Positions 1 through 35,519 of a DNA stretch of 35,519 bases are shown here, piece by piece. Source of the DNA: Deltaproteobacteria bacterium. Its GTDB lineage: Bacteria > Desulfobacterota > DSM-4660 > Desulfatiglandales > Desulfatiglandaceae. Position 1 is the stretch's first letter; every line of letters starts with the position of its first letter. A model generated the notes under the pieces. The model was not told where the DNA came from, ran no database searches, and saw nothing but the letters and a program-made list of their open reading frames with translations. Made by a program: the position numbers and the translations under genes. Where the stretch lies: the NCBI GenBank assembly GCA_021737785.1, contig JAIPDI010000052.1:1-35519 (forward strand), in the 5' to 3' direction.

Positions 1-2
1 AC

Positions 3-713
3 CTCTTGGTGCGGATGCATCCTGGGAGTGAATATTCGGACGAAGAGATCAAACGACGGTTCAAGCTCTACTATGGCGATGATGAGAAAAGGGACCTGGA
101 AGAGAAAGGGATTCCCGGGTTAAGGAGAAAGTGGGCCTCCCTATCGGAGTTCATAAAAGAGATTAAACAAGGTTTTTCAAGGTATTACAATCGTCGGCAC
201 CACCGAAAAGGCTTTTTCTGGTCAGAACGCTTCAAAAGCGTGATCGTGGATAATGGCGACACCCTGATCAACTGCCTGGCCTATATCGATCTCAATCCCA
301 TCCGGGCCGGTATCGCAAAAAGGCCTGAGGCGTATCGCTGGTGTTCTCTGGGGTATCATGCCCAGACCCAGAACCGGGACCGGTTTCTTTCAACTGATTT
401 TGGGCTGAGAGAATTTGCGCACACAAATGCCAGGGCACGACTGGCCTTCTACAGGCGGTTTGTCTATGAAAAAGGCGGGTTGATACCGGACGTGAAAGAT
501 CGCTCGAAAGGCTTGGAACTAAGCAACGTGGATCGGTTCCGATTTCGGACCCGGTACTTTACAGACAGCGGGATCATTGGTACCAAGGAGTTCGTCTCGC
601 GGGTCTATCAGGGGTTCAAGGGCCATTTTTCATCCAAACACGAAAAACGCCCGCGACTGATTCAGGGGTTGGACGGCGTCTATTCCCTGAAACGCCTGTC
701 AGAAGCCACATAG
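3..713 (+). CDS. REP-associated tyrosine transposase (RAYT, IS200-like Y1), 5' end outside window
   Basis: This is the C-terminal part of a Y1/HUH transposase of the RAYT family, single-strand DNA transposases linked to REP palindromes. The reading frame is open to the window edge, and the first residues (LLVRMHP) match the stretch just after the HUH histidines, so the true start lies upstream. Family features seen are the stretch around GFSRYYNRRHHRKGFFW (likely the helix carrying the catalytic Tyr), then ERFKSVIVDN and YIDLNPIRAGI, followed by a C-terminal extension of about 130 residues. The frame is otherwise intact and ends at TAG 711-713. Two more RAYT 5' remnants lie at 763 and 4428, so the neighbourhood has seen repeated insertion. 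Family assignment is firm; activity cannot be judged without the missing N-terminus. Confidence 0.85.
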   Translation, partial: LLVRMHPGSEYSDEEIKRRFKLYYGDDEKRDLEEKGIPGLRRKWASLSEFIKEIKQGFSRYYNRRHHRKGFFWSERFKSVIVDNGDTLINCLAYIDLNPIRAGIAKRPEAYRWCSLGYHAQTQNRDRFLSTDFGLREFAHTNARARLAFYRRFVYEKGGLIPDVKDRSKGLELSNVDRFRFRTRYFTDSGIIGTKEFVSRVYQGFKGHFSSKHEKRPRLIQGLDGVYSLKRLSEAT

Positions 714-762
714 GTGGGGGCCTGCCGTCAACTCTTGAATGATGATGTGATAAAGAGAAAAC

Positions 763-855
763 GTGTCACCACCTCTCAGAAGCGAATATGCAGAGGCGTG
801 GTACCATGTGATGAACCGGGGCAGGCACCGGCGAACGATCTCCCGCGATAATGTT
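763..855 (+). pseudogene. RAYT transposase N-terminal remnant
   Basis: Starting at GTG 763 the frame reads SPPLRSEYAEAWYHVMNRG, which matches the conserved N-terminus of RAYT transposases (xRPLRIEYPGAWYHVMNRG). Homology stops after about 25 codons, where the sequence runs into the 3' end of the minus-strand vapC-like gene. Only the first strand of the Y1 domain is left; the HUH motif and catalytic Tyr are missing. It lies 50 bases after a longer RAYT reading frame in the same orientation, so it may be a second insertion that was truncated. Confidence 0.7.
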
Positions 856-1240
856 AGACGGTCAGCACGGATTCTTTGTATTGGGAAACGGATGCGTCAA
901 CTGTGAGGAGAATCATCCCCTCTGTTCGGGCCTGGGCGAGCAACAGGCGATCAAACGGGTCTTTGTGCATCGGCGGGAGTGATTCGACGGCAAGGACATG
1001 CTCTGCGCCAACAGGCAACTCGGAGTAACCATGCGCGATCAGCATGTCCCTCAGGCGTCGTGGATTCACCTTGAAGTCGTCGCGCCCCAGCCCACGCTTG
1101 ATAACGATCTCCCATATGCTGGCCACGCTGAAAAACAAGATATTTTCAGGCGTTGTCAGGAGCGTTCGGGCTGATTCCGAGAGCCTTTCCGGTTGGCCTG
1201 CAGCCCACAGGACGATATGGGTATCCAAGAGCAGTTTCAC
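854..1240 (-). CDS. vapC: PIN-domain toxin, VapC type
   Basis: The 128-residue protein is a PIN-domain ribonuclease, the toxin of a type II toxin-antitoxin pair that cleaves RNA in a Mg2+-dependent way. The four acidic positions of the fold are visible: Asp6 in LLLDTH, Glu44 in SIWEI, Asp94/Asp97 in HKDPFDRLLLAQA and Asp115 in LLTVDA. Length and spacing fit the COG3744 subgroup, usually paired with Phd/YefM-like antitoxins, as here. The start codon overlaps the antitoxin stop by 4 bases (ATGA), which indicates translational coupling. All catalytic residues are present, so the toxin is probably functional. Confidence 0.88.
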   Translation of the reverse strand: MKLLLDTHIVLWAAGQPERLSESARTLLTTPENILFFSVASIWEIVIKRGLGRDDFKVNPRRLRDMLIAHGYSELPVGAEHVLAVESLPPMHKDPFDRLLLAQARTEGMILLTVDASVSQYKESVLTV

Positions 1241-1485
1241 GATGGCTTACCTTCAAACAGATCGGTGATTTCCTTTGCCCCAAGAGAATCAAAATCATCC
1301 GGAACCGCAATCTCACCCGACATAAAGCCCAGCTTTTTAGTTGTATCCGGTTCCTCACCGGACAGCGGTAACACCTTGACCATCGGCTTCCCGGCCTTGG
1401 CAATGATAAAAACATTTCCCTTGGCAGCCTCGTCCACCAGCCGCGATAGATGTGTTTTTGCCTCGTGGATATTGACGGTCTGCAT
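1237..1485 (-). CDS. vapB: Phd/YefM-family antitoxin (VapB role)
   Basis: The 82-residue protein begins MQTVNIHEAKTHLSRLVDEA, the DNA-binding N-terminus of Phd/YefM antitoxins. It continues with the strand FIIAKAGKPMVKVLPL, then a variable acidic C-terminus (VPDDFDSLGAKEITDLFEG) of the kind that wraps around the toxin. It is the first gene of the pair and overlaps the PIN toxin by 4 bases. A GGAGG ribosome-binding site lies 8 bases before the ATG, and a near-consensus sigma-70 promoter lies upstream (1518-1546). Members of this family normally repress their own promoter as a complex with the toxin. Confidence 0.9.
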   Translation of the reverse strand: MQTVNIHEAKTHLSRLVDEAAKGNVFIIAKAGKPMVKVLPLSGEEPDTTKKLGFMSGEIAVPDDFDSLGAKEITDLFEGKPS

Positions 1486-1517
1486 AAGATGCCTCCAAAT
1501 ATGGGTTCAATGAACTT

Positions 1518-1546
1518 AGTTTATTCATCTCACCATCGATCGTCAA
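1518..1546 (-). promoter_or_regulatory. Sigma-70 type promoter of the vapBC pair
   Basis: On the minus strand TTGACG (1541-1546) and TAAACT (1518-1523) are separated by exactly 17 bases, a close match to the housekeeping promoter pattern. The antitoxin ATG follows 32 bases after the -10 box. Just upstream, TGACGTAGCA (1557-1566) faces an imperfect inverted copy (1582-1595); this could be an operator or a hairpin and is only suggestive. Confidence 0.6.
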
Positions 1547-1599
1547 GATATTTTCCTGACGTAGCATGGCGATAAATAGCGTGCTACTTACGTCATGGC

Positions 1600-2520
1600 T
1601 TGCCATAGGGAGACGGTCATGAAAAAATGCATCCATGAGATTGGGGGTATGAGAGCGGGGCGCTGGAAAGAAAGTAAGTTTCTGGAACGAATGGATAAGG
1701 TTGATCATGGCTCACGTGTGGTTGCGGTATTTTCTTCGTCAATTACCCACTGCCGACAGATAGGGGGCCAAATCGGCGGACATGGATGAGGCCGTGGGAA
1801 TATCACGCCGGGAGGAGGCAGACCGGGCGCCGGGGACGCTTCATCTCGAGACGGTGCGAGGGATTGCGTGGGATAAGGAGTGGGTGGATATGAGGGGTAC
1901 CCATCAAAAGGTCACTTGTCAGAGGAAGACTTCTCGCAGGGGACCTACAGGACGTTGTTGACTAACATGACAAACTTCTTTCTGTGTGGCAGCGGAACGC
2001 TGTTTAGAAAGTAAGATTCTCTCTGTTCAGTCTGAATGCACGCTACTGGGGATACATTTCAAATGAAAAGGAGTTTTGCCAACCCTGGCGACTTCATCGA
2101 TAAAGCCCAAACCTTGCGTCATTGGTTGGGTCCGGGCTGGAAGCCACCCTGTGATAGCGGCAAGTGAGACAGATCTCCCCGGATTCCGCCTGAGGCGGAT
2201 AAAAAGGACGTGAATCACGCCATGGCGTGACTACACAAACCCGCTTGAAAGCTGGCCTCACAGCTTTGCACTCGGGCTCCCATGCCACAGGCGGCTAAAC
2301 CTGCCGAAGGCAGCCAACCCCGCCAGAGGCGGGTAAACTTCAGACGGTGCCTCGCGGCCCCCCGCTATAGGGCAGACGGGACGGGGGCGCACACCTCTCA
2401 GTCCAGCAGACGTCTTAAAAACCGCGGGCGCTGCTGACATCGGCGTTATATTTTACCGTAATTTAAAGTAGATCAAAATCACATCCCTTTTTGCATCGAG
2501 ATTTAGTCTTCCCTGAAATA
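1600..2520. other. Intergenic stretch without a convincing gene
   Basis: About 900 bases between the two toxin-antitoxin modules. Short open frames exist on both strands but have no starts with good ribosome-binding sites and no recognisable motifs. The part from 2180 to 2345 has several short GC-rich inverted pieces (gcctgaggcggat, ctgccgaaggcag, cccgccagaggcggg) of the kind found in decayed mobile or repeat DNA. Confidence 0.5.
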
Positions 2521-2524
2521 CCCA

Positions 2525-2553
2525 TTGACTGGTATACCGGCTTCCGGTATAAT
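2525..2553 (+). promoter_or_regulatory. higBA promoter with overlapping palindromic operator
   Basis: TTGACT (2525-2530) and TATAAT (2548-2553) are 17 bases apart, an almost perfect sigma-70 promoter. A perfect inverted repeat, TATACCGG (2533-2540), CTT, CCGGTATA (2544-2551), fills the spacer and most of the -10 box. A repressor bound there would block polymerase directly. The XRE-type antitoxin encoded 340 bases downstream is the obvious candidate. Confidence 0.75.
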
Positions 2554-2579
2554 TGGGTTAAATCCTCCTAAGACAAAAA

Positions 2580-2876
2580 ATGGCTATTCAGAATTTCAAA
2601 ACCAAAGGAACCGAAGATATCAATTATGGCAGCGTCACAAAGGAAGCTCTGCGAACGCTTCCGAGGGAGATGCACCGGAGAGCTCAAATAAAACTCGCTC
2701 GTTTGGGGGCTGTCACCTCAATGAAAGATTTGCAAGAAATACGAGGGAATCGTTTTGAAAAACTGAAAGGAGAAAGGCACGGTCAATATAGCCTACGAAT
2801 CAATGATCAATATCGTATTTGTTTCAAATGAGAAAAGGAAAATGCGGTAGATGTCGAGATTGTAGACTACCATTAA
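2580..2876 (+). pseudogene. higB: HigB-type toxin interrupted by an in-frame TGA
   Basis: The frame from ATG 2580 encodes a RelE-superfamily HigB toxin, a ribosome-dependent mRNA interferase; GNRFEKLKGERHGQYSLRINDQYRICFK is the family signature region. It stops at TGA 2829-2831 after 83 residues. Family members normally continue after RICFx with Trp and a C-terminus ending in DVEIVDYH. That is exactly what follows in frame here after the TGA: EKENAVDVEIVDYH, then TAA at 2874-2876. A single TGG to TGA change therefore explains the interruption. The lost tail carries the Asp-Tyr-His end that includes catalytic residues in studied HigB proteins, so the 83-residue product should be inactive unless the TGA is read through. 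No clear Shine-Dalgarno precedes the ATG. Confidence 0.85.
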
Positions 2877-2891
2877 AAGGGAGATAAAGAA

Positions 2892-3179
2892 ATGAATCAA
2901 ATACATTATACTCCGGTGCATCCCGGTGAAGTGCTGAGAGATGAACTTGACGAGATAGGTCTTTCTCAATCAGCACTCGCAAAACATATCGGGGTGTTAC
3001 CAAAAACAATCAATGAAATATGTCGTGGTAAGAGAGGCATAAGTGCGCAAATGGCAATGAAGCTTTCGAAGGCTTTAGGAGGCGGACCTCGTTTTTGGTT
3101 AAATTTACAAACTAATTGGGAGATCAGTCAGATTGATGAAATGGCTTACGAAGATATTGAGCACGTTGCCGCATCATAG
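2892..3179 (+). CDS. higA: HigA-type antitoxin, XRE-family repressor
   Basis: The 95-residue protein opens with the HigA signature HPGEVLRDELDEIGLSQSALAKHIGV, continues through a helix-turn-helix (PKTINEICRGKRGISAQMAMKLSKALGG) and ends with the FWLNLQTNWE helix typical of this group. It neutralises HigB and represses the shared promoter. GGGAG lies about 9 bases before the ATG, and the gene starts 15 bases after the natural stop of the interrupted toxin. It is intact although its toxin partner is broken, as expected when the toxin is lost first. Confidence 0.92.
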   Translation: MNQIHYTPVHPGEVLRDELDEIGLSQSALAKHIGVLPKTINEICRGKRGISAQMAMKLSKALGGGPRFWLNLQTNWEISQIDEMAYEDIEHVAAS

Positions 3180-3442
3180 CAAACAGCATGATATGTGATA
3201 TGGGCACGCTGTGGTGGCTGGTGGCTGGGGTCGGGCCAAATCAATTGGCTTGGCAGGACTTCCGGGACAATCCATAAGAAACTAAATAACCGGACAGATA
3301 TTCAATGACCGGATCATATCTCGGGCATGTCGAGAACAGTACGATTAGACGCACCCGGCCTATTGCACCACATCATGATCCGGGGGAGAGCGTCACAGGG
3401 TTTTCGGAGATATCCAGGCCCGGGATGAGTTAAATATTAGTG

Positions 3443-4294
3443 ATGAAAGAGACGATGTTTGAAGAGTTGGCGAAAATCAACGAACGCCCTGATCCTTTTG
3501 AATATTACTCGGCAGGTGATCTGTGGACAGACGCGCATACGTCAGGGCAGATGCTTTCGTTTCACCTCAATGAGACTATCGATGTTTCATCGCGGAAAAC
3601 GGAGTTCATCCATCGATCGGTGGAATGGATCGCGTCCCGATTCAATATCGACAGGGACTGCACTGTTGTGGATTTTGGCTGCGGTCCGGGATTGTACACG
3701 ACGCGCTTGGCAAAGCACAGAGCGCGAGTGACGGGCATCGATTTCTCGGAAAGGTCCATCGCGTACGCAAAGGAAGTCGCCGCCCGCGAGCAGTTGAACA
3801 TCAACTACGTGAAACAGAATTACCTTGACTTCGAGACGGAAGATCGGTTCAACCTTGTGCTGATGATCATGTGCGACTTCTGCGCCCTCAGCCCGACACA
3901 AAGAGAAGGAATTCTGAACAAATTTCACAGGATTCTGGAGCCGGGCGGCTCAGTGCTTCTTGATGTCTATTCCCTGGCGGCGTTCGAGCAAAAGGACGAG
4001 ATAGCCAAGTACGAAGAAAACCTGCTGAATGGATTCTGGTCGCCGGACAAGTACTATGGCTTTCTAAATACCTTCAAATATTATGAAGAGAAGGTTACTC
4101 TTGACAAGTACACGATTGTCGAGGCGGAGCGCACTAGGACGGTATACAACTGGCTCCAATATTTTGCCGTGGAGGACTTGGAGAGGGAGTTGGTTCGGGC
4201 TGGATTTTCCATTGAGGGGATTTATTCGGACGTCGCGGGGACTCCGTATGATAAGAATTCGACCGAATTTGCAGTCATTGCCAAAAGGGCGTAG
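3443..4294 (+). CDS. Class I SAM-dependent methyltransferase
   Basis: The protein of about 283 residues has a Rossmann-type methyltransferase fold. Motif I is TVVDFGCGPGLYTTRLA (SAM-binding glycine loop), followed by VTGIDFSERSIAYAKE with the acidic residue that binds the ribose, then FNLVLMIMCDFCAL and the post-motif LEPGGSVLLDVYS. The second half (YYEEKVTLDKYTIVEAERTRTVYNWLQYF) resembles small-molecule methyltransferases of the Methyltransf_25/UbiE-like kind, but the substrate is unknown. GTG 3440 directly precedes ATG 3443, and ATG 3455 is also possible; no strong ribosome-binding site decides between them. It stands alone with no obvious operon partner. Confidence 0.85.
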   Translation: MKETMFEELAKINERPDPFEYYSAGDLWTDAHTSGQMLSFHLNETIDVSSRKTEFIHRSVEWIASRFNIDRDCTVVDFGCGPGLYTTRLAKHRARVTGIDFSERSIAYAKEVAAREQLNINYVKQNYLDFETEDRFNLVLMIMCDFCALSPTQREGILNKFHRILEPGGSVLLDVYSLAAFEQKDEIAKYEENLLNGFWSPDKYYGFLNTFKYYEEKVTLDKYTIVEAERTRTVYNWLQYFAVEDLERELVRAGFSIEGIYSDVAGTPYDKNSTEFAVIAKRA

Positions 4295-4427
4295 GCCGGC
4301 ACAAGAAAATGTCATTCATTCGGACGGGAATTCCTGCCAAAAGCAATTCCGCGATTAGACCGAAACAAGGGGGAAAAGGCCAAGTCTGCTGTTGGTTCGT
4401 GCTCGACTGTCAAAACAAGGAGAAGGC

Positions 4428-4496
4428 ATGTCACGACCCTCAGAATCGAACATGCAGATGCATGGCATCATGCAGCGAACCGCGGCAGGCGGTTAG
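4428..4496 (+). pseudogene. RAYT transposase 5' remnant with frameshift
   Basis: ATG 4428 follows a purine-rich AAGGAGAAGG and encodes SRP. After one missing base in the run ccct (4437-4440), the next frame reads LRIEHADAWHHAANRGRR. This is the RAYT N-terminus (MSRPLRIEY.GAWYHVMNRGRR). Homology ends at about 4496, so only the start of the gene remains, and it is frameshifted. It lies 3.7 kb from the other RAYT sequences. Confidence 0.65.
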
Positions 4497-4635
4497 GGGC
4501 CCTGGGCATGGCCCATGAAATGGGGCCGGTGTTTACAGTCTCCTCGATCGCCCGACAGGGTAAATGCAATGTCAAATTCTGTTTTGACATGGGATGTTGT
4601 CGAGGGCTGAACGCCTCGCCCGCAAAGGGGGTAAC

Positions 4636-5166
4636 ATGAGCGGATTGGATGGACTCGAAAAATCGGATATCAGGGATTTGTTGGGAAAAGGGTGGCTTAC
4701 ACACGATGCCATGTGGTTTTACCACACCTGCCGACAGTTCGGTATCGAGAAGGCGAATGAAATAAACAAGGCGGCAATCCAGGCCATGGCACCCATAGAG
4801 ATGGAACGGGCCAAACGACTACTGGGAATAGACGGTAAAGGCCTTGCAACATTCGACAGTCTCAAGGATTTTATGTTCAGGACCCTGGAGTTAATTCTGC
4901 CGACGTCCGTATTTGAAAAGAGCCGCTTTATCTCTCCAGCAAGGGGCCTCATACATTGGCGATGGGAAAACCGGCAATGCTTTGCCTACAAGGGGATGAA
5001 ACAAATCGGGATGATCGACGGATACAGTTGCGGGGTCATGTTTCGAATCGGATGCTGGCTGGACGCCCTGGGTATAACATATGCGATGCGCCCTGAAATC
5101 GAGGGGTGCCTTATGCGTGATAAGGGGGCATGTGAGGGAGATATCCAAATCTTTGCCCTGCCTTAA
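4636..5166 (+). CDS. DUF6125-like protein of unknown function
   Basis: The 176-residue soluble protein has an N-terminal half (LLGKGWLTHDAMWFYHTCRQFGIEKANEINKAA) of the kind found in DUF6125 proteins, which occur widely in Deltaproteobacteria and have no assigned reaction. The C-terminal half is cysteine-containing (CFAYKG, YSCGVMFRIGCW, EGCLMRDKGACEGD). In related families this region forms a small ligand-binding domain, but no catalytic motif is clear. ATG 4636 is preferred over the in-frame ATG at 4594 because AAAGGGGG lies 5 bases before it. Neighbours give no functional clue. The family call is from memory of the motif and not certain. Confidence 0.65.
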   Translation: MSGLDGLEKSDIRDLLGKGWLTHDAMWFYHTCRQFGIEKANEINKAAIQAMAPIEMERAKRLLGIDGKGLATFDSLKDFMFRTLELILPTSVFEKSRFISPARGLIHWRWENRQCFAYKGMKQIGMIDGYSCGVMFRIGCWLDALGITYAMRPEIEGCLMRDKGACEGDIQIFALP

Positions 5167-5254
5167 GAGACAAAAAGACAAGCGGGCCGAATCTTAATTG
5201 AAACGTTCGGCGCACTACTTCGGATGGCGTCGGGCCATATGACTGGAGCGACAG

Positions 5255-5419
5255 ATGAAGGTGATCAATCTCAAGGAGGCCGGAGCTGCAATACCCGATC
5301 TCTACCCGTATGAGACCGTTGCCAGAGTAAACGATCATACGTTCACTCTGGTGCGAGTGAAAAAAGGTGGCACTCTCAGCCCTGAAAGTGCCGGTGGATC
5401 ATATAAAGAAGATTCATAA
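5255..5419 (+). CDS. Small hypothetical protein, possibly a truncated cupin
   Basis: A 54-residue frame starts MKVINLKEAGAAIPDLYPYETVARVNDHTFTLVRV after a weak GGAGCG site. The beginning looks like the N-terminal strands of cupin-domain proteins, but the frame stops before any HxH metal motif. It may be a real small gene or the start of a broken one. No homologue is recognised with confidence. Confidence 0.35.
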   Translation: MKVINLKEAGAAIPDLYPYETVARVNDHTFTLVRVKKGGTLSPESAGGSYKEDS

Positions 5420-5502
5420 CCATCTCTTCCAGCGCGAGGCAAAACGCCGCGCTCTGTGAAGCCGGGCATTAGGTGCCTTTCACCCATTACCAGGAGGTCG
5501 CA

Positions 5503-6129
5503 TTGTCGGATTGTGGCTGTGAAATGGAGGCGCGAAACGAGCAGGAGCGAAAAACGCTCGTGATCGTGCTTGGGATTAATGCGTTCATGTTCGTATTTGA
5601 ACTAGCCGTGGGCCTGGTTGCGCAATCCACGGGGCTTATTGCCGATTCCCTAGACATGTTCGCCGATGCTTCCGTATATGCAATCAGTCTATACGCGGTT
5701 GGGAAAAGCAGCTCTCTAAAAGCCTCGTCTGCAAAATTAAGCGGTTATACCCAGATACTTCTCGCGCTGTTGGTTCTGGCTGACGTTCTCAGACGATTCA
5801 TCCTTGGCAGTGAGCCGGTAGGCGGCCTTATGATGGGCGTCGGTATGATTGCATTGTTTGCCAATATCGCCTGTCTTCGTCTTCTATCGAAACATCGTGA
5901 CGGGGGCGTGCACATGCGGGCGTCACTCATATTTTCGACAAACGATGTCATTGCCAATGTCGGCATTATCGTGTCGGGCGTTCTGGTTTGGGCGTTGAGC
6001 AGTCGCTATCCTGATCTGGTTATCGGTCTTGCCATAGCAATTGTTGTGCTGCGCGGCGGTTTTCATATTCTGAGAGAAGCTGCGGAACAGACCCCCCCTG
6101 ATACCTGTGACTCAGCCAAGAAAGCCTGA
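5503..6129 (+). CDS. CDF-type cation efflux protein (transmembrane domain only)
   Basis: The 208-residue membrane protein belongs to the cation diffusion facilitator superfamily, in the short group that starts SDCGCEMEARNEQER and lacks the usual C-terminal cytoplasmic metal-sensing domain. Likely transmembrane segments include VIVLGINAFMFVFELAVGLVA, a segment after GLIADSLDMFADASVYAISLYAV, and others near 95, 120, 160 and 180. Acidic metal-site residues are visible in ADSLDMFAD and in SLIFSTNDVIANVG. TTG 5503 is chosen as start because AGGAGG lies 5 bases upstream and the protein then begins at the family's conserved N-terminus. Export of Zn2+ or a similar divalent cation is inferred from the family. 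Confidence 0.85.
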   Translation: MSDCGCEMEARNEQERKTLVIVLGINAFMFVFELAVGLVAQSTGLIADSLDMFADASVYAISLYAVGKSSSLKASSAKLSGYTQILLALLVLADVLRRFILGSEPVGGLMMGVGMIALFANIACLRLLSKHRDGGVHMRASLIFSTNDVIANVGIIVSGVLVWALSSRYPDLVIGLAIAIVVLRGGFHILREAAEQTPPDTCDSAKKA

Positions 6130-6497
6130 CAATCCATAAAGGGGTCTGCCATTGGGACGGAGAATGATCCCGGGTCACCGGATTCAATATCAGCTGTGAC
6201 ACATCCGCAGGCCAGATCATTATGCATGGCCCATATTTATCTGATCCCAAGACGGGATGGTGAAACCCCGAATCCGAGAGGCGGTGCACGCGGGGTGATC
6301 CCTGACAAAAATGGCTACCGATAGGGGGAAGGGGGTATATGGCGTCTTTCACCGCTCCGGCCGTCACAGCGGAAGGGCCATTCCGAAAGCAGAGAAGTGT
6401 TCCGTTATGTCAGGACTTTCCCGCAGTTCTTATGGCTATATGTTATCGTAGTACAAAATAGCCTTGGCCATTTTATAGTTGAGGATAAAGTGGACAC
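6130..6497. other. Intergenic, nothing recognised
   Basis: About 370 bases between the efflux gene and the DUF4143 remnant. No frame with a plausible start, no RNA gene and no clear terminator were seen. Confidence 0.4.
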
Positions 6498-6647
6498 ATG
6501 CGAACCATTACACCTTATGTGCTCCAGACGCGGAACCTGCCCCGGGCCGTGTTGAAGCCCCCGAAGGTCTACTTCTTCGATAACGGCGATGTCCTGGGGG
6601 ATGAAGGCGCCCTGATCGCTGCGGAACGGGCGGCAATAAGCCTATGA
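6498..6647 (+). pseudogene. Remnant of a DUF4143/AAA ATPase
   Basis: A 49-codon frame reads TPYVLQTRNLPRAVLKPPKVYFFDNGDVLGDEGA. This matches the C-terminal domain of the large AAA-ATPase/DUF4143 family, where RNxxRAxxKPPKxYFFDxGxxxGDEGA is the hallmark before the nuclease-like region. The ATPase part upstream and the rest of DUF4143 downstream are missing, and there is no convincing ribosome-binding site, so this is best read as a decayed fragment. Confidence 0.6.
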
Positions 6648-6660
6648 AAATCAAGTTCAT

Positions 6661-6704
6661 GAAGGGTATTGTGACAGAATCCATGATGGGGCCAAATACC
6701 CTTC
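6661..6704. repeat. Inverted repeat with 10-bp arms
   Basis: GAAGGGTATT (6661-6670) is followed after 24 bases by its exact inverse AATACCCTTC (6695-6704). It sits just downstream of the DUF4143 remnant with no T tract, so it could be a decayed element end or a hairpin of unknown role. Confidence 0.45.
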
Positions 6705-6915
6705 CTCTTGTCCCCAAATACATTCCTTAACCCATATCCCCCCGGTTTGAACAAATGATAAGCAGGAAACAGGGATGGCAATGTTGTGACAGCCATCGAT
6801 GCATGGTCCTGGTGAAATCAAATGGCACGAAGGCCGAAATATTGTGCCAGCGTTCAGGGGATCGAGAGGTGATAGGCAATAGGTGAATCTACTGTAATTA
6901 AGGGGGAAAACAGGA

Positions 6916-7101
6916 ATGAAAGTAAATGTCGATGCAGATGTCTGCGTGGGATCGGGAGAGTGTGAATCCACATGTCCAAAACTTTTTAAAGTAGTGGACG
7001 GTATCTCAAAGGTGCAGGTGGATACCGTGCCCGAAGAAGAAGAGGACTGCGCCAAGAAAGCCGTGAATGGGTGCCCGGTGGGTGCCATCTCCATCATTTG
7101 A
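6916..7101 (+). CDS. Single-cluster ferredoxin with Ser at the second ligand position
   Basis: The 61-residue protein is a small one-cluster ferredoxin of the Thermotoga/Desulfovibrio type, a low-potential electron carrier. The N-terminal motif is C10-VG-S13-GE-C16-EST-C20-P, and the C-terminal one is C45-AKKAVNG-C53-PVGAI. In the usual CxxCxxC order the second ligand position (13) is Cys, or Asp in some proteins; here it is Ser. C10, C16 and C53 remain as ligands, while C20 and C45 are placed for the known disulfide. This predicts a [3Fe-4S] cluster or a Ser- or solvent-ligated [4Fe-4S] cluster. AGGGGG precedes the ATG. It is convergent with the carboxyltransferase operon, so no partner is obvious. 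Confidence 0.9.
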   Translation: MKVNVDADVCVGSGECESTCPKLFKVVDGISKVQVDTVPEEEEDCAKKAVNGCPVGAISII

Positions 7102-7181
7102 CATGGGCTGACGTCAAAACACGGGATTTGGCTTACGGTTCTAATTTGGGAGCGCGATAGACCGCGAGTGCATTTATCTGA

Positions 7182-8747
7182 TCAGCACCGCATCCCCCTC
7201 TTCTTGGGGCCGAGGTGGGTTCGTTCCACTTCGTAGGCCATTTCCACCCATTCGCAGAGGAGGGACCGGGTCTCTCTCGGGTCGATGACGTCCTCGATGC
7301 CGAAGGCCTCTGCCGTGCGGAAGGGGGATGAGATGGCCCGGTAGGTCTCCTGGAGTTTTTTGAGGCAGGCATCCGGGTCGTCCGATGATTCGATCTCCCG
7401 CCGGTGGGCCGCGTACACGCCCCCCTCCACAGGGATATTTCCCCACACGGCAGACGGCCAGGCATAGCGCCAGCTCAGGCGGATACCGCTCTTCTGGGCC
7501 CCCCCGGCCACGCCGAAACACTTGCGGATATATACCACGGCCATGGGGACGGTGGCCTGGATCATGGCAAAACTGGCCCGCACCCCCTTCCGGATGGTCC
7601 CCTGTTCCTCGCTCCGTTTCCCGACGGTGAATCCGGGCTGGTCCGGGAGATTGACAATGGGGAGATGAAAGGTGTCGCACATGTCGATGAACCGCTGGAA
7701 TTTTTCCGCCACATCGTAATTGAAGGACCCGCCCCAGAAGTTGGGGTCGTTGGCCAGGACCCCCACGGGATAGCCGTTGAGCCGGGCCAGGGCCGTGATC
7801 TGGGACCGGCCCTGGTATCTGCCGATCTCAAAGATGGAGCCCCTGTCGAGGATACGCCTCAGGATCTTGCGCATGTCATAGGGCTTGCGATGATCCCTGG
7901 GAATCATGGAGACGAGGTCCTCTTCCCGGCGGCCCGGATCATCCGCCACCGAGTGTTGTCGCACCGGCATTTCCCAGACATTGGACGGGAGATAGGAGAG
8001 GAATCGTTTCACCTGATTCAGGGCGTCGGCCTCGTCCTTTGCGTCGTTGTCCACCACGCCCGTGGAGCGCGTGTGAAGCCGGTAGCCCCCCAGCTCCTCC
8101 TTGGTCATTTCCTCCCCGAAGGCCGATTTCACCAGGGGCGGCCCTCCCACAAACACGTGGGCCTTTTCCCTCACCATGACGGAGAAATGACTCTGGACCA
8201 TATACAATGCCCCCAGGCCGGCCACGGAACCGAAGCCTGCGGAGACCACCGGGATCTCGGACATGACCTCCACCCGGTCCTGGGCGCACTCATCCCCGGA
8301 GCTGGGGAGTTCGGTGTAGCCGATTTCCAGGATCTCACGGATGGAGCCGCCCGCCCCCTCGATGAGCCGCACCATGGGGAGCCTGAGGGACCGGGCCATC
8401 TTGACGAAGTAGGCCCCCTTGCTCTTGTACATTCGTCCGACCGATGCGCCCTTGATGGTAAAATCATCCCCATGAATGGCGGTCCGTCTCTGGTCGATCC
8501 TTGCGATCCCCATGACAAAGGGACAGGGGATCAGGTCCTTCAGGCGTGTTTGATCTTGTTCATCATAGGTGGGAACACCGGCCAGGACCCCCCGCTCGCG
8601 AAAGGTCCCGGGGTCGCACAGTGCATCGATCCGTTCCCGGACCGTCATTTTGCCGTGCTCGTGCTGCTTTTGAACATTCTTTGCGCCGCCCAATCCATAG
8701 GCGATCTCTTTTCGTCTTTCGAGTTCTTCTATTTCCTGCCGCCACAT
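7182..8747 (-). CDS. Acyl-CoA carboxyltransferase subunit (biotin-type, PccB/MmdA family)
   Basis: The 521-residue protein has the double crotonase fold of the carboxyltransferase component of biotin-dependent acyl-CoA carboxylases and decarboxylases. Seen are the N-terminal GKMTVRERIDALCDPGTF, the first oxyanion region RLIEGAGGSIRE, GFGSVAGLGALY, VFVGGPPLVKSAFGEEMTKEELGG, and in the second half GVLANDPNFWGGSF, LPIVNLPDQPGFTVG, AVVYIRKCFGVAGGA and a C-terminal EDVIDPRETRSLL. Start ATG 8747 begins MWRQEIEELERRKEIAYGLGG, the usual N-terminus, with GGGGAG 8 bases before it; an upstream extension to 8807 is unlikely. It is the last gene of the minus-strand block and follows a second, diverged copy. 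Substrate unknown; no biotin carboxylase or carrier is nearby. Confidence 0.88.
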   Translation of the reverse strand: MWRQEIEELERRKEIAYGLGGAKNVQKQHEHGKMTVRERIDALCDPGTFRERGVLAGVPTYDEQDQTRLKDLIPCPFVMGIARIDQRRTAIHGDDFTIKGASVGRMYKSKGAYFVKMARSLRLPMVRLIEGAGGSIREILEIGYTELPSSGDECAQDRVEVMSEIPVVSAGFGSVAGLGALYMVQSHFSVMVREKAHVFVGGPPLVKSAFGEEMTKEELGGYRLHTRSTGVVDNDAKDEADALNQVKRFLSYLPSNVWEMPVRQHSVADDPGRREEDLVSMIPRDHRKPYDMRKILRRILDRGSIFEIGRYQGRSQITALARLNGYPVGVLANDPNFWGGSFNYDVAEKFQRFIDMCDTFHLPIVNLPDQPGFTVGKRSEEQGTIRKGVRASFAMIQATVPMAVVYIRKCFGVAGGAQKSGIRLSWRYAWPSAVWGNIPVEGGVYAAHRREIESSDDPDACLKKLQETYRAISSPFRTAEAFGIEDVIDPRETRSLLCEWVEMAYEVERTHLGPKKRGMRC

Positions 8748-8924
8748 GGGAGGTCTCCCCTTTACTGTAAAAATACCGTCTAAGCCCTCCGGATATAACC
8801 CCGACACGGTTTAAAACGCGGAGCGCGGAGCCCGGACCGCGGAGGTCAGGGCCCGTGAGGACATGATCCTGCGTCAGACACAAGTCAGTCAGAGGCAGGA
8901 AAAGCCACGCTCATCCGAATCAAC

Positions 8925-9015
8925 CATCCAGTATCCAGCATCCAGTATCCAGCATCCAGTATCCAGTATCCAGTATCAAGTATCCAGTATCCAGCATCCA
9001 GCATCCAGCATCCAG
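8925..9015. repeat. Heptamer tandem repeat, 13 units of (C/T)ATCCAG
   Basis: Thirteen consecutive 7-base units, all CATCCAG or TATCCAG except one TATCAAG, fill the gap between the two carboxyltransferase genes. The tract ends one base before the stop codon (9017-9019) of the upstream gene. The same heptamer recurs before dnaE (30464) and, inverted, after dnaE (33981). Confidence 0.95.
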
Positions 9016-9016
9016 G

Positions 9017-10564
9017 TCAAAACTTCGTAGGCCAGTTGGCCAGCCTGTGTTGGCCCATGCCCCTGTCCTTTGAATCGCGGATGATATGGAGGACATTGAT
9101 GAGATATTTCCGGGTATCCCTCGGATCGATGACATCCTGAAGATAGTAGGCCCCTGCGGCCGGATAGGGGTTTGATTCGCCGATCATGGTTTCCAGGTGC
9201 CGGCGGCGGGTTTCCTCGGGGAGATTGCCATAGACCACGTCTGCGGCGATTTCCGGATCCATAAACCCGATCTCGGCCGTGGGCCATGCCACGATAAAAT
9301 CAGGACCGGCCCCGGGACCGCACATGTTCATGCAGGCCTTTCCGTAGCTCTTGCGGATGATGATGCTGATCTTGGGCACGGTCACCTGGAAGAGGGCCTG
9401 CTGGGCCTGCACCACCTTGGCCCCTACCTTTTTCCGCTCCGCATCCTTTCCCACCAGGTGACCGGGGGTATCATGGAGGAATATGAGCGGGAGATTGTGG
9501 GAATCGCACAGGCATAGGAAACCCGTCAGCTTGTCCAGGCCGTTCACATCCATGGCCCCTGCCCCTTTTGCCGGGTTGTTGGCGATGATCCCCACCGCCT
9601 CTCCGTTGATGCGGGCCAGGCAGGTGATGAGCATGGGACCGAACTCGGGCTTCAGCTCCAGGCAGCTGCCCTGATCCACCAGGCATGCGATAACAGGATG
9701 CATGTCGTAGGTTTTTTTACGATCGGCGGGGACCAGGGTCAGAATAGATCCCATCAGGTCCTGTTCATTCTGAGGCGCGGGTCTTGAATGGGGGAGTTCG
9801 GCGTTGTGATCCGGGAAATAGGTCAGAACCTCCCGGATCATTTGCAAGCAGGCCTCGTCGTCTTCCACCACCCGGTCGGTCATGCCGGTGATGCGGGAAT
9901 GGACCTCCCATCCCCCCATCTCTTCACCCGAGAAGGTCTGTCCCACGGCCCGGGCCAGGGCCCGGGGACCGGACACCGAGAGGGCGCTCCCCTTTACCTG
10001 GATGACGATGTCGGCCAGGGAGGCCTGGAAATCAGGGATGCCGTAGCACTCCCCCATGGCGGCAAAGATAAAGGGCTGTTCCCGGAGATGGGTATAGGCC
10101 GGGGCCAGGGTGTCCACGCCGCCGCCCGAGAGGGAGCAGAATTCCAGTGATCCCTGGCAGTCCGGCATCCGTGCGCCCCCCGACTCCCCCAGCCAGATCA
10201 GGGGGACCTTTGTCTTTTGTTTGACCTGGGTCTTGAACTGAAGGGTCTTCTTGAGGTTGGTCTCCGCATTGGTGGATGCCAAGACCGTAAAGTCATTGGC
10301 AATGACGGCCACCCGTCTTCCATGGATAGTTCCATAACCGCAGATCACGCCGTCTGCAGGCGTTTTGTCTGCCATGCCCGGGGCCGCGGAATGGGCCAGC
10401 AGCCCCATCTCCAGAAACGAGTCTTTATCCAGGAGCCTGTCGATTCGCTCCCTGGCCGTGAGCCGGCCCCGGCCGTGCTGCCGCGCCACCTTGTCAGACC
10501 CACCCATCCGGAGGGCGTGACGGCGTTTATCCTGGAGGTGTTGAACAGGGGTTTCCATGTCCAT
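9017..10564 (-). CDS. Acyl-CoA carboxyltransferase subunit, second paralogue
   Basis: This 515-residue protein is another double-crotonase carboxyltransferase. It has GRLTARERIDRLLDKDSFLEMG, IWLGESGGARMPD, the second-half motifs VGIIANNPAKGAGAMD, LIFLHDTPGHLVGKDAE, IIIRKSYGKACMNMCGPGAGPDF, and the C-terminal AWPTAEIGFMDPEIAADVVYG plus LQDVIDPRDTRKYL. It lies directly upstream of a clearly different paralogue (269-bp gap). The pair could form a heteromeric carboxyltransferase or act on different CoA esters. The start is ATG 10564 with AGAGGT about 11 bases before it; ATG 10558 is a possible alternative. Function in a propionyl-CoA-type carboxylase or in a decarboxylase is inferred from family and context. 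Confidence 0.88.
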   Translation of the reverse strand: MDMETPVQHLQDKRRHALRMGGSDKVARQHGRGRLTARERIDRLLDKDSFLEMGLLAHSAAPGMADKTPADGVICGYGTIHGRRVAVIANDFTVLASTNAETNLKKTLQFKTQVKQKTKVPLIWLGESGGARMPDCQGSLEFCSLSGGGVDTLAPAYTHLREQPFIFAAMGECYGIPDFQASLADIVIQVKGSALSVSGPRALARAVGQTFSGEEMGGWEVHSRITGMTDRVVEDDEACLQMIREVLTYFPDHNAELPHSRPAPQNEQDLMGSILTLVPADRKKTYDMHPVIACLVDQGSCLELKPEFGPMLITCLARINGEAVGIIANNPAKGAGAMDVNGLDKLTGFLCLCDSHNLPLIFLHDTPGHLVGKDAERKKVGAKVVQAQQALFQVTVPKISIIIRKSYGKACMNMCGPGAGPDFIVAWPTAEIGFMDPEIAADVVYGNLPEETRRRHLETMIGESNPYPAAGAYYLQDVIDPRDTRKYLINVLHIIRDSKDRGMGQHRLANWPTKF

Positions 10565-10613
10565 TGTCTGAAATTACCTCTAAAGCGAGCTAACGCCCAC
10601 AACCCAAAATTTA

Positions 10614-10705
10614 TCACACAGAGACCGCAAAGCGCACAAAGGATTTTTCCTTAAAAAACAAAAAAATGCTTTTCATATGTGTTCTTCGTGCCTTTGTGTG
10701 AGTGA
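10614..10705. repeat. Interspersed repeat of the cacagag/cacaaagg type, inverted pair
   Basis: CACACAGAGACCGCAAAGCG and CACAAAGG at 10615-10642 are answered on the other strand by CTTCGTGCCTTTGTGTGAG at 10684-10702. A further partial copy (cgcacaaagggattttc) lies at 10773-10790. This family of degenerate repeats is common in intergenic DNA of Deltaproteobacteria; a related inverted pair is at 35182-35382. Confidence 0.6.
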
Positions 10706-10752
10706 AAAAAGACGCACGACAAATAAACACTGACGCGGATGCCCGCAACCAA

Positions 10753-10770
10753 TCCCGCCTGCGGGCGGGA
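10753..10770. repeat. Short GC-rich hairpin
   Basis: TCCCGCC (10753-10759), TGCG, GGCGGGA (10764-10770) form a perfect 7-bp stem with a 4-base loop. It lies between the TRAP permease stop and the next gene of the block. There is no T tract on the transcribed strand, so it is a structural or processing signal rather than a clear terminator. Confidence 0.6.
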
Positions 10771-10841
10771 CTCGCACAAAGGGATTTTCTTGTTTTTCGT
10801 GACAGAAAACCTGGCAATAAGGTACTGACAGGTTTCAGGTT

Positions 10842-12785
10842 TTATCCCACTTGTCCGGGAATGCCGTCTTTGGCAGCGCGGCGAATGAAGCCGGCCGCCA
10901 GCGCCACTGCGATGACCGCCAGGCCGATGCCCCTGACGCCCCACCATGGGAGACCGAGGCACAGCCCTCCCAGGAACAAAGCCGTCCTCAGCCATAAGGG
11001 TGCTATTCCGAACCAGGGGAGATACCCTTCCAGGGAATAGCTGACGCTTACGACGGAGCCGCACACCAGCACAAAGCTGGTAACAACATCCCAGGCAGAG
11101 CCGTGGAGTAGGATGGCCGGATTCAGTACAAAGAAAAACGGAATAAAATATTTCACAAAGCCGAACTGCATGGACTTGAAAGCGGTCCTCATGGGATCGG
11201 AGCCTGCCAGCCCGGCCCCTGCAAAGGCCGACAGGGCCACGGGCGGGGTGATATAGGAGGCCATGCCCCAGTACATGATGAAGAGGTGTACCGACAGGGG
11301 ATACAGGCCGCTCTTGACCAGGGCCGGGGCCAGGATAAGGGCCAGGAAGACGTAGCACGCGGTAATGGTCATTCCCATTCCCAGGATGAAACTGGTAAAG
11401 GCCCCCAGGATCAGGAGGAGGGCGATGCTGCCCCCTGCCAGGGCGATGATCTCGCTGGAAAAGGAGTGGGCCACCCCTGTGAGGGAGAGGGCCCCGATAA
11501 TGGAGCCGATGGCGCAGAGGAGGGCCACCAGCTCTGTCAGGACCTTTCCCACCGATTCGATGAAGTCAACGAGCTTCTTCCAGGTGAGCCGGGTTTCCCT
11601 GCGCAGGTTGCAGGCGGCCAGGAGGATCAGGCTGGCCCAGAAAGGGGCCAGGGTTTCCCAGTGGAGATAGAGGAGCGCCCATATCAGAAAGATCATGCCG
11701 GCCAAATAGAACCAGCCCTCCGCGATACTCGCCCTGATGGAAGGGAGTTCCTCCTTGGGGAGGCCCTTGAGGTCGGCCTTGGCCGCATAGGCGTCGATCT
11801 GGAGAAAGAGTCCGCCGAAATAGAGGAGCGACGGGACAATGGCGGCGATGCAGACGGTGCTGTAGGGAACGGCCAGGAATTCGGCCATGACAAAGGCCGT
11901 GACGCCCATGATAGGGGGCATCAGGACCCCGCCCGTGGAGGCGGCCGCCTCGATGGCCCCGGCATAGTGGGGTGGATATCCGGTCCGTTTCATGGCCGGG
12001 ATGGTCATGGCCCCGGTGGTCAGGACATTGGAGATGGAACTGCCGCTGATGCTGCCGAAAAAGCCGCTGGCCACAATGGACATCTTGGCCGGCCCTCCCC
12101 TGAGATGCCCCAGCATGGCGGTGGCCAGGTCCAGGAAGAACTTGCCGCCGCCGGTGGCCTGAAGGGCCACGGCAAAGACCATGTAACCGATGAGGATGTT
12201 GCCCACCACCTTCATGGGAAGACCCGTGACCCCCTCGGTGCCCATGGTAAAAAAGCCCACCAGCCGCCTCAGATCGCATCCATACCCTTCCAGGAGTCCG
12301 GGCATGTGCTGGGCATAGAGGGCATAGGTGGTGAAAAAAAGACAGATCAGGGCAAAGCTGAGTCCCCCGGCCCGGCGGGCGGCCTCCAGGACCATGACCA
12401 TGAGGATGAGACCCAGGACATAGGTCTGAATGGGAGGCACGATCTCCCAGCCCTCCTGAACGATCTTGTAGGCATTCAAAAAGAGATAGAACGGACCGAT
12501 GAAACTCAGGAGGGCGAAGAGGAGATCATACCAGGGGACCTTCTGATGAACGAGGCCCTTTTTTAAGGGTGCGATGAGAAAGAGGAGGGGAAGAAAGAGG
12601 GCGATCAAGAGGTAGTAATAGGCATCGCCCACCAGGACCCCCAGAAAACTGAAATGATACAGCTGATAGACGGCCACGAAGATTCCGGCGATGGAGAAGA
12701 GGATGAATATCCACCGCAACGGTCCGGTCAGTGTTCGATACCTGCCGGCAGCAGGTTTTATATCCTTTTTTCCCGAGGTCGCCAT
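10842..12785 (-). CDS. TRAP transporter fused permease (4TM + 12TM, TAXI-associated)
   Basis: The 647-residue, very hydrophobic protein matches the fused small and large TRAP membrane subunits that work with TAXI solute-binding proteins. The N-terminal four-helix part spans about residues 20-170. The large-subunit signature GGPAKMSIVASGFFGSISGSSISNVLTTGAMTIPAMKRTGY and STGGVLMPPIMGVTAFVMAEFL follows near 235-315, and a second repeat has GMGMTITACYVFLALILAPAL and SYITPPVALSAFAGAG near 480-540. It drives Na+- or H+-coupled uptake of a carboxylate. It follows its binding-protein gene after a 257-bp gap with a long nested hairpin. ATG 12785 follows a GGGGAAG site on the minus strand. Confidence 0.93.
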   Translation of the reverse strand: MATSGKKDIKPAAGRYRTLTGPLRWIFILFSIAGIFVAVYQLYHFSFLGVLVGDAYYYLLIALFLPLLFLIAPLKKGLVHQKVPWYDLLFALLSFIGPFYLFLNAYKIVQEGWEIVPPIQTYVLGLILMVMVLEAARRAGGLSFALICLFFTTYALYAQHMPGLLEGYGCDLRRLVGFFTMGTEGVTGLPMKVVGNILIGYMVFAVALQATGGGKFFLDLATAMLGHLRGGPAKMSIVASGFFGSISGSSISNVLTTGAMTIPAMKRTGYPPHYAGAIEAAASTGGVLMPPIMGVTAFVMAEFLAVPYSTVCIAAIVPSLLYFGGLFLQIDAYAAKADLKGLPKEELPSIRASIAEGWFYLAGMIFLIWALLYLHWETLAPFWASLILLAACNLRRETRLTWKKLVDFIESVGKVLTELVALLCAIGSIIGALSLTGVAHSFSSEIIALAGGSIALLLILGAFTSFILGMGMTITACYVFLALILAPALVKSGLYPLSVHLFIMYWGMASYITPPVALSAFAGAGLAGSDPMRTAFKSMQFGFVKYFIPFFFVLNPAILLHGSAWDVVTSFVLVCGSVVSVSYSLEGYLPWFGIAPLWLRTALFLGGLCLGLPWWGVRGIGLAVIAVALAAGFIRRAAKDGIPGQVG

Positions 12786-12889
12786 CTTCCCCTCCTCTGA
12801 GGCATGTCAGCATTTAGTACCTTATTCCCTGGTCTTCTGTCATGAAAAACAAGAAAATATGGCCATCCTTCCACTGCACGCTTAGCCTT

Positions 12890-12969
12890 CCGTCATTCCG
12901 GCACGATTCCAGCCGGAATCCAGAAATACGGCGGACTGGATTCCGGCTGAGGGCATGCCGGAATGACGG
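12890..12969. repeat. REP-like nested palindrome
   Basis: Outer arms CCGTCATTCCGGCA (12890-12903) and TGCCGGAATGACGG (12956-12969) are perfectly complementary over 14 bp. Inner arms AGCCGGAATCCAG (12911-12923) and CTGGATTCCGGCT (12936-12948) are complementary over 13 bp. The whole 80-base unit folds into one long hairpin with small internal loops. The tcattccggc/ccggaatcc pattern is a widespread bacterial interspersed repeat. It lies between the binding-protein and permease genes. Confidence 0.9.
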
Positions 12970-13042
12970 GACAGCACACAGCCGTTTTGGTTGCGGTTAC
13001 CCGCTTTAGGTCTTTAAAGGACTTATTGACAAACAACAGGCC

Positions 13043-14107
13043 CTATTTGAATTTCTTCATCAGTTCCTTTTCCTGATCCAGAAGCGCGGCCTGCCGTTTT
13101 TCATGCGCCTCTGTCCAGACTCCTGCTTCCTTGAAGAATTTGACGGCGCCGGGATGGTAGGGGCTCAGGAAACGGTCGGTCTCGAGGGCCCCTTCCCGGG
13201 TCCAGAGCTTGAGGGACGGGTGCATGGGGCTGTAGATGTCATATCCGTTCCATATCCCCTTGGTCAGTTTGTATACCACCGCCTCATCCAGATCGGGGTA
13301 GCAGACCAGCCCGTAGTAATAGGAGGCCACCTGGGCGGGCTTTTCTTCCGACACTCCGGCCCCTTTGGTGGCATTATAGGGCTTCAGATAGGGGCAGAAC
13401 TTGTTGAGCCTGGCCCACCCTTCGGTATCGTCTGCGGGGGCCGGCAGCCAGTGAATGCCGTGGGGCGATGCGGCCAGTTCCACTGCCTTGGAGGATGCCA
13501 CGAGACAGTGGGCGGTATCGGCCGAACCGTCGATGACCGCGGTCCAGGCCGCGCCCCAGCTTGACACCGGGACCGTCTTCACATCATCCAGGCTGAGCCC
13601 GCCAAAGGCCAGATAGCCCTCATGAAGCGCCGTGCAGGCCGGGCTGGCCGGAATCATGGCCACCTTCTTCCCCTTCAGATCGGACAGGGTCTTGATCCCG
13701 GAGTTCCCGCGAACCATCATGCCGGCGATGGATCCCTCGGGACAGGCAAAGACAAGACGAAGCGGCTGGGGACCCCAGTCTTCGGAGGCAAAGTCGCCCA
13801 GGCCCATGAGGGCATAATACTGGCCTGCGCCTGTAAAGAGGGAGAGCTGCATCATGCCGTTTTTGAGGGGGAGGATCTTTGCCTTGTCCGTGCCTGCAGG
13901 GACCACCTTCACCTTGATGCCTTCATTCTTGCTGATGGCCTCCATGAGTCCCATGGAGGTGGCGTAGCCGGTGGATCCTACGGAATAGGTGGTACAGCTC
14001 AGGAGTTTGGGGGTTTCTTTTGCCAGTGAGGGGCCCGGAATTGCCACAGCAAGACCGATGGCCATACATGCGAAAATCATTGCCGCGATCAACAATCTGG
14101 TTTTCAT
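13043..14107 (-). CDS. TAXI-family TRAP solute-binding protein
   Basis: The 354-residue protein has a cleavable export signal (MKTRLLIAAMIFACMAIGLAVAIPGPSLAKE) and then the TAXI fold. Seen are CTTYSVGSTGYATSMGLMEAI, VVPAGTDKAKILPLKNGMMQLSLFTGAGQYYAL, IKTLSDLKGKKVAMIPASPACTALHEGYLAFGGLSLDDVKTVPV, and a C-terminal region with VYKLTKGIWN and HPGAVKFFKEAGVW. It captures a substrate in the periplasm and hands it to the permease encoded downstream. The ribosome-binding site GAAGGAGAAAGG is strong. A neighbouring acyl-CoA ligase suggests a carboxylic acid substrate, but which one cannot be told. Confidence 0.93.
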   Translation of the reverse strand: MKTRLLIAAMIFACMAIGLAVAIPGPSLAKETPKLLSCTTYSVGSTGYATSMGLMEAISKNEGIKVKVVPAGTDKAKILPLKNGMMQLSLFTGAGQYYALMGLGDFASEDWGPQPLRLVFACPEGSIAGMMVRGNSGIKTLSDLKGKKVAMIPASPACTALHEGYLAFGGLSLDDVKTVPVSSWGAAWTAVIDGSADTAHCLVASSKAVELAASPHGIHWLPAPADDTEGWARLNKFCPYLKPYNATKGAGVSEEKPAQVASYYYGLVCYPDLDEAVVYKLTKGIWNGYDIYSPMHPSLKLWTREGALETDRFLSPYHPGAVKFFKEAGVWTEAHEKRQAALLDQEKELMKKFK

Positions 14108-14330
14108 GGTCCTTTCTCCTTCTATCCAGCTATCTAGGGTTTGGTTAATCGATTGGGTCCACAGCGCGTATGGTTTTTACACCTCCTTTCGCAAATAATC
14201 GCAACATCTCGTGGCAGGTCGGCCATGCCTTGGAAGTCGATGGATGTTGCCGTTGTCCTATTGCCTGGTTTCAGTCACCGGAAGGATTAACTCCCTGTAA
14301 CATAATGAATCTTTGTGCCGCTGTGCGGCG

Positions 14331-15701
14331 TCATTGTTCATACCGCTTCTCAAAGAGCGGGGTCTTTCGAGTTTCCCTGGGGAGTGCCCCCTCAATTACA
14401 AACTCGATGAGGGGCCTGATCTTTATTTTATCATGGAGGGCTGTGGCGATCCGCTGTTCGAGATTCGGCAGGTCCGCCCTGCTGATGCCCCGGGCGTATT
14501 CAATCTTTATGTGCATGGGCGGAACGACCCGGGGGGGCTTTTCATTCAGGACAATCCGCATCTCTCCGGTAACCTCAGGCGTAAACCCGGCAATGATGTC
14601 CTTGACCGCCACCGGATAGACATTCACCCCTTTGACGATCAGCATATCATCGGCCCGGCCGATGAGCCTGGCCCGCTTCCCTGTGAATCCGCAGGCAGGG
14701 CACTCCTTTGTAAAGATCTGCACCACGTCGCCGTAGGCATATTTGACTGCAGGGCAGGCCTCCCGTTCCAGGGAGGTGATAACCATTTCACCCATGGTGC
14801 CGTCCACATCCGAATCGACCGGTTCCTTGGTTATGGGATCCACCAGGTCGTCGTAACTGGTGCAGACGTCGGGGGCCACGGCATGGAGCCCCTGGTATTC
14901 ATCGGAATCACAGGAGATGCCCATGCAGTTGCCGCAGGGGGACCAGTAGTCCCAGGCCCTGCATCCGTAGGACGATTCGAGGCGGCTCTTGATGTCCGGG
15001 ATGGCGATGCCCACCTCTCCGGTGGTCAGCAACCCTTTGAGTCGGAAGGCCTCCACCGGTTTCTTGAGGACCTTGGGAGACTTCTCCACCAGGAATTCGG
15101 CCAAAGAAGGGGTGCAGGCCAGATAGGTCGGACGGGTCAATTCGATGAATTGAAGGAGGAGATCGGTCCCTGCCCTGGCGTCGATATCGATCGGGAGGGC
15201 CCCCAACCCCCTGAGACCCCAGAGGGTCATGGTGGTGGCATAGATCCCGAGGGCAAAGAAGAAGACGACCCTGTCTCCCCTGCCGACCCCTGCCAGGGAG
15301 AGCCGGTGGCCCAGATGCCGGCCGACAAAATGGATATCTTTTTCAGTAAAGGTATAACTGAAGGTGGGGGTCCCGGTGGTGCCGGAGGTGGTCCCGGTCA
15401 GGTAAAGGCTGTCCACCGGTGCGCAGAGATGAAGGCCGAACGGGTGGCCGTATTTCTGAAGGGATTCTTCTGCGCTTCTTCTCTCATCGTCCTTGACCAT
15501 GAAAATAGGAAGCCGCCTCAGGTCCTCTATGGTCCGGATGTCGGCCGGTTTGGCGCCGGCCTCATCGAATTTACGTCGGTAGAATTCGGAAGACCGGTAG
15601 CAGTATTCCAGCTGCCGGGTCAGTTTTTTCTCCTGGTATTGGCGGATCTCTTCCTGTGACATGGTGTTGAGTTCAGGGGTCAGATAAAAATCTCGTTTCA
15701 C
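14331..15701 (-). CDS. Phenylacetate-CoA ligase-like AMP-forming acyl-CoA synthetase
   Basis: The 456-residue protein belongs to the PaaK group of adenylate-forming ligases, which activate a carboxylic acid with ATP and CoA. The phosphate-binding loop is YLTGTTSGTTGTPTF; the adenylate motifs are GEMVITSLE, AYGDVVQI and LIGRADDMLIVKGVNVYP, followed by a small C-terminal domain ending IEGALPRETRKTPLFEKRYEQ. Two cysteine clusters (SPCGNCMGISC and ECPACG) are of the type seen in many anaerobe PaaK-like proteins. The start is GTG 15701, set by AAGGAGG 8 bases upstream. It begins one base after the TGA of the regulator gene (TGATGTG), so translation is coupled. The natural acid is unknown. Confidence 0.9.
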   Translation of the reverse strand: MKRDFYLTPELNTMSQEEIRQYQEKKLTRQLEYCYRSSEFYRRKFDEAGAKPADIRTIEDLRRLPIFMVKDDERRSAEESLQKYGHPFGLHLCAPVDSLYLTGTTSGTTGTPTFSYTFTEKDIHFVGRHLGHRLSLAGVGRGDRVVFFFALGIYATTMTLWGLRGLGALPIDIDARAGTDLLLQFIELTRPTYLACTPSLAEFLVEKSPKVLKKPVEAFRLKGLLTTGEVGIAIPDIKSRLESSYGCRAWDYWSPCGNCMGISCDSDEYQGLHAVAPDVCTSYDDLVDPITKEPVDSDVDGTMGEMVITSLEREACPAVKYAYGDVVQIFTKECPACGFTGKRARLIGRADDMLIVKGVNVYPVAVKDIIAGFTPEVTGEMRIVLNEKPPRVVPPMHIKIEYARGISRADLPNLEQRIATALHDKIKIRPLIEFVIEGALPRETRKTPLFEKRYEQ

Positions 15702-15702
15702 A

Positions 15703-16440
15703 TCAGGTCCTCCTTGATACCAACAGCGATTGCTGTTTGGATTTTTCCACGATATTGGCGCTGGCATCCTGGATGTGCTGAAAACAGGTCTGCCCGGCCG
15801 CTTCGAAATTCTTGTCTCTTAAAAACGCCAGGATCTGCCGGTGCTGGTTCAGCGTCTTCTCGACCATCGGCGTTGTGGCCACCACATTCTCGAAAAATGA
15901 GACCGACAGGTCCACAATGATCTTGTGCATCAGGATGACGATCGGGTTCTTGGTGAGTTCCGCCAACAGGGTGTGGAATTCAAAATTGGAGTGAAGTCTC
16001 TCGCTCCCCTCGTTTTTTCTGAAATGGGCCTCGGCCGTATCGATATTCCGGGCCAGGCGATCACAGTCTTCGGGAGTGATCTTTGAGGGGATCATTTCAG
16101 TGAGTATTTCCCTTTCCAGACATGCCCGGGCCGTGGCCAGATGGGGAAAGGTGATGTTTGTCATTCGGAGGGCGTTTCCCATCTGGCCGACCACGTTGTC
16201 CAGGTTCATTTTCTTAACATAGGCGCCCCCTCGACTCCCCTGCCTGACCTCGATCATGCCGAACTGCTCAAGGGATCGTATGGCCTCGCGGACTGTGACC
16301 CGGCTGACCCCGAAGATCTCCCCCAATTCCTTTTCAGAGGGAAGTTTGTCGTCCGCCTGCAGATCCCCCCGGAACATGGCCTCGAGAATCTGGGTCACAA
16401 TACTTTCATACATCCGGTTCTGTTTGATTTTCTCGAACAT
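15703..16440 (-). CDS. FadR/GntR-family transcriptional regulator (FCD domain)
   Basis: The 245-residue protein has an N-terminal winged helix-turn-helix (YESIVTQILEAMFRGDLQADDKLPSEKELGEIFGVSRVTVREAIRSLEQFGMIEVRQGSRGGAYV, residues 10-75). An all-helical FCD ligand-binding domain follows, with HSNFEFHTLLAEL and HRQILAFLRDKNFEAA, including His residues typical of the metal or ligand site. It is the first gene of the catabolic block and overlaps the control region of the ligase, so it probably represses the block until its acid or CoA-ester ligand binds. ATG 16440 is preferred because AGGAG lies 8 bases before it; GTG 16449 has no spacing for a ribosome-binding site. Confidence 0.92.
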   Translation of the reverse strand: MFEKIKQNRMYESIVTQILEAMFRGDLQADDKLPSEKELGEIFGVSRVTVREAIRSLEQFGMIEVRQGSRGGAYVKKMNLDNVVGQMGNALRMTNITFPHLATARACLEREILTEMIPSKITPEDCDRLARNIDTAEAHFRKNEGSERLHSNFEFHTLLAELTKNPIVILMHKIIVDLSVSFFENVVATTPMVEKTLNQHRQILAFLRDKNFEAAGQTCFQHIQDASANIVEKSKQQSLLVSRRT

Positions 16441-16477
16441 CGACGTCACTCCTGTGGAAGGTGTTATGGTTGCATAT

Positions 16478-16505
16478 GTCTATTAGACTAACATTTATAT
16501 GTCAA
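16478..16505 (-). promoter_or_regulatory. Candidate promoter and operator of the regulator-ligase operon
   Basis: On the minus strand TTGACA (16500-16505) is a perfect -35 box. Eleven bases downstream the 11-base palindrome GTCTAATAGAC (16478-16488) would sit where the -10 element is expected. GntR-family dimers bind short palindromes of this size, so autoregulation is plausible. The -10 box itself is poor, which leaves the promoter call tentative. Confidence 0.4.
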
Positions 16506-16531
16506 GCATTATTTTTTGCTATTGATGGTCC

Positions 16532-16713
16532 CGTAAAAAGTCGAAAATGCCCCTTTTCCGGTCATTCCGTCGAAGCTTGTCCCGGGCCCCGATCCCCGCA
16601 CAAGTACGGGATCTTCGACCGGGAGCCGAAAATCAGTGATATCAAGTACGTACGAAACCCATGGACCCCGTCCCGCCATTCGGCGGGATTCAACGGGGTG
16701 ACGACTTTTTACG
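16532..16713. mobile_element. MITE-like repeat with perfect 12-bp terminal inverted repeats
   Basis: CGTAAAAAGTCG (16532-16543) and CGACTTTTTACG (16702-16713) bound a 182-base non-coding stretch rich in short palindromes (for example cccgtcccgccattcggcggg near 16668-16688). Elements with this gtaaaaagtc end are familiar from deltaproteobacterial genomes. No transposase is encoded within it. It separates the catabolic block from the MoxR/CoxE pair. Confidence 0.65.
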
Positions 16714-16832
16714 AATGCATCAAATGTGAAGCGATGTGCCTGCTGATAACAATGAAACGTGCTGATGTGGACCTCCACTATCCTTGTCCGGGATGCCGAA
16801 AAACCGGATCCCTGTTTGAAGCCTCCCTCTGA
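16714..16832 (+). pseudogene. Possible zinc-ribbon protein fragment beside the MITE-like element
   Basis: Directly after the right end of the element one frame reads CIKCEAMCLLITMKRADVDL and then PCPGCRKTGSLFEAS before TGA 16830-16832. Two CxxC pairs spaced about 28 residues apart are a zinc-ribbon pattern. The frame has no start of its own and continues back into the repeat, so the element may have replaced the 5' end of a small gene. The fragment could also be chance. Confidence 0.35.
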
Positions 16833-16886
16833 ATCTGGTATACTCCGCCTCGAGAAAAGAATAATGAGGGAAGGGGGGACCTTTTC

Positions 16887-17825
16887 ATGGAAAAGGATGC
16901 CGGCTGTGGATTTCAGGCGATTGAAGATGTTAAAAAGGGGTTTGAAGATGTCGGATATGTGTGCAGCCGGCAGATTGCCACCACCCTATATCTGGCCCAT
17001 CACCTGCAGAAACCGATCCTTGTGGAGGGGCCTGCAGGGGTGGGAAAAACCGAACTGGCCAAGACCGCGGCCGTCTACCTGAAAAGGCCCCTGATCCGGC
17101 TCCAGTGCTATGAAGGGTTGGATGAATCCAAGGCCCTGTACGAGTGGAAATACGGCAAACAGTTGCTGTATACCCAGATCCTCAAGGATAAACTGGCCGA
17201 CCTGCTGGAGGGGACCAAGGGTCTGGCGGATGCCGTGGACAGGGTGCATCAGTACGACGACATCTTCTTTTCCGAGCGTTTTCTGGCGCCCAGGCCCCTC
17301 CTCATGGCCCTTCAGGAAAAGGAAGGCGCTGTTCTCCTGGTGGATGAGGTGGACAGATCGGACCAGGAGTTTGAGGCCTTTTTGCTGGAGGTCCTGTCGG
17401 ATTTCCAGGTCTCTGTCCCGGAGCTGGGCACGATCCGTGCGGTCTCCATGCCCTATGTTTTTTTGACCAGCAACAACACCCGGGAGATGAGCGAGGCCCT
17501 CAAGCGACGGTGTCTTCATCTCTATATCCCGTTCCCCGATTCCAGACTGGAACGGGAGATCGTACGGGTGCGTGCGCCGGGCGTGCCTGAACGGCTCAGG
17601 GCCCAGCTGGTGACCTTTGTGCAGCATCTCAGGGAACTGGACCTGAAAAAAGTCCCCTCGGTCAGCGAGACCATTGACTGGGCCAGGGTCCTGATGATCC
17701 TCAATGCCCGGGATCTGGACCCGGAGCTGATCAGAGACACCCTCAATATCCTCTTGAAATTCGAGGTGGACATTGAGATGGTTGAGGGGCGTCTGTATGA
17801 AATGGCCGAGAAGGCCGTCCGGTAG
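16887..17825 (+). CDS. MoxR-family AAA+ ATPase (CoxD-like)
   Basis: The 312-residue protein is a MoxR-type AAA+ chaperone. Walker A is GPAGVGKTE (residues 48-56), Walker B is AVLLVDEVDRSD (148-159, acidic pair D153 E154), sensor 1 is FLTSNNTREMSEALKRRC, and the helical lid begins near SVSETIDWARVLM. The insert CYEGLDESKALYEWKYGKQLLYTQ is characteristic of the CoxD subgroup. Such ATPases act with VWA-domain partners to insert metals into, or remodel, target enzymes; in CO dehydrogenase operons CoxD and CoxE help mature the active site. The downstream gene encodes exactly such a partner after 20 bases. AAGGGGGG precedes ATG 16887. Confidence 0.93.
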   Translation: MEKDAGCGFQAIEDVKKGFEDVGYVCSRQIATTLYLAHHLQKPILVEGPAGVGKTELAKTAAVYLKRPLIRLQCYEGLDESKALYEWKYGKQLLYTQILKDKLADLLEGTKGLADAVDRVHQYDDIFFSERFLAPRPLLMALQEKEGAVLLVDEVDRSDQEFEAFLLEVLSDFQVSVPELGTIRAVSMPYVFLTSNNTREMSEALKRRCLHLYIPFPDSRLEREIVRVRAPGVPERLRAQLVTFVQHLRELDLKKVPSVSETIDWARVLMILNARDLDPELIRDTLNILLKFEVDIEMVEGRLYEMAEKAVR

Positions 17826-17845
17826 ACCGATCGGGGGGAGCAGGG

Positions 17846-19192
17846 ATGGAACATGTCCTGTGCGATCTGATGGCGGCCCTGAGGGGATCGGGGGTGAGGA
17901 TATCGCCGTCCGAAACCATGGATGCCCTGCGGGCGGCCTCGCTGGTGGGCTTCGAGGAGAGAGGCGTCCTGCGCGATGCACTCTCTGTGGCGTTGGCCAA
18001 GTCCCGGACTGAAAAGGAAATCTTCACGGATTGCTTTGATCGGTTTTTTTCCCCGGACGGGTTTATGGCTCCCGGCGCCCAATCCCCTCCTGTTCCCTCG
18101 GCTGCGGCCCCCGACAGTCTCGATTCCCCCCTTTCCCGGATGCTTCTATCAGGCGACCAGGCGGGTCTCTCCATGGCCATGCGGGAGGCCGCAGAAAAGT
18201 CCGAGATAAGCGGGATCTTTTTTTTCACCCAGAAGAGCCTCTTTATACAAAGGATCCTTCAGGGCATGGGTCTGGAAGGGCTGGACCGGGATATCACCCG
18301 GCTTTCAAGGGAGGACCGGAAGGCCTCTCAGCAAAAGGGAGGGACATTAAAGACCCAAAAGGCGTTTCTCTTTGAACAGGTCAGGGATTTTGTGGAGCAG
18401 CAGTACGCCGTGTATGCGGCCTCGGCCCGGGAAGCGATCATGGATAGATATCTGCGGGACATGAAGCTTTCCAATCTGGAGGAGAGGGATTACGAGCGGA
18501 TGCATCGGATCATCCAAAAAATGGTGAAAGCCCTCAATGACACCCATTCCAGACGGAAAAGAGGGGCCCGACGGGGCATCCTGGACCTAAAAAAAACCCT
18601 CAGAGAAAATATCGCCTATCAGGGGCTGATCTTTGCCCCCCGCTGGAAGGCAAAAAAGATCGACCGGCCCGACATGGTGGTGCTGTGCGATATCAGCCGC
18701 TCGGTGGAAGCGGTATCCCGGTTCACGCTCCTTTTCCTGTACAGCCTCAACGACGAGATTGCCAGGATCCGATCCTTTGTCTTCTGTTCCAATATGGCGG
18801 AGGTTTCCCATATTTTTGAGGCCTACGGGGTGGACGAGGCCCTGGTGCGGCTGCAGAAGGGGACCGGGCTGGGGGTGGGTCTCGGCCGGACCGACTACGG
18901 ACAGACATTCCGGGAGTTAAAGAATCACGGTCTGGAGAGGATCGGCCGCAGGACCACCGTCCTCATCTTAGGCGATGCGCGGAACAACTACGGGGCCCCT
19001 GAAACCGGGATCCTGAGTCTCATCCACAAAAGGGCCAGGCGGGTCATCTGGCTCAACCCGGAATCCCCCCCCTTCTGGGGGACCGGAGACTCGGAGATGA
19101 AGCGATACCTCCCCTTCTGCACCCTGGCCCGGGAGTGCAGCAGCGTCAACCACCTGGAACGGGTGGTGGGATATCTGGTGAGAGATGGCTGA
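17846..19192 (+). CDS. CoxE-like VWA-domain protein
   Basis: The 448-residue protein pairs with the MoxR ATPase upstream. The C-terminal von Willebrand A domain starts near residue 275 with DMVVLCDISRSV, in which D282-I-S-R-S286 is a complete DxSxS MIDAS metal site; TDYGQTF and VLILGDARNNYGAP follow. The N-terminal two thirds are mostly helical and charged, typical of CoxE/YehP-like partners, which use the MIDAS to hold a target protein. GGGGGAG lies about 5 bases before ATG 17846. No molybdenum enzyme or CO dehydrogenase gene is in the window, so the client protein is unknown. Confidence 0.9.
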   Translation: MEHVLCDLMAALRGSGVRISPSETMDALRAASLVGFEERGVLRDALSVALAKSRTEKEIFTDCFDRFFSPDGFMAPGAQSPPVPSAAAPDSLDSPLSRMLLSGDQAGLSMAMREAAEKSEISGIFFFTQKSLFIQRILQGMGLEGLDRDITRLSREDRKASQQKGGTLKTQKAFLFEQVRDFVEQQYAVYAASAREAIMDRYLRDMKLSNLEERDYERMHRIIQKMVKALNDTHSRRKRGARRGILDLKKTLRENIAYQGLIFAPRWKAKKIDRPDMVVLCDISRSVEAVSRFTLLFLYSLNDEIARIRSFVFCSNMAEVSHIFEAYGVDEALVRLQKGTGLGVGLGRTDYGQTFRELKNHGLERIGRRTTVLILGDARNNYGAPETGILSLIHKRARRVIWLNPESPPFWGTGDSEMKRYLPFCTLARECSSVNHLERVVGYLVRDG

Positions 19193-19194
19193 AT

Positions 19195-19770
19195 AATTCT
19201 TGAACCCCCACTCCGTCCTTTCAGCATGCAGCGACGGTAAAGACACCGGGGCAATTTCAGCAAGCCTTAAAGACCCAGTGCCTCATTCGTGGGACGGGGT
19301 TCTGGCCGTGATCGCAGGGGGGGGATCACCCAGACTGATCTGACAGAGAAAATTGTTGCACCGGCGGCCCTGGATGAAGGGACGACGCTCGACCCGGAAC
19401 ATGCCAGGCGTCTTGAGAGACTGAAAGGGGCGTTGCTGGGCAAAGCGTATCTCGGGAATCAAATGGAGAGAATTAAATACTCACAACATAACCCGTCTCG
19501 CAACATAAGTAAGGCATATCTCAGGTTTTTAATGGTCCAAAATTTTAGAGGTTTCCAGAAGATTTCTTTCTATTTCAGGTCTCTAAAAATTAGGAATCAA
19601 TTTCGGTATCCGCTTGACCTATCTGAATTGAGGTTGATCCCACGATTTATAATGTAACAAAATCCGAAAGCTTTTCTTCTGCAGTACCGCCCCTTAATGG
19701 GACGAATTGCGTCAGCAATGATTCACCTGCGTGGTTGGTCATCCATGATGGAAAACCAGGAGAAAGGAGA
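19195..19770. other. Intergenic after the MoxR/VWA pair
   Basis: About 575 bases with no secure gene. One plus-strand frame (19289-19657) contains a helix-like stretch (AALDEGTTLDPEHARRLERL) that could be a fragment of a lost gene, but it has no ribosome-binding site and degenerates into AT-rich sequence. Confidence 0.4.
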
Positions 19771-19775
19771 ATAAA

Positions 19776-19901
19776 ATGGCTGAGCAGGGTGCTCATGCGA
19801 ATCCCTGGCTCATGGAACGCCGGTATTTCTACCTTGTGATCGTCCTTACCTTCGTCATCCTCTCTGCCGTCACGTTTTTCTTATGCCAGCGACATATGTG
19901 A
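19776..19901 (+). CDS. Small single-span membrane protein (41 residues)
   Basis: A 41-codon frame encodes MAEQGAHANPWLMERRYF followed by one clear transmembrane segment (YLVIVLTFVILSAVTFFL) and a short CQRHM end. A double ribosome-binding site, AGGAGAAAGGAG, lies 7-8 bases before the ATG, which is the main reason to call it real. Arg-Arg before the hydrophobic segment suggests the N-terminus stays in the cytoplasm. No family is recognised. Confidence 0.6.
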   Translation: MAEQGAHANPWLMERRYFYLVIVLTFVILSAVTFFLCQRHM

Positions 19902-20740
19902 GCAATAGGAGGCAGACCTTAGAAGAGGACAGGTCAACTGCCAGTCTCGTCTTCCCGACCTTAGATCAACATCTCAAACGGATCGTCGCTGTGATGGAGT
20001 CCTAAAGTCATCGCCGCTCCTGCTCGAGGTCGTCAGAAATAAAGATGCCCAAAATGGAAGGGTGCATCTGATCGGCCTGATAAACAGCAATCCCGCTGTA
20101 GGCATCTTGATCATATCGGATGTGATCTTGAGGGTGGTCAGGGAAAAGGACCTCGCCATCCAAATCAGCGTCCTGCTTGTTGCCACACATAAGTCTGCTG
20201 GTCTCATGAAAGCTCCGAAATTGTTCATTTTAATCAGCCTCCTGGAACACGTTTTTTTTCTTGACAGCAGCCTTCTTTTGTGATTTCGTAATTAAGAAAG
20301 TAACCACACGGAGCCTTCCTTCATTCGTTATCCAGGGATTTATCCATGGAAAAACAGATCAGAATGTGCCAGCCGTGCTCCTGGCAGGGAATGTCTACCT
20401 TGTTAGGAGCACACTCAAATTTTCGTATCATCAAGGCGGAAAACCCCGTTGTACACCATCTCTTGTTGACTTCTGTCATAATTGAACCTGCGATAGTCCC
20501 CGCGATTTTTACCTAATTAATGTTGCTTTTCTTGCAAATTGGTTAATTTCGTTAGCATAGGGATCTTTATGGCCTATTTGGCCATTAATTTCTTTTTGGA
20601 CCTGCCATGCCTAAAAGAGGCTTTTCGAAATTGACTCAAGCCAATGCGTAGGAAGAGGGTGTCATGAAGCGAATCTGGACTCATCATTTCACCATCAAAA
20701 ATGTGAATTCACTGAAAACTCTAAGAATAAGGGGGAACGC
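19902..20740. other. Gene-poor stretch before the secreted-protein island
   Basis: About 840 AT-richer bases. Apart from the doubtful minus-strand ORF at 20008-20190 nothing convincing is seen on either strand; no RNA gene or clear terminator was found. Confidence 0.4.
20008..20190 (-). CDS. Possible small acidic protein, 5' end unclear
   Basis: A 60-codon minus-strand frame reads MCGNKQDADLDGEVLFPDHP, continues through HIRYDQDAYSGIAVYQADQM and ends in SDDLEQERR, a charged, protein-like composition. The frame stays open about 13 codons further upstream (FRSFHETSRL), but without a start codon. A good AGGAGG site with ATG 20228 serves a different frame. A one-base frameshift between 20190 and 20228 would join the two. 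No family is recognised and the gene is uncertain. Confidence 0.35.
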   Translation of the reverse strand: MCGNKQDADLDGEVLFPDHPQDHIRYDQDAYSGIAVYQADQMHPSILGIFISDDLEQERR

Positions 20741-20743
20741 ATA

Positions 20744-23089
20744 ATGAAAAAAGGCATTGGTTTCCTTATTTTTGAGTGTAATGTTCTTTTTTTAACAGGA
20801 ATGATCGTTTTGCTAACTGTTTCTCTTGCTTGGGGCCAAGCAAATGCAAAAACTTCAGATACCCACACTGCGATGATTGCGAAGGCCGATGTCTGGTCTT
20901 CAGGAGGACCAAATGGAGGGTATGTTACCAGTATTGCAGTTGCGCCTTCTAATACCAATATCGTCTACATTGGAACAGTCTCAGGCATGTACAAATCCAC
21001 GAATGGTGGAGAGAGTTGGTTAAAGGCAGGGCTCTACGGAATAGAGATTAATGTGATCCGCGTTGATCCCACAAACCCAAATATAGTTTGTGCCGGTGTA
21101 GGGAAAATGTCTGGTTATGAAATGGGCGCTGAAGATGGATTCTATAAAAGTACTGATGGCGGGGGTGAATGGAAAAAGAAATATGTTACGTGGGTTACTG
21201 CTTTGGCCATTGATCCACGAAACCCTGATATTATTTTCTTGGGGACGAAGACTGGGGAGATATTGAAAAGCGAAGATGGAGGAGACAGTTGGATATTAAA
21301 GCATACAGAAACAGACAGTGGTATAGGGGTTGGGATCAATTCTATCGTTGTCGACCCTGAGAATTCGTCTTATATCTATGTTGGGACCGGGATTCGTGGT
21401 TATGTTTGGCAGGGACACAGAGGATTCTTAAAAAGTGCTGATGGTGGGGAAACATGGACATCACAAGCCATAAATCCCAATTGGAATAGGGAACTTGGAT
21501 ATAGTCTTGTAATAACTCCCGCGGGTTATTCGCCGCAAACACTTTACATTATCCAAAATTTGGGCGACCTTTACAAGAGTACGGATAAAGGGGAAACGTG
21601 GACTTCTGTCGGAATATCTGTCGACCCCGACATAATTTGCGTAAACCCGATCGACCCTGATTGGCTATATGTCGCAGACAACTACGGAGATTTTCCTCTT
21701 ATCATGTATAACCCGCGTGAATCAATATGGGAAGATATCAGCGCAGGATTACCTTCAAGTAGTCTTTTTTCCAGCATCGCCATAAATCCCACTGATTCGG
21801 ATATAGTGTATGTTGGCTACGACCAGGAGAGGCTTTATACGTCCGCAGACGGGGGTACCACTTGGAATGCATCTACCATCAAGAATTCTAATATTCATGA
21901 CATAGCTATCAGCCCTACGTCCCCAAACACAGCCCTGGTAGCTATCGAGGGGGATCGCCACATTCAAAAGACAGTGGACCAAGGAGGTTCCTGGACTGAT
22001 AACGGTCCTTACAATTCCTTAAAACTAAATACTATAGCGATAGATCGAAGCAATGCATCCAAAAGGTTTATAGGTACGATAGGGGGAAATTATGGGAAGG
22101 GGGCAGGAAAAATTTACCGCACCATTGACGGCGGTGAAACCTGGAGTAGGGTTGATTCTAGAAGTTATAGTGGAACAGTCAGAGATATATGGATTCATCC
22201 CGCCAATTCCAACATTGTGCTGGCATTGAAAGAATGGCGCGAGGATTCGTTCTATATATATTACGGGGGTGTGCGACGAAGCAAAGACGGTGGTGATAAC
22301 TGGACGCAAGTAAAAAATTGGTCTTGGCCAAAGTGTCTATGTTCCGATCCCGTTAACCCAGACGTGGTCTACCTTGGTGTAGAGAGTAAAGGGTATCTAT
22401 TTAGATCAGATGATGCTGGAGAAACCTGGACAAATATAAGTCTTAGTAGTGACTGGGTAAATGCGGTTTATGATGCGGTTGTTGACTCTACCTCTAATGT
22501 TTACGCAGCAACGAGCGATGGGATTTGGAAATGGAACCAGTCGTCCTGGACTCATCTTAATTGGATGCGAGGTCAAGCGGTTACTGCTGTGGCCATAGAC
22601 CTCACGGAAGATAATAATATCCTATATGCAGGGACGGTAGATTCGGGAATTTATATATCTGCGAACGGAGGTAAAAACTGGTCGGCATTCAACAATGGGC
22701 TTGGGGTAATGAATATCACCAAAGTTGTCGTCAGCGAGACTAAACCCAAGGTTATTTACGCAGGGACCGCATACGATGGTGTGTGGAGCCGCTTAAGATC
22801 AGAGGTCCTGTTCATGTACGTCAATAAAGACGATGATACCTGCGATAACCACAGCCCGTGCTATACCTCCATCCAGGACGCCGTTAACAACGCTGACAGT
22901 GGGTCCAACATATTGATTGCTGGAGGGACCTACACTGAATTGATCACCCTAAACTATTCTAAATCGATGACTTTACAAGGTGGATGGGATATGTCCTTTC
23001 AAGATCAGAGTGGCACCACGATTTTGCGTAATGCACCCAAAGCACCGCAGGGGTCACTGACGTTACAGGAGTTGATCATCAAGCCTTAA
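20744..23089 (+). CDS. Secreted BNR/Asp-box repeat protein with shared C-terminal module
   Basis: The 781-residue exported protein has a long hydrophobic signal (FLTGMIVLLTVSLAWGQANA, residues 17-36). A beta-propeller-like region built from about eleven Asp-box repeats follows (STNGGESW, STDGGGEW, SEDGGDSW, SADGGETW, STDKGETW, SADGGTTW, TIDGGETW, SKDGGDNW, SDDAGETW, SANGGKNW and others), as in sialidase and sortilin-type propellers. No sialidase catalytic set is visible, so binding is more likely than catalysis. From residue 688 (VLFMYVNKDDD) comes a C-terminal module ending APKAPQGSLTLQELIIKP, also found at the ends of the proteins at 26072 and 28072. It looks like the beginning of a right-handed beta-helix. 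Spacing from the GGGGGAA site to ATG 20744 is about 7-8 bases. Confidence 0.88.
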   Translation: MKKGIGFLIFECNVLFLTGMIVLLTVSLAWGQANAKTSDTHTAMIAKADVWSSGGPNGGYVTSIAVAPSNTNIVYIGTVSGMYKSTNGGESWLKAGLYGIEINVIRVDPTNPNIVCAGVGKMSGYEMGAEDGFYKSTDGGGEWKKKYVTWVTALAIDPRNPDIIFLGTKTGEILKSEDGGDSWILKHTETDSGIGVGINSIVVDPENSSYIYVGTGIRGYVWQGHRGFLKSADGGETWTSQAINPNWNRELGYSLVITPAGYSPQTLYIIQNLGDLYKSTDKGETWTSVGISVDPDIICVNPIDPDWLYVADNYGDFPLIMYNPRESIWEDISAGLPSSSLFSSIAINPTDSDIVYVGYDQERLYTSADGGTTWNASTIKNSNIHDIAISPTSPNTALVAIEGDRHIQKTVDQGGSWTDNGPYNSLKLNTIAIDRSNASKRFIGTIGGNYGKGAGKIYRTIDGGETWSRVDSRSYSGTVRDIWIHPANSNIVLALKEWREDSFYIYYGGVRRSKDGGDNWTQVKNWSWPKCLCSDPVNPDVVYLGVESKGYLFRSDDAGETWTNISLSSDWVNAVYDAVVDSTSNVYAATSDGIWKWNQSSWTHLNWMRGQAVTAVAIDLTEDNNILYAGTVDSGIYISANGGKNWSAFNNGLGVMNITKVVVSETKPKVIYAGTAYDGVWSRLRSEVLFMYVNKDDDTCDNHSPCYTSIQDAVNNADSGSNILIAGGTYTELITLNYSKSMTLQGGWDMSFQDQSGTTILRNAPKAPQGSLTLQELIIKP

Positions 23090-23106
23090 TAAAGCAAGCG
23101 GTGAAC

Positions 23107-23222
23107 AGTCAAACCATGGGGAGGGACGATGAATTGACTGGATTTCTACAGAATTGATTTGTAGTGGGATAAAGCGTCAGGTGGTCAAGGACAGGGGCCA
23201 CCACCTCCCCACCAGCTTTTGA
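23107..23222 (+). ncRNA. Conserved structured 3' element, copy A
   Basis: This lies just after the stop codon of the Asp-box protein. Outer stem TGGGGAGG (23117-23124) pairs with CCTCCCCA (23204-23211); inner stem GGTGG (23180-23184) pairs with CCACC (23198-23202). The block GCGTCAGG precedes the inner stem and CCAG plus a T-run follows the outer stem. The same architecture recurs after two other genes with compensatory changes (GGCGG/CCGCC). It may be a terminator, a processed 3' RNA or a recombination site; which is unknown. Confidence 0.6.
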
Positions 23223-23224
23223 CA

Positions 23225-23810
23225 TCAAAGATTTAGACGGAGGGAATTCATTTTTCCAGGCTTCTAAAAGATAGCTGATGTGAAAAGGAGGACAGATGCA
23301 CGTCTTGAATGGACCGTTTACAACAATTGGTTTGGCAGACTAAAACGGATTTACCGTCCTAAACCCATAATGACGAAAACAACCTAAAGTGAATCGCCGA
23401 GGATAGCCCGGTGTGAATCCTGGACTTAAGAGGCTGTCTGATTCGCTTCTTTCCGGAGCATGACGCCCCATGGGTTTATAAAATTTTCTATGGAGAAATA
23501 TCTCAAAATCTGCTCGCCACGCTCTCAAACGGAATGGGTACAACCGGTTGAGAGCAATTCCTTGATCTCTTTGCGGTAAAAGAAGTGAATCGCTTCTTCC
23601 GTCTCGTTTTCTTCCTATGCCACCATTCATACACTGTGAGGATGGTTGGCTTATCCAACAAAGCGCCCGGGTGCTCAGCCGAAGTGAATTTAAAGAAAAT
23701 TTTGTAAAACCAATATACCTCGGGTTAACCATCATATTTTTATCATACGAAACTCCATCGCCGGGAAGATTTTTCGCGCATTCCACGCAACCTTAATCCA
23801 GGAGGTGAAA
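23225..23810. other. Intergenic stretch, leader-like peptide possible
   Basis: No secure gene in about 590 bases. A tiny 15-codon frame at 23296 has an excellent AAAGGAGG site, and a second 17-codon frame overlaps it, so a short leader peptide is possible but unsupported otherwise. A minus-strand frame of 148 codons (23340-23786) has no recognisable features and was not accepted. The sequence gaagtgaatcgcttc near 23581 is a small palindrome. Confidence 0.35.
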
Positions 23811-23812
23811 TC

Positions 23813-24637
23813 ATGAAGCATACAAAAAGTTCCAAGGCAAAATATCCGTTTTTACTCTTAGCATTCGCTCTAGTCTTAGCCCACGGTTATATACTGCCTG
23901 GTGGAACCCTGGTAAACGCGGCCGGACCGTACGACGGGGAGTGGTCCGGAACCACCAACCAAGGGTATGATATGGGTTTCACTGTGACGGACAGCCGGAT
24001 AACGCGTTGGACCTGCACCATGGAAATTGAAGGCTCGGTCTGCACATCGACTCGAGGTGGCACGGTGGGGTTTGATCCCGGCTATCTGATTTCTGACAAT
24101 AGCTTTTTCTTTACAGTGGAACCTGACCCTTTTGGTGAGGATTATGATCAGTATACAGGGACCTTTACAGCACCTGCTCAGTGTAATGGAACTTGGGAAG
24201 CCTACAGTGAGCACTGTAACGGTACTGGCACCGGCACCTGGACAGCCAGCAAGCTCGTCCCTCATTTAGCACCGGATATCAAAGCCAATGGCTCCGATAC
24301 CGCCATCACAGTTTCCCACGGCTCATCTGTTTCCATCGAAGTAGCACTTGAATCGGGAGATAAATTGGGCCAGCCCGCCGATTGGTGGGTGGTTACCAAT
24401 GGACCTGCTGGTTGGGATTATTATGATATCCTTGGCGGTTTTTGGTCATTCTTACCAGGGATATCAGTTACATACCAAGGATCCTTATTTAACCTTTCAT
24501 CTATTGAGTTACTGGATACATCTGAATTATCTGTAGGGAGACATGTTTTCTATTTCGGTGTGGATATGAATATGAATGCTTCGATAGATTTCGATCAGGT
24601 CTTCTATGATTTCGTTGAGGTGAACGTGACACAATAG
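23813..24637 (+). CDS. Secreted protein of unknown function, two beta-rich domains
   Basis: The 274-residue protein has a signal peptide (FLLLAFALVLAHGYILPGGTLVNAAG). The first domain begins PYDGEWSGTTNQGYDMGFTV and contains paired cysteines (WTCTMEIEGSVC, QCNGTWEAYSEHC), likely disulfides. The second runs from about residue 160 with SDTAITVSHGSSVSIEVALE and ends VGRHVFYFGVDMNMNASIDFDQVFYDFVEVNVT, an ending common in exported proteins of Deltaproteobacteria. No enzyme motif is seen. AGGAGG lies about 8 bases before ATG 23813. It sits inside the secreted-protein island but lacks the shared C-terminal module. Confidence 0.75.
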   Translation: MKHTKSSKAKYPFLLLAFALVLAHGYILPGGTLVNAAGPYDGEWSGTTNQGYDMGFTVTDSRITRWTCTMEIEGSVCTSTRGGTVGFDPGYLISDNSFFFTVEPDPFGEDYDQYTGTFTAPAQCNGTWEAYSEHCNGTGTGTWTASKLVPHLAPDIKANGSDTAITVSHGSSVSIEVALESGDKLGQPADWWVVTNGPAGWDYYDILGGFWSFLPGISVTYQGSLFNLSSIELLDTSELSVGRHVFYFGVDMNMNASIDFDQVFYDFVEVNVTQ

Positions 24638-24770
24638 GTCTCGAAGCTGAAAGGGATGCAGCTATCCTGATTAGCGGATAAAATAGATATTTGAGCGTCC
24701 ATATGCCCCACAAACCGTCGGTATGCTCCGTCCATAAACCCGTGGGGACAAGCTGGATCCGTTTAAACCG

Positions 24771-24814
24771 GCGCTTAGGAATCTAACTAGATCATAACAT
24801 CGGTTCCTCAGCGC
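24771..24814. repeat. Inverted repeat upstream of the DUF1566 gene
   Basis: GCGCTTAGGAA (24771-24781) and TTCCTCAGCGC (24804-24814) pair over 10 of 11 positions with a 22-base loop. Another pair, CCCCAC and GTGGGG, lies just upstream (about 24705-24747). They could be a terminator for the preceding gene or control elements for the next one. Confidence 0.45.
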
Positions 24815-24927
24815 GCGGGCGGAAAAAGTGGGTTATGAAAAAAATTTTTGGATTCATAAATCGCTATGGTTTGCAGGGAAAATTTGAGGTTTGAATTGGG
24901 AATATTCAATCATCAATGGAGGGTATT

Positions 24928-25698
24928 ATGCGTTACACGAATGGGATGGTGTTGGGCGTGCTGTTGTTGAGTGTTACTGCTGTGGCCTGGGCGGGGAGCC
25001 TGGATGATATAGGTGCTCCTACCAGTGCGGACAGCGCCATGTACACGCTGGAGGATGTTTATAACCGCCTGAACAGCAATACCCAGGCGACCAAACGGAG
25101 CGGCGCGTTTACCGAGCCGTCTGCAGGGCCTGACTCGACCGGGCACACCTTGGATCAGGTGTACGAGAAAGCAATTCCCACACAGGTGCCCAAGACCGGT
25201 CAGACCACCAGCTATCGCACCCATGATGATGGTGATCTTGAAAAAGGTGTTACGTGGCCCAGCCCGCGGTTTACGGATAATGAGGATGGTACGGTCACGG
25301 ACAACCTCACAGGCTTGATCTGGCTCAAGAACGCAAATTGCGCTGGCGGCACGGTAAACTGGAATACGGCTGTGGATTATTGCGCTGCGTTGTACGACGG
25401 CTGCACGGGTTGTTTTGGTGGGGAAGCAGATTGCGGACTCAGCGACGGCTCGGTTGCCGGAGATTGGCGTCTCCCCAATGCCAAAGAACTGCATAGCCTG
25501 ATCGATTTTGGGCAATACAATCCTGCGCTGCCTTCGGGAAATCCCTTTACGGGCGTGCAGTCGTACCACTACTGGACGAGTTCGACGTACGGGGACGATA
25601 CTGACTACGCGTGGTACGTGCACCTGTACTATGGCCGCGTCTACTGCGACGTTAAGACCCGCACATACTACGTGTGGCCTGTTCGCGGAGGACAATAG
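24928..25698 (+). CDS. DUF1566 (Lcl) secreted protein, probable DGR variable protein
   Basis: The 256-residue exported protein has a signal (MVLGVLLLSVTAVAWAGS). An N-terminal part follows in the style MYTLEDVYNRLNSNTQATKRSGAFTEPSAGPDSTGHTLDQVYEK, then a DUF1566 C-type-lectin-like domain (FTDNEDGTVTDNLTGLIWLKNANC, WRLPNAKELHSLIDF, YWTSST). It ends YVWPVRGGQ, the usual last strand of this domain. From codon 213 to 248 about 18 codons are NAY, CRY, TRC or similar (tac, cac, tgc, gac, cgc, tat), all reachable from AAC or AAT by changes at the two adenines. That is the signature of adenine-directed mutagenesis by diversity-generating retroelements, whose targets often are DUF1566 proteins. ATG 24928 follows GGAGGG; ATG 24916 is too early. 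Confidence 0.85.
   Translation: MRYTNGMVLGVLLLSVTAVAWAGSLDDIGAPTSADSAMYTLEDVYNRLNSNTQATKRSGAFTEPSAGPDSTGHTLDQVYEKAIPTQVPKTGQTTSYRTHDDGDLEKGVTWPSPRFTDNEDGTVTDNLTGLIWLKNANCAGGTVNWNTAVDYCAALYDGCTGCFGGEADCGLSDGSVAGDWRLPNAKELHSLIDFGQYNPALPSGNPFTGVQSYHYWTSSTYGDDTDYAWYVHLYYGRVYCDVKTRTYYVWPVRGGQ
25564..25695 (+). other. Probable DGR variable region (VR)
   Basis: This is the last 44 codons of the DUF1566 gene. Fixed codons (tgg acg agt tcg acg; gcg tgg; gtg tgg cct gtt cgc) alternate with many codons ending in C or T whose first two bases vary among TA, CA, GA, TG and CG, as if derived from AAC/AAT. The constant GC-rich end (cctgttcgcggagga) fits an initiation-of-homology segment. No template repeat was found by eye in the window. 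Confidence 0.65.
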
Positions 25699-25734
25699 AA
25701 GCTTTGATTCTTGGATTATTTGACGGGGGGTGCA

Positions 25735-25748
25735 AGGGGGCTCCCCCT
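25735..25748 (+). promoter_or_regulatory. GC hairpin downstream of the variable region
   Basis: AGGGG, loop GCTC, CCCCT forms a tight hairpin 37 bases after the stop codon. In the Bordetella phage DGR a GC-rich hairpin with a 4-base loop just downstream of the variable region promotes retrohoming, and this one has that position and form. A second mini-hairpin (TGCC CGC GGCA) with seven T's follows (25748-25765), so a transcription attenuator before the MutS-like gene is an alternative. Confidence 0.5.
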
Positions 25749-25778
25749 GCCCGCGGCATTTTTTTGAGGCGAGAAGAC

Positions 25779-26048
25779 ATGGTGTTCTCTGAAAAACTGA
25801 CATCCCGCTACGGTGAGCTGAAACACCTGGCGGGTGATTCCATTTTGCTGATGCAGGTGGGCGCCTTTATGCAGGTCATGGATGAAGATGCCAGGACGGT
25901 ATCCAGTGTTACCGGTTTGAAACTTCAAATGGCAGGGGACGTGGATGCGCCGGTTGTCATCGGAGGCTTTCCTTTGTCAGGGATTGACGCGTATGTGGGG
26001 AAACTGGTGCGTGCATTGGTGTGCCGCTGGGCATGTACTCAGGCGTAA
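25779..26048 (+). CDS. Small MutS domain I-like protein (DGR accessory, MSL type)
   Basis: The 89-residue frame resembles the mismatch-recognition domain I of MutS: KLTSRYGELKHLAGDSILLMQVGAFMQVMDEDARTVSSVTGLKL corresponds to the LLFRxGDFYExFxxDA stretch, and IGGFPLSGIDAYVGKLVRA to the GxPxHxxxxYxxKL stretch. Stand-alone MutS-like (MSL) genes are reported as accessory genes beside DGR variable-protein genes, which fits the DUF1566 gene directly upstream. After GKLVRA the sequence LVCRWACTQA departs from the expected GxxVAI.xQ, so the end may be frame-damaged. ATG 25779 has a weak GAGGCGAGAAG site. Confidence 0.65.
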   Translation: MVFSEKLTSRYGELKHLAGDSILLMQVGAFMQVMDEDARTVSSVTGLKLQMAGDVDAPVVIGGFPLSGIDAYVGKLVRALVCRWACTQA

Positions 26049-26071
26049 CGTCGAACCAAAGGAGATCGAAA

Positions 26072-27841
26072 ATGAAGAGGAATAAAGGAACTATCATTGT
26101 GCGCTCAGCAATCATGGGACTGATTTGTCTTCTCCTTTTTGGTGTGCAGATCGTGTGGGCAGGCAATATCGACGCGACCTACAAATACGCCTGGGGCGAG
26201 AATGCAGGCTGGCACAACTGGCGGTCCACCAATGCCCAGGCCACGGTGGAAGCGACCTATTTGACGGGCTATGTATGGGCGGAAAACATCGGATGGATCA
26301 AGCTGGGCGTGGACGCCGCGGGCCCTTATGACAATACCGATGAGACCGATTGGGGCGTGAATAAGGACGGCTCGGGCAACCTTTCTGGCTATGCCTGGAG
26401 TGAGAATGTAGGCTGGATCAACTTCAATCCAACAAATGGCGGGGTGACCATCAGCACCAGCACCAACAAGTTCGATGGCTATGCCTGGGGCGAACGGATT
26501 GGCTGGATCCATTTCCAGAACGACTCTCCCGAATACTATGTAATGCAGGAATTAATAATTGCCCCCGCTGTAACCACCGAGGAGGTCACCGGTGTCGGCA
26601 CTGCCACAGCGATCGGTAACGGTACTATCACCGACCTCGGTTCACCCGATCCCACGGCCCACGGCGTCTGCTGGAACACCAGCGGAAATCCGAATGCTGA
26701 CGATGACGATTGCACCGACGAAGGCCTGGCTTCTACAATCGGTTCATTTACCTCAAACATCACCGGCCTGAGTGCCGGCACGACCTACTATGTGCGGGCC
26801 TATGCCACCAATACGGCAGGTACAAGTTACGGGGAACAAGTGGAATTCAAGACCCAGGTTGTACTGACCATGTCGGCATTCCCCGCTGCCAGCGGCACCA
26901 CAGAGCCTCCTGCAGGGTCGACCACCAACGTGGATGCTGGAGAGGCCCAAAATATCACGGCCTCGGCCGCCCCAGGCTACCACTTTGATAACTGGACAGC
27001 AGACCCGGCGGAAAACGCGGATTTTGATAACGCGACCGTCGCATTTACCACCGTCACCCTAACGGGATCGGCCACGGTCACCGCCAATTTTGCCATCAAC
27101 ACCTACACCCTGACCACGGCTGCGAATCCGGTTGAGAGCGGCACTGTGGTCAAGGACCCTGATAAGGCCAATTACGAGCACGGCGAGGAGGTGCAGGTCA
27201 CAGCTACGGCCGAGGCGGGCTATACCTTTACCGGTTGGACCGGGGACCTGAGCGGAACCAACAATCCGGCCAGCCTGGCCATGGACGGGGACAAGACCGT
27301 CACTGCCAACTTCGCGGCCACTTACACTGTGACCTATGACGGCAATGGGAACACCGGGGGAGCCCCACCCGAGGACGGGAGTGCCTACCAGGAAGGTACT
27401 GAAGTGACGGTTCTGGACGCGGGCTCCCTGGTCAAGACTGGCTATACCTTCGACAATTGGAACACGGCTTCGGACGGGGGCGGAACCCCATATGCCCCTG
27501 GGGAAACGTTCAGCATGCCAGGGGCTAACGTCACGCTGTACGCCCAGTGGACAGCTGCTTCTACCCGATATGTGTGCAGGGATGGGTATTGCGGGGGCAA
27601 GACACCGTGTGACATGACAATTCAGCAGGCCATCGAGGCAGCGGACACCGGGACGGTCATACTGATCGCTGATGGCACGTACGATGAAACCATCAGTCTT
27701 AACGCAGATAAGGTTCTGACCCTCCAGGGCGGGTGGGACGCGTCATTTGGAAGCCAGACCGGGACTACCACATTGAAAGGTGCGCCCAAGGCCCCGCAGG
27801 GGTCTCTGACGTTGCAGGAGTTGGTCATTAAGCCTGAATAA
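26072..27841 (+). CDS. Secreted multi-repeat protein with shared C-terminal module
   Basis: The 589-residue protein has a signal peptide (IVRSAIMGLICLLLFGVQIVWAG). Four GYxWxExxGWIxF repeats follow (YAWGENAGWHNW, YVWAENIGWIKL, YAWSENVGWINF, YAWGERIGWIHF), then a fibronectin-like segment (ITGLSAGTTYYVRAYATNTAGTSYGE) and two InlB-type bacterial repeats (GYHFDNWTADPAENADF, GYTFTGWTGDLSG). A Listeria-Bacteroides repeat (TYDGNGNTGG to GANVTLYAQWT) is next. From residue 496 it carries the same C-terminal module as its neighbours, ending APKAPQGSLTLQELVIKPE. Such composition suggests a surface adhesin or matrix protein. ATG 26072 has AGGAG 7 bases upstream; the frame's earlier ATG at 26021 overlaps the preceding gene. 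Confidence 0.85.
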   Translation: MKRNKGTIIVRSAIMGLICLLLFGVQIVWAGNIDATYKYAWGENAGWHNWRSTNAQATVEATYLTGYVWAENIGWIKLGVDAAGPYDNTDETDWGVNKDGSGNLSGYAWSENVGWINFNPTNGGVTISTSTNKFDGYAWGERIGWIHFQNDSPEYYVMQELIIAPAVTTEEVTGVGTATAIGNGTITDLGSPDPTAHGVCWNTSGNPNADDDDCTDEGLASTIGSFTSNITGLSAGTTYYVRAYATNTAGTSYGEQVEFKTQVVLTMSAFPAASGTTEPPAGSTTNVDAGEAQNITASAAPGYHFDNWTADPAENADFDNATVAFTTVTLTGSATVTANFAINTYTLTTAANPVESGTVVKDPDKANYEHGEEVQVTATAEAGYTFTGWTGDLSGTNNPASLAMDGDKTVTANFAATYTVTYDGNGNTGGAPPEDGSAYQEGTEVTVLDAGSLVKTGYTFDNWNTASDGGGTPYAPGETFSMPGANVTLYAQWTAASTRYVCRDGYCGGKTPCDMTIQQAIEAADTGTVILIADGTYDETISLNADKVLTLQGGWDASFGSQTGTTTLKGAPKAPQGSLTLQELVIKPE

Positions 27842-27851
27842 GGCCAGGGAT

Positions 27852-27975
27852 GAACAGTCAAATCATGGGGAGGGACGGGGGTGAATTTTTATGCCTTCGG
27901 GATAGGCCCGCAGGCAGACTAAATGAAACCGTCAGGCGGGCCATAGCCGGGGCCGCCACCTCCCAGCCAGTTTTA
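27852..27975 (+). ncRNA. Conserved structured 3' element, copy B
   Basis: Begins with the shared TGAACAGTCAAA and GGGGAGGGAC. Outer stem GGGAGG (27868-27873) pairs with CCTCCC (27959-27964); inner stem GGCGG (27935-27939) pairs with CCGCC (27953-27957). GTCAGG precedes the inner stem and CCAGTTTT closes the element, as in copies A and C. The central loop is unrelated in sequence to the other copies. Confidence 0.6.
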
Positions 27976-28071
27976 AGAAAGCGGCCGATTTTTTCACTGC
28001 ATTGAAACACAGTTTTTGAGAGGTGCTCTATTCAGGGCAAGAAACTTCCACCATTTTTTCAGGAGGAAACG

Positions 28072-29679
28072 ATGAGATTCATACATGCAAGAGCAGGCAA
28101 ATTGCTATGCGTAGCCCTTTGGTCTTTTGTCTTGTGTATCGCTTTTAATTTTACATATGCGTACGCATATCCGGCGCCGAAATTTCAGAGAGCGATGGTT
28201 TTTTCTATGAAACAATCAGACGGCACAATTTTAAGCATATTTTTCGCAGTTATCAGCGGGCCTTCTCCAGAGGATGTGACCTCTTTTACCGCCACCGGCC
28301 CATCCGGGACCTATAACCTAAACCCTTCGCGCTCTTTTCAGCAATATGGACTTTATTATGTCTATGGAGAACAAGGCGTTCTGGAGGATGGCACCTACAC
28401 CCTGACGGTGACCGATAGTGCGGGCAGATCCGCCTCCGTGTCTCGGGACTTCACTTATGATGGCAGTGTGCCTAAACCAACCAATCTGGATCCGGCAAAC
28501 GAGAGCTATACAGAAGGTACGACGCCCACCTTGAGCTTTTCACCTGTTGAAGGAGACTACATCTATCAGGTAATTATTTCTGATTATGATTCTAAAGCGA
28601 TCTGGTACATCAGCCCCATGATGACAACCCCTTCTTTCACAGTGCCGGAGGGGATGTTGCAACGCAATACGGCTTACTCCTGGGAGGCTCGGATTTATGA
28701 TGCCTCGGGCCGGAACTGCAGTCAAAGCCAGCCTGTTTTTTACACCGACACAAAGACTGCACCCGAAATAATGTTCAGGGGTGTCATGTCGTTTCCTACT
28801 GATTCAAATTTTCTAAATTTTCTTTATGCACAGGGCAGTCACGTGGCCCCTTGGGATATCGACTATTTTCACGCCACAGGACCTGATAACACGGTATATG
28901 ATCTGAACAGGCGCGCTTATCAGTTCACATTTTCCTCTTATAACGCAAACATCACTGCGTATGATCCACCGGCATCAGTTCCCGACGGCACTTACACCTT
29001 TGAAATCAAGGACGACCAGGGTCGAACCAACTCCGATACGTGCACCTATACCTACAATCCTGTCCCTGACTTTGTAGAAGATTCCCGGCTCCCGGCTGAC
29101 AATGCCTACCTGGATACGGACAAACCAACATTCAGTTGGTCCAGAGTAGAGGGGGATACCGGCAATGGGGCTTATCTATACAGTATACGCATCGTGGATT
29201 ACAGTACGGGAGTTCGGTTTTTTGACTCACCTCAGAGTACCGAGACGTCCTTTACACCCTCTGAATCGCTGAACCTCCCAAGGGGAAGCTCCTACAAGTG
29301 GCGTGTCAATGTGATTGATAACAATGGCAATAACTACAGAACTTCTTCTTCGCCTACATTCCGGACACTAACGTTTAATCCTGAATCAGCCCCATCAGTT
29401 CTCTATGTGAGTAACACCGATGACACATGTAATGGAAACGATCCCTGTTACACGTCTATCCAGGATGCGATAGACTACGCAGGAGAAAACGCTTCCATAC
29501 GATTGGCTGAGGGAACCTACAACGAAATCTTTGAGTTATACCTACCGAAATCCATAACGTTAAAAGGGGGATGGGATATATCCTTTGAGAATCAAACTGC
29601 TACAACTACCTTAAGAAGTGCGCCCAAAGCACCGCAGGGGTCGCTGACGTTACAGGAGTTGATAATCAAGCCGGAATAG
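28072..29679 (+). CDS. Secreted Ig/FN3-like protein with shared C-terminal module
   Basis: The 535-residue exported protein starts with a signal (LCVALWSFVLCIAFNFTYAYAYPAP). Two similar units follow, each with a beta-sandwich domain (DGTYTLTVTDSAGRSASVSRDFTYD; DGTYTFEIKDDQGRTNSDTCTYTY) and a domain with PTLSFSPVEGDYIYQVIISD or PTFSWSRVEGD and YSWEARIYD or YKWRVNVID, typical of FN3-like carbohydrate- or surface-binding proteins. From about residue 443 (VLYVSNTDDTC) it has the same C-terminal module as the genes at 20744 and 26072, ending APKAPQGSLTLQELIIKPE. AGGAGG lies 6 bases before ATG 28072. The role is unknown; surface binding is the likely general role. Confidence 0.85.
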   Translation: MRFIHARAGKLLCVALWSFVLCIAFNFTYAYAYPAPKFQRAMVFSMKQSDGTILSIFFAVISGPSPEDVTSFTATGPSGTYNLNPSRSFQQYGLYYVYGEQGVLEDGTYTLTVTDSAGRSASVSRDFTYDGSVPKPTNLDPANESYTEGTTPTLSFSPVEGDYIYQVIISDYDSKAIWYISPMMTTPSFTVPEGMLQRNTAYSWEARIYDASGRNCSQSQPVFYTDTKTAPEIMFRGVMSFPTDSNFLNFLYAQGSHVAPWDIDYFHATGPDNTVYDLNRRAYQFTFSSYNANITAYDPPASVPDGTYTFEIKDDQGRTNSDTCTYTYNPVPDFVEDSRLPADNAYLDTDKPTFSWSRVEGDTGNGAYLYSIRIVDYSTGVRFFDSPQSTETSFTPSESLNLPRGSSYKWRVNVIDNNGNNYRTSSSPTFRTLTFNPESAPSVLYVSNTDDTCNGNDPCYTSIQDAIDYAGENASIRLAEGTYNEIFELYLPKSITLKGGWDISFENQTATTTLRSAPKAPQGSLTLQELIIKPE

Positions 29680-29683
29680 AATC

Positions 29684-29812
29684 CTGAACAGCCAAGTTAT
29701 GGGGAGGGACACTACGGATTTCATGGACTGTTTGCAGGATCGGCCTTCAAACAGAATTCAAAGCGTCAGGCGGGTCAACGGCACGGATCCGCCACCTCCC
29801 CGCCAGTTTCGA
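29684..29812 (+). ncRNA. Conserved structured 3' element, copy C
   Basis: Third copy of the element, directly after the stop of the gene at 28072. Outer stem GGGGAGG (29701-29707) pairs with CCTCCCC (29795-29801); inner stem GGCGG (29769-29773) pairs with CCGCC (29789-29793). AAAGCGTCAGGCGGGTCAA matches copy A except for the compensated T-to-C change in the stem. CCAGTTTC closes it. Confidence 0.6.
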
Positions 29813-30463
29813 AGCTGTTCCCTTTCCATCTCGGTATTTCCCAAGACCGCCCTGGCAACTCTCGGCCTAACAGTGATGCAAGAAGCAAGCATTAAGTTGA
29901 ACCCCTGCTGAGATACGAAAAAGATATGTCACAATTTCAATAGGTTGCTATAAGAGCCACGTACCCTCTGGCGGCCCAAGCGCGTGCAATCTCCTTCTAA
30001 GGTCAAACGACGCCACCTTGGTCAAAATGGATATCCCAAATGATCGCTCACAGCCAAGCGGTTGTGATAGCGCTCTTGGGGTCAAAACCGATGCGTGAGA
30101 TTTGCCCAGCCTGCATAAAGATCTCGGACAATCTGACCAGCCCTTTTCGAAGATTCCAATCCGGTTGTCCAGCCAGGAGCAACAATTGAGTCACCAAATT
30201 GAAGAACCCCGCGGCAATATCGGCTTTCAAAAAAGAGTTTGCCGGCCCTGCCAATCCAGGGCCTTGGATTCGCTGACAATCCCTTTCAGGATGCTGTCAG
30301 GTGCAGCCGATTTTTCGGCGTAGAATTTGACACCATCTGTAAAATGGGATAGTTTTTGTCACCGGGGGGTGTCTGAATCAGGCAGCCTTTCACGGGTTTC
30401 AAAATCGCTGACCCAACCCACGAGATTTTTGTCATATGCCATGAGCCATCAGCTATGCGCCGG
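29813..30463. other. Intergenic stretch with possible gene remnants
   Basis: About 650 bases without an intact gene. On the minus strand, frames around 30050-30330 (for example ILKGIVSESKALDWQGRQ and FFNLVTQLLLLAGQPDWN) look like protein but are broken by stops and shifts, so a decayed gene in this direction is likely. No family is recognised. Confidence 0.4.
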
Positions 30464-30498
30464 TATCCAGTATCCAGCAACCAGCAACCAGCAACCAG
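30464..30498. repeat. Heptamer repeat tract upstream of dnaE
   Basis: Five 7-base units: TATCCAG, TATCCAG and three CAACCAG. It ends 18 bases before the dnaE start codon, just ahead of its ribosome-binding site. The units are of the same family as those at 8925-9015. Confidence 0.85.
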
Positions 30499-30516
30499 AC
30501 CATAGGAAGGAACAAC

Positions 30517-33500
30517 GTGACCGATTCACCATTTGTACACCTTCATGTGCATACGGAATTCAGCCTGCTTGACGGGGCCATCCGGATCGACCGGATGCTT
30601 CAAAAGGCCCGGCGTTTGGGAATGGAGAGCGTGGCCATTACGGATCACGGCAATATGTTCGGGGTGGTCCAGTTCTACGATCAGGCCGTGAAGGCAAAGA
30701 TTAAACCGATCATCGGGTGCGAGGTGTATGTGGCCCCCAACGACCGGCGGGATCGGTCTCCTTCTCGGGGCGGGGGACCGACGGCCCACCATCTCACCCT
30801 TCTGGTCATGAACGAGGAGGGATACCGGAACCTGAGCGCCCTGGTCACCCTGGGTCACCTGGAGGGGTTTTATTATCATCCCCGCGTGGACATGGAACTG
30901 CTCAAGAAACACCATTCCGGGCTTATCGCCCTTTCCGGGTGCCTGAAAGGGGTGGTTCCTTATCTGGCCCTGGCCGGACAGATGGAGGCGGCGAGGGAGA
31001 AGGCGAGGGAGCTGGCCTCGGTGTTTGACGGACGGTTTTATTTAGAGGTCCAGGCCAATACGCTCTCTGAACAGAAACGGGTCAACCGGATGCTCAGGGA
31101 GATCTCCAAAGATCTGTCCCTCCCCTTGGTGGGCACCAACGACTGCCATTATCTGAACAAGGAGGACGCACAGGCCCATGATGTGCTCCTGTGCATTCAG
31201 ACAGGCAAATCGGTGGACGATGAAAAGCGCCTCAAGTTCTCCTGCGACGAATTTTATTTCAAGTCCCGCGCCGAGATGGAAGAGGCCCTTCAAGGATATG
31301 AGGACGCGCTTGACAATACGGTTCGGGTGGCTGAACAGTGCAACTATGAAATGAGCTTCGGGGAGTATAAGTTCCCGGTATTTCGTGCGGAAAAGGATCG
31401 GAGCCTTGACGACCTGCTGACCCATAAGGCCAGGGAGGGGTTTGCACGGCGAATGGCCGAAAAGGAGGCGGAAGAAGGACCGCTCTCGGAGGAGGTCAGG
31501 GCGGAGTATCGCGACCGGCTGGAGTTTGAACTGTCGGTGATCCTCAAGATGGGGTTTGCAGGGTATTTTCTGATTGTGGCCGATTTTATCGAATACGCCC
31601 ACCGGCATGATATCGCCGTGGGACCCGGCCGGGGCTCGGCAGCCGGGTCTCTGGTGGCCTTTTGTCTCAATATCACCAATATCGAGCCCATCAAGTATGG
31701 TCTCCTTTTTGAACGGTTCCTGAATCCGGCCCGGATCAGCATGCCGGATATTGACATCGATTTCTGCGTCAACGGCCGGGACCAGGTCATCCGCTATGTG
31801 GCGGAAAAATACGGACAGGAAAACGTCAGCCAGATCATCACCTTTGGGACCATGAAGGCCAGGGGGGTGATCCGGGACGTGGGCCGCAGCCTCAACATCC
31901 CCCTGGGAGAGGTGGACCGCATCGCCAAGCTGGTGCCCGAAGGCCCGGGGGTCCGTCTGGATGACGCCATCCGCGACGAGCCCGAATTGAGAAGCCTGGA
32001 GGAGGGCGAAGGGCCGGGGAAAAAACTCCTGGAGATATCCCGCGCCCTGGAGGGGCTGTCCCGGCATGCATCCACCCACGCCTGCGGGGTGGTGATTGCG
32101 GACCGGCCGCTGGTGGAATACCTCCCCCTCTACCGCGGGCACAAGGGTGAAATCATGGCCCAGTTCACCATGGAACGGATTGAAAAGCTGGGTCTTATCA
32201 AATTTGATTTCCTGGGTCTCAAGACCCTGACGGTCATCAAGGAGGCGCTTCACCTCATTGAAAAAACCGCGGGAGAGAAGATCGACCTGGGAAAGATTCC
32301 CCTCGACGATAAAGCGCCTTACCAGCTCTGCTCAGATGGAAAGACCACCGGTGTGTTCCAGCTGGAAAGTTCGGGCATGAAGGACCTCCTGAGAAGGCTC
32401 CGGCCCGAGGTCTTTGAAGACATGATCGCCCTCATGGCCCTTTACCGGCCGGGTCCGCTGGGGAGCAACATGATCGACGATTTCATCAACGGAAAGCACG
32501 GAAACGGCAAGATCAACTATTTCCTGCCGACGCTGGAACCGATTCTGAAGGAGACCTACGGGGTCATATTGTATCAGGAACAGGTAATGAAAATCGCCCA
32601 GGTCCTGGCCGGCTACACCATGGGGGAGGCCGATGAGCTTCGCAAGGCCGTGGGGAAAAAGAAGCCCGAGCTGATGGCAAAGCACCGCACCAAGTTTGTG
32701 CAAGGGGCCGTGGGAAACGGGGTTGCGCAGCCGATGGCCGAGAAGCTCTTCGGGCTGATCGATAAGTTCGGGGGATACGGATTTAACAAGTCTCATTCCG
32801 CGGCCTATGCCATGATCGCCTTTCAGACCGCCTATCTCAAGGCCCATTATCCGGTTCAATTCATGGCCGCGCTACTGACCCAGGATATGGGGAACCAGGA
32901 CAAGACCATCAAGAACATCGCCGAATGCCGGGCCATGGGGATCGAGATTCTCCCCCCGGATGTGAACGAAAGCCAGGCGGATTTTTCCGTGGTGGATGGA
33001 AAGATCCGGTTCGGGCTGGCCGCGGTCAAGAATGTGGGGGTCAAGGCGGTGGAACTGGTGATCCAGGAGAGAGACCAGCATGGGCCGTTCGGCGATCTGC
33101 TGGACTTCTGCAGGCGGGTGGATGGGTCCAAGGTCAACCGGAGGGTCCTGGAAGGCCTCATCCAGTGCGGGGCCTTTGATTTTACCGGGGAGTACAGGTC
33201 GAGGCTCTTTGCCGGGCTCGATGACGCCCTTCGTATCTGCGGGGCCAATCACGACCCCAATCAACTCAATATCTTCGGATCTCTGGCACTCCAAAACGGG
33301 GGCGCCGGGGGGCTCCTTGAACTCCCGGACATCCCCGAATGGTCTGAGGCAGAGCGGTTGAGAAAAGAAAAGGAGGGCCTGGGGTTTTATATTACCGGAC
33401 ACCCCCTGGACAGCTTCAGGCAGGAGATCGATCGGTTTGCCACGTGCCTCATCCAGGACCTTCACACCCGTAAGGACAAGGGGCAGGTCAAGATCGCCGG

Positions 33501-33978
33501 CGTGTTGGCAGGTGTCAAGATCAAGCGGACCAAGCGGGGAGAAAAGATGGCTGTCGTTCAATTGGAGGACCTGACCGGCTCCACCGAGGTGGTGATATTT
33601 CCGGATGTCTTTGCCGGGGCCTCCCCCCTCCTGAAGGGGGACGAGCCCCTCCTCATTACCGGGAGCGTGGAGATCGGCGAAACCGCGGCCAAGATCCTTG
33701 CAAAGGAGATCGAGAGGCTCAGCGATGTCCGCCTGAGTGTGGTAAAGGCCATCACGGTGGCCCTGGAAAACGGGAGGGCTTCACGGGAGATCCTGGAAGA
33801 CCTGCGGGATATTGTTTTCAGATATCCCGGGGAGAGCCGGCTCTTGTTCAAGGTGGGCATGTCCGGAGGGAATCCGCTCATGATATCCGCACACGGCCGG
33901 TTCAATGTGCTCCCCTGTAGAGGATTCCTGACCGAGATGGATGAACTTCTGGGATACCGGGCGTGGGAACTGATTTAG
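30517..33978 (+). CDS. dnaE: DNA polymerase III alpha subunit
   Basis: The 1153-residue protein is the replicative polymerase DnaE, of normal length. The N-terminal PHP domain is visible (FVHLHVHTEFSLLDG, VAITDHGNMFGVVQFYD, IIGCEVYVAP). The polymerase palm carries PDIDIDFC with catalytic D411 and D413, and the third aspartate D564 in KFDFLGLKTLT. GRGSAAGSLVAFCL, HACGVVIADRPLVEY, YQEQVMKIAQVLAGYTMGEADELRKAVGKKK and GYGFNKSHSAAYAMIAFQTAYLKAHYP are all family motifs. An OB fold follows near residue 985 (VKIAGVLAGVKIKRTKRGEKMAVVQLEDLTGSTEVVIFPDVF), then a tau-binding C-terminus. GTG 30517 is supported by AGGAAGGA. The gene stands alone between two short repeat tracts. Confidence 0.98.
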   Translation: MTDSPFVHLHVHTEFSLLDGAIRIDRMLQKARRLGMESVAITDHGNMFGVVQFYDQAVKAKIKPIIGCEVYVAPNDRRDRSPSRGGGPTAHHLTLLVMNEEGYRNLSALVTLGHLEGFYYHPRVDMELLKKHHSGLIALSGCLKGVVPYLALAGQMEAAREKARELASVFDGRFYLEVQANTLSEQKRVNRMLREISKDLSLPLVGTNDCHYLNKEDAQAHDVLLCIQTGKSVDDEKRLKFSCDEFYFKSRAEMEEALQGYEDALDNTVRVAEQCNYEMSFGEYKFPVFRAEKDRSLDDLLTHKAREGFARRMAEKEAEEGPLSEEVRAEYRDRLEFELSVILKMGFAGYFLIVADFIEYAHRHDIAVGPGRGSAAGSLVAFCLNITNIEPIKYGLLFERFLNPARISMPDIDIDFCVNGRDQVIRYVAEKYGQENVSQIITFGTMKARGVIRDVGRSLNIPLGEVDRIAKLVPEGPGVRLDDAIRDEPELRSLEEGEGPGKKLLEISRALEGLSRHASTHACGVVIADRPLVEYLPLYRGHKGEIMAQFTMERIEKLGLIKFDFLGLKTLTVIKEALHLIEKTAGEKIDLGKIPLDDKAPYQLCSDGKTTGVFQLESSGMKDLLRRLRPEVFEDMIALMALYRPGPLGSNMIDDFINGKHGNGKINYFLPTLEPILKETYGVILYQEQVMKIAQVLAGYTMGEADELRKAVGKKKPELMAKHRTKFVQGAVGNGVAQPMAEKLFGLIDKFGGYGFNKSHSAAYAMIAFQTAYLKAHYPVQFMAALLTQDMGNQDKTIKNIAECRAMGIEILPPDVNESQADFSVVDGKIRFGLAAVKNVGVKAVELVIQERDQHGPFGDLLDFCRRVDGSKVNRRVLEGLIQCGAFDFTGEYRSRLFAGLDDALRICGANHDPNQLNIFGSLALQNGGAGGLLELPDIPEWSEAERLRKEKEGLGFYITGHPLDSFRQEIDRFATCLIQDLHTRKDKGQVKIAGVLAGVKIKRTKRGEKMAVVQLEDLTGSTEVVIFPDVFAGASPLLKGDEPLLITGSVEIGETAAKILAKEIERLSDVRLSVVKAITVALENGRASREILEDLRDIVFRYPGESRLLFKVGMSGGNPLMISAHGRFNVLPCRGFLTEMDELLGYRAWELI

Positions 33979-33980
33979 GG

Positions 33981-34066
33981 CTGGATGCTGGGTACTGGAT
34001 GCTGGATGATAGCTTAATACCTCAGCAGCTTAACAGCTCAGCAGCTTACCAGCTCATCAGCTCAAT
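33981..34066. repeat. Heptamer and octamer repeats downstream of dnaE
   Basis: Two bases after the dnaE stop there are four 7-base units (CTGGATG, CTGGGTA, CTGGATG, CTGGATG; 33981-34008), the inverse orientation of the tract before dnaE. From 34027 to 34066 five 8-base units of the AGCTNANC type follow (AGCTTAAC, AGCTCAGC, AGCTTACC, AGCTCATC, AGCTCAAT). Confidence 0.85.
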
Positions 34067-34189
34067 CCCTCACGCCCTACACCTTATGTTATTACGAGAA
34101 ACGCGACCCCAATAAACGCAATAAACTCAACCAACTCAGCAAACCCACAACGCGCAACGAGTAGCGCGCAACCAGATAAGGAGGCCCTT

Positions 34190-35167
34190 ATGGGTCGGGT
34201 GTCTGCAAGAAAAATCGGGCCACGCGATCTCCTGTGGCTGGGGATGGCGTGTTTTTGCGGGATCTGTCTTGCGGCGGTTTCATGGGCCGCCAAGGAGGAA
34301 GAAATGAACAAGGGGGCTGAAGTAACGGTCAGAGAGGCCCTGGGGGCAGGAAGGTGGTTTCCAGGAAACGGAATGGAACTGAAGGCAATGATTGATGAGT
34401 ACATGGAGAATGCCCGGGTGGCTGAGGTGAACGGCAGGATCGTGGCCGCCATTGCCCCCCACGCGGGATATATCTACTCCGGGAAGGTGGCCGGTTACAC
34501 GTTTCGGGCCATAAGGGACAACGCCGCCGCCCGGGGCCGGCCCGATACGGTGGTGGTGCTCGGGATAGGGCATCGCGAAGGCTTTCAAGGGGTGGCGCTC
34601 ATGGAGGGCGACGTGCTGCGAACGCCCCTTGGGGATGCGGTGCTGGACAAGGCGAGCGGAGCACTTATGGCTGGGATAAGCCCCCGGATATACTTTGATT
34701 ACACTCCTCATGCGGGCGAGCATTCGGCTGAAAACGAGATCCCTTTTGTCCAGGCGGCCCTCCCTGGAATTCCGATGATCGTGGGGCTCGTGGGGGACCA
34801 CGATCCGCGGACCCTAGACGATCTGGCGGCTGGGCTGGAGGCCCTTTCCCAAAAGAAAAGGATCCTGGTGATTGCCAGCACCGACATGCTGCATGACGCG
34901 GATTACGGCCTTGTGACCCGTACGGACAAGCACACCCTGGAGATGGTGAAGATCATGGATGAGGCGGGGATCCGGAAGGGCTGGGGCTATTCGAAACAGA
35001 TATTCTGCGGGATAGGGCCGGTCCTTGCGGCGATGCGATTTGCAAAACAGAAGGGATGCGAGGAGGGCAAGGTCCTGTTCTACCGGAACAGCGGCGATGA
35101 TTTCCCCGAGAGCCGGGGCCGCTGGGTGGTGGGCTACGGAGCGGTGGTCTTTGCCGTTCCCGACTAA
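34190..35167 (+). CDS. Memo-family (AmmeMemoRadiSam system B) protein with export signal
   Basis: The 325-residue protein is a Memo1-like member of the extradiol-dioxygenase-like fold, the B component of the three-part AmmeMemoRadiSam system. Putative metal and active-site residues are all present: H91 in IAPHAGYIYSG, H128 in LGIGHREGF, H177 in HAGEHSAENEIPF, H235 in STDMLHDADYG and C273 in IFCGIGPV. Unlike most homologues it begins with a hydrophobic segment (DLLWLGMACFCGICLAAVSWAAK, residues 13-35) that looks like a signal peptide or lipoprotein/anchor. The radical SAM (A) and AMMECR1 partners are not in the window but could follow downstream. AAGGAGG lies 5 bases before ATG 34190. Confidence 0.85.
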   Translation: MGRVSARKIGPRDLLWLGMACFCGICLAAVSWAAKEEEMNKGAEVTVREALGAGRWFPGNGMELKAMIDEYMENARVAEVNGRIVAAIAPHAGYIYSGKVAGYTFRAIRDNAAARGRPDTVVVLGIGHREGFQGVALMEGDVLRTPLGDAVLDKASGALMAGISPRIYFDYTPHAGEHSAENEIPFVQAALPGIPMIVGLVGDHDPRTLDDLAAGLEALSQKKRILVIASTDMLHDADYGLVTRTDKHTLEMVKIMDEAGIRKGWGYSKQIFCGIGPVLAAMRFAKQKGCEEGKVLFYRNSGDDFPESRGRWVVGYGAVVFAVPD

Positions 35168-35181
35168 GGCGGCAAAAAGTA

Positions 35182-35382
35182 TCTCACACAGAGCCACAGA
35201 GCCACGGAGAAAAAAGACATTGTGACAGACAATACAAGAAATTTTCTGCAATACAGGATATCACCAGTATAAAAGCATCACCGGCATTAATTGATAATTC
35301 AACCACACAAAGCAGCGGATTTCACAAGGCAGAATTACACCAAAACAGTTTTTAATTCAATCTCCGTGGCTCTGTGCCTCTG
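35182..35382. repeat. Inverted pair of cacagag-type repeats
   Basis: CACAGAGCCACGGAGA (35195-35210) is exactly inverted in TCTCCGTGGCTCTGTG (35361-35376), with about 150 bases between the arms. Both arms are longer and imperfect outside this 16-base core. The family is related to the copy at 10614-10705. The right arm directly precedes the group II intron. Confidence 0.75.
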
Positions 35383-35519
35383 GTGCGCCAGGCTAAGCCT
35401 GGCTGATCTTGTAACCTGAAAGGAGGTTACCCTGTTAATTGCTCGTTCAGCAGGTAGCGGAGCGGGCGGCCCGCGGAGTAATCCAAAGGGTCGAAGCCCC
35501 GCCGAGCGAACGCGCGAGC
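35383..35519 (+). mobile_element. Group II intron 5' end, running off the window
   Basis: The sequence starts GTGCGCC, the standard 5' boundary of many bacterial group II introns, followed by a CCAGGC/GCCTGG hairpin, the stem GTAACCT-GAAAGG-AGGTTAC, then GCTCGTTCAGCAGGTAGCGG and a segment with CCGCGGAGTAATCCAAAGGGTCGAAGCC and GCCGAGCGAACGCGCGAGC. These match the layout of intron domain I start regions. The intron begins 7 bases after the right arm of the cacagag repeat. The intron-encoded reverse transcriptase would lie beyond 35519. Confidence 0.75.

Follow-up and report, generated by a model that had tools for sequence, protein, structure and literature searches.

Diversity-generating retroelements (DGRs) rewrite chosen adenines of a gene, yielding new binding surfaces. 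The locus at 24928-26048 raises the question of whether a gene with the appearance of a DGR target, and with neither a reverse transcriptase (RT) nor a template repeat (TR) beside it, was shaped by such an element and, if so, whether it is still being rewritten from elsewhere or has been left stranded. Elements of this kind are already known; the locus described here is a new, well-marked orphan.

Layout of the locus

The window, i.e., the whole stretch of DNA analysed, is the entire contig C52, 35.5 kb long, of a genome that is not closed and totals 5.33 Mb over 96 contigs. The initial annotation had read a DUF1566 protein, a GC hairpin and a MutS-like gene from its letters, and all three are in place on the forward strand as a CDS (24928..25698), an inverted repeat (25735-25748) and an ORF (25779..26048). 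The CDS, the putative target (variable protein) gene, encodes 256 aa with a C-terminal Lcl_C/DUF1566 domain (Pfam PF07603, E 6.7e-31), placed at 25288..25686 (+) by a family search of the genome itself. Lcl_C/DUF1566 has been described as the commonest Pfam domain among DGR targets (PMC6642488). The target domain is of a type used by DGRs, and the gene closes with a variable region (VR) of 48 codons. A hydrophobic, signal-peptide-like N-terminus suggests that the protein is secreted. No PDB homologue of the target was found by sequence, and an AlphaFold model from a four-sequence alignment (pLDDT 31.5) was too low in confidence for fold comparison.

The VR (25552..25695, +) was delimited by gapless alignment to the template of a reference element, L050, and its 18 Asn-derived codons by the Asn positions of this template and that of a second element, L087. 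It ends in YVWPVRGGQ (25669..25695, +), an invariant 3' end common to templates or VRs of L050, L087 (template), G130 and L053, where the IMH of a DGR would lie. The GC hairpin (25732..25750, +) follows 33 nt past the stop codon, with the core inverted repeat AGGGG-GCTC-CCCCT, and then the MutS-like ORF, a stand-alone MutS domain I-like (MSL) gene of 89 aa (PF01624, E 1.6e-7). Judging from L050 and from L054, which is syntenic in a congener, avd, template and RT would follow at a junction in 26016..26071 (no strand assigned). The next gene, InlB-like and with a KYAWSENAGW repeat, starts at 26072. Three neighbouring predicted surface proteins, at 20744-23089, 26072-27841 and 28072-29679, have in common a conserved C-terminal stretch ending APKAPQGSLTLQEL[IV]IKP; the similar segments lie at 22968-23128, 27717-27877 and 29555-29715 (also 23171-23219 and 27926-27974), and the DNA similarity extends beyond the stop codons.

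Sequence cues and reference elements

Taken alone, neither codon count nor hairpin proves a DGR. Codons of the NNC/NNT kind are not enriched in the VR (28/45 against 124/211 in the rest of the gene, p=0.40), and the window hairpin folds no better than dinucleotide shuffles (z=-0.49); both were rejected as stand-alone evidence on these grounds. Tyr is enriched in the VR (10/45 against 8/211, p=1.6e-4). The cues that the initial annotation had pointed to fail by themselves and gain their meaning through comparison with real templates and homologues.

Two reference elements made this comparison possible. L050, on an Anaerolineales MAG contig (SOHZ01000664), was found by searching with the MutS-like protein of the window. 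It consists, in this order, of a MutS-like gene (2-346), Avd (bAvd family, 333-785), TR (about 1102-1246) and an RT with the motif GLPIGNLTSQ; its own target lies beyond the contig end. The MSL proteins of L050 and the window are 70% identical and the window VR follows the L050 template codon by codon, whereas L050 has Avd, template, RT and a longer MSL. L087 (contig C81 of genome G063, from the same family as the window genome) was found by searching the class of the window with the L050 RT, and encodes an Lcl_C target, Avd, template and RT consecutively. Its VR differs from its own template at 22/49 adenines and at 4/77 other bases, the expected DGR pattern. L087 has the same target domain as the window and a closely similar template; unlike the window, it has RT, Avd and template, its Avd follows the target without an intervening MSL, we saw no GC hairpin, and its VR is frameshifted near the end.

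The variable region against the templates

The 48 window codons from 25552 align without a gap to the L050 template GVQSNNYWSSTTNANNTSNAWNVNMNDGNVNANNKTNTNYVWPVRGGE, and all 15 of its Asn codons are altered in the window VR. The L087 template adds three, giving 18 Asn-derived codons, which start at 25564, 25567, 25588, 25594, 25597, 25603, 25606, 25615 and 25621 in the first half and at 25627, 25630, 25636, 25642, 25645, 25648, 25651, 25660 and 25666 (all +) in the second. All are NNC (15) or NNT (3), which bears out the early count of about 18 codons resembling mutated AAC or AAT.

Against the L050 template, the Asn codons changed at 18/30 sites of positions 1 and 2 and at 1/15 of position 3 (p=5.5e-4), whereas the fixed codons changed at 7/33, 3/33 and 13/33 sites of positions 1, 2 and 3, respectively, i.e., by the usual third-base drift. 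Change at positions 1 and 2 with position 3 kept is the reverse of ordinary divergence, which argues against an ordinary Lcl_C C-terminus. Outside template adenines, the window VR is 78% identical to the L050 template, compared with 54-67% for the four ordinary Lcl_C copies that this genome carries on C67 and C1. Some 22% of the non-A positions also differ between the window and the templates, which are heterologous (from a different phylum or genus), and the overall contrast between A and non-A sites, treated as independent here as in the other VR statistics, is modest (p=0.009 against L050, 0.001 against L087). The mark by which a DGR target is judged, changes at template adenines with fixed codons between them, was seen against heterologous templates only.

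The 18 codons now specify Tyr (8), Asp (4), His (2), Arg (2), Cys (1) and Val (1). The reconstituted BPP-1 RT turns AAC mostly into Tyr, Ser and Asp (PMC12875486), and the residues gained in the window, mostly Tyr and Asp, are in line with such a bias at AAC. The first adenine has changed in 18/18 codons and the second in 4/18. This lopsidedness exceeds the bias known for the RT and speaks against the preferred reading; selection probably contributed to it as well.

The downstream hairpin

An inverted repeat occupies the homologous place after the target in four other loci (L051, L053, the congener G024 and a paralog on C18 of the same genome), with which the window repeat was aligned. That of L051 has a 9-bp stem and a 4-nt loop (z -4.14); the window hairpin, with its GCTC loop, is homologous to these repeats but shortened and bulged. 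The DGR of BPP-1 requires a hairpin downstream of the VR (PMC3240598). In both BPP-1 and the window, the VR lies at the 3' end of the gene, with an inverted repeat with a 4-nt loop within about 34 nt; in the window, however, the stem is shorter or bulged, the GCTC loop does not fit GRNA, and no RT, Avd or template was found. Judged by their homologues, the VR codons are genuine DGR anatomy and the hairpin probably is too.

The C18 paralog (L017:1342-2030) is a second Lcl_C gene, situated by a contig end and an integrase fragment, with a similar inverted repeat and a T-run downstream, and may be another relic DGR target.

The MutS-like gene

MSL, a stand-alone MutS domain I (PF01624), is presented as a known DGR accessory in a passage of PMC10053308 that cites its ref. 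12. The window gene resembles known DGR MSLs in being such a domain beside a DGR target and differs in being truncated and without an RT. The match to MutS_I covers 4-75 of 113 positions in the window and 8-92 of 113 in L050, so the window MSL seems to have lost its C-terminal part; homology to other MSLs stops near 26015. Several unrelated genomes have a MutS-like gene downstream of an Lcl_C target, and in L050 such a gene adjoins, and precedes, Avd and RT, in agreement with the accessory role first proposed for the window gene. Clear MSLs outside full-length MutS are rare, being found in 3/395 genomes sampled from the phylum of the window and 1/400 from that of L050. MutS-like matches in phage and plasmid records were set aside as MutS_I-like C-termini of proteins of ~800 aa or an annotated mutS, with no DGR seen.

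In the five aligned MSLs (the window, L050-L053), Phe-Met-Gln stands without exception where MutS has Phe-X-Glu, the motif by which it recognises mismatches. Replacement of this Glu by Gln in MutS abolishes discrimination between mismatched and matched DNA (PMC3848065).

Variation between relatives

The syntenic gene of the congener G024 (L054, contig C310) is followed by a relative of the next gene of the window. Between the two genomes, positions 1 and 2 of the 15 Asn codons agree at 10/30 sites, the scaffold at 177/240 (p=1.8e-5); at position 3 these codons are no different from the scaffold. Excess variation is seen at the predicted positions, between species rather than between strains. 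The G024 locus is a pseudogene: the start of the target is broken and the MSL is interrupted by inserted sequence.

In genome G130, which belongs to a different family within the phylum, the VRs of two adjacent targets are 88% identical and their scaffolds 63%, and 10/11 VR differences fall at template adenines, a sequence pattern that marks DGR action at a target-plus-MSL locus. No RT lies beside these targets on their 3.6-kb contig, and the two RTs detected in this genome (67% complete) are not of the DGR type. The RVT_1 profile found no RT in the genomes of G024 and L053.

Two further loci were noted. The genome that contains L051 has a second degenerate DGR (L149:3299-7540, G086:C13), in which the gene for a large NACHT-like/FGE-sulfatase-like protein precedes an ORF resembling Avd and a truncated RT ORF. 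A 77-kb IMG/VR viral contig encodes an Lcl_C protein ending IYVWPVRGGQ, as does that of the window (L167:112-1176), and a phage route for such targets is possible. Neither the target nor the MSL had relatives in viral scans.

The missing machinery

The window had been described as devoid of RT and template, and the search was extended to the whole genome, rated 100% complete with 3.1% contamination. The RVT_1 profile found only an RT of group II intron type on C19, rejected as the missing DGR RT for its TPQGG motif and broken frame, and the L050 RT as query found no match. A template-compatible pattern, in which each VR base is kept or is A and up to three mismatches are allowed, matched nothing but the VR, whether run on the window or on the full genome; blastn of the assembly found no template repeat either. 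The C18 paralog was rejected as a template source, being another Lcl_C gene with 65% identical DNA and a hairpin remnant of its own. Avd (bAvd) gave no match in the genome, in a search without a positive control. Of a complete cis-acting DGR, the DGR-type RT and the template repeat are thus absent from the assembly, which is not closed.

Origin and fate of the locus

The proposal of an orphan DGR target is upheld by the colinearity with a template, the changes specific to Asn codons, the homologous hairpins in relatives and the MSL within the L050 cassette. The target gene is probably a stranded, once hypervariable DGR target. In our reading, which we hold to be likely, target, hairpin and MSL at 24928-26048 make up the 5' half of a DGR cassette that has lost its avd-TR-RT part, leaving the target frozen. 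An ancestor would have held the whole cassette, and its RT would have copied the template RNA with errors at adenines. With the help of the hairpin, the cDNA would have overwritten the terminal part of the gene as far as the invariant 3' end, producing different versions of a secreted domain that probably binds a ligand. Loss of avd, TR and RT would have followed, with one selected Tyr/Asp-rich face left frozen and the hairpin and MSL decaying.

The initial annotation had placed diversification in trans and a fossil side by side. The fossil is favoured because searches of a genome rated as fully complete turned up neither a DGR RT nor an Avd or a template, and because the MSL is truncated, the hairpin decayed and the congener locus a pseudogene; against decay, the target ORF and the truncated MSL ORF are both still open. 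Trans action, possible but unsupported, would mean that the target is a remote one, still diversified by a DGR that the assembly lacks, borne on a plasmid, a phage or a piece of the chromosome. The open ORFs, and the third positions of the Asn codons that have hardly drifted from the L050 template, would fit such service, as would the phage-borne target with the same VR end and the G130 targets, whose differences fall at adenines with no RT adjoining. In Thiohalocapsa PB-PSB1, too, there are degenerate and remote loci where part of the machinery is missing beside the target; some of these targets are diversified in trans, and others have no matching template elsewhere (PMC10907252). That genome, however, has several DGR RTs, whereas none was found in that of the window. 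G130 is only 67% complete, and its RT may be merely unassembled. Furthermore, the candidate target on C18 lacks the non-A sequence of the window (VR 62% identical overall), so a single template does not seem to serve both. With the hairpin decayed and neither DGR RT nor template in a genome rated complete, we regard diversification in trans as unlikely.

A broader proposal is that RT-less target-hairpin-MSL modules, rather than being dead remnants, are target cassettes that move about and are diversified in trans by a DGR lying far off or outside the chromosome, and that MSL, through its invariant Phe-X-Gln, acts as a non-discriminating DNA clamp shielding the mutated cDNA:VR heteroduplex from mismatch repair; we consider this very unlikely. 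That the target is an ordinary Lcl_C protein whose C-terminus resembles DGR VRs by nature, with MutS-like ORF and hairpin coincidental, could appeal to the unenriched NNY codons, the hairpin not significant alone and the ordinary copies, which also differ from the L050 template at 10-13 of 13-15 Asn codons, and is nevertheless highly improbable in view of the conserved third positions beside changing first and second ones, the lower non-A identity of those copies, and the MutS-like gene behind Lcl_C targets in unrelated genomes and next to Avd and RT in L050.

The preferred reading, a stranded 5' half of a cassette, bears on how such elements are recognised. A DGR-made VR can be told from heterologous templates and codon-position statistics even without RT and template, and searches that begin with the RT miss such orphan targets. 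The invariant Phe-X-Gln is a testable lead on the role of MSL, a poorly understood accessory. RT-less target-plus-MSL loci are added here in several lineages (the window, its congener G024 and Thermoanaerobaculales L053), which opens to study the fate of once hypervariable receptors after the loss of their RT.
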